A DNA stretch of 64,000 bases from Gammaproteobacteria bacterium Ga0077554 (GCA_001464585.1 LNFF01000032.1:124001-188000); one strand, 5' to 3'; shown: positions 1 through 64,000, counted from the stretch's first letter. Numbers and translations are program-made. The notes: generated by a model not told the origin, from the sequence alone.

Positions 1-600
1 CTGGCGTTACCTAACAGTGTGCGCCTGGCAACCCCACAGGTGATGGAATTTCTGCAAACGCGCACCGGTGGCCGTTATCGGGTCGATGGCGGCGATCCCC
101 TGAACTTTGCACAGGCTAACCCCGCTGATACAACATTTGATGTGCTGGGGCCGGCGGTGACGATGGCGACGGGTGACCAGATTGTGATTTTCAATCTCGG
201 CATTCCTGGCGCAGATGCGTATGCGGGTAATAACCGGCGCGCCTACAATGGCGCCGTGGGCGCGGTAACCAATATAGCAATTACTCCCGCTGCGCTGCCT
301 TTCCCACTGAATTCCCCTGGCCGTCGCTTTCAGGTGGTGGACACACCCGTTACCTATATTTGCGATGTGGCGGCGGGTACGTTAACACGCTTCTGGGGCT
401 ATGCCATCACTGCCGCGCAAGCTAATCCTCCTGTGGGCGGAAACAATGCGCTGCTGGCAAGGAACGTGAGCGCGTGTAACTTCACTTATACACCGGGCAT
501 CACCGCACGCAGCGGCCTGGTCTCGATGCAGCTTGCGATCACACAGAATAATGAAACAGTGAGCCTTTACCATGCGGTACACGTTAGCAATGCGCCCTGA
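1..600 (+). CDS. mshO: MSHA pilus minor pilin-like protein MshO (5' truncated)
   Basis: The reading frame is open from the first base (it begins ALPNSVRLATP), so the true start and the prepilin leader lie upstream of the window. The 199 visible residues match the C-terminal part of MshO, a prepilin-like protein of the MSHA type IV pilus. They include a cysteine-flanked stretch (YICDVAAGTLTRFWGY ... SACNFTY) that is typical of the globular heads of minor pilins. The stop overlaps the start of mshP, which supports co-translation. The assignment rests on family resemblance and on the adjoining mshP and mshQ. MshO is thought to act in pilus assembly or initiation at the inner membrane. Confidence 0.8.
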   Translation: MALPNSVRLATPQVMEFLQTRTGGRYRVDGGDPLNFAQANPADTTFDVLGPAVTMATGDQIVIFNLGIPGADAYAGNNRRAYNGAVGAVTNIAITPAALPFPLNSPGRRFQVVDTPVTYICDVAAGTLTRFWGYAITAAQANPPVGGNNALLARNVSACNFTYTPGITARSGLVSMQLAITQNNETVSLYHAVHVSNAP

Positions 601-1033
601 CACATACCGCTTGACGCGCCAGCGTGGCGGCGCGCGCGGATTCGCACTTGCCTCAGCCATTTTCCTGTTGGTAGTGCTCGCAGCATTGGGGGCGTTCATG
701 GTGACGTTTTCCACCACCCAGCATGCCACTTCGGCACAGGATGTGATAGGCGCCCGCGCTGCACAGGCGGCGCGGGCGGGCATTGAATGGGGCACTTTTC
801 AGGTGCTGAATCCGGTGGCTGCACCCGCCGTTGCGGCATGCACCATTAACCCGCTGCCACTGGCAGGCAATCTGGCGGGATTTACGGTAACCGTAGCATG
901 CAACGCCACTGGCCCGTTGAATGAAAATGGAATCGCAGTGACGACTTATAACATCACTGCCACTGCCAGCACGGGCGTACCCGGCGGTAGTTTATTTGTG
1001 GAACGGCAGTTTCAGGCAACAGTAAGCAGATGA
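590..1033 (+). CDS. mshP: MSHA biogenesis protein MshP
   Basis: This is a 147-residue protein with a short basic N-terminus followed by RGFALASAIFLLVVLAALGAF. That is a prepilin-like hydrophobic helix preceded by a G/F junction, as in MshP and PilX-type minor pilins. The rest is a small extracytoplasmic domain with two cysteines (VAACTI, VACNAT). The ATG at 590 overlaps the mshO stop (598-600). An in-frame ATG at 572 would add six residues and is the alternative start. It sits between mshO and mshQ, the canonical order of the 3' end of msh operons. The precise role in pilus assembly is not known from sequence. Confidence 0.78.
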   Translation: MRPDTYRLTRQRGGARGFALASAIFLLVVLAALGAFMVTFSTTQHATSAQDVIGARAAQAARAGIEWGTFQVLNPVAAPAVAACTINPLPLAGNLAGFTVTVACNATGPLNENGIAVTTYNITATASTGVPGGSLFVERQFQATVSR

Positions 1034-1063
1034 TTCTAACGCGACATGCGCTGGAGAAAAGCC

Positions 1064-1879
1064 ATGATAAAATTTGACCTGAACAATAGCCCATGGAACG
1101 TGCCCCGCATTTTTTGTGCGGCGCTGCTGTTGCTTCTTATAGTTGACAGTGCGCAGGCCGCTGTAGCATTTCGCTCTGCCGCCAATAACCGGCAATCATC
1201 CACAGCTTCAGGCGGCACGCTTACCGTGAACAAACCCACCGGCACCATCAGTGGCGATGTAATGCTGGCCTCGATCGCCGTAGTAACAAACACCTCTACC
1301 GTAACCGCACCCGCAGGTTGGGTGCTGGTACAAAGCACCAATCAGGCAACCGGCAATACCAGCCGGCTTTACACCTACTATAAAGTCGCAGGCGCTGCCG
1401 AGCCAGCCAGTTACGCCTGGACGTTTTCTGGCGCGAATAATGGTACCGTAGCAGGCATTGCCAGCTTCACCGGCGTTGATACCGCATCACCCATTGATGT
1501 ATCCGCAAGCCAGACCACGGCCAGCAGCACTTCACATACTGCGCCCTCAGTGACCACCACTGTGGCCGGAGACATGCTGGTGACTATCCATTCGTTCGCC
1601 AGCTCCAGAACCTGGACACCCCCAGGCGGCATGACAGAAGCGGTAGACCGGTATTCCCGCAACGGAGGAACTGGCGGCGGCGGCGTCTCGCTGGGAATGA
1701 ACTATGAAGCGCGGCCTGCTACCGGCGCCACCGGTACGCGCACTGCTGTTGCATCGGGCAGCGCGGACCGTGGTTCGACACATTCCATCGCACTGAGAGC
1801 CGTAGTCGTTGTCACCCCCCCGGTGATTTTAGTATTTATGATACCTCCACCGCGCCTGCCACGGCCATTGACGGGTTGA
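1064..1879 (+). CDS. mshQ: MshQ N-terminal part (split by frameshift)
   Basis: This frame encodes a signal peptide (IFCAALLLLLIVDSAQAA, about residues 13-30) and a beta-rich domain of about 220 residues. It ends at a TGA after an unrelated proline-rich tail (PPPRLPRPLTG). The ATG at 1064 is chosen because GGAG lies 7 bases upstream; an upstream in-frame ATG at 1046 is less likely. The downstream frame resumes as DFSIYDTSTAP right after a run of seven C at 1815-1821. One extra C there, or a -1 slip, would join the two parts. MshQ is a large exported protein of the MSHA locus, possibly surface-exposed or pilus-tip associated; its function is poorly known. Confidence 0.7.
   Translation: MIKFDLNNSPWNVPRIFCAALLLLLIVDSAQAAVAFRSAANNRQSSTASGGTLTVNKPTGTISGDVMLASIAVVTNTSTVTAPAGWVLVQSTNQATGNTSRLYTYYKVAGAAEPASYAWTFSGANNGTVAGIASFTGVDTASPIDVSASQTTASSTSHTAPSVTTTVAGDMLVTIHSFASSRTWTPPGGMTEAVDRYSRNGGTGGGGVSLGMNYEARPATGATGTRTAVASGSADRGSTHSIALRAVVVVTPPVILVFMIPPPRLPRPLTG
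1815..1821 (+). repeat. C7 homopolymer at the mshQ frame break
   Basis: Seven consecutive cytosines lie at the junction between the two mshQ frames. In the upstream frame the codons read ACC CCC CCG. A single-base change in tract length, or a -1 slip on C CCC CCG, connects VTPP directly to GDFSIYDTS in the downstream frame. Such tracts behave as phase-variable switches in surface-protein genes of other bacteria, and they are also classic sites of sequencing error. Confidence 0.6.
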
Positions 1880-3762
1880 TCAAAACCAAGGTGAGCGCCC
1901 AGGCTTTTACGCTGGATATTGCCGCGCTCAATGCCGCCAAAACCGCATTACTCACTACGTTTACCGGCACGGTTAAAGTTGAGGTACTTAACACATCAAA
2001 TAATTCAGCTGCACTTGACGCAAATGGTTGCCGTTCCAGTTGGACGGTGCTTCAAACCTTATCGCCCAACCCTACCTTTGTTGCCGCAAACAATGGCCGC
2101 TTAACAACAGCATCTTTCAATCAGGGCAACGCCTACCCGGACGTACGCCTCCGTGTCACTTTCCCCGCTACAGGCACGCCTACCAAAATCGGCTGCTCCA
2201 CTGATAACTTCGCTGTGCGCCCTGCCAGCTTTACCGGATTAACGGTGCGCGATGCCGGCTGGCAGACGGCAGGCACGACCCGTAACCTGACCAACACCGC
2301 AGCAACGGGAGGCGTGGCGCATAAAGCCGGGCAACCGTTCCGTATTGACGCCGTGGTGCAGAATGCCGCAGGAGCAGGCATCACTTATGGCGCTGCGGCG
2401 GGCAACTATGGCGGCCTGCCCACCGCACAACTGATCACCTGCTTATTGCCTGTGGCCGCCTGCACACTGGGCGTGCTCGACGAACTGGGCGTGGCCACCA
2501 CCTGGACAGCCGGTGCCGCCGGGAGTTTCTTTACCACCACGGCAAGCTATGACGATGCCGGCAGCTTCACCATGAACCTGATTGATACGGCGTTTTCCGC
2601 AGTAGATGCTGGCGATGGCACGCCCGCAGACTGTAGCGTATCGGGCCAATATATCTGTTCGTCCACGACGCCCAATGTAGGACGTTTTGTCCCAGACGCT
2701 TTTGAGTTAGTCAATGCCGACTCGGCCACGGATCCGCTGGTGGATTACGCAGTAGACACCTGGTTGCCACTGCCCGCGCCGCAACTGCGCACCTTTAACA
2801 CCACCGATGCCACTTGCAATGCGGCAGCAGCCCCACCCCGACGTTCCTTTACCTATATCGGGCAACCCTTCGGCTATGTCAGCGTGCCACAAATCACCTT
2901 CAAGGCACTGAATGCCAGCGGCACACCCATCACTAATTACAGCGGTGCATTGATGAAACTCACTGCCGCCGGGGTCGCACAAACTTATACGGCGTTGACT
3001 GGCACGCTGGATACCTCCCTCGCACTCGCTGCGCCAACCGTGACGTTGAATGCCAATTACACCAATGGCAGCGACAGCCTGGTGGTTGGTTCCATCGCCG
3101 TGAACGCTGCTGATAGATTGGCCTTTGCGCGCACGGTGCCGGTAGCGCCTTTTAATGCAGCGATTACCCTGGACATGACTGCCCAGGACAGCAGTGAAAA
3201 TACAGTGGCTGGCAACGGCATCATCACTGCCACGGCACCCGTGTCATTCAACCCCCTTTCCTTTGATTCCAGCACAGAAATGCGTTTTGGCCGCCTGAAA
3301 CTTGAAAATGCCAATGGCTCAGAATTCCTGAATTTGCCGGTACCCATGGAAACCCAGTTCTGGAGCGCCGCCGCAACATTCACCACCAATACAACCGATC
3401 ACTGCACTACGATTGTGCCGGGAAATATCCTGCTAAACAATCCGCAGGTCAATTTATTGGTGAGTGAGACAGGCGTGACAGTGAGCGGCGCTTTTCTTAA
3501 TGGCCGATCCACCAACCTCAGGCTCAATCTGCCGGGCGCCGGGAATAACGGCAGCGTCAATCTCTGTGTCGACCTAGGCATAGACACTGCGCCCGTACTG
3601 CCTAACACCGCACCCGTGTGCGTTGCGACAACTCCCGCCAACCTGCCCTGGCTACAAGGACGATGGTCGGAAATCAATTTTGACGATGATCCGGTGGTGC
3701 GCGGCACGTTTGGTGTTTACAGAAATGCCGACCAGATTATTTATATGCGTGAAATGTATTGA
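1876..3762 (+). CDS. mshQ: MshQ C-terminal part (DUF6701-like)
   Basis: This is the longer portion of MshQ. In-frame coding already begins at about 1822, upstream of the nominal TTG at 1876 (GDFSIYDTSTAPATAIDG then LIKTKVSAQAF). It is a long beta-rich exported protein with paired cysteines (DANGCRSSW, TKIGCSTDNFAVRPASF, DATCN, DHCTT). It ends in GVYRNADQIIYMREMY, a terminus typical of the DUF6701/MshQ family. It has no membrane anchor and no independent signal peptide, so on its own it would not be exported. Only the frame-corrected product of about 900 residues makes sense. It is the last gene of the mshO-P-Q block and is followed by an AT-rich spacer. Confidence 0.72.
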   Translation: MIKTKVSAQAFTLDIAALNAAKTALLTTFTGTVKVEVLNTSNNSAALDANGCRSSWTVLQTLSPNPTFVAANNGRLTTASFNQGNAYPDVRLRVTFPATGTPTKIGCSTDNFAVRPASFTGLTVRDAGWQTAGTTRNLTNTAATGGVAHKAGQPFRIDAVVQNAAGAGITYGAAAGNYGGLPTAQLITCLLPVAACTLGVLDELGVATTWTAGAAGSFFTTTASYDDAGSFTMNLIDTAFSAVDAGDGTPADCSVSGQYICSSTTPNVGRFVPDAFELVNADSATDPLVDYAVDTWLPLPAPQLRTFNTTDATCNAAAAPPRRSFTYIGQPFGYVSVPQITFKALNASGTPITNYSGALMKLTAAGVAQTYTALTGTLDTSLALAAPTVTLNANYTNGSDSLVVGSIAVNAADRLAFARTVPVAPFNAAITLDMTAQDSSENTVAGNGIITATAPVSFNPLSFDSSTEMRFGRLKLENANGSEFLNLPVPMETQFWSAAATFTTNTTDHCTTIVPGNILLNNPQVNLLVSETGVTVSGAFLNGRSTNLRLNLPGAGNNGSVNLCVDLGIDTAPVLPNTAPVCVATTPANLPWLQGRWSEINFDDDPVVRGTFGVYRNADQIIYMREMY

Positions 3763-3897
3763 AAAAATTCCGGGTGCCGATAGTACAAGTGGGGGATGCT
3801 GACTTCATTGGCTTTTTTCATAAAAGATATTGCAGAATTTAATTAAAAATCAATAAATTATTGATTTTATTAATAGTTTACATATTCAAGAGTGGTT
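3763..3897 (+). promoter_or_regulatory. AT-rich spacer between mshQ and mshI
   Basis: This 135-bp gap is much richer in A and T than its surroundings. It holds a perfect palindrome at 3846-3868 (arms AAAATCAATAA and TTATTGATTTT around one base). It could end mshO-P-Q transcription, bind a regulator, or carry the promoter of mshI-N. No clear -35/-10 pair was assigned. Confidence 0.35.
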
Positions 3898-5475
3898 ATG
3901 GATTTTTTCAGGAAGACGACAAGGACTGCTGGCTGGATGGCCATGAATATCCAGGATGATGGCGTTTGTGTTGCGCATATTCAGCGTTCCGCCACCGCCC
4001 TTCCCGAAGTAACACTGGCAACTTTTTACGCTGGCGCGCACCCTGCTACAGCAACAACACTGCTGAAAGTCGCCAAAGAACGGCACGCACATCGCTACCA
4101 ATGCGCGACGGTGCTGGCGCCTGGCGCATACCAGATATTGTCTGTGGAAGCGCCCAACGTACCTGCGGAAGAAATGAAAACAGCGATACGCTGGCACCTC
4201 AAAGATCAACTCGACTACCCCGTTGACGAGGCCACGCTGGATATCATGAATATCCAGCAGGATAAAAACGGCTCGACCAAAAATCAGCCCATGTATGCCG
4301 TCGCGGCGCGCTCCACATCCATAGAGCAATACCAGGCTTTATTTGGGCAAGCCAAAATTCCCCTGCGCGCCATTGATATTCCTGAAATGGCGCAGCGCAA
4401 TATTGCCACGCTGTTGCAAACAGTAGGCCGGGGTGTGGCGCTGCTGTCATTCAATACCGAGGGCGGGCTGCTCACCATTACCTTTGCGGATACACTCTAC
4501 CTGTCACGGCGCATCGACGTAACACTGTCCCAGCTCACACAGCCCAGCATAGAAAAAAAGAATACCTGCTATGAAAAGATTACACTGGAACTGCAACGTT
4601 CGCTGGATTATGTTGACCGTCAATACAACTTTATTACCTTATCAAAACTGGTAATCGCACCGTTGGGAGACGCTGGCACTGGCTTGCAGGAATACATGGC
4701 GGCCAATCTGTATATTCCCGCAGAAATATTAAACCTGGAAACCGTACTCGATTTCTCAAAAGTACCCGAACTGAAAAAACCTGAACAACAGCAGCGCTAT
4801 TTCATGGCGCTCGGCGCCGCATTGCGCGATGAAGAGCAGATCTCCATCAGCCTTTACAATCCTTTTCTTCTAAAACAGAAAAACCATTTCCCGGCGCATA
4901 TCATGGCGCAATCGCTTGGCCTTATTTTTCTGGGTACGCTGCTGTTTTACGGCTATGGCTGGTATTACGTTACAGAAATGAAAAAACAGGCGGCACAGAG
5001 TCTCGCCTTGCATGACTCCACCCAGGCACAACTTACACAGTTGATTGCCACATCTGGCTCCCACACCGCCAGTAAAATACTGGAAAATGAAGTGGCGCAA
5101 TCAGACACCCAACTCAGGGCGCGCCGCCAGATTCTGGAGATAATCAAAAAAGGTGACCTGGGCAACGCGCAGGGATTTTCAGAATATCTGCGCGCACTGT
5201 CACGGCAAACCACCGATGGCTTGTGGATCACACGCTTCCAGGTATCAGGGGCTGGAGATAACATGACCATCAGCGGCCGCACACTGCGGCCCGATCAGGT
5301 ACCCGTATTCATTCACCAGCTCAAACAAGAAAAAGTGATGGCAGGAAAAACTTTCGAAACCCTGGAAATGCACACGCCTGCCATGGCTGACAGAACCATC
5401 CCGGGGACATTAGCCTTATCGCCCCCTTATATCGAATTCAATTTGCATAATGCGCCCGTGGGTAAAGTGCAATGA
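3898..5475 (+). CDS. mshI: MSHA biogenesis protein MshI (PilM-like plus PilN-like fusion)
   Basis: The protein has 525 residues. Residues 1-330 resemble the actin-fold PilM/MshI family (MDFFRKTT..., VLAPGAYQILSVEAPNVP). A single membrane segment (SLGLIFLGTLLFYGYGWYYV, about residues 338-357) follows, then a coiled, PilN-like periplasmic part of about 160 residues. In Vibrio these functions are split between MshI and a second small protein, so this is a fused form comparable to GspL. It should form the inner-membrane alignment platform with MshJ and MshK. ATG 3898 is preferred; a GTG at 3892 is in frame. The stop overlaps mshJ by ATGA. Confidence 0.8.
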   Translation: MDFFRKTTRTAGWMAMNIQDDGVCVAHIQRSATALPEVTLATFYAGAHPATATTLLKVAKERHAHRYQCATVLAPGAYQILSVEAPNVPAEEMKTAIRWHLKDQLDYPVDEATLDIMNIQQDKNGSTKNQPMYAVAARSTSIEQYQALFGQAKIPLRAIDIPEMAQRNIATLLQTVGRGVALLSFNTEGGLLTITFADTLYLSRRIDVTLSQLTQPSIEKKNTCYEKITLELQRSLDYVDRQYNFITLSKLVIAPLGDAGTGLQEYMAANLYIPAEILNLETVLDFSKVPELKKPEQQQRYFMALGAALRDEEQISISLYNPFLLKQKNHFPAHIMAQSLGLIFLGTLLFYGYGWYYVTEMKKQAAQSLALHDSTQAQLTQLIATSGSHTASKILENEVAQSDTQLRARRQILEIIKKGDLGNAQGFSEYLRALSRQTTDGLWITRFQVSGAGDNMTISGRTLRPDQVPVFIHQLKQEKVMAGKTFETLEMHTPAMADRTIPGTLALSPPYIEFNLHNAPVGKVQ

Positions 5476-6164
5476 CGGCGCTGAAACCACAATTGCAACG
5501 CCTGGCAGAGCGCATCAATGCGCTGGGCCTGCGCGAGCGGGTGTTGATTTTCATTACAGCGGCGCTGGTACTCGTTACATTGCTGTACAGCGTGCTGATC
5601 ACTCCTCTTTTGAAACACCAGCAGCAGGTGTCACAACAGATAACCGAGACCCAGAATAAAATCAATGCACTGCATGTGCAGATACAGGCACACACGCTGG
5701 CAGGGCGCACCGACCCAAATGCGCCTTTACGGGCGCGCCTGGAACAATTTAAAGCAGATGCTGCCCATCTCAATCAGGATTTGTATGGCATCCAGAATGG
5801 GTTAATTACTCCGCAGCAAATGCCCCTGTTGCTAAAAGAGATTTTGCGCAGCAATCGCTCGTTGCGTCTTATCTCCATGAAGACCCTGCCGACGCAGATC
5901 ATCGGCGCGGGTACGGATATGACCAGGACAACAAACAATGTCGATAATAACCCGGCACCTGAAGTGGGCGCTTACAAGCATGGCTTTGAGATAACCCTGC
6001 AAGGCCAATATCTGGATATGCTGGGCTATCTGTCCGCCATTGAAGCCTCGCCGTGGCGAATATTTTGGGGGGGTGCTGATCTGAATGTCGACACTTATCC
6101 CAAGACAGTGTTGACACTCAAGCTCTATACCTTAAGCATGGATCAAGCATGGTTGACGCTATGA
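5472..6164 (+). CDS. mshJ: MSHA biogenesis protein MshJ (PilO-like)
   Basis: This 230-residue protein has a short cytoplasmic segment, one transmembrane helix (VLIFITAALVLVTLLYSVLI, about residues 25-44), a heptad-like coiled region and a small alpha/beta periplasmic domain. This is the PilO/GspM-like layout of MshJ. It starts on the ATGA overlap with mshI and ends on another ATGA overlap with mshK, indicating tight translational coupling. MshJ is expected to pair with the PilN-like half of MshI in the inner-membrane assembly platform of the pilus. Confidence 0.8.
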   Translation: MTALKPQLQRLAERINALGLRERVLIFITAALVLVTLLYSVLITPLLKHQQQVSQQITETQNKINALHVQIQAHTLAGRTDPNAPLRARLEQFKADAAHLNQDLYGIQNGLITPQQMPLLLKEILRSNRSLRLISMKTLPTQIIGAGTDMTRTTNNVDNNPAPEVGAYKHGFEITLQGQYLDMLGYLSAIEASPWRIFWGGADLNVDTYPKTVLTLKLYTLSMDQAWLTL

Positions 6165-6538
6165 TAAATAATCCACGAATCCGCGCAGTTCTGTCTTTTT
6201 CTTTTGCATTGTGCCTGCTTCCCTGCCATATGGCGATGGCCGAAGTTTTGCGTGACCCTACCCGCCCGCCTAACATGCAATCCATTACACCCGATAAAGA
6301 AATCGAAATGGCGCGAAGCGGCCCACAACTACAAGCGGTAATAATTTCAGAAAATCGCCGCTCAGCCATCATCAGCAATCGCAGCTTCAAGATGGGAGAT
6401 AACATTGGTGGCGCGCAACTCATCAGGATTAACGAGAGTGAAGTGGTATTAAGAACCGGTGGCCGATTAAAAATACTGAAACTTTTTCCGTCATCATCAA
6501 AGCGCACCATCGCCAGCGATCAGCAGGCGACGCGCTAA
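6161..6538 (+). CDS. mshK: MSHA biogenesis protein MshK (PilP/GspC-like)
   Basis: This 125-residue exported protein has a signal peptide (AVLSFSFALCLLPCHMAMA). Then comes LRDPTRPP, the family hallmark, and a small beta domain resembling the HR domain of GspC/PilP (LQAVIISENRRSAIISNRSFKMGD). ATG 6161 is chosen because it overlaps the mshJ stop as ATGA; an upstream ATG at 6149 would give an atypical leader. It should link the inner-membrane platform to the MshL secretin. Confidence 0.78.
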   Translation: MINNPRIRAVLSFSFALCLLPCHMAMAEVLRDPTRPPNMQSITPDKEIEMARSGPQLQAVIISENRRSAIISNRSFKMGDNIGGAQLIRINESEVVLRTGGRLKILKLFPSSSKRTIASDQQATR

Positions 6539-6577
6539 GTATCAGTATTTAACGATATAAAATGGAAGAGTAAAGCT

Positions 6578-8311
6578 ATGCCAAAATATAATTTGTATAG
6601 TCCCGGAGGCAAAGCATCAGGCGTATTGTTTTTCGCCGGGCTTAAAACATACGTTATTAGCTTGACGTTAATGACGTTGGCTGGCTGCGCAACCCATCCC
6701 GCCCAGAATAACCGGGCGCTTGACAGCATCAATGCTGAACTCAAAAGTGCCACTGAAAGTAAATCCACCGTACCGCTGTCAGACGCCGCCGTGGGCGCTG
6801 CGTTACTGCCACCACTTAAAATCGGAATACCAAAATCCGGGCAAGCGTCAAAACAGGCGTTGGAACAGAAATTTGATCTTGCCGTCAATAAAGCCCCTGC
6901 CCAGCAGATATTCATGGACATCGTTTCGGGCACGCCCTACAGCATGCTGGTGCATCCTGAAGTGAGCGGTACACTTTCCCTGAATCTCAAAAATGTCACG
7001 GTATTCGAGGCGCTGGACGCCATCCGTGAAATGTACGGTTATGATTACAAAACAGAAGGCAAGCGGATTTTCATTCAACCGTTGGCCATGCAAACGCGCA
7101 TGTTCAAGATCAATTACATTACGGGGCAACGTAAGGGTAGCTCGGAAACCCGCGTAGTGTCCGGGTCGGTAAGTGATACGCCATCCTCATCAGGCACCAC
7201 TTCGTCTGGAGCCACTAATCCAGGCAACGCTACCAGTCACGCTGTAGAAACCAGCAAGATTACCACCACCACAGACAGTGATTTCTGGGGCGAACTGAAA
7301 GTGTCCCTGGCCTCCATCGTCGGTGACAAAGACGGCCATCATGTAGTTCTCAATCCCCATTCCGGTATGGTGCTGGTACGGGCGATGCCCACTGCAATAC
7401 GGCAGGTGGAAAGTTATCTGAAAGCCATGCAATTAATCGTTGATCGCCAAGTGATGCTGGAAGCAAAAATCATTGAGGTGCAACTTAATGATGGCCACCA
7501 AACCGGTATCAACTGGGCAGGCTTTAACAAAAATAATCAGCATGGATTTTCGGTGGGCGCCAATGCCGACAGCTTTATGGTGCCGGGCGGTCTTCCAGTA
7601 CCTGGAAGCACATTGGGAAGCATACTCGACAAGGGCATATCCGGTGGGCTGCTCAACGTCGCAGTTCATTACACCAATTTTGCCGGGCTGTTATCATTTC
7701 TTGATACCCAGGGCACGGTACATGTGCTATCCAGCCCGCGTATAGCCACCATCAACAACCAGAAAGCCGTGCTCAAGGTTGGCACAGATGATTTCTTTGT
7801 CACCAACGTCAGCTCAACGACGACAACTGGAACGGGTGGTGTGGCATCAACGCCGAATGTGACGCTAAGGCCTTTTTTCTCGGGTATTGCACTGGACGTG
7901 ACGCCGCAGATTGCAGAAGACGGCCAGATTACCTTGCATATTCGCCCCTCCGTCAGCCAGGTTACAGAGCAACAGAAAGTCATTGATCTTGGCACCTCGG
8001 GCAGGATCAATCTGCCGCTGGCGTCAAGCACCATCTCTGAAACAGATAGCATCGTACGCGTGCAGGACGGCCATACGGTGGCGATTGGGGGATTGATGCG
8101 GCAATCCATGGAAGATGACCAGACAAAGGTGCCTGTCATTGGCGATGTGCCGTTGCTAAATCTGCTGTTTCGCCGTACTAATCGGGTTAGCCAAAAACGT
8201 GAGCTGGTGATTTTGCTGAAAACAACGGTAGTGCAAGGTGACAGTGACTGGACAGAGGATGTGCTGCAAACCAGCGAGCGCATCCAGAAAATGCAGGGTA
8301 TCACCAAGTGA
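6578..8311 (+). CDS. mshL: MSHA pilus secretin MshL
   Basis: This is a 577-residue outer-membrane secretin. The N-terminal region ends in a lipobox (LMTLAGC), suggesting a lipoprotein. It is followed by a secretin N0-like domain (KAPAQQIFMDIVSGTPYSM ... TVFEALDAIREMYGYDY), a Ser/Thr-rich linker (about residues 195-225), an N1-like domain and the conserved secretin core ending PVIGDVPLLNLLFRR. GGAAG upstream of ATG 6578 fits a ribosome binding site. It forms the outer-membrane channel through which the MSHA pilus emerges, and it lies between mshK and mshM as in known msh loci. Confidence 0.85.
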   Translation: MPKYNLYSPGGKASGVLFFAGLKTYVISLTLMTLAGCATHPAQNNRALDSINAELKSATESKSTVPLSDAAVGAALLPPLKIGIPKSGQASKQALEQKFDLAVNKAPAQQIFMDIVSGTPYSMLVHPEVSGTLSLNLKNVTVFEALDAIREMYGYDYKTEGKRIFIQPLAMQTRMFKINYITGQRKGSSETRVVSGSVSDTPSSSGTTSSGATNPGNATSHAVETSKITTTTDSDFWGELKVSLASIVGDKDGHHVVLNPHSGMVLVRAMPTAIRQVESYLKAMQLIVDRQVMLEAKIIEVQLNDGHQTGINWAGFNKNNQHGFSVGANADSFMVPGGLPVPGSTLGSILDKGISGGLLNVAVHYTNFAGLLSFLDTQGTVHVLSSPRIATINNQKAVLKVGTDDFFVTNVSSTTTTGTGGVASTPNVTLRPFFSGIALDVTPQIAEDGQITLHIRPSVSQVTEQQKVIDLGTSGRINLPLASSTISETDSIVRVQDGHTVAIGGLMRQSMEDDQTKVPVIGDVPLLNLLFRRTNRVSQKRELVILLKTTVVQGDSDWTEDVLQTSERIQKMQGITK

Positions 8312-8357
8312 CAATAATAATCACACATCACGCCTTTTTAGCGGGTCGGGATTAATA

Positions 8358-9275
8358 ATGTATCTTGCCCACTTCGGTTTATCTGAACCGCCGTTCGGCA
8401 TCACCCCGGACACCAGCTTCTTTTTTTCCTGTGCCGATTACCAGCAGGCGCTCAACACCTTGTTGATCGCTGTGAGAAACGGCGAGGGGTTCATTAAAAT
8501 AACCGGTGAAGTAGGCACGGGGAAAACCCTGCTGTGCCGTCAATTTCTGGCGAGCATCAATAAAGATTCAAACGACGCACAACAACACGACGTACAGGGA
8601 TGTACTAGTGGCGCGGGAGGCAGGATGCCGGGAGCGGCCTTTGTCACCGCCTACATTCCTAATCCCTATCTTGAGCCACGCACCTTGCTGCTGGCCCTCG
8701 CCGATGAGCTTCGCCTTGTACTAAGAAAAGATGCCAATCAGCATCAATTGCTCAAATCACTGACGCGCGCCCTGCTGAGGTTTGCAAAACAAGGTAAGCG
8801 TGTCGTACTCTGTCTCGACGAAGCCCAAGCGATGCCACTGGAAAGTATGGAGGCAATCCGTCTACTGACAAACCTGGAAACAGAAAAAAACAAGCTGCTG
8901 CAAATCATTCTGTTCGGCCAACCGGAACTCAACATTAGATTGCAACAGGATTCGATACGCCAGTTGAATCAGCGCATCACCTTCCATTACCATCTCACCC
9001 CATTAAAGCGTGGAGATATGGACTATTACCTTTCTCACCGGCTCAAGGTAGCGAAATTTTCCGGTGGGCAGTTATTCAGCCAGCCCGCCGTAAAACTCTT
9101 GCATGCGGCAAGCGGCGGCATTCCTCGGCTCGTCAATATTCTTGCGCACAAGGCATTGATGCTGGCCTACGGTGAAGGCAAACAACACATCGAAGCCCGC
9201 CATGTACGCGCCGCCGCGACAGACACTGAATCTGCCAAACATGGCCTATGGCGATGGCTGGCAATGCTGCAATGA
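8358..9275 (+). CDS. mshM: MSHA biogenesis ATPase MshM (ExeA/AAA-type)
   Basis: This is a 305-residue ExeA-like AAA ATPase with Walker A GEVGTGKT (residues 50-57), Walker B VVLCLDEAQ and a sensor region (NQRITFHYHLTPL). The start MYLAHFGLSEPPFGITPD is the family N-terminus; an in-frame upstream ATG at 8238 lies inside mshL and is rejected. Unlike other members, an extra block lies between Walker A and FVTAYIPNPYL (residues 78-94). It coincides exactly with a 49-bp repeat also found in fabD. The protein probably energises peptidoglycan insertion or assembly of the pilus machine. Its stop overlaps mshN (ATGA). Confidence 0.85.
   Translation: MYLAHFGLSEPPFGITPDTSFFFSCADYQQALNTLLIAVRNGEGFIKITGEVGTGKTLLCRQFLASINKDSNDAQQHDVQGCTSGAGGRMPGAAFVTAYIPNPYLEPRTLLLALADELRLVLRKDANQHQLLKSLTRALLRFAKQGKRVVLCLDEAQAMPLESMEAIRLLTNLETEKNKLLQIILFGQPELNIRLQQDSIRQLNQRITFHYHLTPLKRGDMDYYLSHRLKVAKFSGGQLFSQPAVKLLHAASGGIPRLVNILAHKALMLAYGEGKQHIEARHVRAAATDTESAKHGLWRWLAMLQ
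8591..8639 (+). repeat. 49-bp in-frame insertion element, copy 1 (in mshM)
   Basis: The block is 49 bp and shares 39 identical positions with 17503-17551 in fabD, without gaps. It begins with a small hairpin (GTAC, loop AGGGAT, GTAC) and ends in GGCAGGATGCCGGGAGCG. Here it is read in the + direction as part of mshM and adds residues 78-94 without breaking the frame. The second copy has GTGC/GCAC arms, a compensatory change. Confidence 0.6.
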
Positions 9276-10375
9276 GTCTCATCAACCAAATGTTACAGGA
9301 TCTGGAAAAGCGCCGCCCACAAGGCGCTATAGGCGATGTATTGCCTGTGCAGGTCATGGCTGTAACGCAACACCACCCTGCCAAGTGGACGCCGTTGCTG
9401 ATAGTGGCGATACTGGGCATTGGCGTATCAGCATCGGTGTTGATGTTGCGGCCTTCGGCCTCAGGTACAATCAGCGCCGCGTTACCGCACACAACATCCA
9501 TAGCGCCGAATCAGCCCGTGCCGACACAGCCTCCACTTTCACTGACCACACCAGATCAGAATAAACCCATCGTCACTATGCCTGTTCCAGCCACGCCGCC
9601 ACCAGCGCCCTCTTCCGTGATGGCCGTGCCTGCGCCAGATATAGCGATGGATCAACCACCACTTCAAATGGAAAAACAACAACGCATCACCCAGACCCCG
9701 AATCCAGGCATGTCTGATAATCCACTCCCCGGCATTTCACAGGAAACACCGGACGCACCGATTTCCAGCAAGCATCTCAAAGCAATTACACCTGCTCAGC
9801 AAGCTGAAAATCAGTATCACAAGGCACTGGAATTAATGCAACAGGGACGCATGACGCGCGCAATGGAAAGCCTCGCCCAGGCGCTTCAACTCGATGCCAG
9901 CCACAACGCGGCGCGGCAAACACTGGCGGGGCTTCTGGTGGATGAACAACGCTTTGACGAAGCAGAGCGCCGTTTGCAGGAAGGTTTGACCCGCCTTGAT
10001 CCTGATCAACCCGGCCAACCCGCGCTGGCGATGATGCTGGCACGCCTGCAAGTGGAACAGGGTAACGCGCGCGCCGGACTGGAAACACTGCAACGTAGCC
10101 TGCCAGATGCCGTCGAACAGCCTGACTATCAGGCCTTTCTCGCGGCGCTACTGCAACGCGAAGGACGCCACGGGGAAGCCATCGAACATTATCTGCAAGC
10201 TATCGGCAAAGCGCCGCAGTCCGGCATTTGGCTGATGGGTATTGGCATCTCGCTGCAAGCGGAAAATCGCATGCAGGATGCCCAGGAAGCATTCCAGCGC
10301 GCCAAGGCATCCAGCACACTCAACCCTGAGTTACTGGCGTTTGTGGAACAGCGGTTAAAGCAGATCAAACGGTAA
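9272..10375 (+). CDS. mshN: MSHA biogenesis protein MshN (TPR protein)
   Basis: This 367-residue protein begins MSLINQMLQDLEKR, the signature MshN N-terminus, which fixes the start at the ATG overlapping the mshM stop. A single transmembrane helix (LLIVAILGIGVSASVLML, about residues 41-58) is followed by a Pro/Thr-rich linker of about 90 residues. Then come several tetratricopeptide repeats (NQYHKALELMQQGRMTRA ..., HNAARQTLAGLLVDEQRFDE). It is a bitopic membrane protein with a periplasmic TPR domain, comparable in role to PilF or TPR pilus-assembly factors. It is the last msh gene in this block and is convergent with nagZ, 5 bp away. Confidence 0.82.
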   Translation: MSLINQMLQDLEKRRPQGAIGDVLPVQVMAVTQHHPAKWTPLLIVAILGIGVSASVLMLRPSASGTISAALPHTTSIAPNQPVPTQPPLSLTTPDQNKPIVTMPVPATPPPAPSSVMAVPAPDIAMDQPPLQMEKQQRITQTPNPGMSDNPLPGISQETPDAPISSKHLKAITPAQQAENQYHKALELMQQGRMTRAMESLAQALQLDASHNAARQTLAGLLVDEQRFDEAERRLQEGLTRLDPDQPGQPALAMMLARLQVEQGNARAGLETLQRSLPDAVEQPDYQAFLAALLQREGRHGEAIEHYLQAIGKAPQSGIWLMGIGISLQAENRMQDAQEAFQRAKASSTLNPELLAFVEQRLKQIKR

Positions 10376-10380
10376 ATATT

Positions 10381-11424
10381 TTACAGAAGGCTCATGGTCT
10401 TTGGCGGTATGGCTTTTTCCATTTCCATCACGGCCTGTTTCCAGGCGGGATCGGCATGCAGTTGCGCACGGGTAATGGCGTGGCGACCGTGCATGCGCAT
10501 CAAGCGGAAGTGCGATGCTGGATCATTGTGAATACGCATACCATCGAGGAGTTGCGCCATGGCGGTGAAGTCATTGCATGACAATACCATGTCGCACCCT
10601 GCATCCAGTGCGGCATGGGCGCGGTCTACAATGCTGCCTGCCACGCTGGCGCCTTCCATTTCCAGATCATCACTGAAAATCACGCCCTGAAAACCCAGGC
10701 GTTTGCGCAGCACTTCCTGCAGCCAGAACGGTGAGAATCCGGCGGGTTCGGGGGCGACTCGCGGATAGATGACATGCGCGGGCATGATGCCTGCCAGGCC
10801 AAAGTGCACCATGCGCTCAAACGGCACCACATCTTCCAGATAAATATCATTGTAACTGCGGTCATCCAACGCGATTGACACATGTGAGTCTGGCGCCACG
10901 GCGCCGTGGCCGGGGAAATGTTTACCGGTTGCCGCCATGCCAGCACGTTCCATACCGATCATAAACGAGTGCGCGATATCCGCGACAATTTCCGGGTTAC
11001 GGTGAAATGCACGGTCACCAATCACGCCGCTGACGCCATAATCAAGATCCAGCACCGGCGTAAAACTGAAATCCACACCCACCGCCCGCAGTTCCACGGC
11101 CATTAACCACCCTAGTGTGTCAGCCAGATGCTTGGCATGTTTGATGTCGCGTTCATACAGCACGCCCAGTTCGCGCATCGGTGGCAAGCGCGTAAACCCT
11201 TGACGAAAACGCTGCACGCGCCCACCCTCGTGATCAACCGCCACCAGCAAATGTGGCTCACGTAACGCATGGATGTCGGCCACCAAGGCCGCGACCTGGT
11301 CTGGATCAGCATAGTTACGCGTAAATAAAATCACGCCACCCACTTGCGGGTGCCGCAACATTTCGCGCTCTTGCGCGGTGAGCACCAACCCGGATACACC
11401 GAGCATGAGAGGGCCTAGGGACAT
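10381..11424 (-). CDS. nagZ: beta-N-acetylhexosaminidase NagZ
   Basis: This is a 347-residue glycoside hydrolase family 3 enzyme of the short cytoplasmic NagZ type, with no signal peptide. Visible signatures are KHFPGHGAVAPDSH (the catalytic His/Asp loop), the conserved FSDDLEMEGA nucleophile region, VDHEGGRVQRF and GDRAFHRNPEIV. NagZ removes GlcNAc from anhydromuropeptides during cell-wall recycling, which fits its place downstream of mltG. A TGTCATTT-type repeat occupies most of the gap to mltG, so co-transcription is not assured. Confidence 0.92.
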   Translation of the reverse strand: MSLGPLMLGVSGLVLTAQEREMLRHPQVGGVILFTRNYADPDQVAALVADIHALREPHLLVAVDHEGGRVQRFRQGFTRLPPMRELGVLYERDIKHAKHLADTLGWLMAVELRAVGVDFSFTPVLDLDYGVSGVIGDRAFHRNPEIVADIAHSFMIGMERAGMAATGKHFPGHGAVAPDSHVSIALDDRSYNDIYLEDVVPFERMVHFGLAGIMPAHVIYPRVAPEPAGFSPFWLQEVLRKRLGFQGVIFSDDLEMEGASVAGSIVDRAHAALDAGCDMVLSCNDFTAMAQLLDGMRIHNDPASHFRLMRMHGRHAITRAQLHADPAWKQAVMEMEKAIPPKTMSLL

Positions 11425-11444
11425 GATTAGGTAAACTCCACTAT

Positions 11445-11539
11445 TGTCATTTCGACCCCCGCGAAAGTGGGGGGAGAAATTCTGGAAGATCTCTCACATT
11501 CGTTCGAGACAAGGATTTCTCCCGTTGGTCGAAATGACA
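11445..11539. repeat. Intergenic palindromic repeat, TGTCATTTCGACC family, copy 1
   Basis: The repeat is bounded by TGTCATTTCGACC and its inverse GGTCGAAATGACA, with an inner GAGAAATTCT ... GGATTTCTCCC pair. It lies between mltG and nagZ. The same family recurs seven more times in the window, always outside recognised coding sequence. Confidence 0.8.
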
Positions 11540-11557
11540 ACTCATTTATCATGCGCA

Positions 11558-12598
11558 TCACGAACCTCCCAACTGATATTTTCTCACGGCATTATTATGC
11601 TCTTGCAGCGTTTCAGAAAAATAATGCGTGCCATTGCCGCGCGCCACAAAATAAAGCGTTTTACCGGGCGCAGGATGCAATGCGGCGTGAATCGCATCGC
11701 CACCCGGCATGGCAATCGGCGTTGGCGGCAAGCCTCTGCGCAGATAGGTATTATAGGGGGTATCGGTTTGTAAATCACGCTTGCGCAGGTTGCCGTCGAA
11801 GCTATCGCCTACCCCGTAAATCACGGTGGGATCCGTCGCCAGCGCCATGCCAATGTTCAGGCGCCGCACAAACACGCCAGCGATTTGCGCGCGCTCCTCC
11901 GCCGCGCCGGTTTCGCGCTCGACAATAGATGCCATAATCAGCGCTTCATAAGGTGTTTTATACGGGACGGCGCTATCACGTTGCGGCCATTCGCTGGCCA
12001 GGCGTTGCTCCATCATGCGATAGGCGCGCTGTAAAAAAGCCACGTCACTAAAACCCCGCGAAAAACTATAGGTATCGGGATAAAAACGCCCTTCAGGATG
12101 CTGGTCAGGCCAGCCCAGCCTGGCCATGATCTGGCTGCTGGTGAGACCCGACAAGGTATGCGTGATGACCGGGTGCGCATTGATCGCCGCCATCATTTGT
12201 TTGAACGTCCAGCCTTCTACCAGCGTCAGTGAGTACTGCACCACTTTACCCGCCGCCATGTTATCCAGCAATTGGCCCGCTGTCATGCCGGGAGTCAGCG
12301 CATATTCACCGACCTTGATAACATACGCCTTGTTCTGTATCTTGCTTTGCAACCGTGCCCACCACACCAGATAGGTGGGGCGGCTCAACAGGCCACGGCC
12401 ACCCAGATCACGCGCCACATCACGCAGCGTCGCGCCCGATACAACCGTGTACGACAGGGGTTGCACATCACCATTCGTGGCGACTGGAATATTCAATGGC
12501 GTTTCAGCAACACTACTAATGTCCATATAAACCCAAACACCGGCAAAGCTGCCGATGAGGAGAAGGATGCCGATCAGTTTTAAAAAAAGGTTGCTCAT
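11558..12598 (-). CDS. mltG: endolytic murein transglycosylase MltG (YceG)
   Basis: This 346-residue protein has an N-terminal membrane anchor (LIGILLLIGSFAGVWVYM), a LysM-like segment (YTVVSGATLRDVARDLGGRG) and the YceG catalytic core. The core includes ASIVERETG with the catalytic glutamate and DPTVIYGVGD ... YNTYLRRGLPPTPIAMPG. MltG cleaves nascent glycan strands at the cytoplasmic membrane and sets strand length. Its ATG overlaps the pabC stop (ATGA), the arrangement seen in many gammaproteobacteria. The usual downstream tmk-holB pair is absent here. Confidence 0.92.
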   Translation of the reverse strand: MSNLFLKLIGILLLIGSFAGVWVYMDISSVAETPLNIPVATNGDVQPLSYTVVSGATLRDVARDLGGRGLLSRPTYLVWWARLQSKIQNKAYVIKVGEYALTPGMTAGQLLDNMAAGKVVQYSLTLVEGWTFKQMMAAINAHPVITHTLSGLTSSQIMARLGWPDQHPEGRFYPDTYSFSRGFSDVAFLQRAYRMMEQRLASEWPQRDSAVPYKTPYEALIMASIVERETGAAEERAQIAGVFVRRLNIGMALATDPTVIYGVGDSFDGNLRKRDLQTDTPYNTYLRRGLPPTPIAMPGGDAIHAALHPAPGKTLYFVARGNGTHYFSETLQEHNNAVRKYQLGGS

Positions 12599-13473
12599 GA
12601 TACAGTGCTGTCCCGCAATTTTGCCATGATGTCAGTGGTTATCGGCCCGCTTACCTGAAAACTGCACCCCGGAATACCCATGATTTCACGCACTGGCCAT
12701 AGCCCAATCACGCTATTACACAAAAATATTTCGTCAGCCGAAGTGACCATATCCAAAGTCAGGGAGGTAATTGCGCTCGGTATACCTGCCATACGCGCGC
12801 AGGCGAGAATCCAGCTACGCATCACCCCTGCTACGCCACACTGCGACACATCCGGCGTTAACAACTGCCCGTTACGCACCACAAACAGGTTGGTCATGGT
12901 GCCTTCAATCACGTTGCCCTGAATGTCGAGCATCAAGCCCTCGGGTACGCTGGCATCATCCCACTCACTGCGCGCCAATACCTGCTCCAGACGATTAAGA
13001 TGTTTGATCCCTGCCAGCGCTGGATTCCATCCCAAACGCGTGGCGCACACCCGCACGGTCACGCCTTCACTCCAGAAAGCCACAGGATAATCCGGCCAGG
13101 GGTAGAGCGCCAGGATGCGCGTAACCTGAGCGGCTAAAGGTGGGGGCGCCCGATAGCCGCGTCCGCCACCGCCACGGGTAATAATGATTTTCAGCACGCC
13201 CTGCGTAACATCACCAGACAATGATAGCGCCTCGCTACGCAGCAGCGCCAGATCAGGCCCAAGGAAATTAGGAAAATTCAGGCGCTGGCAACCCAACTGC
13301 AAACGCTGCATGTGCCTATCCCACAACGCAGGTTCACCGTTGATCACCGCAAAAGTTTCAAACAGGCCATCGCCATAGTGCAGGCCACGATCCTGCACAT
13401 CAATATAACCCAGCCCTCGATCCTGCACGTCAATGCAATTAGCAGAAACGCCATTGATCAAAGTGGTCGTCAT
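12595..13473 (-). CDS. pabC: aminodeoxychorismate lyase PabC
   Basis: This is a 292-residue fold-type IV PLP enzyme that converts aminodeoxychorismate to p-aminobenzoate and pyruvate for folate synthesis. The Schiff-base lysine is in LAGIKHLNRLEQVLAR; the cofactor-binding region EGTMTNLFVVRNGQL is intact. Its ATG overlaps the pabB stop and its stop overlaps mltG, so three genes are translationally coupled. Residues 14-23 (IDVQDRGLGY) are repeated as residues 24-33 (IDVQDRGLHY), immediately before the conserved GDGLFET motif. This is an unusual tandem duplication in the N-terminal strand. Confidence 0.9.
   Translation of the reverse strand: MTTTLINGVSANCIDVQDRGLGYIDVQDRGLHYGDGLFETFAVINGEPALWDRHMQRLQLGCQRLNFPNFLGPDLALLRSEALSLSGDVTQGVLKIIITRGGGGRGYRAPPPLAAQVTRILALYPWPDYPVAFWSEGVTVRVCATRLGWNPALAGIKHLNRLEQVLARSEWDDASVPEGLMLDIQGNVIEGTMTNLFVVRNGQLLTPDVSQCGVAGVMRSWILACARMAGIPSAITSLTLDMVTSADEIFLCNSVIGLWPVREIMGIPGCSFQVSGPITTDIMAKLRDSTVS
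13375..13434 (-). repeat. 30-bp tandem duplication inside pabC
   Basis: Two adjacent 30-bp units (13405-13434 and 13375-13404) encode IDVQDRGLGY and IDVQDRGLHY. They match at 24 of 30 bases. Three differences are silent and three change a single codon (GGT to CAC), so the duplication is not recent and both copies have been under protein-level constraint. Confidence 0.85.
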
Positions 13474-14837
13474 CCGCTCGCCCCCAGCGCCAACAACAAC
13501 CCCCGCGCCTTGGCGCGCGTTTCCTGTAATTCGGCGTCAGGCACGGAATCCGCCACAATCCCCGCGCCGACGCGAAACTGTGCATCACCATTTTCTACCA
13601 GAATAGTACGAATCAATATATTCAGATCCATATTGCCATTATGATTCAGATACCCCATTGCACCAGTATACGGCCCACGCGCCGTCTGCTCCAGCTCGGC
13701 AATGATTTCCATGCAGCGCACCTTGGGGCATCCCGTAATGGTGCCGCCCGGAAACACCGCGCGTATCACTTGCCCCGGCGTTACATCCGCACGTTTAATG
13801 CCGCGCACATTGGAAACAATATGATGCACATGCGCATACGATTCCAGCACCATCAATTCATCCACCTGCACGCTGCCGGGCACGCATACCCGCCCCAGAT
13901 CATTGCGCTCCAGATCAATCAGCATCACATGCTCGGCACGTTCTTTAGGATGCGCCAGCAACGCCTGTGACAACGCAAGATCTTCATCACCCACACCACG
14001 TGGACGTGTGCCGGCAATTGGCCGCACCTCAATGGCATCACCCTGCACCCGCACCAGACGCTCGGGCGACGAACTCAAAATCGCGCTGTCATTATAAAGT
14101 GCAACACCCGCAAACGGCGCGGGATTGTGTTTACGCAACTTCTGGTAAAGTTGCACATAGCTTGCTGCAGGTGCCAGCGTGGCGTGATACGCCCGCGACA
14201 AATTCACCTGAAACACATCACCTGCCACAATGTATTCTTTAACCCGCCGCACGCCGTCCAGAAAGCACGCGGGATCATCCTCTTGCAAAGCATTTATCGT
14301 CGCAGCCACTTCGGCTGGAGGTTCCACTGTTAAATGCGCAAGGTCATGCGCCATACTATCGAGCAATGCTGCATCTTCAGCCACAAGGAAGGTGCATTGG
14401 GTGTGGTGATCAACAATGACCGCCGCAGGAATGCGCGTAGCAAAAGCGCTGGGTAACTGTGATGCGCCAGATACGGCCAACGCCAGGCGCGGCTCAATCT
14501 GCCCCGCTAACTCATAACCCAGATAGATAAACCAGCCGCCGGAAAACGGCAACACCGAGTCCATTTCAGCAGATGAAAGCGCCGCCTCACGCGCCCATGC
14601 GTCGTCCAGAGTTTGCAGAAAGTTTGAGGGCGGCACGTCGTCATCCACCAATGCAAGCGTTGCGCCGGGAAAAGCAAACAGGATGTCGTAACGGGAGTGC
14701 GACGCACAGGGAAGAGCGGGGGCGGTTGGCGTGCCATGCGCAACACTTTCCAGCAAAAACGGATAGCGTTGCGGATGAGCGCCATGCAAACGCAACAGGT
14801 CAGGATAGATGGATAGTTGGCGTATCAGCTTAGTCAC
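13470..14837 (-). CDS. pabB: aminodeoxychorismate synthase component I (PabB-like chorismate-binding enzyme)
   Basis: This chorismate-binding enzyme has about 455 residues. It carries SSSPERLVRV, AEHVMLIDLERNDLGRVC, HHIVSNVRG, FPGGTITGCPKVRCMEII and GPYTGAMGYL. Coupling to pabC points to p-aminobenzoate synthesis. However, the active-site motif reads RPIAGTRPRG, with alanine where the E. coli PabB family has lysine (PIKGT); alanine is the TrpE state. A GTG at 14837 (VTKLIRQLSIY) is preferred, because the farther GTG at 14882 sits inside a palindromic repeat. No glutamine amidotransferase partner (PabA) is in the window. Confidence 0.82.
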   Translation of the reverse strand: MTKLIRQLSIYPDLLRLHGAHPQRYPFLLESVAHGTPTAPALPCASHSRYDILFAFPGATLALVDDDVPPSNFLQTLDDAWAREAALSSAEMDSVLPFSGGWFIYLGYELAGQIEPRLALAVSGASQLPSAFATRIPAAVIVDHHTQCTFLVAEDAALLDSMAHDLAHLTVEPPAEVAATINALQEDDPACFLDGVRRVKEYIVAGDVFQVNLSRAYHATLAPAASYVQLYQKLRKHNPAPFAGVALYNDSAILSSSPERLVRVQGDAIEVRPIAGTRPRGVGDEDLALSQALLAHPKERAEHVMLIDLERNDLGRVCVPGSVQVDELMVLESYAHVHHIVSNVRGIKRADVTPGQVIRAVFPGGTITGCPKVRCMEIIAELEQTARGPYTGAMGYLNHNGNMDLNILIRTILVENGDAQFRVGAGIVADSVPDAELQETRAKARGLLLALGASG

Positions 14838-14855
14838 CCAGCACAGAAAATCGCC

Positions 14856-14887
14856 GCAGGGTGCGCGGTGCGCACGGCGCACCCTGC
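14856..14887. repeat. Perfect GC-rich hairpin between fabF and pabB
   Basis: It has 11-bp perfect arms (GCAGGGTGCGC and GCGCACCCTGC) around a 10-base loop that is itself GGTGCGCACG. It lies 5 bp downstream of the fabF stop. There is no T tract, so it is more likely a palindromic repeat or RNA-stabilising stem than an intrinsic terminator. A related GTGCGC/GCGCAC motif recurs at 42080-42094 and 42622-42638. Confidence 0.6.
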
Positions 14888-14892
14888 ATTGG

Positions 14893-16137
14893 TTAGCGCA
14901 GCTTACTCACTACCAGCGCTGCATTCGTGCCACCAAAACCAAATGAGTTGGACAGCACGGCGTTGATTTTCATTTCACGTGCGTGGTTGGGCACGTAGTC
15001 AAGATCACACTCGGGATCAGGATTGGTGATGTTGATAGTCGGCGGGGCGACTTGATCACGGATTGCCAGCACGCTGAAAATGGTTTCAATACCGCCCGCC
15101 GCGCCCAGCAAATGGCCGGTCATGGATTTGGTGGAACTGATCGCCACACGGCGCGCATGTTCACCAAACGCGCTCTTGAGCGCCTCGGTTTCAATCTTGT
15201 CACCTGCGGGTGTAGACGTGCCATGGGCATTGATGTAATCAATATCGCCCGGATTCAAATGCGCGTCACGCAATGCGTTTATCATGCAGCGCCGCGCACC
15301 ATCGCCGCCTTCCGAAGGCTGCGTCATGTGATATGCATCACCGCTCATGCCAAAGCCAGTCAACTCGGCATAAATCCGCGCGCCACGCTTGCGGGCAAAT
15401 TCATATTCTTCCAGCACAACCACGCCCGCGCCATCACTCAACACAAAACCATCGCGGTCTTTGTCCCACGGACGGCTGGCGGTTTTCGGGTCATCATTGC
15501 GCGTAGACAAGGCACGCGCCGCCGCAAAGCCACCCAAGCCACTGGGCGAAGTTGCCATTTCAGCACCACCTGCCACCATCACATCGGCATCACCGTACAT
15601 GATGATGCGTGCGGCATCGCCAATGTTGTGCGCGCCGGTGGCACAGGCCGAAACCAGCGCAATGTTCGGCCCTTTCAGGCCGTACATGATCGAGACGTTA
15701 CCGGAAATCATGTTGATAATGTTACTCGGCACAAAGAACGGTGAGATCTTACGGGGACCAGCGTCGAGATAGGCCTGGTAACCTTTTTCAATACCCCACA
15801 GACCGCCAATGCCTGAACCAATTGCGACGCCTATGCGCTCGGCATTTTCTTCAGTGACTTCCAGGCCAGAATCCGCAATCGCCTCTTTCGCGGCGGCAAC
15901 ACCATAATGGACAAAGGGATCCATCTTTTTCACGTCTTTGGCAGGAATATACTGGGCGGGATCAAAATTCCACACCGACCCCCCAAAGCGTACAGAAAAC
16001 GCGGACACATCAAAATGCGTAATGGGGCCAATGCCACTGTTACCCGCCAGGATGTTAGCCCACGATTCTTTCACCGTGAGCCCCACCGGGCCAACCATGC
16101 CAAGGCCAGTAATAACAACGCGTCTTTTTGTGCTCAC
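14893..16137 (-). CDS. fabF: 3-oxoacyl-[ACP] synthase II FabF
   Basis: This 414-residue condensing enzyme elongates acyl-ACP with malonyl-ACP in type II fatty acid synthesis. Catalytic signatures are intact: nucleophile in [15 protein letters not shown], histidines in [11 protein letters not shown] and [10 protein letters not shown], and the C-terminal [14 protein letters not shown]. The N-terminal [15 protein letters not shown] confirms the start. It follows acpP after a hairpin-containing gap, as is usual, and precedes pabB. Confidence 0.96.
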
Positions 16138-16190
16138 GTAAACCCTATTCCTTGCTTAACTTAAATCCGGACAATCCTGGTAAAAACATA

Positions 16191-16226
16191 AACGAAAGGC
16201 CGCCACCACGGAGTGGTATGCGGCCC
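16191..16226 (-). terminator. Intrinsic terminator-like hairpin downstream of acpP
   Basis: Read on the - strand, GGCCGC-ATACCAC pairs with GTGGTGGCGGCC and is followed by TTTCGTTT. It lies between the acpP stop and the fabF start. It could attenuate read-through so that acpP, which is needed in large excess, is expressed more than fabF. Confidence 0.6.
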
Positions 16227-16250
16227 TGCAGTTTAACCCGGATGAAGTTT

Positions 16251-16490
16251 TTAATTATTTAAATGCGTATTAACATAGTCAATCGCTTGCTGAACGGTAG
16301 TAATCTTTTCAGCGTCCTCATCAGGTATTTCGCACTCAAACTCTTCTTCAAGAGCCATCACCAATTCCACAGTGTCAAGGGAGTCCGCACCCAGATCATC
16401 CACGAACGAAGACTGGTTACTGACCTCTTCATCCTTCACTCCAAGCTGCTCCACTACGATTTTCTTGACACGCTCTTCGACGGTGCTCAT
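16251..16490 (-). CDS. acpP: acyl carrier protein AcpP
   Basis: This 79-residue acidic helical protein has the phosphopantetheine attachment motif [15 protein letters not shown] (serine in DSL) and the typical start [18 protein letters not shown]. It carries growing acyl chains for the fab enzymes encoded around it, for PlsX and for lipid A synthesis. GGAGG lies about 9 bases upstream of the ATG. A 142-bp hairpin element fills much of the fabG-acpP gap, so acpP probably has its own promoter there. Confidence 0.97.
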
Positions 16491-16601
16491 GATGGGTAAA
16501 TCCTCCAGATCAAAAAGTATGGCAGTCTTGCCGACTGCCGACGGGTATTTTATTGAAAATAAGCACTATAAGCTAGTCTTTCGGGGTATTTTTATTTTTT
16601 T

Positions 16602-16743
16602 AGGGCACCTCTATAAAATCGATCAAGGTGCGAGGGCAAGGCGAAAATAGGCGAAAAAGCGCAGTGTACACGTAGTACATGAGCATTTTGAGCCTATTTT
16701 CAACGCGGCCATCGCGGCTTCAGCGAATTTATAGAGGTGCCCT
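16602..16743. repeat. Covarying hairpin element, copy 1 (fabG-acpP gap)
   Basis: This 142-bp near-palindrome has 16-bp perfect terminal inverted repeats (AGGGCACCTCTATAAA). An inner stem GAAAATAGG/CCTATTTTC surrounds the apical block GCGAAAAAGCG ... GAGCATTTTGAG. A small innermost stem GTGTAC/GTACAT closes the apex. The right end touches the fabG stop codon. The apical block is shared with 20673-20817 and 21756-21900 while the stems differ in compensated fashion. Confidence 0.8.
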
Positions 16744-17490
16744 TTACCCCATATACATGCCACCATTCACATGCAACGTTTCGCCGGTAATGTACGCCGC
16801 GCCCGGCGAGGCCAAAAACACTACAGCCGCAGCCACATCTTCTACCCGACCCAAACGGGTGAGAGGAATCTGCTGAATCAGTGCAGTTTTTTGCTGCTCC
16901 GACAGGGCGCGCGTCATGTCGGTATCAATAAATCCGGGCGCCACCGCATTTACGGTAATGTTACGCGACCCCACTTCACGCGCCAATGCCTTGGTAAAAC
17001 CAATCACCCCGGCCTTGGCGGCGGCATAATTAACCTGGCCCGGATTGCCGGTGCAGCCCACCACTGACGAAATGCTGATGATGCGTCCCTTGCGCGCCTT
17101 CATCATGGCGCGCACACAGGCCTTGGACAGGCGATACACGGAACTGAGATTGGTGTTAATAATATCATCCCATTCTTGATCTTTCATGCGCATTAACAGA
17201 TTATCGCGCGTGATCGCTGCATTATTGATCAAAATACTCGGCGCACCGAAATCTTTTTCAATATCTTCCAGCATGGCGTCAATAGACGCCTGCTCGGTAA
17301 CATTCAGCACCCGGCCAGCGCCAGTGATATTATTTTCGCTCAAATAAGCGGTGATTTTTTCAGCGCCTGCTTGTGAGGTCGCGGTGCCAATCACCACAGC
17401 ACCCTGACGCCCCAGCTCCAGCGCAATCGCGCGGCCAATGCCCCGGCTCGCGCCGCTCACCAAGGCAATTTCACCCTTTAAAAATGACAT
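16744..17490 (-). CDS. fabG: 3-oxoacyl-[ACP] reductase FabG
   Basis: This is a 248-residue short-chain dehydrogenase that reduces beta-ketoacyl-ACP with NADPH. It shows GASRGIGRAI (cofactor loop), NNAAIT, the catalytic S-Y-K set (ISSVVGCTGNPGQVNYAAAKAG) and the C-terminal GETLHVNGGMYMG typical of FabG. The ATG follows the fabD stop directly (TAAATG). The ribosome binding site is a run of six G formed by the last codons of fabD, so the fabD extension also provides fabG translation initiation. Confidence 0.95.
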   Translation of the reverse strand: MSFLKGEIALVSGASRGIGRAIALELGRQGAVVIGTATSQAGAEKITAYLSENNITGAGRVLNVTEQASIDAMLEDIEKDFGAPSILINNAAITRDNLLMRMKDQEWDDIINTNLSSVYRLSKACVRAMMKARKGRIISISSVVGCTGNPGQVNYAAAKAGVIGFTKALAREVGSRNITVNAVAPGFIDTDMTRALSEQQKTALIQQIPLTRLGRVEDVAAAVVFLASPGAAYITGETLHVNGGMYMG

Positions 17491-18486
17491 TTATCCCCCC
17501 GCCGTGCATGGACGCACAAGTGTCGCCAGAGGCAGGATGCCGGAAGCGACCGACATAGCCAATGCTTCAGCCAACGTACCTGAATCATACACTGGCAGCA
17601 CCGCCATATCACGGTCAATGCGCTTGTTCAGCCCCGCCAACACCTTGCCAGGGCCACATTCTACCAAAGTTTTCACTCCGGCGCTGGCCATTGCGCGCAC
17701 CGTCTCTGTCCAGCGCACCGGATTGTACAATTGGCGCACCAGCGCGTCACGAATCTGCTGGGCGTCACTATAGGCCTGCACATCGGCGTTATGTAGCACG
17801 GGCACCGTAGGCGACTTGATAGTAATGGTCTGTAACAAAGCGGCCAGACGCTCAGACGCGGGCTTCATCAAGGCGCAATGCGATGGCACACTCACTGGCA
17901 ACAACAGCGCACGCTTGGCACCGGCCTGTTTGGCCAGATCCACAGCACGCCCCACCGCCGCCGTCGATCCTGCCACCACCACCTGGCCCGGCGAATTAAA
18001 ATTCACGGCGGAGACTACTTCGCCGCCAGCCGCATCACCACACACTTGAATGACCTGGGCATCTTCCAGCCCCAAAATCGCCGCCATCGCACCTTGCCCG
18101 GCGGGCACGGCGTCCTGCATATAGCGCCCACGCTCGGCGACCAGGCGCACTGCGTCGGTAAACTCCAGCGCACCCGCGCACACCAGGGCAGTATATTCGC
18201 CCAGACTATGGCCAGCCATCATTACCGGCATCTTGCCACGCTGAGCCGACTGGGCCTGCCACGCGCGCCACACCGCCACGCCGGCAGCCAGCATGGCGGG
18301 TTGGGTTTTGTGGGTCTGGTTCAATTCGGACTCGGGGCCAGACTGTGTCAAATCCCACAGGTCATAGCCGAGCGCTGCCGAGGCTTGCGCAAAGGTATCG
18401 TGTATTTGGGGGCAGGCATCGGCAAGCTCCGCCAGCATTCCTACAGATTGCGAGCCTTGGCCTGGAAAGACAAATGCAAGCGACAT
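17491..18486 (-). CDS. fabD: malonyl-CoA:ACP transacylase FabD
   Basis: This 331-residue enzyme loads malonyl groups onto ACP. GHSLGEYTALVCAG holds the catalytic serine, QGSQSVGM the oxyanion loop, and SVPSHCALMKPA the catalytic histidine. It is about 20 residues longer than usual. After the normal terminus GTLAEALA, the extension MSVASGILPLATLVRPCTAGG is encoded by a 49-bp repeat (17503-17551) that also occurs inside mshM. It is followed immediately by fabG. Confidence 0.94.
   Translation of the reverse strand: MSLAFVFPGQGSQSVGMLAELADACPQIHDTFAQASAALGYDLWDLTQSGPESELNQTHKTQPAMLAAGVAVWRAWQAQSAQRGKMPVMMAGHSLGEYTALVCAGALEFTDAVRLVAERGRYMQDAVPAGQGAMAAILGLEDAQVIQVCGDAAGGEVVSAVNFNSPGQVVVAGSTAAVGRAVDLAKQAGAKRALLLPVSVPSHCALMKPASERLAALLQTITIKSPTVPVLHNADVQAYSDAQQIRDALVRQLYNPVRWTETVRAMASAGVKTLVECGPGKVLAGLNKRIDRDMAVLPVYDSGTLAEALAMSVASGILPLATLVRPCTAGG
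17503..17551 (+). repeat. 49-bp in-frame insertion element, copy 2 (in fabD)
   Basis: It aligns without gaps to 8591-8639 (39/49 identical). The leading hairpin reads GTGC, loop ATGGAC, GCAC, against GTAC ... GTAC in the mshM copy, so both arms changed together. Relative to coding it is inverted: the element points along +, while fabD is on the - strand. It creates the unusual FabD C-terminal tail and keeps a stop just before fabG. Confidence 0.6.
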
Positions 18487-18528
18487 ATTTAATCCTTAAT
18501 AAATCTGATCTTGTTTTATTCCGGCTCT

Positions 18529-18606
18529 TGTCATTCCGAACGCATGTGAGGAATCTTAAAGATCCCCCCCCGCTTTCGCGAGGGCTGAAGGCTGCTCGAA
18601 ATGACA
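18529..18606. repeat. Intergenic palindromic repeat, TGTCATTTCGACC family, copy 2
   Basis: Bounded by TGTCATTCCGAA and TCGAAATGACA, with inner GAGGAATCTTAAAGATCC and a run of eight C. It lies between fabH and fabD and separates the plsX-fabH pair from the fabD-fabG pair. Confidence 0.75.
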
Positions 18607-18623
18607 CATTAATCAGTGGCTCA

Positions 18624-19631
18624 CTAATACTTTATCAACGCCGAACCCCAGGTAAACCCGCCACCAAACGCTTCCAGCAGCAGCATCTCACCACGCCGGA
18701 TGCGTCCGTCGCGCACCGCCACATCCAGCGCCAGCGGTATCGACGCGGCGGAGGTATTGCCGTGTTCGCCCACCGTGACCACCACCCGCTCCATGGGCAT
18801 TTTGAGTTTTTTGGCGGTGGCTTCAATGATACGGATATTCGCCTGGTGCGGCACCAGCCAGTCGATGTCCGAGCGCTCCAGTTGATTGGCTTCCAGCGTC
18901 TCGTCAACGATGCGGCCCAGGGTATTCACCGCCACTTTAAACACCTCATTACCCTGCATTTTCACGTAAGCATTGCCCGCCTGCACCTGATCGTAACCCT
19001 GCGAAATGCCAAACGGCACGGTGAGCAGGTTTTCATAGGCGCCATCGGCATGTAAATGGGTAGAAAGAATGCCCGGTTCATCACTCGCTGCCAACACCAC
19101 GGCGCCCGCACCATCACCAAACAGCACGCACGTGCTGCGGTCGGTCCAGTCGGTAATGCGCGACATGGTTTCGGCGCCGATCACCAGCGCATGGCGTGCG
19201 CTGCCGGTGCGTATAAATTTGTCGGCGACACTCAGCGCATAGATAAAGCCGGTACACGCCGCTTGTATATCAAATGCCGCCGAACCATGAATATCCAGAC
19301 GCTGCTGCAACAGACAGGCGGTGCTGGGAAAAACACGGTCGGGGGTGACGGTGGCGACAATAATCAAATCAATATCGGCAGGCGTGATACCCGCAGCGTC
19401 AATCGCGCGGCGCGCGGCAATCTCTACCATATCACAGGTGGTTTGCTGCGGCGCAGCGATGTGACGCTCGCGGATACCGGTGCGCTCGACGATCCACTGA
19501 CTGGTGGTATCAACCATTTTCTCCAGGTCAGCGTTGGTCAGCACTTTGTCGGGCAGGTAACTGCCCGTGCCGATAATTCGTGAATTTTTTGCTATGGGGA
19601 GAGCGAAGCGAGGGGTCATAGGCATGGTCAA
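18624..19631 (-). CDS. fabH: 3-oxoacyl-[ACP] synthase III FabH
   Basis: This 335-residue condensing enzyme starts fatty acid synthesis from acyl-CoA and malonyl-ACP. The Cys-His-Asn triad is visible in [24 protein letters not shown] and [14 protein letters not shown]. Glycine-rich [17 protein letters not shown] forms the C-terminus. The N-terminus has about 10 extra residues ([12 protein letters not shown]) before [12 protein letters not shown], so an internal start is possible. The ATG overlaps the plsX stop. Confidence 0.95.
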
Positions 19632-20656
19632 ACTGCGCGCCTCTCCAGCAGAAAAACTTCCAGTTGTTTACTGATGCGCTGCGGCACGTCTTTTCTCACT
19701 TCCAATACCGCTTCCTTGATCGCATTGGCAAAGGCAAAGGCGTCCGCGCCACCGTGGCTTTTAATCACAATACCTTGCAACCCTACAAAACTGGCGCCGT
19801 TGTATTGGCGCGGGTCGATTTTAGCGCGGAACGCCTTGAGTACCGGCATGGCGAGCATGCCTACCATCTGCGTCATCAGGGAGCGCTTGAATTCCTGCTT
19901 CATGTAGTGACTGATCATTTTCGCCAAGCCTTCGCTGGTCTTGAGCGCGACATTGCCGACAAAACCGTCGCATACCACTACATCCACCGTGCCTTTATAA
20001 ATATCATCGCCTTCAACGAAACCCACATAATTAATGTCAGGTGTGGCAGCAAGCAAACGAGCGGCGCTCTTCACCACCTCGTTGCCCTTCATTTCTTCTT
20101 CGCCGATATTGAGCAGGCCAACGCGTGGACGTTCGATATTATCTACGGCGCTTACCAACACCGAACCCATCACGGCGAATTGAAACAGGTGTTCGGCGCT
20201 GGAATCAACATTCGCGCCCAGATCAAGCATGTGGGTATGCCCAGTCATGGTGGGCAAAGAGGAAATAATGGCAGGACGATCTATGCCCGGCAAGGTTTTA
20301 AGCACGTAGCGTGCAGTAGCCATCAAGGCACCGGTATTGCCCGCGCTGACACAGGCCTGGGCGCGCCCTTCTTTCACCAGATTAATGGCGACACGCATTG
20401 AGGAGTCTTTCTTGCCACGCAATGCCTGCGCGGGCGGCTCATCCATTTCAACGCGCTGAGAGGCGTGATGGATCTGCAAGCGGTCGCTGGCTGTGGCATG
20501 GTTAGCGCGCAACTCACGGGCGATGACATCCTGATCACCCACTAAAATCAAGGTAAGATCAGCCTGCTCGGCCAGGACGCTGAGTGCCGCTGGCACTACA
20601 ACATGGGAACCATGATCGCCCCCCATGGCATCCAACGCCAGCGTTAAACCCATCAT
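19628..20656 (-). CDS. plsX: phosphate acyltransferase PlsX
   Basis: This 342-residue enzyme makes acyl-phosphate from acyl-ACP for phospholipid synthesis. It shows [11 protein letters not shown] at the N-terminus, [24 protein letters not shown] and [16 protein letters not shown], all PlsX landmarks. It lies between rpmF and fabH as in E. coli. A hairpin element separates it from rpmF, and it is coupled to fabH by overlapping stop and start codons. Confidence 0.95.
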
Positions 20657-20672
20657 CTAATCACCGCACACA

Positions 20673-20817
20673 TAAGGGTGCCCCTATAAATTCGATCAAG
20701 GCACGAGGGCAAGGCGGAAATGTGCGAAAAAGCGGAGTGTACGCGCAGTACATGAGCATTTTGAGTACATTTCCAACGCCGCATCGTGGCTTTAGCGAAT
20801 TTATAGGGGTGCCCTTA
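20673..20817. repeat. Covarying hairpin element, copy 2 (rpmF-plsX gap)
   Basis: This 145-bp near-palindrome has 22-bp terminal inverted repeats with two mismatches (TAAGGG..CCCCTATAAATTCG). The inner stem is GGAAATGT/ACATTTCC, and the apical block GCGAAAAAGCGGAGTGTAC ... GAGCATTTTGAG is shared with the other two copies. Its right terminus includes the TAA stop codon of rpmF, so the element ends inside the gene's last codon. Confidence 0.8.
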
Positions 20818-20994
20818 GTCGCCTTTGGTAACAAGAACCTTGCGGCCTTTATAATACCCATCAGCAGTAATGTGGTGACGGCGGTGCGTCTCGCCGCTGG
20901 TCTTGTCAACCGACAAGGTAGGGCCGGTCAATGCGTCATGTGAACGGCGCATGCCGCGCTTGGAGGGGGTGGTTCGGGCTTGTGGGACAGCCAT
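20815..20994 (-). CDS. rpmF: 50S ribosomal protein L32
   Basis: This 59-residue basic protein was read directly from the sequence. It starts [20 protein letters not shown] and continues through [26 protein letters not shown], the L32 signature. The usual zinc-binding cysteines are absent, as in other gammaproteobacterial L32. GGAGTTAACCCC precedes the ATG. It sits between yceD and plsX, the standard order. The last codons (VTKGD, stop) abut the hairpin element that follows. Confidence 0.95.
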
Positions 20995-21035
20995 GGGGTT
21001 AACTCCTAGTGTAAATTAATATAGTAATTAAATGA

Positions 21036-21614
21036 CTACTTCTGCTTCAACGGCTTTTCACCGCTTTTATTACCGAAGGCACCCGCCAACACGGCAAACG
21101 GGCGTTTTTTGCCTTCCGGCGGTAAATCTTCCGCTATAACCTTATCCAATGCGCCAGACCGAACTGGGCATTGCCCTTCTTCATGCAGCGGCGCAACGGG
21201 CAACGCCAACAGCAATTCATCTTCGATGATCGCGGCCAGTGACTGCCCCTCCGTTACGGACGCCAGCACCAGTGGCTCGTACTCATCCGGCAACTGCTCT
21301 GCTTCATCCAGCGCCCGCACTATACCCAGGGCGATATTCACATGTAACGGCAGAATCATCGGCTGTAAACAGCGCTGGCAGATGGCGTCAAGCTCGGCGT
21401 GCAAGCTACCCAGCACCCGGCGCACCCCCTGCCCGTCCACGCTAAAGGCCAGGTCTACATCTACCTCGCCCCGCGCGGGGGATGGCATGTCCAGCGCGGC
21501 CATCAGGCGCGGCATAGCCGTCACGGCCACCCGGCCTTTCAGCGTTTGACGGGTTTCCGCCAAGCGCAGGGGATCTACAAATTCCGGCAACGAATGGGGC
21601 ATCTGATTCGACAT
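21036..21614 (-). CDS. yceD: YceD family protein (DUF177, 23S rRNA accumulation)
   Basis: This 192-residue member of the YceD family is encoded upstream of rpmF. The family cysteine motif appears as DAICQRCLQPM, and the acidic stretch EQLPDEYEPLVLASVTEG follows. YceD is required for proper 23S rRNA accumulation; the mechanism is unclear. The longest frame would start with TTG at 21632, but that codon lies inside the -10 region of the best promoter. ATG 21614 (MSNQMPHSLPEF) or 21602 (MPHSLPEF) is therefore used. Confidence 0.88.
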   Translation of the reverse strand: MSNQMPHSLPEFVDPLRLAETRQTLKGRVAVTAMPRLMAALDMPSPARGEVDVDLAFSVDGQGVRRVLGSLHAELDAICQRCLQPMILPLHVNIALGIVRALDEAEQLPDEYEPLVLASVTEGQSLAAIIEDELLLALPVAPLHEEGQCPVRSGALDKVIAEDLPPEGKKRPFAVLAGAFGNKSGEKPLKQK

Positions 21615-21623
21615 AAGCCGATT

Positions 21624-21653
21624 ATAATACAATTAATCAAGCCCATATGTCAA
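21624..21653 (-). promoter_or_regulatory. Sigma70-type promoter of the yceD-rpmF-plsX-fab cluster
   Basis: On the - strand TTGACA (21648-21653) and TATTAT (21624-21629) are separated by 18 bp. A transcript would start near 21617, only a few bases before ATG 21614. The message may thus be almost leaderless, or translation may begin at 21602. Confidence 0.6.
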
Positions 21654-21755
21654 AAAACACCGGGAAACCCGCCTGCGCCCTTTAGCCGCCTTGACTCCAG
21701 GCATTAATTCCCGTAGAAAGCATAGAGTTAGCGAGGTTTCTATAGCTATTTATAG

Positions 21756-21900
21756 ATTCTACTGTGTCACAGAACGATCAAGGGATGCAGTGCAAGGCAA
21801 AATCGGGCGAAAAAGCGGAGTTTACACGAAGTAAATGAGCATTTTGAGTCCGATTTTAACGCCGCAAGGCACCCTTCAGCGCTTTGTGACGCAGTAGAAT
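21756..21900. repeat. Covarying hairpin element, copy 3 (upstream of pyruvate carboxylase genes)
   Basis: This 145-bp near-palindrome has ends unrelated in sequence to the other copies (ATTCTACTGTGTCACAGAACG, 18/21 inverted match). The apical block is the same (GCGAAAAAGCGGAGTTTAC ... GAGCATTTTGAG). The inner stem is AAAATCGG/CCGATTTT and the innermost stem TTTAC/GTAAA. It ends 56 bp before the pycA start. Confidence 0.8.
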
Positions 21901-21956
21901 TAACTATTACCCTGATTCGGCCGATGAGTTAAGGAACCAACCCCAGAGGCACGCCC

Positions 21957-23411
21957 GTGATCAAGAAAGTTCTTATTGCCAACCGTGGCGAAATTGCCGT
22001 GCGGATTGTGCGTGCCTGTGCCGAAATGGGCATTACTTCGGTGGCCATTTATACCGATGCCGACCGCGCCTCGCTGCATGTAAAAAAAGCTGATGAGGCT
22101 TACAATATCGGGCCAGAATCGGTGGCGGGCTACTTGAATGCCCACCGCATTACCAATCTTGCCGTGGCCACGGGTTGCGATGCGCTGCACCCTGGCTATG
22201 GTTTTCTGTCCGAAAATCCGCAATTGGCCGAGATTTGCGCGCGCCGCAACATCCGCTTTATCGGCCCTTCACCGGACGTGATCCGCCGCATGGGCGACAA
22301 AATCGCGGCGCGCCATTCCATGATTGCGGCGGGTATTCCGGTGATACCCGGCAGCGAGGGCAATCTAAGCGGTGTGGATGAGGCGTTGAAATGCGCAGAA
22401 AAATTCGGCTACCCAGTCATGCTCAAGGCCACTTCAGGTGGTGGCGGGCGCGGTATCCGGCGTTGCGAAAACGCCGACGATCTGCGCAAAAATTTTGACC
22501 GCGTGATTTCGGAAGCCACTAAAGCCTTTGGCAGCGCCGAGATTTTTCTGGAAAAGTGCATCGTCAATCCGCGCCACATTGAAATGCAAGTATTGGGTGA
22601 TCATCACGGCAATGTGATTCATTTATTTGAGCGCGATTGTTCAATTCAACGCCGCCACCAGAAATTGATTGAGATTGCACCTTCGCCGCAGCTTAATGAT
22701 CAGCAGCGCGCGGTATTGGGTGATCTGGCGGTGCGCGCGGCCAAGGCAGTAGGCTATCAAAACGCCGGCACGGTGGAATTTCTGCTGGATGCCAACAACG
22801 ATTTTTATTTCATGGAAATGAACACGCGCCTGCAAGTGGAGCACACGGTAACGGAACAGATCACCGGCATCGACATTGTGCGCGAACAAATTCGCATTGC
22901 GGCGGGTCTGCCGTTGCGTTATCGTCAAGATGAAGTTCAGCGTCGCGGCTATGCGGTGGAGTTTCGCATTAATGCGGAAGATCCGAAAAATGATTTCCTG
23001 CCGAGCTTCGGGCGCATTACCCGTTATTTTGCGCCTGGCGGGCCGGGAGTGCGCACCGACGGCGCGATTTATACCGGCTATGTGATTCCGCCCTATTATG
23101 ATTCACTGTGCGTGAAACTGACGATTTGGGCGCTGACCTGGGAAGAAGTGTTGGATCGCTCGCGGCGGGCGCTACTGGACATTGGTGTGTATGGCATTAA
23201 AACCACCATTCCTTATCATCTTGAAATTATTAATTCGCCGGAGTTCAAAGCGGCGAATTTTGATACCAGTTTTGTGGAAATGCACCCGGAACTAATAGAT
23301 TATTCCGTGCGTCGGCCACCGCGTGAGCTGGCAGCGGCAATTGCCGCGGCGGTGTTCACACATATGGATACAGCGAATAACACACCCCCTAACTCTCCCC
23401 CCAACTCTTAA
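21957..23411 (+). CDS. pycA: pyruvate carboxylase subunit A (biotin carboxylase)
   Basis: This 484-residue ATP-grasp biotin carboxylase starts with GTG 21957 after AGAGG. It shows KVLIANRGEIAVRIVRACAE, the ATP loop KATSGGGGRGIRRCENAD, YFMEMNTRLQVEHTVTE and RINAEDPKNDFLPSFG. AccC of acetyl-CoA carboxylase is the same fold. The directly following oadA-type gene, rather than accB, argues for the two-subunit pyruvate carboxylase that carboxylates biotin for oxaloacetate formation (anaplerosis). Confidence 0.85.
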   Translation: MIKKVLIANRGEIAVRIVRACAEMGITSVAIYTDADRASLHVKKADEAYNIGPESVAGYLNAHRITNLAVATGCDALHPGYGFLSENPQLAEICARRNIRFIGPSPDVIRRMGDKIAARHSMIAAGIPVIPGSEGNLSGVDEALKCAEKFGYPVMLKATSGGGGRGIRRCENADDLRKNFDRVISEATKAFGSAEIFLEKCIVNPRHIEMQVLGDHHGNVIHLFERDCSIQRRHQKLIEIAPSPQLNDQQRAVLGDLAVRAAKAVGYQNAGTVEFLLDANNDFYFMEMNTRLQVEHTVTEQITGIDIVREQIRIAAGLPLRYRQDEVQRRGYAVEFRINAEDPKNDFLPSFGRITRYFAPGGPGVRTDGAIYTGYVIPPYYDSLCVKLTIWALTWEEVLDRSRRALLDIGVYGIKTTIPYHLEIINSPEFKAANFDTSFVEMHPELIDYSVRRPPRELAAAIAAAVFTHMDTANNTPPNSPPNS

Positions 23412-23421
23412 GAGACTACGT

Positions 23422-25242
23422 ATGTCACGCGTCTACATTACAGATACCATATTACGCGATGCCCACCAATCCCTGATTGCGACGCGCATGCGCACCGAAG
23501 ATATGCTGCCGATTTGCGGCAAGCTGGATCAAGTCGGCTTCTGGTCTCTCGAAGTGTGGGGCGGCGCTACTTTTGATGCCTGCCTGCGGTTCCTCAAGGA
23601 AGACCCGTGGGAGCGGTTGCGCAAGCTGCGTGCGGCGCTGCCCAACACACGGCTACAAATGTTACTGCGCGGCCAGAATCTGCTCGGCTATCGGCATTAT
23701 TCAGATGATGTGGTGCGCGCTTTCGTTACACAGGCGGCGGCTAATGGTATCGACGTATTCCGTATTTTTGATGCGCTGAATGACACGCGTAATTTGCGTG
23801 TGTCGATCGAGGCAGTGAAAGCGGCGGGCAAGCACGCCCAGGGCACGCTCAGTTATACCACCAGCCCGATGCACAGCATTGCGCAGTTTGTGGAAATGGC
23901 GAAAGAATTGCAGGCGATGGGTTGCGACAGCATTGCCATTAAAGATATGGCCGGGCTGCTCACGCCCATGGTGACTGCAACGTTGGTGCGCAGCTTGGTA
24001 AGCGCGTTGCGCATTCCTGTACACATCCATTCACACGCCACTTCCGGCCTTGCCAGCATGTGCCAGTTAAAGGCGGTGGAGAACGGTTGCCGCCATATTG
24101 ATACCGCGATTTCGAGTTTTTCTGGCGGTACTAGCCATCCCGCGACCGAGAGCATGGTTGCCGCGTTGCGCGGCACCGAATATGATTCCGGGTTAAATCT
24201 GGAACTGCTGCAGGAAATCGGTTTTTATTTTTACGGTGTGCGTAAAAAATATCATCGCTTTGAAAGTGAATACACGGGTGTCGATACGCGCGTGCAGGTG
24301 AACCAGATTCCCGGCGGTATGATCTCCAATCTTGCCAATCAACTGCGTGAACAAGGCGCGTTGAACCGCATGAGCGAAGTACTTACAGAAATTCCGCAGG
24401 TGCGTGAAGACCTGGGCTTTCCGCCACTGGTGACGCCCACATCACAAATCGTTGGCACACAGGCATTGCTTAACGTCCTGGCCGGCACGCGCTACAAGAC
24501 CATCACCAATGAAGTTAAGTTATATTTACAGGGCCGTTATGGCAAGACGCCGGGGCCAATAAATTCTATCGTGCGCCAGCAGGCGATTGGCAATGAAGAG
24601 GCGATTGAGTGCCGTCCCGCTGATTTGCTGAAAGATGAAATGGAATCACTGCGTGATGATATTGGTGCGCTGGCGACCTGCGAAGAGGACGTGTTGAGTT
24701 ACGCGATGTTTCCGGAAATCGGCCGGGCTTTTCTGGAGCAGCGCGCCGCTGGCACGCTGGTTCCTGAGCCGTTGGAACTGCCGAATAAAACGGAAGTATT
24801 GCAGGGCCATACACCAGTGGAATTTAACGTCACCATGCATGGCGAAACCTACCACATCCAGGTGACAGGCGGCGGCCACAAGACCCTGAATCGACGGCCA
24901 CTGTATGTTTCGGTGGATGGGGTTCCTGAAGAAATTATCGTGGAGACGCTGCAAGAAATGGAAACCACACCTGCAGGTGGCATTTCCAATACCGCTGCTG
25001 GCGGCAGCAAACATCCACGCGCGCATGCACCGGGGCACGTCACCACCTCCATGCCAGGCACCATTGTTGAAGTGCTGGTGAAGATGGGTGATGCCGTGAA
25101 AGCCGGTGATCCGGTGCTGGTCACTGAGGCCATGAAAATGGAAACCGAGGTGCAGGCGCCGATCTCTGGAAAAGTCACTGCGGTGAATGTAAAAAAAGGC
25201 GATAGCGTGAATCCTGATGAGGCATTAATTGAAATTACCTGA
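23422..25242 (+). CDS. pycB: pyruvate carboxylase subunit B (OadA-like carboxyltransferase with biotinyl domain)
   Basis: The protein has 606 residues. The N-terminal carboxyltransferase barrel shows ITDTILRDAHQSLIATRM, FDALNDTRN, HSHATSG and the metal ligand region. A PYC/OadA-conserved domain follows, then an Ala/Gly-rich linker and a C-terminal biotinyl domain with the biotinylated lysine in TEAMKMETEV. ATG 23422 (MSRVYITDT) lies 10 bp after the pycA stop; upstream in-frame starts lie inside pycA. There are no membrane or sodium-pump subunits (oadB/G) nearby, so pyruvate carboxylation is more likely than oxaloacetate decarboxylation. Confidence 0.87.
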   Translation: MSRVYITDTILRDAHQSLIATRMRTEDMLPICGKLDQVGFWSLEVWGGATFDACLRFLKEDPWERLRKLRAALPNTRLQMLLRGQNLLGYRHYSDDVVRAFVTQAAANGIDVFRIFDALNDTRNLRVSIEAVKAAGKHAQGTLSYTTSPMHSIAQFVEMAKELQAMGCDSIAIKDMAGLLTPMVTATLVRSLVSALRIPVHIHSHATSGLASMCQLKAVENGCRHIDTAISSFSGGTSHPATESMVAALRGTEYDSGLNLELLQEIGFYFYGVRKKYHRFESEYTGVDTRVQVNQIPGGMISNLANQLREQGALNRMSEVLTEIPQVREDLGFPPLVTPTSQIVGTQALLNVLAGTRYKTITNEVKLYLQGRYGKTPGPINSIVRQQAIGNEEAIECRPADLLKDEMESLRDDIGALATCEEDVLSYAMFPEIGRAFLEQRAAGTLVPEPLELPNKTEVLQGHTPVEFNVTMHGETYHIQVTGGGHKTLNRRPLYVSVDGVPEEIIVETLQEMETTPAGGISNTAAGGSKHPRAHAPGHVTTSMPGTIVEVLVKMGDAVKAGDPVLVTEAMKMETEVQAPISGKVTAVNVKKGDSVNPDEALIEIT

Positions 25243-25843
25243 ACATAATTCTATCGGCGCCCCTCACACACAAATAATACTGGCTTCATCTTCTCCGTTC
25301 CGGAAGGAATTGTTGCATCGCCTGGGTTTGCCATTTTCCGCAATCGCTCCTCAAGCCGATGAAACACCGTTGCCCGGCGAAAGTGCGCAAGCACACGTGG
25401 CGCGGCTCGCCAGCGTCAAAGCGCATGCAATAGTGCGGCAGCATCCTCATGCGCTGATTATTGGCTCGGACCAAGTGGCGGTGCTGGACGGCGAGATTAT
25501 CGGTAAGCCTGGCGATCATCACACCGCCGTGCGGCAACTGGCCAAAGCATCCGGCAAACGCATGGAATTTCTCACCGGGCTATGCCTGCTGAACAGCGCC
25601 ACACACCGCATGCAGGTTGATGTAATTCCATTCTCCGTGGTGTTTCGCGTGCTCAGTGCCGCGCAGATTGAGCGTTACCTGCATCATGAGAAACCTTATA
25701 ATTGCGCAGGCTCGTTCAAGTCAGAAGGCTTGGGTATTGCGTTGTTTGACAAACTGGAAGGCGATGACCCCACCGCGCTGGTCGGCTTGCCATTAATCAG
25801 CCTGGTGCGCATGCTGGAACAGGAAAATGTGCATGTTATTTGA
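25229..25843 (+). CDS. yceF: Maf-family nucleotide pyrophosphatase, YceF type
   Basis: This 204-residue Maf/Ham1-like pyrophosphatase is probably specific for 7-methyl-GTP like E. coli YceF. Motifs ILASSSPFRKELLHRLG, PQADETPLPGES, IIGSDQVAVLDGEIIGKPG and CAGSFKSEGLGIALF follow YceF closely. The only available start before these motifs is TTG 25229, which overlaps the end of pycB by 14 bp. In E. coli yceF sits beside yceD; here it is 4 kb away on the other strand. It is a housecleaning cytoplasmic enzyme. Confidence 0.88.
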   Translation: MKLPEHNSIGAPHTQIILASSSPFRKELLHRLGLPFSAIAPQADETPLPGESAQAHVARLASVKAHAIVRQHPHALIIGSDQVAVLDGEIIGKPGDHHTAVRQLAKASGKRMEFLTGLCLLNSATHRMQVDVIPFSVVFRVLSAAQIERYLHHEKPYNCAGSFKSEGLGIALFDKLEGDDPTALVGLPLISLVRMLEQENVHVI

Positions 25844-25874
25844 TATACTGCATTCCTTTCAGAACTGAACCCCC

Positions 25875-26804
25875 ATGCAGAAATTTTCAAAATGGCTGTG
25901 GCGCATCGCCACCTTGGTTTTCATCGCCATATTATTTTATCAAGGCTGGCTTTATTGGCAAGTGTCACGTCTTGACACGAAAAACCCCCAAGATACATCA
26001 ATGATGCAGGCACGCCTGGCAGAAAAGAAGTCTGCGGGCAGGCCCGCTAACATCGACTACCGCTGGGTGCCGATGAAAAAGATCTCGCGTTATTTGCAAC
26101 GCGCCATCATCGCTTCTGAAGATGCCACTTTTTACAGTCATGAAGGTTTTGACTGGGAAGGCATTAAAGTCGCCGCCGAGAAAAATCTCAAGAAAGGCAA
26201 AATTGTGGCGGGTGGCAGCACCATCAGCCAGCAGCTTGCTAAAAATCTTTTTCTGTCTACCCAGCGCACGCCGTGGCGCAAGGCAGAGGAAGCTATCGTC
26301 ACTGTGATGCTGGAAAACAGTCTCAGCAAACAGCGCATTTTTGAAATCTATTTGAATGTGATTGAATGGGGCGATGGCGTGTTTGGCGCGGAAGCGGCCG
26401 CGCGTCATTATTTCAAGAAATCCGCCGCCAGCCTCACACCCCGCGAAGCCGCATGGTTAGCGGCGATCGTGCCTAATCCACGTTATTATGACAAACACCG
26501 CAGCCACCGCCGCGCCGCACGTAAATCCAATATCATTCTGGCACGCATGGCGGTGCGCTATGGCCGCGACTTCAATGCCGCACCGCGCGTGGTCGAGGCG
26601 CCGGCAACACCGGCGCCCGAGCTTACCTTGCCAGCAGAGCCAGAGCCATCTTCAGATGTCAGCACACCCGATAACAGCACACTGGATAACAGTACGTTGG
26701 CTGATCCAGCTACATCAGGCAATGAAGCATCTCCTGCGACAGAGATGCCGAGTCCCACACCACCGCCCGCTGCACCCATCCCGGAAAACATCCTGCCGGA
26801 ATAA
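25875..26804 (+). CDS. mtgA: monofunctional peptidoglycan glycosyltransferase MtgA
   Basis: This 309-residue GT51 enzyme polymerises lipid II. It has one N-terminal membrane helix (IATLVFIAILFYQGWLYWQV) and the GT51 motifs AIIASEDATFYSHEGFDW, GGSTISQQLAKNLFLS, RKAEEAIVTVMLE and IFEIYLNVIEWGDGVFG, with both catalytic glutamates. Known MtgA proteins are about 240 residues. The final 80 residues are a Pro/Ser/Thr/Glu-rich, presumably disordered periplasmic tail with short DNSTL repeats. It is about 30 bp downstream of yceF. Confidence 0.93.
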   Translation: MQKFSKWLWRIATLVFIAILFYQGWLYWQVSRLDTKNPQDTSMMQARLAEKKSAGRPANIDYRWVPMKKISRYLQRAIIASEDATFYSHEGFDWEGIKVAAEKNLKKGKIVAGGSTISQQLAKNLFLSTQRTPWRKAEEAIVTVMLENSLSKQRIFEIYLNVIEWGDGVFGAEAAARHYFKKSAASLTPREAAWLAAIVPNPRYYDKHRSHRRAARKSNIILARMAVRYGRDFNAAPRVVEAPATPAPELTLPAEPEPSSDVSTPDNSTLDNSTLADPATSGNEASPATEMPSPTPPPAAPIPENILPE

Positions 26805-26828
26805 CGCCCATTTCACGACTCTACGTCC

Positions 26829-26845
26829 CTTAAGTTTGCGTTAAG
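26829..26845 (+). promoter_or_regulatory. PmrA/QseB-like operator upstream of the PepSY gene
   Basis: CTTAAG-TTTGC-GTTAAG is a direct repeat of TTAAG half-sites with 5-bp spacing. It matches the known PmrA (BasR) box, two YTTAAK-type hexamers with N5, except for the first base of the second half. It lies about 10 bp upstream of TATATT (26854-26859), where a -35 would be. The regulator gene at 27958 is of this class. Confidence 0.55.
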
Positions 26846-26915
26846 CATCCTCATATATTATCTCTATCGTGGTCAGGCAGTGGGCCTTGCCATTAGATAC
26901 TTAAGGAGATTTATT

Positions 26916-27266
26916 ATGAGCATAGCAAAAAAACATTTATTGATTAGCACCATGGTACTTGGCACCTTGATCGGCACGGTCGCACTCGCTGACTCGGATC
27001 ACCGCAAAAACACAAAGACCGTGTTCACACCTGCTGCGATCAGCTTAACCGATGCCATCCAAAAGGCCCAAGCGGCAGTGCCGGGTACGGTAGTAAGCGC
27101 CGAACTGGAAAATGAACGCGGCAAGGCCGTTTATCAGGTTGAAATCGCCAGCCTGAGTAAATCAGGCGAAACGACTGAGGTTTCGGTGGACGCCACCAAT
27201 GGCGCCATACTAGCCAGCCGTGTCGACAAGGAAGATGATGATGAAGGTGGCGCGTCAGACAAATAA
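26916..27266 (+). CDS. PepSY-domain exported protein
   Basis: This 116-residue secreted protein has a signal peptide (HLLISTMVLGTLIGTVALA) and one PepSY domain (ISLTDAIQKAQAAVPGTVVSAELENERG ... VSVDATNGAIL), ending in an acidic tail (VDKEDDDEGGASDK). TAAGGAG lies 7 bases before ATG 26916, a strong ribosome binding site that decides the start. PepSY proteins often modulate periplasmic enzymes or sense metals and are linked to cytochrome b561 and two-component genes, as here. The intrinsic terminator that follows and the TTAAG operator suggest strong, regulated expression as its own transcript, with read-through to the next genes. Confidence 0.82.
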   Translation: MSIAKKHLLISTMVLGTLIGTVALADSDHRKNTKTVFTPAAISLTDAIQKAQAAVPGTVVSAELENERGKAVYQVEIASLSKSGETTEVSVDATNGAILASRVDKEDDDEGGASDK

Positions 27267-27284
27267 ACGCTTCCGTGAATAAAT

Positions 27285-27315
27285 CACGCCCGCCTGAAAA
27301 CGGGCGTGCTTTTTC
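27285..27315 (+). terminator. Intrinsic terminator after the PepSY gene
   Basis: The stem CACGCCCG/CGGGCGTG encloses loop CCTGAAAA and is followed by CTTTTTC. It is a clear Rho-independent terminator 19 bp after the stop codon. It should cut most transcription between the PepSY gene and the cytochrome b561 gene. Confidence 0.8.
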
Positions 27316-27366
27316 TTCATGAAATATCAATCCAACCTGGATGCTATCTAAAATAAGGAACACCCT

Positions 27367-27945
27367 GTGAAATACAACCAAACAACACGCTGGCTGCATG
27401 CAGGCATCGCGCTGGGTGTCAGCGCACAATTGATTATCAGCCTGATCATGGATATACCAAAACCCGACCGCCCATTTACCGGCTTGGGTGCGACGGCATT
27501 TGAAGTCCATGAAATCACCGGCATGATCGTCGCGGCGCTGTTGTTAGTACATTGGCTGGCATTATTCTCCAACCATATCCCCCTTGGATTGGGCCATTTA
27601 TTCCCTTGGTTTTCCAAGCAGCGGCTCTGTACCATGATCAGTGAAATCAAACGACAATGGACGCAGCGCCGTCTCGATGACACGCAGCAAGCCAGCGCGC
27701 TTGCAGGTGCGGTGCATGGCTTGGGACTATTAGTCACCACGCTCATGGCGATAACCGGTGTGGTGCTGTATTTCGGCATGGCGGAAAATGGCGCGATGCC
27801 GCCGCTGGTCAAAGACATCAAGGAAGTACACGAATTGACATCGAATCTGTTATGGGCTTACCTGATAAGTCATGCAGGCATAGCGATATTGCATCAATGG
27901 CTGGGACATCGTACTCTGGCGGATATGTTTAAGTTGGGAAAATAA
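27367..27945 (+). CDS. cytochrome b561 family membrane protein
   Basis: This 192-residue integral membrane protein has about four helices. Histidines suited to haem b ligation lie in RWLHAGIAL, FEVHEITGM, LVHWLALF, GAVHGLGLL, KEVHELTSNLL and SHAGIAILHQW. It resembles the bacterial cytochrome b561 group that oxidises quinol or passes electrons to periplasmic partners. It lies between the PepSY gene and the two-component genes, so it may supply or sense redox state for the latter. Confidence 0.85.
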   Translation: MKYNQTTRWLHAGIALGVSAQLIISLIMDIPKPDRPFTGLGATAFEVHEITGMIVAALLLVHWLALFSNHIPLGLGHLFPWFSKQRLCTMISEIKRQWTQRRLDDTQQASALAGAVHGLGLLVTTLMAITGVVLYFGMAENGAMPPLVKDIKEVHELTSNLLWAYLISHAGIAILHQWLGHRTLADMFKLGK

Positions 27946-27957
27946 CTCCATACCGCC

Positions 27958-28620
27958 ATGCGCTTATTAGTCATTGAAGATGATCAAATGATCGGGGAAA
28001 GTCTCTGCCATGGCTTGCGTCAGGAAGGCTTTACCGTAGATTGGGTGCATGATGGCAAAGCAGCGGAATTAGCATTGGCGAATGATGTCTATGCTTTGGC
28101 GCTACTCGATCTGGGCTTGCCGCGTAAATCCGGGCTGGAACTGCTCAAAGAGTTGCGCCAGCGCGACAACACGTTACCTGTCTTGATCATCACAGCGCGT
28201 GATTCTGTTGCCGACCGCGTGTCTGGGCTGAATAGTGGCGCGGATGATTATCTGGTTAAACCTTTTGACCTGCATGAACTGATTGCGCGCGTGCGGACAT
28301 TACTGCGCCGTAATGCAGGACGCGCCCAATCCCTGCTGGTGTGCGGCACATTGAGCCTCGACCCGATTACGCATGAAGTCACCCATCAGGGGAAAAATAT
28401 CACACTGTCAGCGCGTGAATTCGCCTTGCTGTATACCTTGATGGAAAAACCGGGCGCCGTGCTGTCACGCGCGCAACTCGAAGAAAAGTTATATGGATGG
28501 AATGAAGAAGTAGAAAGCAATGCGGTGGAAGTGCATATTCATCACTTGCGTAAAAAACTGGGCACGGATGTCATCGGCAACGTGCGCGGCGTAGGTTACA
28601 TGATCCTGAAAAAAACATGA
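27958..28620 (+). CDS. OmpR/PhoB-type response regulator (QseB/PmrA class)
   Basis: This 220-residue regulator has a receiver domain with acidic pair EDD (7-9), phospho-acceptor D51 (ALLDLGLPRKSG), ITARD and YLVKPFDL. A C-terminal winged-helix domain follows (REFALLYTLMEKPGAVLSR, AVEVHIHHLRKKLG, NVRGVGYML). It overlaps the kinase gene by ATGA. The TTAAG direct repeat at 26829-26845 is a plausible target, which would make the PepSY gene its regulon member. Confidence 0.92.
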   Translation: MRLLVIEDDQMIGESLCHGLRQEGFTVDWVHDGKAAELALANDVYALALLDLGLPRKSGLELLKELRQRDNTLPVLIITARDSVADRVSGLNSGADDYLVKPFDLHELIARVRTLLRRNAGRAQSLLVCGTLSLDPITHEVTHQGKNITLSAREFALLYTLMEKPGAVLSRAQLEEKLYGWNEEVESNAVEVHIHHLRKKLGTDVIGNVRGVGYMILKKT

Positions 28621-29930
28621 TTTCGATTCGCCGCCGGTTGCTATTATGGTCATTGCCCGCGCTGCTGGTCACCGGGCTGTTGGCAAGCATAGCGACCTAT
28701 TTTGATGCGCGGGAAGAAGTCGACGAGCTATCCGATCAACACATGCGGCAAATAGCGTTGATATTATTGCAACAGATGTCGCGCCCGGATATACCCCACA
28801 CCCTGCCTACGCCTGATGACACCGAAGAGGAAAGCCAATTAGTCACGCAACTGTGGGACAAAAATGGCACGCTGATCTATAGCTCGCTACGTGCGTTGCC
28901 CATGCCACACTACACTGCGCAGGGATTCATTACAGAAAATTGGCATGATCAACTGTGGCGAATCTACACAGCCCGTAACAACGCGCTCGCCGTGCAAGTC
29001 GCACAACCCATGCATGCCCGACAGGAAATAACCGCCGAAATTTCCTTGCGCATGTTGACGCCCATCGCCGTGCTGATCCCGACATTGGCATTGGTAATCT
29101 GGATCGCCATTGGCCAAGGCCTGTCACCGTTGCGCCGCCTCACCAGTGAACTTGGCAGGCGTAATGCGCTTTCATTGCAACCCTTGCCTGTCGGTACCCT
29201 GCCCCTTGAGATTCAACCATTGGCAATGGCGCTCAATGATCTATTACACCGCCTGGATGACGCGCTGACGCATCAACGCCAGTTCATCGCCGATGCCGCC
29301 CATGAACTTCGCACGCCACTGACTGCCGTGAATCTGCAAGCACAAATTGTCGAACGTGCGCAAAACAGTGCGGAAAGCGCTGCCGCCATGCACACACTTA
29401 AACTCGGCATTGCACGCTCCATTCATCTGGCACAACAATTGTTGACTATGGCGCGACTGGAACCCGAGGCCGTGCAGCGCACCTTTGCTTTGGTTGACAT
29501 GGAAACACTCGTAAAGCAAGTGCTGACTGACTATGCGCCTTTGGCACACGCGAAAAATATCGACTGCGGCCTGGCGCATAGCGAACCTGCCAGCATCATG
29601 GGAGATGCGGACAGCCTGCGCATCCTGCTCGGCAATCTTGTCGACAATGCAATCCACCATACCCCTGCCGGTGGACGTATTGATGTCAGCATCCACACCG
29701 ATCACCAGCAGGTATTACTGGAAGTTCAGGATACGGGCTGCGGCATACCCGCCGAAGAACGCGCACGGGTATTTGACCGCTTTTATCGCCGCATTGGCAA
29801 CAATGCACCGGGCAGCGGCCTGGGTCTCGCCATTGTCAAACGCATTGCTGAACATCACCATGCGGAAATAATGCTGGGTGAAGGAATAGACCACACAGGA
29901 TTGAAAGTAACGCTGAAATTTCCAATATAG
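28617..29930 (+). CDS. sensor histidine kinase (QseC/PmrB class)
   Basis: This 437-residue kinase has two transmembrane helices (about residues 9-28 and 143-163) flanking a periplasmic sensor of about 110 residues. A HAMP-like linker follows, then the dimerisation domain with His in DAAHELRTPLTAV (about residue 229) and an HATPase domain (GNLVDNAIHHTP, VQDTGCGIP, GSGLGLAIVKRIAEHH). The sensor domain has no recognisable metal-binding cluster. Its pairing with a PepSY protein and cytochrome b561 suggests a periplasmic redox, metal or quinone signal; this is inference. Confidence 0.9.
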   Translation: MISIRRRLLLWSLPALLVTGLLASIATYFDAREEVDELSDQHMRQIALILLQQMSRPDIPHTLPTPDDTEEESQLVTQLWDKNGTLIYSSLRALPMPHYTAQGFITENWHDQLWRIYTARNNALAVQVAQPMHARQEITAEISLRMLTPIAVLIPTLALVIWIAIGQGLSPLRRLTSELGRRNALSLQPLPVGTLPLEIQPLAMALNDLLHRLDDALTHQRQFIADAAHELRTPLTAVNLQAQIVERAQNSAESAAAMHTLKLGIARSIHLAQQLLTMARLEPEAVQRTFALVDMETLVKQVLTDYAPLAHAKNIDCGLAHSEPASIMGDADSLRILLGNLVDNAIHHTPAGGRIDVSIHTDHQQVLLEVQDTGCGIPAEERARVFDRFYRRIGNNAPGSGLGLAIVKRIAEHHHAEIMLGEGIDHTGLKVTLKFPI

Positions 29931-30018
29931 AAACCCCTGAAAAACCCCTATTTTTCACGCTAATTCGTTACCAGATATTCTCAATATAATCCTAAAAATG
30001 GCGTGATCTTCTGGGGAG

Positions 30019-30053
30019 ATGAGGATGGGCGCAGAGTTGCGCCACATCCTCAT
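30019..30053. terminator. Hairpin between convergent kinase and esterase genes
   Basis: ATGAGGATG-GGCGCA pairs with TGCGCC-ACATCCTCAT around GAGT, with a small bulge. It sits in the 135-bp gap where the kinase and esterase genes converge, so it could act on both strands. No T tract follows on either side. Confidence 0.5.
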
Positions 30054-30065
30054 GTTGTAGTGGGG

Positions 30066-31316
30066 TTACGACCCACTGACACAGGCGCTGATCTGCGTCG
30101 GGGTTAATGGCTGGTACTGACAACCTGTGTCAGTACAGCTAAGGTTGTTCCATGCCATTCTGTTTTTTCCGCCGGTGAGTCCTTCAAGCCAGTCACGGAA
30201 GGTAGTCCCGCCCACGGTCTCTGTGGAATACATCGCAGTTGAACGCAGAATGGTGTGCGGGCAACCGGGGGCGATGTAGAAGCGGTAGTTAGGTGCGGCT
30301 GCTACGGTGTAGGAGTTGTTCAACATGCTGCTGGTCCAGGTGGCAAAGAGTTGTGGCGTGAGCTTATTCCACTGGCTCATATCGTCATCGTTGAGCATGA
30401 TATTGTAGAACAAGGTCTGAACTGCGTCATGTACTGTGGTGTATTGTGAGAATCTGTCCTCGGGATAATGGTTGGTCAGTGCCGAATAGATAGCCGGCGT
30501 GAAGCTGCTGGCGGCGAGCACCGTGGTGGCCGTCATGCCGGGGACTGCTTGGGGCAAGTTGGCGGCGAAGTTCCAGGCAGAATTAGGGGGACGTATGGCT
30601 TCCTGCATCAGGCTCTCGGCGATCACACCGCTGCCACCATCAGCGAGAAGATAACCCTTTGCTCCAGGGAAAGCAGCCTTGATGTGGGCGTAGTTCAGCA
30701 CCGCCCCATAGGCGCCCGCACTGGCGCCAGTGACCAATATCTTGCGTGGGTTATGCATCTTCCCTTCATGCATGAAATGACGCTTGAGCCACTTTCTGGC
30801 ATAGAGGAAATTGTCGAAGCCGCGATGGCGGATGGTTTTGGTGACGCCGGGTGCAACCAGGTAAGTGGTATCTTTTGAACCGAAGTGAATGTCACCGGTG
30901 CAGTAAGGCAGATAGGCGACACTCCAGTCCCGATAGGGGTTGTCCGGATTATTCAGATTCAATACGCCATCTTGCAATAACGGGTTATTGGGCGGAAGAT
31001 CATCAGAAGGAACATAGGCCGGCATGGCTGATTGCAATGAGGCGAGGCAGGTAGTGTTGTTCCAGCAGGCACCGCCACCGTTGAAGAAAATGACCAGCTT
31101 ATCACTCTTGCCCTTTTTGAAATAGAACGAATAGTCATCGCCCTCGAAGGCGCAGCCTGGGTAAATCTCACGCTCCGCACCGTTGACCTTAACGGTGGCC
31201 TGCTGTGGCGCGCTGATGCGTTGCCAATCATTGCTGTCGGCACTGGCTGAACCAGTGTAGAAAAAGAGTGGTGCTAAAAGTGCGGTGAGACTTGCTGCTA
31301 TGCTGAGTCTGTTCAT
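30066..31316 (-). CDS. pectinacetylesterase-family secreted hydrolase
   Basis: This 416-residue exported protein has a signal peptide (SIAASLTALLAPLFFYTGSASA) and an alpha/beta-hydrolase-like domain of the pectinacetylesterase/Notum family. FFNGGGACWNNTTC is the oxyanion region; VTGASAGAYGAVLNY holds the nucleophile serine; LLADGGSGVI and APGCPHTIL fit the Asp and His. GGGGGG lies upstream of ATG 31316, which is preferred over ATG 31328. The substrate is uncertain: bacterial members deacylate polysaccharides or short-chain esters. It is single, convergent with the kinase gene. Confidence 0.8.
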   Translation of the reverse strand: MNRLSIAASLTALLAPLFFYTGSASADSNDWQRISAPQQATVKVNGAEREIYPGCAFEGDDYSFYFKKGKSDKLVIFFNGGGACWNNTTCLASLQSAMPAYVPSDDLPPNNPLLQDGVLNLNNPDNPYRDWSVAYLPYCTGDIHFGSKDTTYLVAPGVTKTIRHRGFDNFLYARKWLKRHFMHEGKMHNPRKILVTGASAGAYGAVLNYAHIKAAFPGAKGYLLADGGSGVIAESLMQEAIRPPNSAWNFAANLPQAVPGMTATTVLAASSFTPAIYSALTNHYPEDRFSQYTTVHDAVQTLFYNIMLNDDDMSQWNKLTPQLFATWTSSMLNNSYTVAAAPNYRFYIAPGCPHTILRSTAMYSTETVGGTTFRDWLEGLTGGKNRMAWNNLSCTDTGCQYQPLTPTQISACVSGS

Positions 31317-31508
31317 GTAACCCCCCATTCTCGTTGTTGTTGAGCGGGAACTCTAGCATAAAATTTACTGTGCCAGCATGTGATTATTTCTTTCCATTAA
31401 AAAAATGAAACGGCGCATGATAAAAAATAAGCGTTTTATTAAGCCGCTTGAAACCGTAGCAAACGATAGCGAGCCTATATGTTCAAATAAAGCCCATAAA
31501 CAGCATAG

Positions 31509-32354
31509 CTACTCTTTTCCATCGCCACGACGATTGATAGGATATTCGCCCGTCTTGCCGACGAACGGCAGCGCCAGCATCCATAGCAACGTGAGCCGCT
31601 TCGGGTCACGAAACTGCGTGAGCCCGATGGTCATGCCTTCATGTCCCTGCTCCGGCTGGGCGCGATAGGTACCGAACAACCTGTCCCACCAGGGCAAGTT
31701 AAACCCAAAATTGCTGTTGGTCTCACGCGCGATCACCGAGTGATGTACACGGTGCATGTCGGGCGTGACGACGAAAAGTCGCAACACCCTGTCAATCGCC
31801 ACCGGAATACGCCAGTTGCTGTGGTTAAACATCGCCGTAGCATTTAACAACACTTCAAAGATTAACACCGCCAACACCGGTGGCCCAAGTACGCTTATCG
31901 CAGCCAGCTTGATCAGCATCGACACAATAATCTCGACAGGATGAAAACGCGCCCCGGTAGTTACGTCAAAATCCAGGTCTGCGTGGTGCATCATGTGCAA
32001 CCGCCACAGTGCAGGCACTGCATGAAACATCACATGTTGCAGATAAATGACGAAATCGAGAACCACCACGGCGATCACCACCGCCAGCCAGTAAGGTATT
32101 TCAACATTATTCAACAACCCCCAGCCGCGCTCATCCGCCAGCAGCGCCATGCCCACCGCCGCCACTGGAAACAGCGCGCGCACCGTCAGCGTGTTGATAA
32201 ATACAATACCCAGATTACCGAACCAGCGCATGCCCTTGGCGGTGGTCAGCGCGCGACGCGGCGCCAGCATCTCAGCCACGGCCACCAGGATAAAAACCCC
32301 CAGAAAAACCCCCAGCCGTATCGCCGCCTCATGGCTCATCACAAACTCATTCAT
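31509..32354 (-). CDS. sterol desaturase / fatty acid hydroxylase family membrane protein
   Basis: This 281-residue membrane protein has four or more helices and the histidine clusters of the di-iron fatty acid hydroxylase superfamily: HVMFH, HMMHH and MHRVHHS. The substrate is unknown; bacterial members act on lipids such as hopanoids, sterols or aminolipids. ATG 32354 (MNEFVMSHEAA) is preferred to 32381 because the same N-terminus appears in a diverged fragment at 34141-34170. It is transcribed toward the esterase gene, about 190 bp away. Confidence 0.85.
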   Translation of the reverse strand: MNEFVMSHEAAIRLGVFLGVFILVAVAEMLAPRRALTTAKGMRWFGNLGIVFINTLTVRALFPVAAVGMALLADERGWGLLNNVEIPYWLAVVIAVVVLDFVIYLQHVMFHAVPALWRLHMMHHADLDFDVTTGARFHPVEIIVSMLIKLAAISVLGPPVLAVLIFEVLLNATAMFNHSNWRIPVAIDRVLRLFVVTPDMHRVHHSVIARETNSNFGFNLPWWDRLFGTYRAQPEQGHEGMTIGLTQFRDPKRLTLLWMLALPFVGKTGEYPINRRGDGKE

Positions 32355-32450
32355 GTTTTTTATCCTACGCTCGCCTGGCACCCTCGCATCTTACAATCTA
32401 TCCATGCTACATCTCAAACATTAAATTGACCCTTAAGATAGGTTATGTTC

Positions 32451-32588
32451 TGTCATTTCGACCGCAGGCGACCGCCATGGATGGCGGAAGGTAGAGCAAC
32501 GCAGGAGCAGTTGCCGGGAGAAATCTTGAGCCTGAAACATTGTAGCAGCTCAACAGTATAAAGATTTCTCCCTGCGGTCGAAATGACA
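32451..32588. repeat. Intergenic palindromic repeat, TGTCATTTCGACC family, copy 3
   Basis: Bounded by TGTCATTTCGACCGCAGG and CCTGCGGTCGAAATGACA, with a longer centre than the other copies. It marks the left side of the accessory patch around the unknown gene at 32901. Confidence 0.8.
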
Positions 32589-32900
32589 GGGGGTTGTCAT
32601 CGCCCCTATCATTTCAGGCGAAGAGAGGGATCTTGGTTTTGAGCGACAATTCACGACAGAACGCCTATTGGATTTTCCGGGTTGAAAACAAGCGGAACCA
32701 GGAGCCATGCCTATACTTTCTACTTTTTTTAGGCTAATCTTTACAAAAATGGATGGGGTAGAGGGCAGGTTATCGACTGTCCTTACTGTTCAAAACAAAT
32801 AAAGGGCTTTGACCCCTTTATTTGGCTTTGACCCCTTTATTTATACAACTATTCAAGCCTGACCATCGCCCTATTCACCACCAACGCTCGCGACAAGAAA
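32589..32900. other. Non-coding stretch with tandem 19-bp repeat
   Basis: No gene is supported here. It holds a partial half of the TGTCATTT repeat (near 32607-32635). Two head-to-tail copies of GGCTTTGACCCCTTTATTT lie at 32805-32823 and 32824-32842, about 60 bp before the start of the unknown gene. GACCCCTTTATTT-like strings are often seen near REP-associated IS200-like transposase genes, but no such gene is present. Confidence 0.55.
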
Positions 32901-34037
32901 ATGAATCAAAGCACGCTGAACAAATTTCTCCTTTCGCGTAGCCTTTACTACTTAGCGAAGGAAAATCTCGTATCCCCGAGTGGAATCCGGTTGTCAATCG
33001 CTTGCAACCTTCTTCAAGACTCAGTCGAATGCTTCCTGCTTGCGTTGTCTGAGCATGTAAATGCGGGAGTAGCACAACGAACCGACTTCGACAAATACTT
33101 CGAACAAATCAATCAAAAGATCGCACCCCGCGAGTTACCTTTCAGAGCACGCCTCATTGCACTGAATAAGCTCCGCGTTAATTCGAAGCACTATGGGCTT
33201 GAACCATCAAAGTCGGAACTTGAACCGTTGCTAACCACAGTTTGGGAGTTCTTCGATGAGGTGATGAGTTCCAACTTTGGGAAAGCCTTCGCCACTATCA
33301 GTCTCGTAGATTTGCTACGCGACAATGAGAAGAAGGAATTCCTGCGACAAGCAGAGTCTGCATTTGATTCAGGGGACTACGCGAACTGCTTAATCCTTTG
33401 CCGACAAGCTCTATTTGTTACCTTCGAGTGGCACTACGATGCTCGTAGGTTTCTTGAGGGAAAGAATGCACTTGGCTTGGCCTCGCTCGGCTCAAAAGTT
33501 CCCTACTTCGCAAGAGACCGAAAATATATTGAAGATAACGTAAAGGAACCGACAGACTTTCTGATCTACGATCACAAAGATCTTGAGATGGAGCTAATGA
33601 AGAATGGAGTGGATTCGGTTGCGTATTGGAACGTGTGGAGGCTCACCCCCGAGGTCTATCGTGCTAATAGAGATGCGCCATGGATCGTCAAAAACGACTT
33701 TCGGAAACTTGATTCCGACGGAATCAAGGATCGTGCAGAATATGTGCTCCTCACGACCACTGATGTCCTACTCACGGCTGATCAGAAGCAGAGCCGCACG
33801 CGCAGCCCTGATTACCGCCGCTACTATCTAACGCTAAAACGGGATGCCGTGGCAGTTTATTCGAAGGCAAGTAAGTCGAGTCCAATTGAACAAACAACGC
33901 CCACCGGAATTCGAAAGCTCTTCTGCGACTACAGCATCGCTGGTCTTGACGGTTCCGGAACATTCTGGCGCGTGGGGCACTGGGAAGAAGATGCACGCGT
34001 TAATGGGTTTGTCCATGAGGAAGATATTGACAGCTAA
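32901..34037 (+). CDS. Unrecognised protein with HEPN-like N-terminal half
   Basis: I do not recognise this 378-residue protein. The N-terminal half is alpha-helical and contains ALNKLRVNSKHYG, which fits the R-X4-H signature of HEPN domains. A second helical unit, SAFDSGDYANCLILCRQAL, resembles HEPN or TPR helices. The C-terminal 120 residues are mixed alpha/beta with Arg-rich RSPDYRRYYLTLKRD. It has no signal peptide or membrane segment. It is alone, flanked by repeats and a gene fragment, on the opposite strand to its neighbours. Codon choice looks less GC-rich at third positions than the core genes. It is probably an acquired accessory gene; a defence or toxin role is only a hypothesis. 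Confidence 0.6.
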   Translation: MNQSTLNKFLLSRSLYYLAKENLVSPSGIRLSIACNLLQDSVECFLLALSEHVNAGVAQRTDFDKYFEQINQKIAPRELPFRARLIALNKLRVNSKHYGLEPSKSELEPLLTTVWEFFDEVMSSNFGKAFATISLVDLLRDNEKKEFLRQAESAFDSGDYANCLILCRQALFVTFEWHYDARRFLEGKNALGLASLGSKVPYFARDRKYIEDNVKEPTDFLIYDHKDLEMELMKNGVDSVAYWNVWRLTPEVYRANRDAPWIVKNDFRKLDSDGIKDRAEYVLLTTTDVLLTADQKQSRTRSPDYRRYYLTLKRDAVAVYSKASKSSPIEQTTPTGIRKLFCDYSIAGLDGSGTFWRVGHWEEDARVNGFVHEEDIDS

Positions 34038-34140
34038 CAAAGGCATGGAGAGGGCTACACAGTTCGCGTCGGCTGAGCTTTGCAGAAGAGAAGGATCGGG
34101 CTTGCGTAGTTGTATTATTGGGGTTATCCAGCATCGCCAT

Positions 34141-34170
34141 CTCATGGTTCATAACAAATTCATTCATGTT
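34141..34170 (-). pseudogene. 5' fragment of a second sterol desaturase-like gene
   Basis: These 30 bp match 32328-32357, the start of the sterol desaturase gene, at 27 positions. They encode MNEFVMNHE against MNEFVMSHE; similarity stops right after. It looks like the remnant of a diverged paralogue, or of one end of a duplication, on the far side of the accessory gene. Confidence 0.5.
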
Positions 34171-34198
34171 ATCTACCCAATCAAACAAAGCTCCCAAC

Positions 34199-35572
34199 TC
34201 AAAGATTATCCATCGCCTCCGCAAGCCGCGTTACACCCACTACTTCAATACCCTTGATCGCCTGCTTGGGTAAATTGGCTTTGGGCATGATGGCGCGCTT
34301 GAAACCGTGCTTGGCGGCTTCACGTAAACGCTCCTGACCACTTTGCACCGGGCGGATTTCACCTGCCAGCCCCACTTCGCCAAACACTACCAGATCGGCA
34401 GGTAACGGGCGGTTGCGCAAACTCGACAAGGCGGCGAGCAACAGCGGCAAATCGGCGGCGGTCTCGGTAACGCGCATGCCGCCCACCACGTTGACGAATA
34501 CATCCTGGTCGTACATCGCCACTCCGCCATGCCGATGCAGCACCGCCAGCAACATGGCCAGACGGGTTTGATCCAGCCCCACGGTAATGCGTCGCGGGTT
34601 GGGTGAATGGCTCTCTGCCACCAAGGCCTGCACTTCTACCAGCAAGGGCCGGGTGCCTTCGCGCGTGACCATGATGATGCTGCCGGGAACTTCTTCTTCA
34701 TGGCGTGAGAGAAAGATTGCAGAAGGGTTAGTGACTTCGCGCAAGCCTTTTTCTGTCATGGCAAATACACCCAGTTCATTCACCGCGCCGAAACGGTTTT
34801 TGATGGCGCGGATGACACGAAACTGGCTGCCAACATCGCCTTCGAAATACAACACGGTGTCTACCATGTGTTCCAGAACGCGCGGCCCGGCGAGACTGCC
34901 TTCTTTGGTGACATGACCCACCAGAAATAATGCGGTGCCAGTCTGTTTGGCGTAGCGCACCAGTTGTGCGGCGCTTTCACGCACCTGCGACACACCACCC
35001 GGCGCAGACTGCAGCATCTCGGTATAAATAGTCTGAATCGAGTCGATGACCATCACCTGCGGACGCTCCTGCTGCGCCACGGCGATGATGCGCTCTACCT
35101 GCGTTTCAGTGAGCAGGCGCAGGTGATCACCGGCGCCATCATCTATCAAGCCCAGCCGCCGGGCGCGCATGCTGACTTGTTGTAATGACTCTTCACCCGT
35201 GACGTAAAGCGTTTTCAGCGTGCGCGCCAACGACACCATGCTTTGCAGCAGCAAGGTGGATTTGCCTATGCCGGGATCACCACCAATCAATATCACCGAG
35301 CCTTGCACTAACCCACCGCCCAGCACGCGATCCAGCTCGCTGAAGCCGCTTGGTACGCGTGCCTCGGTAACCTCTTCTACAGAGGTCATGGACTGCACTT
35401 TTGATTCACCCGCATAGCCACTAAAACGCGGGCTACGGCGCGCGGCATCAGTGGCAGATGCAATCACCTCGACCATCGTGTTCCAGCCGCCACAGTCCGC
35501 ACAGCGCCCTGCCCATTTGGGCGCTTGGGCACCGCATTCAGTGCAGGCATATAGAATTTTATCTTTTGCCAT
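34199..35572 (-). CDS. radA: DNA repair protein RadA (Sms)
   Basis: This 457-residue RecA-like branch-migration helicase has an N-terminal C4 zinc finger (CTECGAQAPKWAGRCADC), Walker A GGDPGIGKSTLL (about residues 97-108), the RadA-specific KNRFG motif (IRAIKNRFGAVNELG) and a C-terminal Lon-protease-like domain (GGMRVTETAADLPLLLAALSS). It processes recombination intermediates. It directly follows the L,D-transpeptidase gene stop... start pair in the opposite reading order: the transpeptidase stop lies 1 bp downstream of the radA start codon, so the transpeptidase gene is upstream and probably co-transcribed. Confidence 0.95.
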   Translation of the reverse strand: MAKDKILYACTECGAQAPKWAGRCADCGGWNTMVEVIASATDAARRSPRFSGYAGESKVQSMTSVEEVTEARVPSGFSELDRVLGGGLVQGSVILIGGDPGIGKSTLLLQSMVSLARTLKTLYVTGEESLQQVSMRARRLGLIDDGAGDHLRLLTETQVERIIAVAQQERPQVMVIDSIQTIYTEMLQSAPGGVSQVRESAAQLVRYAKQTGTALFLVGHVTKEGSLAGPRVLEHMVDTVLYFEGDVGSQFRVIRAIKNRFGAVNELGVFAMTEKGLREVTNPSAIFLSRHEEEVPGSIIMVTREGTRPLLVEVQALVAESHSPNPRRITVGLDQTRLAMLLAVLHRHGGVAMYDQDVFVNVVGGMRVTETAADLPLLLAALSSLRNRPLPADLVVFGEVGLAGEIRPVQSGQERLREAAKHGFKRAIMPKANLPKQAIKGIEVVGVTRLAEAMDNL

Positions 35573-35573
35573 G

Positions 35574-36071
35574 TTATTCCTCTATCAACACCCTGGTGCC
35601 TGCCCCTGCGTGATCAAACAATTCTATAATGTTTTCATTACGCATGCGCACACAGCCGTGTGAACCCGGCACACCCATGGGCACATCATCGGGTGTGCCG
35701 TGCAGATAAATATAACGTCGCATGGTATCAACATTACCCAAGCGATTTTTGCCGACTTCCAACCCACTTAACCACAGGATGCGGGTTAATATCCAGTCAC
35801 GATCCGGGAATTGTGCGCGCAGCGCTGGCGAGTATATTTCGCCGGTGGGGCGACGTTTGATGAATACGGTATTGGGCGCGCACCCCGCACCAATTTTTGC
35901 GCGTATGATGTGCCAGCCACGCGGTGTGCAATTGCTGCCACGCTGTTCGCCTGGGCCATTGGCCGCAGTGGATACCGGATATTCCAGCAACACCGTGCCG
36001 TCCTGCAATAACTGCAAGCGCTGTTTTTCAATGCTGATGTGGATTATTTTTTCAGTCATAGGGTTATTCAT
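35574..36071 (-). CDS. L,D-transpeptidase family protein (YkuD domain)
   Basis: This protein of about 165 residues is almost only a YkuD catalytic domain. It starts with IHISIEKQRLQLLQDG and ends with the active site HGTPDD ... GVPGSHGCVRMRNENI, where the Cys, His and Arg are conserved. No signal peptide is visible, which is unusual for a periplasmic cross-linking enzyme; some short members are annotated as cytoplasmic or have non-classical export. ATG 36071 is used because the upstream ATG at 36086 falls within a palindromic repeat; ATG 36059 is the alternative. Confidence 0.85.
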   Translation of the reverse strand: MNNPMTEKIIHISIEKQRLQLLQDGTVLLEYPVSTAANGPGEQRGSNCTPRGWHIIRAKIGAGCAPNTVFIKRRPTGEIYSPALRAQFPDRDWILTRILWLSGLEVGKNRLGNVDTMRRYIYLHGTPDDVPMGVPGSHGCVRMRNENIIELFDHAGAGTRVLIEE

Positions 36072-36080
36072 CTTGCATGC

Positions 36081-36181
36081 TGTCATTTCGACCGCAGGGA
36101 GAAATCTTGGTGTTATTGAACTGCTTCAATGTTTACCATTATTGATAAGGGGCAAGATTTCTCCCTGCGGTCGAAATGACA
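36081..36181. repeat. Intergenic palindromic repeat, TGTCATTTCGACC family, copy 4
   Basis: Nearly perfect outer arms (TGTCATTTCGACCGCAGG, then GAGAAATCTTG) pair with CAAGATTTCTC and CCTGCGGTCGAAATGACA. It lies between the peptide-binding protein gene and the L,D-transpeptidase gene. Confidence 0.85.
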
Positions 36182-36207
36182 GGATGCGGCACATCGTCAG
36201 AGGTTTT

Positions 36208-37710
36208 TTAATGGGCATCAGGTAGCTTTACTACCGACCTGTTTACTTTCATCAACCCATCATAATTCCCATCGGGGGCTACTGTATAGCCCGACACATT
36301 ATTTCGCGCGATAAAGATATGATCTTCATACCATAGCGGGACATAGGGCAATTTTTCCAGCAATAAATGTTGTATTTCCCGGTATTTTAGCGCCTGTAAC
36401 GGCAATTCTGGCTCGGCTTGCGCCGCTTCGATCAAATGATCCGCCACTGGACTGGAAAAACGTCCACGATTAGCGCCTTCCGGTGGCATGGACGTGCTGT
36501 GAAAGGCATAATGAAAAACATCAGGGTTCTTGATGCCTACCCAGCTCAGGCTGAACATCTGGAAGCGCCCACTTTTAATGTCACCATAAAACGTGCCCCA
36601 GTCATAACTGCGCAGATCGACCTTGATACCTACTTCCTGCAATTGGCTTTGAATAATGGTGGCGAGGCGGATGCGGAATGGATCACTCGAGGTTTTGTAA
36701 GTGATCTGCGCGGGATGTGCCGCGCTAAAGCCCGCTTTTTTCAACCAGGCGCGCGCCTGCTGTGGATCGTAGGCATACCCCAATGAATCGGTGATGCCCG
36801 CCCAGTGATCGGGCGGGAACATGGCAGCGGCGGGGCGCGCGGCGTTGCCTAATACATACTTTATAATAGCGTCGCGATCCAACGCATGGGCAATAGCACG
36901 GCGCACTTCAAGCCGCCCAGTGATGGGGTCATTCATATTAAAGCCAAGGTAACTGAAATTGGAACCGCGCCCGCGCAACACCTGCATATCTTTTTGACTG
37001 CCGAGATAGCTGACAAGTTCGGGGGGCAGGTCATTTTGCAGCATGTCGATCTCGCCACGCATTAACTTGATGGCGCGCACCGTGGGATCGGGTACATGTA
37101 AAAACTCGACTTTCTGTTTGTCTGCAACGCGCATCAGACGCAAATGGCCTTCGCTGGGCCAGTCAACAAAGGAAAAAGCGCCGCTGCCTACCGGCTTTTG
37201 ATTGAACAAATGCTGCGTCGCACTGAGTGTGGCAGGAACGATACCTACCACCAATTTTCCGGGAAATAAAGCATCCGCTTTATTGAGGTAAAAATCTACC
37301 GCGTCGACATCCACCACCTCGATACGCTGTATCAAATCCAGCGGAGCACGGTGCGGCGAGGCATTTTTGACATCAAGCACAAAATCATACGTTGCCTTCA
37401 CATCGGTTGCGGTTAAGTTATTTCCATCATGAAATACTCTACCTGCCTTACCTAAAATAAAGCGGTAATGTGTGGGTGTAAGTTTTTTCCAGGTCGCCAG
37501 TGCAGGAATGGGATAAGACGCCGCATCGAAATCTACCAACTGCTGATACAGCAAGCGGTTAATGCGTGTCGACGTTGCGTCAGTGGAAAAGCGGGGATCG
37601 AGCGTCACTGGCGCGCTGGCTAAACCGAAACGCAATGCGTCTGATGTTGGATCAGCACACCCCGCCAAAGCCAATAGCAAGAGTATAAAAACAAAAAACC
37701 GTTTAAGCAC
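36208..37710 (-). CDS. peptide/oligopeptide ABC transporter substrate-binding lipoprotein
   Basis: This 500-residue family 5 extracellular solute-binding protein resembles DppA/OppA. It has a lipoprotein signal (FFVFILLLLALAGC, lipobox LAGC). The core shows LRFGLASAPVTLDPRFSTDA near the N-terminus and RRAIAHALDRDAIIKYVLGNA, both typical of the family. No permease or ATPase genes adjoin it, so it may work with a distant transporter or serve in peptidoglycan-peptide or signal uptake. Its start overlaps the end of the CYTH gene by 8 bp, so the two are co-transcribed. Confidence 0.9.
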   Translation of the reverse strand: MLKRFFVFILLLLALAGCADPTSDALRFGLASAPVTLDPRFSTDATSTRINRLLYQQLVDFDAASYPIPALATWKKLTPTHYRFILGKAGRVFHDGNNLTATDVKATYDFVLDVKNASPHRAPLDLIQRIEVVDVDAVDFYLNKADALFPGKLVVGIVPATLSATQHLFNQKPVGSGAFSFVDWPSEGHLRLMRVADKQKVEFLHVPDPTVRAIKLMRGEIDMLQNDLPPELVSYLGSQKDMQVLRGRGSNFSYLGFNMNDPITGRLEVRRAIAHALDRDAIIKYVLGNAARPAAAMFPPDHWAGITDSLGYAYDPQQARAWLKKAGFSAAHPAQITYKTSSDPFRIRLATIIQSQLQEVGIKVDLRSYDWGTFYGDIKSGRFQMFSLSWVGIKNPDVFHYAFHSTSMPPEGANRGRFSSPVADHLIEAAQAEPELPLQALKYREIQHLLLEKLPYVPLWYEDHIFIARNNVSGYTVAPDGNYDGLMKVNRSVVKLPDAH

Positions 37711-38176
37711 GCCAATTCTTGAACGGATTTTTCACCAGGCAAACATTGTAATAACGTGGATCGTGCGACACTTCTTCCCCGGCCCATGCGGGCAAGGCAA
37801 AGGATTCATCGGCGGCATCAAGTTCAATTTCGGCGACAACCAAACCTTCATTATCACCCGCGAACACATCCACCTCCCACACATGCCCGGCATGTTCGAC
37901 GAGATAACGGGTTTTTTCGATCAGCGGCCCTTCGCAAAACAGATCCAGCATCTCATTGGCATCCTGCTCTGGAATCGGGTAATCATATTCCTTGCGCGTA
38001 ATGCCCAGGGTGGCGCTTTTCAGGTTGATAAATCCTTGCCCACCCCCACAGCGCACGCGCATCGAGCATGTGGCGGTGCTGGCCATGTAACCTTGCCGAT
38101 AAAAAATACCTGATGACACGTGAGTACGCCAATCCTCATTACGCACCAAAAATTTGCGTTCTATTTCTGTTGCCAT
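37703..38176 (-). CDS. CYTH-domain protein (triphosphatase/adenylate cyclase-like)
   Basis: This 157-residue protein begins MATEIERKFLV, giving the E-x-E-x-K signature (E4, E6, K8) of CYTH triphosphate tunnel enzymes. Further charged strands follow (TCSMRVRCGG, RKEYDYPIP, KTRYLVEHAGHVWEVDVFAG, VAEIELDAADE). Short bacterial members of this kind cleave inorganic tripolyphosphate or related compounds; adenylate cyclase activity is less likely. It is cytoplasmic. The downstream peptide-binding gene overlaps it. Confidence 0.9.
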   Translation of the reverse strand: MATEIERKFLVRNEDWRTHVSSGIFYRQGYMASTATCSMRVRCGGGQGFINLKSATLGITRKEYDYPIPEQDANEMLDLFCEGPLIEKTRYLVEHAGHVWEVDVFAGDNEGLVVAEIELDAADESFALPAWAGEEVSHDPRYYNVCLVKNPFKNWRA

Positions 38177-38216
38177 GTTATTTCTACTTTACGGAAAGCT
38201 TGATTAATTCCACATG

Positions 38217-38325
38217 TGTCATTTCGAGCATAGCGAGAAATCCTTTGCAAATACGGTTAAATGTCATCCGGGAATATTTTTCACTTCGTTCGAAATAAGG
38301 ATTTCTCCCTACGGTCGAAATGACA
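38217..38325. repeat. Intergenic palindromic repeat, TGTCATTTCGACC family, copy 5
   Basis: Bounded by TGTCATTTCGAGC and GGTCGAAATGACA with GAGAAATCC ... GGATTTCTCCC inside. It separates the lipoprotein gene from the CYTH gene. Confidence 0.8.
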
Positions 38326-38331
38326 ACACAT

Positions 38332-39042
38332 TCAGTGGCTCCTTACTTTATCAGCCGCCAGTGCATCAAATATTTTCTCCATTTCCGTTTCGATATGACC
38401 ACGCAGCTCAGGATCAAGACCCGCCACATACTGCATTCTTTCTTTGGCATGCTCGATATCCAGCTCAACCAATGAATATAGAAAATTACTTTGTTCATCA
38501 CGCCAACGCGCGACCGGCTTCGCATCTTTGAGCATCTCGCTGATGATGTCTTTACCTAATGTCCGCGTTTTTACTAACCCGCTGCCGCCGGGCGCTAATG
38601 GGTTACTCTCCAGTTGGCGGAGTATCGCAGCCAGCACTTTGGCGACCTCGGCACGGGCACGCTCATCGGCAACGGGACCTTGCACCGTAATATTGCCCAG
38701 CGTGGCCGCGCCAATCGGTGGAATTTCGTTGCTATAACCTCCTATTTGCGCAGGCGGTGTTACATGGCTCCACCACGGCACGACAGGTTGAGGATTTGAT
38801 TGATAACTATTGAATGGCCGTTGCGCGGACATCTCTGATAAAGCCGCCATTTTAACGCCATGGATCACGCGCTGAGTATCGCTTTTTACCACATGCGTAC
38901 CCTGCATGACCCACTCTGGCATACCTTTTATATTATGCCTTTCGCTGTTGGTCAGGTTTGGCGCAGCACACGCGGCCAGCACACCGACCAGTGACATGAA
39001 AAAAAACCCGCGAATTAATCGTTGCGATTGAACCATGGTCAT
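38332..39042 (-). CDS. putative outer-membrane lipoprotein (LPP20-like)
   Basis: This 236-residue protein has a lipoprotein signal (RGFFFMSLVGVLAACAAP, lipobox LAAC). The segment GMPEWVMQGTHVV resembles the start of LPP20-type lipoproteins. The rest is largely helical and charged, with a Pro-rich stretch (NPQPVVPWWSHVTPPAQ). Two ATGs at 39042 and 39036 are equally possible. Function is unknown; it lies between the Sel1 protein and the CYTH gene on the same strand. Confidence 0.65.
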   Translation of the reverse strand: MTMVQSQRLIRGFFFMSLVGVLAACAAPNLTNSERHNIKGMPEWVMQGTHVVKSDTQRVIHGVKMAALSEMSAQRPFNSYQSNPQPVVPWWSHVTPPAQIGGYSNEIPPIGAATLGNITVQGPVADERARAEVAKVLAAILRQLESNPLAPGGSGLVKTRTLGKDIISEMLKDAKPVARWRDEQSNFLYSLVELDIEHAKERMQYVAGLDPELRGHIETEMEKIFDALAADKVRSH

Positions 39043-39067
39043 TCCGCCGTTTTTAGGTTGAATTATC

Positions 39068-40564
39068 TTATCTGGAGATTGTACGCTTTTCCGTAATTTT
39101 CATTAAACTCTGACGAGCAAGTTCATCACCTTGTTCTGCCGCTTTGCGGTACCATTCAGCGGCTTGCTGGTCGTCTTGCGGAACATCGCGGCCATTGGCA
39201 TATATTTCAGCAAGATTGTGCTGCGCCATGACATTGCCTTGTTCAGCGGCTTTGCGATACCACGACAACGCTTGCGCATAGTCCTGACTGATGCCCCGCC
39301 CTTCTTCATACATGACACCCAAATTATTCTGCGCGGCCGCATGACCTTGCTCTGCTGCTTTGCGATACCATGTGATGGCCTGTGCCTCATTGCGTGCCGC
39401 ACCGCGACCTTTAGCAAGCATTAAACCTAAATTATTTTGTGCGGCAGCCTGGCCCAGTTGCGCGGCTTTGCGGTACCATTCTACGGCTTGCGCGTCATCC
39501 TGAGCCACGCCACGTCCATTTGCATACATGATACCGAGATTGTATTGTGCCAGAGCATTGCCCAACTCAGCGGCCTGACGAAACCATTGCACGGCCTGCC
39601 TGTCATCTTGCGCAACACCTCGACCATTCATGGACATCAACCCCAGATTAAGACTGGCGGCGGCCTCGCCACGTTGTGCGGCTTTTTGATACCACTCGGC
39701 AGCCTGCGCATCATTTTGCGCGAGGCCCCGCCCCTGTTCATAGAGCGTACCCAGATTGTATTGCGCCAGACCATGCCCTTGCTCAGCCGCTTTTTGATAC
39801 CACGCCGCCGCCTGTTTATAGTCTACCCATGCGCCACGGCCTTCGGCATACATCAATCCTGCATCATATTGCGCAAACGAAAATCCTTTTTCAGCGGCCT
39901 TGAGATACCATGCCAGCGCGCTTGAATCATTACGCGCTACACCCTCACCACGTTCGTACATGCTGCCCAGGCGGTGCTGCGCCCATACATAACCCTGCTC
40001 TGCCGCCTTGCGATACCATTGAGCGGCGAGTGCGCTGTCCTGAAGTATGCCACGGCCTTTTTCATAGCGTGACGCCAGATTGTATTGCGCCAACACATCA
40101 CCCTGTTGTGCCGCTTTGCGATACCATTCGACGGCCTGCCGATCATCGCGTAGCGTGCCACGGCGATATTCATACATCCACGCCAGACTATATTGCGCAG
40201 AGGCAAGCCCCTGCTCGGCCGCTTTGCGATACCACCCCAGCGCCTGCTTGTCGTCACGCGGCACGCCCCAGCCATTGGCATACATTAATCCAAGATTATA
40301 TTGCGCGATGGCGTAGCCTTGGTCTGCGGCCTTGCGATACCACTCTTCCGCTTGCTTATAGTCACGCGCCGCGCCGCGCTCATTGGCATATACACCTGCA
40401 AGGCTGTTTTGCGCCAGAACGTCGCCCTGCTCCGCGAGAGGAACCAATTCTTTCAGGGCTGTTTCGGAGTCACCTTTTTCGTAAGCGGCCACGCCCTCAT
40501 CAAAACCCGCATGGGAAACACCAGCAAGGCCAAAAAAACATAACAAAAACAATATTTTTTTCAT
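39068..40564 (-). CDS. Sel1-repeat (SLR/TPR-like) exported protein
   Basis: This 498-residue protein has a signal peptide (KKILFLLCFFGLAGVSHA). About 12 tandem 36-residue Sel1 repeats follow (pattern G..LAQYNLG.MYANGRGVAQD..QAVEWYRKAAEQ) with one partial unit at the end. The repeats form a helical superhelix used for protein-protein contacts in the periplasm or outside the cell; enzymatic activity is not expected. The long repeat DNA makes it prone to unit gain or loss. Confidence 0.93.
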   Translation of the reverse strand: MKKILFLLCFFGLAGVSHAGFDEGVAAYEKGDSETALKELVPLAEQGDVLAQNSLAGVYANERGAARDYKQAEEWYRKAADQGYAIAQYNLGLMYANGWGVPRDDKQALGWYRKAAEQGLASAQYSLAWMYEYRRGTLRDDRQAVEWYRKAAQQGDVLAQYNLASRYEKGRGILQDSALAAQWYRKAAEQGYVWAQHRLGSMYERGEGVARNDSSALAWYLKAAEKGFSFAQYDAGLMYAEGRGAWVDYKQAAAWYQKAAEQGHGLAQYNLGTLYEQGRGLAQNDAQAAEWYQKAAQRGEAAASLNLGLMSMNGRGVAQDDRQAVQWFRQAAELGNALAQYNLGIMYANGRGVAQDDAQAVEWYRKAAQLGQAAAQNNLGLMLAKGRGAARNEAQAITWYRKAAEQGHAAAQNNLGVMYEEGRGISQDYAQALSWYRKAAEQGNVMAQHNLAEIYANGRDVPQDDQQAAEWYRKAAEQGDELARQSLMKITEKRTISR

Positions 40565-40621
40565 AATCTTATCTTACCCCCACCAACCCCATGACGCATT
40601 ACAACCTTTATAGCATAGCCA

Positions 40622-41977
40622 TTAATATTTTTCAAAAAGCGCAATCGACTCCACATGCGTGGTGTGCGGGAACATATCCATCACACCCGCGCTGATCATC
40701 CGATAACCGTGTTGGTGCACCAGTTCCGCCGCATCACGCGCCAGGGTGGCGGGATTGCACGACACGTACACAATGCGTGATGCGCCAAATTCGGGTAAAC
40801 GCTTGACGATTTCCAGTGCGCCAGTGCGTGGTGGGTCCAGCAAAATCTTGTTAAATCCGCGCCCGAACCACGCGTCACCCATCATAAAATTAAGGTCAGC
40901 GGCATGAAATTCGGCATTGGTAATGCCATTATGTTTGGCATTTTCGCGTGCGCGCTGCACCAGCTTTTCATCGCCTTCCACACCTACCACATGACCCGCG
41001 CGACGCGCCAGAGGCAAGGTGAAATTACCCAAACCACAGAACAGATCCAGCACCCGATCCGCAGGCTGCGGATCAAGCAGCGCCAGGGCATGGTTGATCA
41101 TGGTGCGGTTCATTTGCGCATTGACTTGCGTAAAATCGGTGGGTAAAAAGAACATCTCAAGATCATATTCCGGCAAGCTATAACTGAGCCGGGCGCTGGA
41201 TTCCAATTGGGTCGGCCACAGCAGGGTGACGCTCTCGTACCCGCCGGGCTGCAAATAGATTTGAAAACCGTATTGTTCACCAAACTCACATAACCGGGCA
41301 AGGTCATGCTCATCCAGCGTCACCATATTTCGAAACACCAATGCAGTGGCGTAGTTGCGCCCCTCGCCTACGGCCACTTCAATTTGCGGAATCTCCTGGC
41401 GCGCATGCATGCCATCAAGCAACGCGCGCAATTCCATAATGCGCTCACCCACTGCGGGATGAAGCACCTCACAACGCGTTAACTGGGCAAGCAAAGGGCC
41501 GCGTTTTTCACGAAAACCCACCAGCATGATGGACTTTTTCAGCACATATTTAGCGCCTAAACGTCCCTTGTGCCGATAACCCCACTGCGGCCCGGTGAGC
41601 GGGGTTAACCAGGATTCCGGCATGACCTTGCCAATGTGGGTGAGGCTGTCGTGCAACATCCGCTGTTTGGCGTGGATCTGTTCGGCAGGATCCATATGCT
41701 GCAAACTGCAACCCCCACACGCAGAAAAATGCACACAGCGTGGCTCGACGCGATGCGCGGAGGGTTGCAGCACTTCGATTAATTGCCCTTCATCATAGCG
41801 CTTGTGCTGATCCACATAGGTGAACATCACCACCTCACCCGGCAATGCACCCCCAATAAACACCGCTTTACCATTGACGCGCGCCACGCCACGCGCGTCG
41901 TGCGTAAGTGATTCAACCACCGCTTGTATCGGCCCAGTAGGGAGAGGTTTTCGATTACGCTTTGAACGTCTTGTCAT
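40622..41977 (-). CDS. rlmD: 23S rRNA (uracil-5-)-methyltransferase RlmD
   Basis: This 451-residue enzyme methylates U1939 of 23S rRNA. It has an N-terminal TRAM domain (residues 10-75), a [4Fe-4S] cysteine set (RCVHFSACGGCSLQH, plus a later TRCEVLHP), the SAM motif VLDLFCGLGNFTLPLA, ILLDPPRTGA and the catalytic YVSCNPATLARD. The basic N-terminus MTRRSKRNRK is normal. It appears to be monocistronic. Confidence 0.95.
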   Translation of the reverse strand: MTRRSKRNRKPLPTGPIQAVVESLTHDARGVARVNGKAVFIGGALPGEVVMFTYVDQHKRYDEGQLIEVLQPSAHRVEPRCVHFSACGGCSLQHMDPAEQIHAKQRMLHDSLTHIGKVMPESWLTPLTGPQWGYRHKGRLGAKYVLKKSIMLVGFREKRGPLLAQLTRCEVLHPAVGERIMELRALLDGMHARQEIPQIEVAVGEGRNYATALVFRNMVTLDEHDLARLCEFGEQYGFQIYLQPGGYESVTLLWPTQLESSARLSYSLPEYDLEMFFLPTDFTQVNAQMNRTMINHALALLDPQPADRVLDLFCGLGNFTLPLARRAGHVVGVEGDEKLVQRARENAKHNGITNAEFHAADLNFMMGDAWFGRGFNKILLDPPRTGALEIVKRLPEFGASRIVYVSCNPATLARDAAELVHQHGYRMISAGVMDMFPHTTHVESIALFEKY

Positions 41978-42079
41978 TTTGATTGTGGGTCGGTATCGGT
42001 AGTGGAAAGATGTAGGGAATTTTAATAGCGGTTGTTTTTTATTCGTGAATCACGTTGCCTGTCGGTGGGTCTTACTGTC

Positions 42080-42094
42080 GTGCGCATAGCGCAC
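42080..42094. repeat. GTGCGC/GCGCAC palindrome (left)
   Basis: GTGCGC-ATA-GCGCAC. With flanking CAAGCGTAG-like sequence it is an inverted counterpart of 42622-42638, so the two bracket the small cupin gene region. It is related to the hairpin at 14856-14887. Confidence 0.5.
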
Positions 42095-42148
42095 GCTACA
42101 CGACTACGCTTGCTAAACAGAGTATCTACCGGGCTTTGCAACAAATAA

Positions 42149-42487
42149 TCACATGTTTATGTCACTGATCTTTGCAAATGGGGGACTCCAAACAATTTGT
42201 ACTGATGCCGGACCATTCTCTGCGGTCACGCGAAACGGCCTTCCAGGAGGTATAACTGCTTGACACAACTCGCTTGCGCGTTCTGGCTGTCCATCTACCG
42301 ATACGACAACTTCTCCCCCAATCACAGTGATCAACGCGCTTCCGTCACACATCCAATCGCCGAGCTTCTCTTTATCCAAAAGGTTAAAGACTTGGATACG
42401 CAGGTGATCTTCCGACGCCAAATGATAGCTCGGTTGATCGCTACGGTTACGATATAGCGCCCGGAGATCAACAACTACGTTGTTCAT
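42149..42487 (-). CDS. small cupin-like protein
   Basis: This 112-residue protein has a predicted single cupin barrel: ALITVIGGEVVVSVDGQ, then AVIPPGRPFRVTAEN and VQIVWSPPF, matching the strands and glycine turns of cupin 2 proteins. The usual metal-binding histidines are missing, so enzymatic activity is doubtful. Its ATG overlaps the stop of the small upstream frame. Both are short, isolated and flanked by GTGCGC repeats, so it may be a remnant or an acquired gene. Confidence 0.5.
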   Translation of the reverse strand: MNNVVVDLRALYRNRSDQPSYHLASEDHLRIQVFNLLDKEKLGDWMCDGSALITVIGGEVVVSVDGQPERASELCQAVIPPGRPFRVTAENGPASVQIVWSPPFAKISDINM

Positions 42488-42687
42488 TTAACGATACCTC
42501 GATTAAATGCATTGATAGCTTCAGAGCCACGGAGAACGTTCTCGGGCAAGGTTTGTTTGGTTACGAAACCCGGCCATGTACGGTCTGGCGATATTTGACC
42601 TGCTTGTTGTAGCAAGCGTAGCGTGCGCTGTGCGCACGATTTACCCACAAAGACAATCCAAGCCGCATTGATGAGAAACACCTGCAC
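42484..42687 (-). CDS. small open frame of unknown function
   Basis: This is a 67-residue frame starting with GTG 42687, directly after an in-frame TGA and a GAAAGGGGTG ribosome-binding-like sequence. The translation INAAWIVFVGKSCAQRTLRLLQQ resembles no family known to me. Its middle (CAQRTLR) is encoded by a GTGCGC palindrome. It ends overlapping the cupin-like gene (ATGA), the only hint that it is real. It may be a gene fragment. Confidence 0.3.
   Translation of the reverse strand: MQVFLINAAWIVFVGKSCAQRTLRLLQQAGQISPDRTWPGFVTKQTLPENVLRGSEAINAFNRGIVK
42622..42638. repeat. GTGCGC/GCGCAC palindrome (right)
   Basis: CGTGCGC-TGT-GCGCACG, preceded by GCAAGCGTAG. It is an inverted counterpart of 42080-42094. 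Confidence 0.5.
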
Positions 42688-42720
42688 TCACCCCTTTCAT
42701 CGTGCCACGCCCGATTCGTG

Positions 42721-43497
42721 CTACGCTGTTCCCCACGCCTGCAAAAATTCATTCAAATGTGGCTTGTTATCTTTGGCAAGGGTGCCACGCAACAGTTGGC
42801 ATTCGCCTTGATACTCTTCAGCAGTTAAATGGCCGCGTATCAACTCGAAACGCAAATACACCAGGTAGGTATTAAGCACATCAGTTTCACAATAATTACG
42901 GATGCCGGCAATGTTGCCATTCAAATAATTTTCCCATACCAGCGCGCCGCTCATGCCCATTTTGCCAGGAAAGCCCAACAGGGTTGCCACTTGATCCAGC
43001 GGTGCGGTGGCACGACCTTGGTAAGCGGAGAGTACGTCCATCAGGTCGGTATGGCGCGCATGGTAACGGCTTAGGTAATTATTCCAGCGGAAGTCGCGGT
43101 CTTCATCACCGGCGTCCCAGTAGCGTCGCGCCACTACGCCATGCACCAGCGCGCGGTAATGCAACACGGGCAGGTCAAACCCGCCGCCGTTCCACGACAC
43201 CAGCGTGGGAGAAAACCGTTCGATGCCATCAAAAAAACGCTGCACCAGCTCCTGCTCGGGCGCGTCTGGCTCGCCCAGTGACCACACCTTAACGGTGTCA
43301 CGCGTGCGCATCACGGCGGAGATGGCGACGATGCGCTGCATGTGCAGGCGCAAAAAATCGGAGCCGCCGGTTTCCTGGCGACGCAGGTGATACATTACGT
43401 CAGCCACTTCTTTGTCGCTCAGGCCATCCAGGCCATGCAAACGGCGGCCTGCATCGACATCAGGGATGGTTTCGATATCAAAGACTAAAACATTCAT
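42721..43497 (-). CDS. 3'-5' exonuclease, PolB-like (predicted)
   Basis: This 258-residue ribonuclease H-fold nuclease has the three exonuclease motifs: FDIETIPD (Exo I), SWNGGGFDLPVL (Exo II) and NYCETDVLNTYLV (Exo III), with the metal-binding acidic residues present. It belongs to the family described as related to the exonuclease domain of DNA polymerase B. Its substrate (DNA repair or RNA processing) is unknown. Its start overlaps the cysM stop, so they share a transcript. Confidence 0.85.
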   Translation of the reverse strand: MNVLVFDIETIPDVDAGRRLHGLDGLSDKEVADVMYHLRRQETGGSDFLRLHMQRIVAISAVMRTRDTVKVWSLGEPDAPEQELVQRFFDGIERFSPTLVSWNGGGFDLPVLHYRALVHGVVARRYWDAGDEDRDFRWNNYLSRYHARHTDLMDVLSAYQGRATAPLDQVATLLGFPGKMGMSGALVWENYLNGNIAGIRNYCETDVLNTYLVYLRFELIRGHLTAEEYQGECQLLRGTLAKDNKPHLNEFLQAWGTA

Positions 43498-44384
43498 TCA
43501 GGAAATACACCCGTGGAAAGATAGCGATCGCCCCGATCGCAGATAATGGTGACGATCACCGCATTGCTCACTTCCTGCGACAAGCGCAACGCCGCATGCA
43601 CAGCACCGCCCGATGAGATGCCGGCGAAAATCCCCTCACGCGCCGCCAGGGCGCGGGTGGTATCCTCGGCATCATTCTGGCTGACCTCCATAATCCGGTC
43701 AACGCAAGCGGGATTGTAAATTTTGGGCAGGTATTCTTCTGGCCAGCGGCGTATACCGGGGATATTGGCACCTTCCGCAGGATGCACGCCGACGATTTGA
43801 ATGTCAGGATTTTTTTCCTTGAAAAAGCGTGACGTTCCCATGATGGTGCCGGTGGTGCCCATCGCACTGACAAAGTGGGTAATACTCCCATCAGTATCAC
43901 GCCAGATTTCCGGACCGGTGCTCTCATAATGCGCCAGGGGATTAGCTGCATTGGAAAATTGATCGAGCCGCGTGCCCTGCCCGTCTTTTTCCATTTGTGC
44001 GGCCAGATCGCGCGCTGCTTCCATGCCGCCCTCACGCGGCACCAGCACCAGCTCGGCGCCAAACGCCTTCATGGTGGCACGACGCTCTATGCTCATATGT
44101 TCTGGCATGATCAATACCATGCGATAACCCTTGATGGCCGCTACCATCGCCAGCGCGATGCCGGTGTTGCCACTGGTGGCTTCAATCAGGGTGTCGCCGG
44201 GCCGAATCTCGCCGCGCGCCTCAGCGTGGCGGATCATGCTCAGTGCGGGGCGATCCTTCACTGAACCAGCAGGATTATTGCCTTCCAGCTTTGCCAGAAT
44301 CACATTCGACGTGACGCCCGGCAGGCGCTGCAGCCTGACCAATGGGGTGTTACCGATAAAGCTTTCCAGCGTAGGGAAATTCAT
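43494..44384 (-). CDS. cysM: cysteine synthase B CysM
   Basis: This 296-residue PLP enzyme makes cysteine from O-acetylserine and sulfide or thiosulfate. The Schiff-base lysine lies in NPAGSVKDRPAL, the substrate loop in EATSGNTGIALA, and the phosphate-binding loop in VSAMGTTGTIMGTS. IGVHPAEGANIPGIRRWPEEYLP matches the CysM rather than CysK type. It is followed by the exonuclease gene with a 4-bp overlap. Confidence 0.93.
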   Translation of the reverse strand: MNFPTLESFIGNTPLVRLQRLPGVTSNVILAKLEGNNPAGSVKDRPALSMIRHAEARGEIRPGDTLIEATSGNTGIALAMVAAIKGYRMVLIMPEHMSIERRATMKAFGAELVLVPREGGMEAARDLAAQMEKDGQGTRLDQFSNAANPLAHYESTGPEIWRDTDGSITHFVSAMGTTGTIMGTSRFFKEKNPDIQIVGVHPAEGANIPGIRRWPEEYLPKIYNPACVDRIMEVSQNDAEDTTRALAAREGIFAGISSGGAVHAALRLSQEVSNAVIVTIICDRGDRYLSTGVFPE

Positions 44385-44466
44385 GGCGGGCAGAGCAACC
44401 TGTTGAGTTTTTGGATAAGGGCTATTTTACAGGAAAATCTAGCACGTGAGCGGGGGCGAATGCAAT

Positions 44467-44515
44467 GAAACCGATCCAGCGAGATCGTAAACAGTTTCTT
44501 AGGATCAGCGGTTTC
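44467..44515. terminator. Imperfect inverted repeat downstream of lolA
   Basis: GAAACCGATCC pairs with GGATC-AGCGGTTTC over a 24-base loop. It lies between lolA and cysM on the - strand and could end ftsK-lolA transcription. No T tract is present. Confidence 0.35.
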
Positions 44516-44523
44516 TGAAGAGC

Positions 44524-45150
44524 TTACTCCCCAATCACATCCACTCCCTTGGGGGGCGTAAATACAAACGCGCTGGCTTCAATGCTGGGGTTGCGTTGCA
44601 GGTTGTTGAATTTCAGGTGCGTGGTGTTGCCGAAGTTGTCAGTGATGGTCATCATGCGCAGGTCGCGTTGATCGAAGCCCAGTTGCACTTTTTCGAAATC
44701 TTTTTCGCTGGCTTTAGGCGTGAGTTCAACCCAGTCAAGGGCGTTGCGTGTGCCTAATGAAATAACAGTGAAGTCTTGCTGGGGAAAACGTGCGCCGCTT
44801 AGCAGTTGCGCAGGAGTGCCGCCGAGTACGCTGTCGAGTTGTTTGACGGTAACTTGTTCCAGGTCAGGATCATAAATCCACAGTTTGCGTCCATCCGCGA
44901 CAATCAGTTGCGGGTAGGGCGCGCGATAATCCCAGCGAAATTTGCCGGGGCGTTGCAACACGAAGGTGCCTTTGGCGTCCTGGATAATTTTGCCTTTACT
45001 GTCGGTAACGGTTTGTTCAAAGTCAGCACGCAGGCTTTTTACTTCGGTGAAGAATTGCTGGATGCGTTCATCGCCGCTTGCGGCATGCGCGAGGCTGGTG
45101 GCGCACAGCAGGACAATAAAAAACAGTGGGCGAGTGAGCCAGTTGATCAT
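44524..45150 (-). CDS. lolA: outer-membrane lipoprotein carrier LolA
   Basis: This 208-residue periplasmic chaperone shuttles lipoproteins from LolCDE to LolB. It has a signal peptide (PLFFIVLLCATSLAHA), FTEVKSLRADFEQTV near the start, FVLQRPGKFRWDYRAPY, and the hydrophobic cavity signature LWIYDPDLEQVTVKQLD. It follows ftsK by 11 bp, the typical arrangement. Confidence 0.94.
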   Translation of the reverse strand: MINWLTRPLFFIVLLCATSLAHAASGDERIQQFFTEVKSLRADFEQTVTDSKGKIIQDAKGTFVLQRPGKFRWDYRAPYPQLIVADGRKLWIYDPDLEQVTVKQLDSVLGGTPAQLLSGARFPQQDFTVISLGTRNALDWVELTPKASEKDFEKVQLGFDQRDLRMMTITDNFGNTTHLKFNNLQRNPSIEASAFVFTPPKGVDVIGE

Positions 45151-45161
45151 GCTATTTCCTA

Positions 45162-47519
45162 TTAATTAGACGGCGGTGGCGGCGCGAAGATTTCGCGGGT
45201 GCCATTGGATTGCAGGGGGCCGACGACGCCGCTGCGCTCCATTTCTTCGATAAGCCGTGCGGCGCGGTTATAGCCGATCTTGAGGCGGCGTTGCACGCCG
45301 GAGATGGATGCGCGGCGGGATTCGGTGACGATACGCAACGCCTGGTCGTAGAGCGGGTCAGAGTCACCACCGCCACCACCGGGCGGTTGATCTTCGCCAA
45401 GATAATCGCCGCCGCCAAGATCTTCGCCTTGCAGGATTTCTTCGAGGTATTGCGGCGCGCCAGCGCGCTTGAGTTGTGCTACAACTTTATGCACTTCGTG
45501 GTCAGCAACGAATGCGCCGTGTACGCGTATCGGTATGCCGGTGCCGGGCGCGAGAAACAGCATGTCGCCGTGGCCGAGCAGTTGTTCGGCGCCCATTTGA
45601 TCGAGGATGGTGCGCGAGTCGATTTTGGATGACACCTGAAAAGCGATGCGCGTGGGGATGTTGGCTTTGATCAGTCCGGTGATTACATCCACCGAGGGAC
45701 GCTGTGTAGCCAATATCAAATGAATACCGGCGGCGCGCGCCTTTTGCGCCAGACGGGCGATGAGTTCTTCGACTTTTTTGCCGACCACCATCATCATGTC
45801 GGCCAGCTCGTCGATGACGACGACGATATAAGGCAAGGGTGCGAGCGTGGGGCAGACGAGCCCTTCGGCGGGCTTGAAGAAAGGATCCGCAATCGGCGTT
45901 TCAGCGTCGATGGCGTCTTGTACCTTGCGGTTATGGCCGGTAATGTTGCGCACGCCCATCGCGGCCATCAGCTTATAGCGCCGTTCCATTTCCGCCACGC
46001 ACCAGCGCAGTGCCTGGGCCGCCTCTTTCATGTCGGTGACGACTGGTGTGAGCAAATGGGGGATGCCTTCGTAGACCGACAGCTCAAGCATTTTCGGGTC
46101 GATCATGATCAGCCGCGCGTCTTTGGGCGTGGCATTGTAGAGCAGGCTTAGAATCATGGCGTTAATACCCACCGATTTACCCGAGCCAGTGGTGCCCGCC
46201 ACCAGCAGGTGCGGCATCTTCGCCAGATCAACCACCACCGGTATGCCGGAAATGTTTTTGCCCAGCGCCAGGCTCAATGGCGAGGCGGCATTTTCGTATT
46301 CTTTGGAGCTGAGGATCTCACTCAGGCGCACGGTTTCGCGGTGCTCGTTGGGGATTTCCAGCCCCATCACGGATTTGCCCGGAATAATCTCGACCACGCG
46401 CACGCTGATGACGGACAGCGAGCGCGCCAGGTCTTTTGACAGGTTGCTGATCTGGTTACTTTTGACGCCCGCCGCTGGCTGTATTTCAAAGCGTGTGATC
46501 ACCGGGCCTGGGTGGACTTCAACAACTTGCGCGTCAACGCCGAAATCCTTGAGCTTCAGTTCAACCTGGCGTGACATGGCTTCCAGCGCAGCAGGCGAAA
46601 CCGTTGCCTTGTGCGGTTCGGGCGCGTCCAGCAGTGACAAGGGCGGCAGATCGGTGGCGGTCACCTGATCAAACATTTGGATTTGGCGCTCTTTTTCCAC
46701 GCGCGCGCTGGGTTCGGGTTTTTTAATCACGGGTTCGATGCGCACTGGCACGCGACCCTCGCTCTTTTTCTTGTCGGCTTCCAGAGATTCGGTGCGTTCC
46801 TTGCGTGCACGTCGGCCAGCCAGATGCTCTTTGAACTCAATCCAGGCAATTTTGGATTTTTCAAAAGCCTGAATGGCAAGATGGCCGGTGACATCCATCA
46901 ACCGGAACCACGACAGACCTGTAAAGAGCGTCACTCCGCTCAAGAACAGAGCTAAAACAAACAGTGTGGCGCCGACCGTGCTGAAGGAATGGGTGAGCGT
47001 GTTAGCCACTACGTCGCCGAGTATGCCGCCGGAATTCAGTGGTAACGATGGCGCTGTGCTGCTGAAACGTAGCGTGGCCAGGCCGCTACCCGCCATCATG
47101 GTCAGTATGCCGCCGACAGCGCGCCACGCCAAATGAGTGGAGCTGGGTTTCTCATGTTCTTTGTATAAAAACCAGCCGCCCACACCCACCATGATAGGAA
47201 AAAGATACGCAAAATAACCAAACACATAGAGAAATACATCGGCAAACCACGCACCCGCCACGCCACCACTGTTTTCGACATGGTCGCTCGCGCCCGTGCG
47301 CGACCAACCCGGATCGGCGGGATGATACGTCACCAGCGATACCAGCAGATAAATGGCGATGGCGCCCAGCACCAGCAGCGCGCCCTCGCGCAGGCCACGG
47401 CTCACGCCACTGTTGATCTGGGCAAGCAGTGGCAGTTTTCCATCTTTTTTGCGTGTTGCCTGCGCCAAGCTGATTATCCTCTGTGTTTGCTGATGAACCG
47501 CGATTGGCTTATTATACAA
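45162..47519 (-). CDS. ftsK: DNA translocase FtsK
   Basis: This 785-residue divisome protein has about four N-terminal membrane helices (residues 40-195), a short Lys/Glu-rich linker (no long Pro/Gln-rich linker as in E. coli), an alpha/beta motor with Walker [16 protein letters not shown] (about residue 440) and Walker [13 protein letters not shown], and a C-terminal gamma winged helix that reads KOPS ([20 protein letters not shown]). It moves chromosome termini through the septum and activates XerCD. It is followed by lolA. Confidence 0.95.
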
Positions 47520-47561
47520 CCTCTAACGATATCGTGCCCATTCTCTAAGGAACCCCATGTG

Positions 47562-47644
47562 TGTCATTTCGACCGCAGGGAGAAATCCTGGAAGAGTCCC
47601 ACATTCGTTCGAGACAAGGATTTCTCCCTGCGGTCGAAATGACA
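47562..47644. repeat. Intergenic palindromic repeat, TGTCATTTCGACC family, copy 6
   Basis: Outer arms TGTCATTTCGACCGCAGG and CCTGCGGTCGAAATGACA are perfect inverted repeats, with GAGAAATCC/GGATTTCTC inside. It lies between the divergent ftsK and trxB genes, where it may separate their promoters. Confidence 0.85.
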
Positions 47645-47657
47645 GTACACCCATTAA

Positions 47658-48653
<996 letters not shown>

Positions 48654-48713
48654 ATAAAGCATCGTATTTCTCTTGCCCGGTTATATTTAGTGTGCGCCTA
48701 TGCTGGACAGTGG

Positions 48714-48783
48714 TGTCATCTCGACCGCAGGGAGAGATCTTTTGTGGCGGCGAACAAGATCCCTCACTTCGTTCGGGATGACA
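48714..48783. repeat. Intergenic palindromic repeat, TGTCATTTCGACC family, copy 7
   Basis: Bounded by TGTCATCTCGACC and GTTCGGGATGACA with GAGAGATCTT ... AAGATCCCTC inside. It lies between trxB and the PNPOx-like gene. Confidence 0.75.
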
Positions 48784-48844
48784 GGGGAATGACAGTAAAT
48801 ATCCGCAATGCCGGGGGTAATTTAACTCGCAGGAGCGCTAAAAG

Positions 48845-49390
48845 ATGGGACAAAAATACTCAGAGCTAAACGAAAAACTGCAAGAATTTATCAAACAGCA
48901 GAAGATCTTTTTTGTTGCTACGGCAGCGCCAGAGGGCAGGGTTAATCTCTCGCCGAAGGGCATGGACAGTTTTCGCATCATTAGCGCCAACAAAATAATC
49001 TGGCTGAATTTAACCGGCAGCGGTAATGAAACAGCGGCGCATCTGCTGGAAAGCAATCGCATCACCGTGATGTTTTGCGCGGTGGAAGGAACGCCGATGA
49101 TCTTGCGTTTATATGGCCGGGCAACGGTGTTTCATCCCAGGGATGACGAATGGAATACGCTTGCGGCAATGTTCCCGCCGATTGCAGGCGCGCGGCAATT
49201 TATTGAAATGGATATTGATCTGGTGCAAACCTCATGTGGGATGGGCGTGCCTTATTTTGACTATATGGGAGATCGGCAGCAATTGACAGATTGGGCCGAA
49301 AAGAAAGGCGATGCCGGTCTGCAACAGTATTGGAGTGATAAAAATCAGGTCAGCCTTGATGGTAAGCCGACGGGGATATTTGAACCGTAA
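48845..49390 (+). CDS. pyridoxamine 5'-phosphate oxidase-family protein
   Basis: This 181-residue split-barrel flavin-binding protein begins MGQKYSELNEKLQEFIKQQKIFFVATAAPEGRVNLSPKG. That is the PNPOx-like putative FMN-binding start, with LSPKGMDSFRI as the phosphate region. It is not the true PdxH; members of this group bind FMN or F420 and reduce unknown substrates. It is cytoplasmic, and its motifs match proteins often seen as single genes. GGAGCGCTAAAAG precedes the ATG. Confidence 0.85.
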   Translation: MGQKYSELNEKLQEFIKQQKIFFVATAAPEGRVNLSPKGMDSFRIISANKIIWLNLTGSGNETAAHLLESNRITVMFCAVEGTPMILRLYGRATVFHPRDDEWNTLAAMFPPIAGARQFIEMDIDLVQTSCGMGVPYFDYMGDRQQLTDWAEKKGDAGLQQYWSDKNQVSLDGKPTGIFEP

Positions 49391-49416
49391 GTCCCCGGCG
49401 CGCTGACGTTAGGATC

Positions 49417-50577
49417 ATGAAAAAAATGCGCCTGACCCTCCTCGATAGCGTTGACACCCTGACCGCCGATCAATGGAATGCGTTGGCGGGTGATACCAAT
49501 CCCTTTTTGCGCCATGAATTTCTTGTTGCGCTGGAACGTCATCAATGCGTCGGTGCAGCGGCAGGATGGTGGCCGCAACATCTGATCGTTGAACATGACG
49601 GCCAACTCATCGGTGCAATGCCGATGTATATGAAAAACAATTCCTACGGCGAGTTTGTGTTTGATTGGGATTGGGCGGATGCCTATCATCGTGCCGGGCT
49701 GCGCTATTATCCCAAGCTGGTGGTGGCTGTGCCTTATACCCCGGCCACGGGGTCGCGCCTGCTACTTGCAGATACACAGCAACGCGCGCAGGTTGCGGAT
49801 CTGCTGATTAGTGGCGCGATAGAGCATGCGCAACGCAGTAATGCCTCAGGTTTGCACTGGCTGTTTACCAACGCTGCGGACACGGCGCATCTGGCGCGGC
49901 ATGGTTTGTTGCAGCGTGTGGGTTGTCAATATCATTGGGAGAATCGGGGCTACCGTGATTTTGATGATTTCCTCAGCCAGTTGTCAGCCGAAAAACGCAA
50001 AAAAATTAAGCGTGAGCGACGTCATGTGAATGATGCGGGCGTAGTGCTGGAGTTGCTGGATGGTCATCAAACCAGCGCGGCGCAATGGGCGATTTTTCAT
50101 GAATTTTATAAATCCACCTTTGACGAAAAAGGCGGCATTGCGTCCTTGACCTTGGAGTTTTTCAAAGAATTGGGAGAAGCCATGCCCGATCAAACATTGC
50201 TGATTATGGCAAGTTATCAGGGCCAGTATGTGGCAGGCTCATTTTTTCTGCGCGGGCGTGATACCTTGTATGGTCGACACTGGGGTTGTACGGCGCAATT
50301 TCATAGCCTGCATTTTGAAGCATGTTATTACCGCGCAATTGAGTATTGCATCGCACAGGGGTTGCAACGTTTTGAAGCGGGCGCGCAAGGCGAACACAAG
50401 ATCAGCCGTGGTTTTTTACCTACTCCTACCTATTCCATGCACTGGATAGCCAATGCGCGTTTTCGTGAGGCGATTGATAATTTTCTGGTGCGTGAAACGC
50501 AATCGATTGAACAGTATATGCACGAACTGAAGCAGCACTCCCCTTACAAAAGCCTTTTTCAATCTCTTGGAGTTTGA
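49417..50577 (+). CDS. FemAB/GNAT-like peptidogalycan-family acyltransferase (DUF482)
   Basis: This 386-residue protein belongs to the DUF482 group, distantly GNAT/FemAB-like. The core shows NPFLRHEFLVALERHQCVG, PMYMKNNSYGEFVFDWDWADAY, RKKIKRERRHVND and FEAGAQGEHKISRGFLPTPTYSMHWI, all recurrent in the family. It lacks membrane segments. The acceptor is unknown; peptidoglycan or aminoacyl-tRNA dependent transfer is proposed for relatives. It starts 26 bp after the PNPOx-like gene and may be co-transcribed with it. Confidence 0.82.
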   Translation: MKKMRLTLLDSVDTLTADQWNALAGDTNPFLRHEFLVALERHQCVGAAAGWWPQHLIVEHDGQLIGAMPMYMKNNSYGEFVFDWDWADAYHRAGLRYYPKLVVAVPYTPATGSRLLLADTQQRAQVADLLISGAIEHAQRSNASGLHWLFTNAADTAHLARHGLLQRVGCQYHWENRGYRDFDDFLSQLSAEKRKKIKRERRHVNDAGVVLELLDGHQTSAAQWAIFHEFYKSTFDEKGGIASLTLEFFKELGEAMPDQTLLIMASYQGQYVAGSFFLRGRDTLYGRHWGCTAQFHSLHFEACYYRAIEYCIAQGLQRFEAGAQGEHKISRGFLPTPTYSMHWIANARFREAIDNFLVRETQSIEQYMHELKQHSPYKSLFQSLGV

Positions 50578-50591
50578 TTTCCCCGGCAGTT

Positions 50592-50654
50592 TGTCATCCC
50601 GAACGTAGTGAGGGATCTTGCTTAAGAAGATTCCTCGCGGTGCTCGGAATGACA
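50592..50654. repeat. Intergenic palindromic repeat, TGTCATTTCGACC family, copy 8
   Basis: It is the shortest copy: TGTCATCCCGAAC ... GCTCGGAATGACA with GAGGGATCTTGC and GAAGATTCCTC inside. It sits 15 bp after the DUF482 gene and could serve as its terminator-like stem. Confidence 0.75.
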
Positions 50655-50762
50655 CTTCTTATTGCGAGGATTTTTATTAACCCGTGAGATGCTTGGTGAT
50701 ACCTTCATCGCGGGCAAAATGATAAATTTTTGAACATACATCCAATGCCCCCAAATTATTCT

Positions 50763-50792
50763 TTGTCTAAACTGAACGGCTGGGGCTATAAT
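50763..50792 (+). promoter_or_regulatory. Candidate promoter of the exopolysaccharide operon
   Basis: TTGTCT (50763-50768) and TATAAT (50787-50792) are 18 bp apart, about 70 bp before ATG 50864. The -10 is a consensus hexamer; the -35 matches three to four positions. It is the best sigma70 candidate in the gap, and a GGGATTTTGAAACAGGG leader follows. Confidence 0.45.
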
Positions 50793-50863
50793 TATAGTAT
50801 GTAGTAATGTAAGAGATCAAAGGGATTTTGAAACAGGGTCAACCACAGTAAAGGGAATTCGCC

Positions 50864-51694
50864 ATGCATATACATACCCCAAAGATTTTTGGTATTGCAA
50901 TCATTCTGTCTTCTTTGTTGTCGCCCGCCCATGCAGCCGTTGTTGATTTGGATCCGCTGCAAGCGGGTGTATACACTGGCGGTGACGGTGTATTGAGCCG
51001 CTGGGTACAGACGAAGTCCTCCTGGCCCGGCGTCAATGGTAGCAGCCCCGGTCTTGAAACTCTTGCCGACCAGGATGCCGCCTTGGCTTTGCCTTCCACC
51101 GATTCAAATATCCTGCGCAGTTTCGAAGGTACAGTTGCTACGATCAATTTCTCTGACGATGTGTACCGTGATAAGTGGGCGGCTACATGGAGTCCTGCAG
51201 GAACGACTCCAGTACCGTTATTCCCCGCCTCCAATGACCCTAATCAGAATGATTTCGCCGTGTCTTTTGCAGGATTCATCGCTATCACCACCCCCGGCGA
51301 ATACAACTTCGGGGTACTTTTTGATGATGCCTTCCGCTTCACGCTGACAGGCGCCAACGGTTCTTATACGATCTTCAAGGATGGGCTGAATCCGCGCGAG
51401 ATCGTTGGATTCGATTCAAACTTCGCCCTCGAAGCCGGAATGTATCAATTTTCCCTGGCCTCATTTGAGCATCTGGAAGCCGGTGTCGTCGCCCTTAACT
51501 GGTGGCATGGCCCAACCACGTCCGACTTCGGAGTCATTCCCCCGGGTAACCTGTTTAGCGCCCTGCCGCCTGTGCCGGAACCTGAGGAATGGCTGCTGTT
51601 TGTGGTTGGGTTGCTGACGCTGGCATGGTATTTCCGGAAAAAACCGTCCACTCTTTCTGTACTCGCCACCCCTGCTTTATCCTCGCAGCCATGA
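50864..51694 (+). CDS. PEP-CTERM sorting-domain exported protein
   Basis: This 276-residue exported protein has a signal peptide (FGIAIILSSLLSPAHA). A beta-rich domain reminiscent of PA14 (ITTPGEYNFGVLFDDAFRF ... VVALNWWHGPTT) follows. A C-terminal PEP-CTERM tripartite signal consists of PVPEPEEW (about 236-243), a hydrophobic helix (LLFVVGLLTLAWYF) and RKK. The signal predicts exosortase processing; no exosortase gene is in the window. Unusually, 16 residues follow the basic cluster. The stop overlaps the pgaD-like start (ATGA), tying this protein to polysaccharide synthesis. Confidence 0.78.
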   Translation: MHIHTPKIFGIAIILSSLLSPAHAAVVDLDPLQAGVYTGGDGVLSRWVQTKSSWPGVNGSSPGLETLADQDAALALPSTDSNILRSFEGTVATINFSDDVYRDKWAATWSPAGTTPVPLFPASNDPNQNDFAVSFAGFIAITTPGEYNFGVLFDDAFRFTLTGANGSYTIFKDGLNPREIVGFDSNFALEAGMYQFSLASFEHLEAGVVALNWWHGPTTSDFGVIPPGNLFSALPPVPEPEEWLLFVVGLLTLAWYFRKKPSTLSVLATPALSSQP

Positions 51695-52062
51695 CACGGC
51701 AACCTCTTGCATCGCTGGGCCATCGCATCGTCCATGCGCTGGCAATTGGTGGCGGCTGGTTTATCTATTTCTGGTTATGGTGGCGCGTCATTTACGTGTA
51801 TGGCCAGGGTTTGAGTCCGCTGGTAGCGCTGTTTCTCGTCATCACCATCATTATCGTACCTACCATTACCCTGATCTGGATCTTGCACAATGTCCGTATC
51901 TTCAAGCGCAAAGGTCTGCGGCGCGGTCGTACCACCACCCAAGACAATTATGTTTCCGACTGGAAAGGACGCCGTGTAACAGCAGACTGGATCAACATGA
52001 AACAGGCGTCGAGCATCGTCATCTCAGTGCGCGAAAACGATAAGCAATACGAGGCAGGATAA
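51691..52062 (+). CDS. pgaD: PgaD-like small membrane subunit
   Basis: This 123-residue protein has two transmembrane helices (about residues 13-38 and 42-68) followed by a basic cytoplasmic segment (FKRKGLRRGRTTTQDN). Layout and size fit PgaD, the partner of the poly-N-acetylglucosamine synthase PgaC that helps sense cyclic di-GMP in E. coli. The sequence is diverged, so identification rests on topology and on the following synthase. ATG 51691 overlaps the PEP-CTERM stop. Confidence 0.65.
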   Translation: MTRQPLASLGHRIVHALAIGGGWFIYFWLWWRVIYVYGQGLSPLVALFLVITIIIVPTITLIWILHNVRIFKRKGLRRGRTTTQDNYVSDWKGRRVTADWINMKQASSIVISVRENDKQYEAG

Positions 52063-52100
52063 CTCTCGCCACAGATACTTCACAACCTAGATAAAAATGC

Positions 52101-53369
52101 ATGGACGCACTCTCGATAATCACATGGATTGACAACAGCCTGTTGTATGCGGCAATGCTGGGTTTCTTTGCCCTGTATCCGATGGTCACCAGCATTATGT
52201 GGATCACGACCTCGATGTTTTTCCGCTGGCGGCAGGAGAAAAACACCACAATGCCGCTCGACACGGCAACCACCTATACGCCGAAAGTGTCGATACTCAT
52301 TGCCGCGCACAATGAAGAGGCCGTTATCGAGGCGTCGCTGAAAGCCGCCCATGCCATCGACTACCCGGACTTTGAGGTGGTAGTAGTGGACGATGGCTCC
52401 ACGGACCAGACGGCGAATATCGTTGCACGTTACCAGCAATCCCACGGCGTTCGTCTGATCCGCAAAACCATTAACGAAGGCAAGGCGATGGCGCTCAACG
52501 ATGCGTTGCCCTGTTTGCGCGGAGAAATTGTGTTGATTCTTGACGCCGATGCTGAACCCGAGCCGCAGGCGCTACGGTATATGGTGCGCCACTTCGAGAG
52601 CGCGCGGGTCGCGGCGGTTACCGGTAATCCCCGTGTTAAAAATGCCACGACGCTGTTATCACGTTTGCAACTCATGGAATTTACCTCCATCGTCAGTTTG
52701 CTGCGCCGCTCGCAACGCGTATGGGGCCGTCTGCTCACGGTATCCGGCGTGGTATCGGCCTTTCGCAAGGACGCCATTCTGGATGTGGGAGGCTTCAGCC
52801 CTGAAATGCCTACTGAAGACATCGAACTGACCTGGAAATTGCAGAAACGTTTTTATGATGTGCGCTACGAGCCGAATGCAGTGATCTGGATGATCGTGCC
52901 GCAAAAGTTACGTGGGCTTTATAAACAGCGCCTGCGCTGGGCGCACGGTTTGATGCAGGTATTGCGCAAACATTACGACATCATGCTGCACTGGAAATAT
53001 CGTCGCATGTGGCCGGTGTATGTAGAGTCGGTGCTCTCAGTGCTTTGGGCGGTATGTTTCGTCGCGCTCACCCTGCTTTGGGGAGTCTCGTTCAGCCTCG
53101 GCCACACACCCATAGGTGCAAACCCATTGCCCAACATCTGGGGCATGCTCATTGCCACCTTCTGTCTGCTGCAATTGCTGGCCGGCGCAGTGATGGATAA
53201 AAAATATGATCCCCATATCATGAAATATTATCCCTACGCGATTTTTTATCCGATCATCTACTGGATGCTGATGTCTGTCACCACGGTGATATCGATGACG
53301 GCGTTGTTCAGGAAACCGGCCAAACAAGCAGTACGCTGGGATACTGCCCGTAATGGCAAAATGGCGTGA
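52101..53369 (+). CDS. pgaC: PgaC-like family 2 polysaccharide synthase
   Basis: This 422-residue processive GT2 synthase has an N-terminal helix, then the GT domain with VVVDDGSTD, LILDADAEP, PTEDIELTW and the QRLRWAHG (QxxRW) motif. Two or three C-terminal helices form the export channel. Best fit is a poly-beta-1,6-N-acetylglucosamine synthase; other beta-linked polymers are possible. It lies 38 bp after pgaD. The domain order matches inner-membrane synthases that secrete while polymerising. Confidence 0.85.
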   Translation: MDALSIITWIDNSLLYAAMLGFFALYPMVTSIMWITTSMFFRWRQEKNTTMPLDTATTYTPKVSILIAAHNEEAVIEASLKAAHAIDYPDFEVVVVDDGSTDQTANIVARYQQSHGVRLIRKTINEGKAMALNDALPCLRGEIVLILDADAEPEPQALRYMVRHFESARVAAVTGNPRVKNATTLLSRLQLMEFTSIVSLLRRSQRVWGRLLTVSGVVSAFRKDAILDVGGFSPEMPTEDIELTWKLQKRFYDVRYEPNAVIWMIVPQKLRGLYKQRLRWAHGLMQVLRKHYDIMLHWKYRRMWPVYVESVLSVLWAVCFVALTLLWGVSFSLGHTPIGANPLPNIWGMLIATFCLLQLLAGAVMDKKYDPHIMKYYPYAIFYPIIYWMLMSVTTVISMTALFRKPAKQAVRWDTARNGKMA

Positions 53370-53375
53370 GGTGAC

Positions 53376-55076
53376 GTGATCACGATGAAAGCAAGGATCG
53401 CGGTGCCCTTATTGCTGGTGAGTCTGTCGGTGCTGTGGCCGGGGTTGTCGTGCGCCGGAATGCGTGAGGATGCCAGGCAGCTTGTCGATCAAAAGAATTT
53501 CGTCGGCGCCTTGGAAAAGTATGACCGGCTGCTGGCCGAAACACCTGATGACGCCGACCTTCTGATCGAAGCTGGCCGCGTCAATGCCTGGGCGGATCGG
53601 CACCAGGAGGCGGTAATAATCTATCAGCGCGTTCTCGTTGTGGCGCCGCAACGCCGCAATGACGTATTGCTGCCGCTGGCATGGCAATTGACCTGGTCGG
53701 GACAGCATCGGGGCGCGATCCCACTATTCCGCGAATCTCTCATCGCTGATCCTGATAATCGCGACGCACGACGCGGCCTCGCCGAAGCACTTAGCGGCGA
53801 CAACCGTCTGGCGGAGGCATTGGGCGAATACCAGAAGCTGATCGCCTCTAATGCCGGTGACCTGCAAGCGCGTCACGGCGAAGCACGCCTGCTGTTATGG
53901 ATGGATCGTTATGCCGAAGCCGAACAGCGTTATCAGGCGATGCTGCGGGAAAATCCCGACGACAAGGAAGCTGCAATTGGATTGGCTCGCACACACAACT
54001 GGAGTGGCCGACATTTTCTCGCGGCACGCGAATATGAAGCCGCTGCCAGAAAATGGCCTGCGGACGAGACCATCAAAACCGACCTGGCGACGGCGCAACG
54101 CTGGGCGGGAGCCGACAACCTTGCTCTGCGCACGTTGAGCGGAATTTCCGGAGACAGCGCCGCGACACTGCGCCGTCAGATCAAGATAGATTCGCTTCGT
54201 GGGCTGCGCTTCGGCGCCACCACGGCTTATGATACCGACAGGCTGCGGGTTAATACCGCAACGCTGGCGTTCCGTTACCCGTTTGATGCAACCCGATTAT
54301 TGCAAACCTCGCTCCGCCGGGCGCAGATCGAACAACGCGGACAGCATGCCGACGGCAAGGAATTACTCGTTTCCTACGGCGACAGGTTTGGCGCTTTCGA
54401 TGCGCCACGCGGGATGCTCTGGCCCTCCGTCAGTGCGGGTATCCGCGACTACGAGGGTTGGCAAACCTTTGCATGGCGCGCCGGTGTAAAGTGGTTGCCC
54501 GCCGATCTGTGGCGAATCGATTTCGACGCAGGTAATGAAGTCATCGAAAACATCCCCTCCGTGCGCAACCACGTCACATTCACCTCTCTTGGCGCAGGAA
54601 CGGAAGTCAGGATTCATCCGCGCATCACCGCTGCCGCCAGCCTTGGCGTGGGGCGCTTCGATGATGGAAATATCCGTAATCGCTTGCGGGCACGCATCGA
54701 GGGCTTGGTGCTGACCCAACCACGCATCACGCTGGGTTGGGAAGGTTTACGTTTTTCCAACAGCAAACCCGACATCGTGCGTGGCTACTACAACCCGGAA
54801 AGTTATATCGAAAACAAATTGATTACAAGTATCGAAACTACACGCTGGGACTGGAATTTCCAGGCCAGAGCAGGCTTGGGGCGGCTCAGCGAAGAACCGT
54901 CGGGAATAGGCCGTGGAATCTATTCCTGGGAACTTCATGCCTGGCGCTATATCAGGGATTCAACAAACCTGCGCCTGTTTGTCGGGCGCTCCGATTCCGC
55001 CTTCAACTCCAACTCAACATTCGGCAGCGGATACTCGCGTAGCTACGGCGGCATCGATCTAACCATCATCTTCTGA
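53376..55076 (+). CDS. TPR and YaiO-like outer-membrane beta-barrel protein (PgaA analogue)
   Basis: This 566-residue exported protein has a signal peptide (PLLLVSLSVLWPGLSCAG) and tetratricopeptide repeats over about residues 30-260 (DARQLVDQKNFVGALEKYDRL, EARLLLWMDRYAEAEQRYQAM). The C-terminal half, of about 300 residues, alternates in hydrophobicity as in the YaiO/PgaA outer-membrane barrels and ends GSGYSRSYGGIDLTIIF with a terminal phenylalanine. It would export the polymer made by the PgaC-like enzyme. GTG 53376 is used with GAGGTGAC upstream; ATG 53385 is an alternative. It is 6 bp after the synthase gene. Confidence 0.78.
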   Translation: MITMKARIAVPLLLVSLSVLWPGLSCAGMREDARQLVDQKNFVGALEKYDRLLAETPDDADLLIEAGRVNAWADRHQEAVIIYQRVLVVAPQRRNDVLLPLAWQLTWSGQHRGAIPLFRESLIADPDNRDARRGLAEALSGDNRLAEALGEYQKLIASNAGDLQARHGEARLLLWMDRYAEAEQRYQAMLRENPDDKEAAIGLARTHNWSGRHFLAAREYEAAARKWPADETIKTDLATAQRWAGADNLALRTLSGISGDSAATLRRQIKIDSLRGLRFGATTAYDTDRLRVNTATLAFRYPFDATRLLQTSLRRAQIEQRGQHADGKELLVSYGDRFGAFDAPRGMLWPSVSAGIRDYEGWQTFAWRAGVKWLPADLWRIDFDAGNEVIENIPSVRNHVTFTSLGAGTEVRIHPRITAAASLGVGRFDDGNIRNRLRARIEGLVLTQPRITLGWEGLRFSNSKPDIVRGYYNPESYIENKLITSIETTRWDWNFQARAGLGRLSEEPSGIGRGIYSWELHAWRYIRDSTNLRLFVGRSDSAFNSNSTFGSGYSRSYGGIDLTIIF

Positions 55077-55094
55077 CGATCAGCGCGAATTGGT

Positions 55095-58276
<3,182 letters not shown>

Positions 58277-58277
58277 T

Positions 58278-59195
58278 TCATTCTCCCTTGGCGGCCTTCA
58301 CTGCATGGCCGCCAAAGGCGTTGCGCATCAGTGACAGGAGACGGAACGGGTAGCCTTCGCTGTCCTGGCTGTTAAAGCGCATTTGCAGCGCCAGCGTCAT
58401 CACTGGCGTGGCGACACCTTGGTCGATACCTTCAATGGCCGTCCAGCGGCCTTCGCCAGAGTCCGGTACATAGGGCGCGATTTTATCCAGGGATTGATCA
58501 TCCTTGATCGCTTCGGCGGTCAGGTCAAGCAGCCAGCTACGCACCACGGAACTGTGACGCCACAACTCGGTGATTTGCCCCAGATCCAGCGCAAATTCAT
58601 CCTTGCCACGCAACAGCGCCAGACCTTCAGCGAAGGCCTGCATCATGCCGTATTCAATGCCGTTATGAATCATTTTGGTGAAGTGGCCAGCGCCAATCGG
58701 GCCGACATGCGCCCAGCCGCGATCAGGCGCGGGCGCCAGAACTTTGAGCGCGGGTTCCAGCATCTTGGCAACCTCGGGCTTGCCTCCCACCATCAAACAG
58801 TAACCGTTATCCAGTCCCCAGATGCCGCCCGAGGTGCCTGCATCCATGAAGTTAATGCCATGCTCGGCCAGCCAGGCGCCCCGGCGCTGGCTATCGTGAT
58901 AATTGGAGTTGCCGCCATCCACTACCAGATCGCCACGGGAAAGCAGCGGGATTAATTCACGAATCTGCTGCTCAGTGGGGTCACCGCTGGGCAGCATCAG
59001 CCATACAATACGCGGTGCAGCAAGTTTTGTAACGGCATCGGCGACAGAGGTGGCGGGAATCATGCCCTCTTCGGCCGCGATTTTGTTAACGACATCCATG
59101 GAGCGGTTATAGCCGACCACCTGCACCCCGCCACGGCACAGGCGACGCGCCATGTTGCCGCCCATTTTGCCAAGCCCTATCAATGCCATTTTCAT
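58278..59195 (-). CDS. gnd: 6-phosphogluconate dehydrogenase, decarboxylating (short GndA type)
   Basis: This 305-residue enzyme has the Rossmann motif [18 protein letters not shown], the substrate loop [21 protein letters not shown] and [18 protein letters not shown]. Its length matches the short, often NAD-preferring YqeC/GndA group rather than the 470-residue NADP enzyme. It produces ribulose 5-phosphate with CO2. It is the first gene of the gnd-zwf-pgi operon. Confidence 0.93.
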
Positions 59196-59258
59196 GCTGT
59201 GTCTCCCTTCAAGTGGTGCCTGCCCGCGCTCTGGGTCGTTTGGCCATTTATATATTTA

Positions 59259-59278
59259 GAGCCTGTTGAAACAGGCTC
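59259..59278. repeat. Short palindrome between gnd and queG
   Basis: GAGCCTGT-TGAA-ACAGGCTC is a perfect 8-bp-arm hairpin in the divergent 215-bp gap. It may be an operator or a stray repeat; no T tract follows. Confidence 0.4.
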
Positions 59279-59410
59279 CAGGCGTATCTTCTATATCGCC
59301 AATTTGTTTTGTTACTTTAGGTTCCTTGCAAGATAAGTCCTTTATGTGTCAAATTGCGGTGTGTAGTTGACCATTCATAGTAAAATAGCCACACTCATTT
59401 TGCGATAGTC

Positions 59411-60508
59411 ATGCTCATGTCCGATGCTAAAAAATCTGCTGAAACTACCGAATCGCTTGATATGTCAGCATTGGCCAACGACATCAAGCGCTGGAGCAGT
59501 GAGTTGGGTTTTCAGCAGACGGGCATCACTGATACCCATCTCGACGAAGCCGAAGCACACTTGATGAACTGGCTCAAGGCCGACCGGCATGGCGAGATGG
59601 CGTACATGGCCGCGCATGGACATAAGCGCAGCCGACCTGACTTGTTACAGCCGGGCACCATCCGGATTATTTCGGTGCGCATGGATTACCTTCCTCCCGC
59701 CGCAGTGGATGCCGCCGTGGTGCTTAATGACGCGCAATTGGGATATATTTCACGCTATGCATTGGGTCGAGATTATCACAAAGTGCTGCGCAAACGCCTG
59801 CAAAAACTTGCGGAACGCATCAGCGCGGCTATAGGGCCATTCAATTATCGTGCCTTTACGGACAGCGCGCCAGTGCTGGAAAAAGCCTTGGCGCAAAAAG
59901 CCGGTTTGGGCTGGATTGGCAAGCACACTAATTTGCTCAATCAGAAAGCCGGATCGTGGTTTTTTCTCGGTGAATTGTACACGGATTTGCCACTGCCAAT
60001 TGATGGCGCGGCGGAAAATCACTGCGGCACCTGCCAGGCCTGCATCGACGTGTGCCCTACGCAAGCCATCACTGGTCCGTATCAACTTGATGCACGCCGC
60101 TGCATTTCGTATCACACCATCGAACTGCGTGGCGCCATTCCGCTGGAATTCCGGCGTTTGATCGGTAACCGTGTGTATGGTTGCGATGATTGCCAGTTAG
60201 TGTGTCCGTGGAATCGCTTTGCGCGTCCTACGGGTGAAGCGGATTTTATGCCACGTACCGGCCTGGATGCGCCGCAGTTAGTGGAGTTGTTTGCCTGGAG
60301 CGAAGCGGAATTTTTGCGGCGTACTGAAGGCTCTGCCATACGCCGTATTGGTTATGAGTGCTGGTTGCGCAATGTTGCCGTGGGCTTGGGTAATGCGCCG
60401 ACCTCACCGCAAGTAATCGCTGCGTTGCAAGCGCGCCTGGATCACCCTTCGGCGTTAGTGCGTGAGCATGTGCAATGGGCATGGGAGCAGCATCATGGAT
60501 CTGATTAA
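59411..60508 (+). CDS. queG: epoxyqueuosine reductase QueG
   Basis: This 365-residue enzyme makes the final step of queuosine tRNA modification. Two [4Fe-4S] clusters are bound by CGTCQACIDVCPTQAI and CDDCQLVCPWNRFA. The cobalamin-binding part shows YRAFTDSAPVLEKALAQKAGLGWIGKH. A HEAT-like C-terminus follows (RNVAVGLGNAPTSPQVIAAL). ATG 59411 is used; ATG 59417 is two codons later. It overlaps the glycerate kinase gene by 14 bp. Confidence 0.95.
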   Translation: MLMSDAKKSAETTESLDMSALANDIKRWSSELGFQQTGITDTHLDEAEAHLMNWLKADRHGEMAYMAAHGHKRSRPDLLQPGTIRIISVRMDYLPPAAVDAAVVLNDAQLGYISRYALGRDYHKVLRKRLQKLAERISAAIGPFNYRAFTDSAPVLEKALAQKAGLGWIGKHTNLLNQKAGSWFFLGELYTDLPLPIDGAAENHCGTCQACIDVCPTQAITGPYQLDARRCISYHTIELRGAIPLEFRRLIGNRVYGCDDCQLVCPWNRFARPTGEADFMPRTGLDAPQLVELFAWSEAEFLRRTEGSAIRRIGYECWLRNVAVGLGNAPTSPQVIAALQARLDHPSALVREHVQWAWEQHHGSD

Positions 60509-61742
60509 TCATCGTAAAAATCTGCTGGACATATTCTACAGCGCGCTGCAGGCAGTGAATGGGCGCACCTGTGTGCGTGATTATTTGCTTGAGCATCCTG
60601 TCGCACGCCAGCCTCTCTATCTGGTGTCCGTCGGCAAAGCGGCCAATGAGATGGCGGAGGGTGCCTTTGAGGTAATGCCAGCGCAGATTACGCGCGCGCT
60701 GGTGATCACCAAGGCCGGGCATGGCGATGCCAGCCTGTTTAAATCCCACGCCGTCACCTTGCTGGAATCAGCGCACCCACTGCCCGATCAACGTAGCCTG
60801 CAGGCGGGTGCCGTGTTGCTGAGTTTTATACACGACGCACCGCCGGATGCGCATTTTCTGTTTTTAATCTCAGGGGGCACATCAAGTCTGGTTGAAGTGT
60901 TGCCAGACGGTATGACATTGGCAGCGTTAGCGCAGGTGAATGAATGGTTATTGGGCAGTGGTCTGGATATCCATCATATCAACTGCGTACGCAAAGCTAT
61001 GTCATGTATCAAGGGCGGGCGTCTGGCAGTGGATCTCGCGGGACGCACTGCCGATGTGCTGTTAATCTCCGATGTGCCGGGCAATGCGCTGGCGAATATT
61101 GGTTCCGGCCTGCTGGTGGCAGATGATGAAAACGCGCCGCGTGTGAGCGATATTGATATGCCGTCACAGATACGCGCGCTCATTAAGACCGCGCCTGCCG
61201 CACCGGCGAAAAATCACCCCTGTTTTTTAGGCATCAAAAGCCACATTATTGCCAGTAACGAAGTTGCCTGCCGCGCTGCCGAAAGACATGCACAACAATT
61301 AGGCTACACTGTACACCGCCATGCCGATATCATTACCGGCGATACTATTGACGTGGCTCATGTGCAGGCGCGCATGCTCAAAGAGGGTGTTCCGGGTGTA
61401 TATATTGGTGGCGGAGAGACCACCATACAGTTACCGCCGCAACCGGGGCGCGGTGGCCGCAATCAGAGTTTGGCGCTGGCAGTGGCTCAGGAAATTGCAG
61501 GTTACAACAATATCGTGTTTTTAGCCGCTGGAACGGACGGTAGCGATGGCTCCACCCATGATGCCGGGGCGATAGTGGATGGGGCCACTATTAAACGTGG
61601 TGAGGGTAAAGGTTATGATGCGGCAAGCTGCCTGATGCGCGCCGACGCGGGCACATTTCTCGCCGCCAGCGGCGATTTGATTACCACTGACCCGACCGGA
61701 ACGAATGTCATGGACCTTATGCTAGGCATGAAAACCGCATGA
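60495..61742 (+). CDS. glycerate kinase, MOFRL/type II
   Basis: This 415-residue kinase of the GckA/TtuD family phosphorylates glycerate to 2-phosphoglycerate. It has SVGKAANEMAEGAF, FLISGGTSSLVEVLPDG, HHINCVRKAMSCIKGGRL, GGGETTIQLP and the MOFRL end FLAAGTDGSDGSTHDAGAIVDG. ATG 60495 (MDLINHRKNLLDIF) lies inside the queG stop region, so translation is coupled. It is followed by hydroxypyruvate reductase, giving a glycerate node. Confidence 0.92.
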   Translation: MDLINHRKNLLDIFYSALQAVNGRTCVRDYLLEHPVARQPLYLVSVGKAANEMAEGAFEVMPAQITRALVITKAGHGDASLFKSHAVTLLESAHPLPDQRSLQAGAVLLSFIHDAPPDAHFLFLISGGTSSLVEVLPDGMTLAALAQVNEWLLGSGLDIHHINCVRKAMSCIKGGRLAVDLAGRTADVLLISDVPGNALANIGSGLLVADDENAPRVSDIDMPSQIRALIKTAPAAPAKNHPCFLGIKSHIIASNEVACRAAERHAQQLGYTVHRHADIITGDTIDVAHVQARMLKEGVPGVYIGGGETTIQLPPQPGRGGRNQSLALAVAQEIAGYNNIVFLAAGTDGSDGSTHDAGAIVDGATIKRGEGKGYDAASCLMRADAGTFLAASGDLITTDPTGTNVMDLMLGMKTA

Positions 61743-61765
61743 TAAGTGTGGTATTGTAGACAACT

Positions 61766-62746
61766 ATGCGCATAGTGCTATTAGACCAAGGTGCAATGGA
61801 GCTGATCGGATCGGTGGGCAGTCACGGCGATCTGGATTTTTCACGCCTCGCCGCCACGCTCCCGGAATGGCAAGCGTATGAGGCGACGGCCGATACGCAG
61901 GTTGCCGAGCGCATCGCCAATGCCACTGTCGCCGTGAGTAACAAGGTGCGCATTGACGATGCCGCCATGAGCCGCGCGCCGCACCTGCGCCTGATCTGTA
62001 TCGCCGCCACCGGCACCAATCATGTGGATCTGGAAGCTGCGCGCCGCCGGGGGATTGCCGTATGCAATGTGCCGGGTTATGCCACGGCCTCGGTAGTGCA
62101 ACATGTGTTTGCCTTGATATTGGCGCTGTCGATCCGCTTGCCGGATTATCAGCAAGCGCTACGCGCTGGGCGCTGGCAACAGGGTAGCCAATTCTGTCTC
62201 CTGGATTACCCGATCCGTGAAATCGCCGGAAAGACTTTGGGTATCATTGGCTACGGCGAGCTAGGTCAGGCGGTGGCGCGTATCGCCGAAGCGTTTGGTA
62301 TGAAGATAATGGTGGCTCATTATCGGGAGGGGCAACCCAATGCCGGGCAAACACGCACACCCCTGCAGGAACTGCTGCCGCAGGTCGACATACTCAGTTT
62401 GCACTGCCCGTTAACCCCGGAAACACGCGGCTTGATCGGTGCGGCAGAACTGGCGCTGATGCGGCCCGATGCCTTGCTGATTAATACAGCGCGTGGCGGC
62501 ATTGTCGATGAAGCGGCTTTGGCGGCAGCCTTGTGTCAGGGCAAACTGGGAGGCGCGGGGGTGGACGTGCTAACGCAAGAACCGCCCACGCAGGATAACC
62601 CACTGCTGGCGGCGAACATCCCTAACCTGATATTGACGCCGCACATTGCCTGGGCCAGCCGCGAGGCACGCCAGCGGTTAGTGGATGAAGTGGCGGCGAA
62701 TATACGGGCATTTTTGCAGGGTGAAACACGCCATCGGGTCGCCTGA
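61766..62746 (+). CDS. hprA: D-2-hydroxyacid dehydrogenase (hydroxypyruvate/glycerate type)
   Basis: This 326-residue NAD-linked enzyme has the nucleotide motif LGIIGYGELGQAVARIAEAFG, LICIAATGTNHVDLEAA, INTARGGIVDEAALAAAL (catalytic arginine) and the acid/base NLILTPHIAWASREARQ. Its neighbour, glycerate kinase, suggests the substrate pair glycerate and hydroxypyruvate. It starts 23 bp after the kinase. Other 2-keto acids cannot be excluded. Confidence 0.9.
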   Translation: MRIVLLDQGAMELIGSVGSHGDLDFSRLAATLPEWQAYEATADTQVAERIANATVAVSNKVRIDDAAMSRAPHLRLICIAATGTNHVDLEAARRRGIAVCNVPGYATASVVQHVFALILALSIRLPDYQQALRAGRWQQGSQFCLLDYPIREIAGKTLGIIGYGELGQAVARIAEAFGMKIMVAHYREGQPNAGQTRTPLQELLPQVDILSLHCPLTPETRGLIGAAELALMRPDALLINTARGGIVDEAALAAALCQGKLGGAGVDVLTQEPPTQDNPLLAANIPNLILTPHIAWASREARQRLVDEVAANIRAFLQGETRHRVA

Positions 62747-62863
62747 AAAGGTTTATTATTTATCAGCTTAGAGAATAACTTGCTTTACCCAAGTGGGATT
62801 TATATGGTAATAATAAAAAATACCGGATCGCTTGAATAAAGGCGTAACACAGCAGGGATATCA

Positions 62864-64000
62864 ATGGGAATCATTAATCGCCGTTTTGCGATTGTAGTGC
62901 ATGACTTGTGTATAGTGTTATTGGCTTGGGTAGCGGCCTATTTACTCCGGCATAATTTTGCCTGGCAGAGCATAGAATGGCGGCCTGTCATGCACCTGTT
63001 GCCCGTGGTGGCAGCGGCGCAAGGCCTGGTATTCTGGGGTATTGGCCTGCATCGCGGTTTGTGGCGTTTTGCCAGCCTTCCTGATTTGTGGAATATTATC
63101 CGCGCCGCCGTGTTGGGGGCGTTGGCAGTCGCGTTGGCGCTGTTTTTGTTCAACCGCCTGGAGGGTGTGCCGCGTGTGGTGCTGGCCGTTTATCCGGTCC
63201 TGTTGATTCTGTTGCTGAGCGCGCCGCGCCTTGCTTACCGTATGTGGCGGGACCGTGGGCTGACGGCGCAGGCGATGGCTGTCGGAAAACGCGTTTTGAT
63301 CCTCGGCGCCGGGCGTGCTGGCGAAATGCTGGCGCGCGACATACGACGCGATAGTGAATACCTGCTGGTGGGTTTCCTGGACGATAACCCCCAGCTCAAA
63401 GGCACCAAAATCCATGGCCTGCCAGTGTTGGGCTCTACGGAACGCCTGGCGCATGTGCTCGACACCTTGGATATAGATGTGGTGATTATCGCCATCACCT
63501 CCGCCGGCGGCGCACAGATACGCCATGTGGTGGAGATGTGCGAGCAGGCCAAGGTGCAATTCAGAATTCTGCCGCGTATGCAGGATTTGATGTCAGGGTT
63601 GATCAGCCTCAAAGATGTGCGTGAGGTAGCGATTGATGATCTACTCGGCCGCGAGCCGGTATCGCTGGACTGGTGCGCGATCAGTGCCGGATTGGCGGGC
63701 AAGGCAGTGCTGGTGAGTGGTGCGGGCGGCTCGATTGGCTCTGAGTTATGCCGGCAGATTGCGCGTCTGAAACCGGCGTCTATCATCCTGTTCGAGCGTT
63801 GCGAATTTAATCTTTACAGCATCGAGATGGAGCTGCGTGAGCAATATCCCAGTCTGGTAGTGCACGTGTGTCTGGGTGATGTGTGCGATCGGAGTGGGGT
63901 GGAGCATGCGCTGAGCAAGCATCGGCCAGAAGTGATTTTTCATGCGGCGGCTTACAAGCATGTGCCGATGCTGCAAACCCAGGCGCGTGAAGCGGTGCGC
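62864..64000 (+). CDS. nucleotide-sugar epimerase/dehydratase, WbpM/CapD type (3' truncated)
   Basis: The reading frame starts at ATG 62864 (MGIINRRFAIVVHDLCIVLL) and is still open at the window end (379 residues visible). Four N-terminal membrane helices cover about residues 10-125. A first Rossmann motif VLILGAGRAGEMLARDI (about 144) belongs to the CoA-binding-like domain; a second, AVLVSGAGGSIGSELCRQI (about 283), starts the SDR catalytic domain. IFHAAAYKHVPML is a WbpM/CapD signature. It makes 4,6-dehydrated UDP-sugars for polysaccharide or glycan synthesis at the membrane. Confidence 0.92.
   Translation, partial: MGIINRRFAIVVHDLCIVLLAWVAAYLLRHNFAWQSIEWRPVMHLLPVVAAAQGLVFWGIGLHRGLWRFASLPDLWNIIRAAVLGALAVALALFLFNRLEGVPRVVLAVYPVLLILLLSAPRLAYRMWRDRGLTAQAMAVGKRVLILGAGRAGEMLARDIRRDSEYLLVGFLDDNPQLKGTKIHGLPVLGSTERLAHVLDTLDIDVVIIAITSAGGAQIRHVVEMCEQAKVQFRILPRMQDLMSGLISLKDVREVAIDDLLGREPVSLDWCAISAGLAGKAVLVSGAGGSIGSELCRQIARLKPASIILFERCEFNLYSIEMELREQYPSLVVHVCLGDVCDRSGVEHALSKHRPEVIFHAAAYKHVPMLQTQAREAVR

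Follow-up and report, generated by a model that had tools for sequence, protein, structure and literature searches.

How could a Pga-type exopolysaccharide machinery operate without PgaB? This question is raised by a four-gene operon in a 64,000-nucleotide stretch of DNA from Gammaproteobacteria bacterium Ga0077554 (GCA_001464585.1, LNFF01000032.1:124001-188000; hereafter the window), in which the gene for a PEP-CTERM protein precedes those for a Pga-like membrane partner, synthase, and porin. In E. coli, export of PNAG is held to depend on deacetylation by PgaB, and the Pga/PNAG system is marked by a partly de-N-acetylated beta-1,6-GlcNAc product and by c-di-GMP activation of the PgaC-PgaD pair. 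On balance, we regard the operon as probably encoding a Pga-like exopolysaccharide system that dispenses with PgaB and carries a PA14 protein as surface tether. The features on which the following analysis draws are:

50763-50792, plus strand: candidate sigma-70 promoter TTGTCT-18-TATAAT (10/12 matches; weak, with a site count near chance)
50864-51694, plus strand: PA14/PEP-CTERM gene (276 aa; signal peptide, PA14 domain, and PEP-CTERM tag)
51233-51565, plus strand: PA14 domain (about residues 124-234)
51569-51640, plus strand: PEP-CTERM sorting tag (residues 236-259: PVPEPEEW, hydrophobic helix, RKK)
51691-52062, plus strand: PgaD-like two-helix membrane protein (123 aa; profile-profile match to canonical PgaD)
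52101-53369, plus strand: PgaC-like processive GT2 synthase (422 aa; TIGR03937 match)
53376-55076, plus strand: PgaA-type TPR plus 16-stranded outer-membrane porin (566 aa; GTG start)
53448-54194, plus strand: porin TPR superhelix (about 250 aa; predicted structure)
54201-55073, plus strand: 16-stranded beta-barrel domain of the porin (structure model; 4y25 matches)

All four open reading frames are intact on the plus strand, and the gene content named in the first-pass annotation (PEP-CTERM protein, PgaD-like protein, PgaC-like GT2, and TPR-barrel) was recovered in full. The spacing it had claimed is exactly as called from the ORFs, with an ATGA overlap between the first two genes and gaps of 38 bp before the GT2 and 6 bp before the porin. 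All four genes are under purifying selection, with dN/dS values of 0.09-0.16 for the PEP-CTERM gene, 0.11-0.21 for pgaD, 0.04-0.06 for the synthase, and 0.09-0.12 for the porin, part of the synonymous distances behind these estimates being saturated; the PA14/PEP-CTERM protein diverges fastest. Upstream, the -10 element of the candidate sigma-70 promoter is not conserved in G002, and a regulatory motif was rejected on account of poor conservation beyond the genus. An RpoN -24/-12 promoter, as in PepA, was likewise discarded: shuffled sequences gave more hits than the window did, and the nearest one in the window (50351) lies inside the upstream gene.

PgaD, the GT2 synthase, and the porin each score below their curated cut-offs and are divergent. 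The PgaD-like protein of the window alone reaches ~12 bits, below the PgaD family threshold. A PgaD profile of the clade to which the window operon belongs aligns to 18 canonical PgaD sequences with 95% probability over 115 columns (hhalign; reversed-sequence decoy, 6.5%), spanning both helices and the cytoplasmic tail. For the synthase, the PNAG synthase model TIGR03937 (PgaC/IcaA) is the best family by far, at 404.8 bits against a cut-off of 422.3, and the motifs DDGSTD, DADAEP, TEDIEL, and QRLRW are intact. DADAEP is found clade-wide (DADAAP in one member) where canonical enzymes usually have DGDALL, and the clade synthases branch beside canonical PgaC as a separate clade on a long branch.

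The sub-threshold score, the altered DADAEP/DADAAP motif, and the long branch are also what one might expect if the clade had switched substrate, for example to another UDP-sugar, and made a product other than poly-GlcNAc that needs no PgaB. However, PgaC/IcaA is still the best family, and TED, QRxRW, and the PgaA-type barrel are conserved, so that we hold such a switch to be possible but doubtful. It is compatible with the PgaB-less tether system proposed here, and both can be true.

The porin was annotated at first pass as a TPR/YaiO-like barrel, of which the TPR and the barrel stand, whereas the YaiO identity does not: neither TIGR04390 nor PF19413 is matched by the window porin, and the barrel is of the PgaA type. 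PF21197 (PgaA barrel) is matched in all four porins scanned, the window copy itself scoring 24.4 bits against a cut-off of 27 (PGA_TPR_OMP: 76 bits, cut-off 367), and a barrel-only profile searched against the whole PDB returns a single hit, PgaA 4y25 (E 8e-5). The structure model (pLDDT 79) combines a TPR superhelix with 16 strands, and its match to 4y25 has a TM-score by target of 0.75; BcsC and PelB also rank high among its structural matches. In E. coli PgaA, the TPR domain extends over residues 32-515 (about 480 aa), of which 220-515 suffice for PgaB binding (PMC9384988). TPR length varies within the clade, whose porins have 992 aa in G162, 709 aa in G272, and 566 aa in the window, so that a short TPR is not a clade-wide rule. 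The net charge of the barrel, considered as an indicator of polymer charge, was uninformative, as clade and canonical values overlap. A true YaiO gene adjoins the operon only in relatives; it was scanned in G005, and G006 has the same gene layout.

The four-gene order recurs in 11 of the 12 loci of the synthase clade, across Thiobacillus-like, Rubrivivax-like, and other lineages, as the conservation check suggested at first pass had called for: in the window, G002, G005, G006, G373 (Thiobacillus sp. 65-1059), G374 (UWPOB_RUBRI2), G162, G541, G644, G614, and G584, where the contig ends within the porin gene. The EmbRS psc1 cluster of Rubrivivax is a different, Wzx/Wzy-type cluster. Synthase matches in 369 genomes of the class fall into two groups, one at 69-100% identity (the clade) and one at 35-42% (canonical level). 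In a FastTree phylogeny covering eight of its members, the clade comes out as monophyletic (support 1.0); four further members, found at 58-63% identity in the order of the Thiobacillus-like genome, all have the same four genes in the same order.

At canonical-level loci, PgaA and PgaB lie beside the synthase in 17 of 20 cases, the exceptions being an orphan pgaC-pgaD pair (L084), a locus whose neighbourhood is not resolved (L094), and one branching outside both groups (L101). By contrast, PgaB adjoins the synthase in none of the 12 loci of the clade (p 2e-6). The first-pass annotation had described the operon as lacking the polysaccharide deacetylase PgaB, and no pgaB is found beside the window operon. 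Whole-genome searches of eight clade genomes with TIGR03938 yielded no full-length PgaB (best match 94 bits, below cut-off), with 789-848 bits in three positive-control genomes carrying canonical operons; in G541, G644, G614, and G584, the search covered the operon neighbourhood. The opposite picture, of a pgaB homologue and canonical locus elsewhere beside four degraded genes, does not agree with intact genes in a genome free of full-length PgaB matches.

De-N-acetylation could nevertheless still be required and be supplied in trans by a stand-alone deacetylase, the system being an ordinary Pga with scattered pgaB. The window genome does encode, on other contigs, two stand-alone deacetylases of 265 and 392 aa that resemble the N-terminal half of PgaB. 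Yet both match only this deacetylase half, and the PgaB C-terminal domain PF14883 is missing from the window genome. Moreover, such small deacetylases do not follow the distribution of the operon: they occur in relatives that have it and also in G001, G003, G004, and G007, all devoid of it, while G374, which has the operon, gives no TIGR03938 match and G272 only a weak one, near XrtA. We therefore judge an in-trans deacetylase unlikely.

What, then, does the first gene contribute? From its sequence, the PEP-CTERM protein is assigned here for the first time as a PA14 (lectin-like) protein. PF07691 (PA14) is matched in 7 of 7 family members scanned (best E 4.4e-5), the window copy alone scoring 14.1 bits against a cut-off of 24, and the family profile finds in the PDB the PA14 domain protein 6qdi (E 2.6e-10) and RsgI3 6qe7 (E 1.3e-5). 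Within the paired-acidic motif of the domain, D154 is invariant in 13/13 family members, and position 155 holds D in 11 members and E in the other 2. The window protein bears an N-terminal hydrophobic signal and, at its C-terminus, the PEP motif, the helix, and the basic tail; PF07589 matches 6 of 7 PEP-CTERM family members scanned, and TIGR02595 gives the window copy 15.9 bits against a cut-off of 16, other members scoring higher. Domain searches with the protein matched only PA14 and the sorting tag, and no deacetylase or hydrolase. The predicted structure (pLDDT 48.6) is too poor for use, and its Foldseek matches are mixed, none at E <= 0.001, with PA14 entries within the top 20.

Exosortases, the second check proposed at first pass, are present twice in the window genome, as XrtA (368 bits, cut-off 208) and XrtB (418 bits, cut-off 275), and in every clade genome examined except G002, which is 85% complete. 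Tag type and sortase agree: the PEP tag of the window accompanies XrtA and XrtB, and the PA14 protein of G162 has a C-terminal VPLPA tag (32 bits, cut-off 25.35) in a genome with the VPLPA-specific XrtD (568 bits, cut-off 400) plus XrtA. G272, a congener of G162, has XrtA only; XrtD and its PA14 target are missing together, while the genes for synthesis and export are retained. In G644, G614, and G584, the orthologues, which are more distant, keep the PA14 domain, the C-terminal hydrophobic helix, and the basic tail, with a bare PGT in place of the PEP motif and no match to sorting-tag families. All three genomes nonetheless keep XrtA, and the loss of the motif suggests that processing by exosortase may not extend to every member.

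The first-pass annotation had offered two roles for this protein, one being that of a substitute for the periplasmic partner. As such, it would be an indispensable guide in the periplasm or at the outer membrane, passing the polymer on to the porin TPR. Linkage is near-perfect, with the gene in 11/12 clade loci and PgaB missing from all; the C-terminal helix would hold the protein beside the synthase at the inner membrane before cleavage, PA14 domains can bind sugars, and PgaB docks on the TPR domain of E. coli PgaA (PMC9384988). In addition, the PA14 gene heads the operon in nearly all members, a position that could point to a closer involvement than tethering. However, G272 retains only a 41-aa PA14 remnant (49% identity) at the matching site between nuoN and pgaD, and its pgaD, synthase, and 709-aa porin are intact, a single case among draft genomes. 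Conversely, G001, from the genus of the window genome, encodes an intact PA14/PEP-CTERM homologue and no clade synthase (best match 30%); beside this homologue lie a different GT2 gene in convergent orientation and a 310-aa gene that matches porins only marginally, indicating loose partner specificity. Together with a second copy in G162 that has no Pga-like synthase within the surrounding 20 kb, it shows the family to be only loosely tied to polymer synthesis. Since the machine outlives the PA14 gene in G272 and the protein occurs without clade synthase in G001, and given that it has no catalytic domain, a replacement of PgaB is improbable. The PA14 protein probably serves to anchor the polymer on the cell surface, not to stand in for PgaB in export, and the other role offered at first pass, decoration or retention of surface polymer, fits better.

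Its fast divergence, its loss in G272, and its occurrence elsewhere in G001 might also befit an unrelated surface protein merely sharing the promoter, which is very unlikely given tight adjacency in distant lineages and the co-occurrence of the PEP/PA14 family (E < 1e-40) with the clade synthase (4/5 genomes with it versus 0/364 others of the 369; p 7e-9, or 1.5e-5 when counted as two family-level lineages).

We thus return to the PgaB-less, PA14-tethered system, a variant of Pga as already envisaged at first pass and supported by the conserved gene order, the exosortases, and the absence of PgaB. The PgaC-like synthase and its PgaD-like partner would polymerise a hexosamine or hexose chain and pass it across the inner membrane, and the short PgaA-type porin would export it with no dedicated deacetylase or hydrolase step. 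An exosortase would hold the secreted PA14 protein by its C-terminus and process it there, and the lectin-like domain of this protein, now at the surface, may bind nascent or released polymer and keep it attached to the cell as bound capsule or floc material. Gene content and order, conservation, domain types, PgaB absence, the agreement between tag and sortase, and a single natural loss of the PA14 gene with the machine retained are read from the DNA; from them we infer polymer identity, PA14-polymer binding, surface retention, and PgaB-independent export. Retention is suggested by the type of domain, by the sorting tag, by the loss in G272, and by the PepA precedent. A more specific version, which we entertain only tentatively, is a deacetylation-independent PgaA-type route, in which a fully acetylated, unmodified polymer is exported without a PgaB step and captured at the surface by a PA14 lectin that the operon itself encodes and an exosortase anchors.

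A clade with PgaC, PgaD, and a PgaA-type porin in which PgaB is missing in every case examined would test the reach of the PgaB export requirement. For exosortases, whose targets have mostly unknown roles, the PA14 protein is a target whose domain is predicted to bind sugar and whose neighbouring genes encode a defined polymer machine; the G272 loss and the PEP-less tags provide natural variants for comparison. New are the divergent PgaD, the near-constant PA14/exosortase gene, the matching of tag and sortase, and the natural PA14 loss; a literature search returned no paper linking PEP-CTERM with PgaC, PNAG, or poly-N-acetylglucosamine.

With PgaABCD/HmsHFRS, the operon shares the PgaC-family GT2, the PgaD-family partner, and the TPR plus 16-stranded PgaA barrel, all in one operon. 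In contrast to the order A-B-C-D, the order here is PA14-D-C-A, with PgaB missing; the TPR of the window porin is about half as long, the synthase falls in a separate clade whose DxD region is altered, and an exosortase-sorted PA14 protein is added. A pga layout with rearranged pgaC, and with pgaB and pgaD undetected, is depicted for environmental bacteria in S4 Fig iii of PMC7112194. The missing pgaB and rearranged pgaC of that panel recur in our clade, which is probably the same group or overlaps it, whereas the clade has PgaD by profile comparison and a PEP-CTERM/PA14 gene that goes unmentioned in the passages on that layout.

Polymer retention by a PEP-CTERM protein has been proposed for the PepA flocculation proteins, as overexpression of PepA in Aquincola shifts exopolysaccharide from soluble/released to cell-bound (PMC9850573). 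PepA nevertheless belongs to a different protein family, relatives matching NF033554 by the tail only, and pepA lies upstream of prsT, outside any Pga-like operon (PMC9850573). Finally, the PA14 lectin domains of 6qdi, RsgI3 (6qe7), and the adhesin MpAFP represent the same domain by profile search, whereas the PA14 domain of the clade is fused to an exosortase tag and encoded within a synthase operon.

Three orthologues of the PEP-CTERM protein, the product of the operon's first gene, lack the PEP motif and carry a bare PGT in its place:

L121, 7217-8113: orthologue with SAPGT
L123, 3278-4213: orthologue with GLPGT
L122, 2856-3716: orthologue with SMPGT

The C-terminal helix and the basic tail are kept in these proteins, which gave zero matches to the sorting-tag families, and the exosortase XrtA is retained in the genomes that encode them.

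Members of the PA14 family also occur away from the operon's synthase:

L037, 8039-11170: region of the PA14/PEP-CTERM homologue in G001, a genome of the window's own genus
L059, 8651-10352: region of the second PA14 copy in G162

The G001 homologue faces a different processive GT2 as well as a gene of 310 aa whose resemblance to porins is marginal. The second PA14 copy of G162, remote from any Pga-like synthase, bears a VPLPA-like tag and is immediately preceded by another protein with a VPLPA-like tail.

Further features lie in or beside the operon in relatives:

L039, 3800-7521: second cluster, convergent
L040, 12160-15824: second cluster, convergent
L033, 3577-4584: PEP-CTERM gene of G002
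L033, 6275-7977: porin gene of G002

The second cluster is composed of a YaiO barrel, a HEAT-repeat protein, and a different GT2. G005 and G006 carry it directly next to the operon, and G003 has the cluster but not the operon. In G002, the reading frame of the PEP-CTERM gene extends ~60 aa beyond where it normally stops. The porin gene of this genome is broken across two frames near 6544-6556, which reflects either a true frameshift or an assembly error.

In the window, an imperfect, REP-like palindrome (50592-50654; 28-nt arms, 75% complementarity) sits between the operon and a FemAB-like gene. Its GTCATTCCGAGC end occurs in 4 copies in the window versus 0.27 expected, with 1 mismatch allowed.

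Finally, one relative, G346, harbors an orphan pair:

L084, 6564-8425: pgaC-pgaD

Both pgaA and pgaB are absent beside this pair, and a complete canonical Pga operon is present elsewhere in the same genome.
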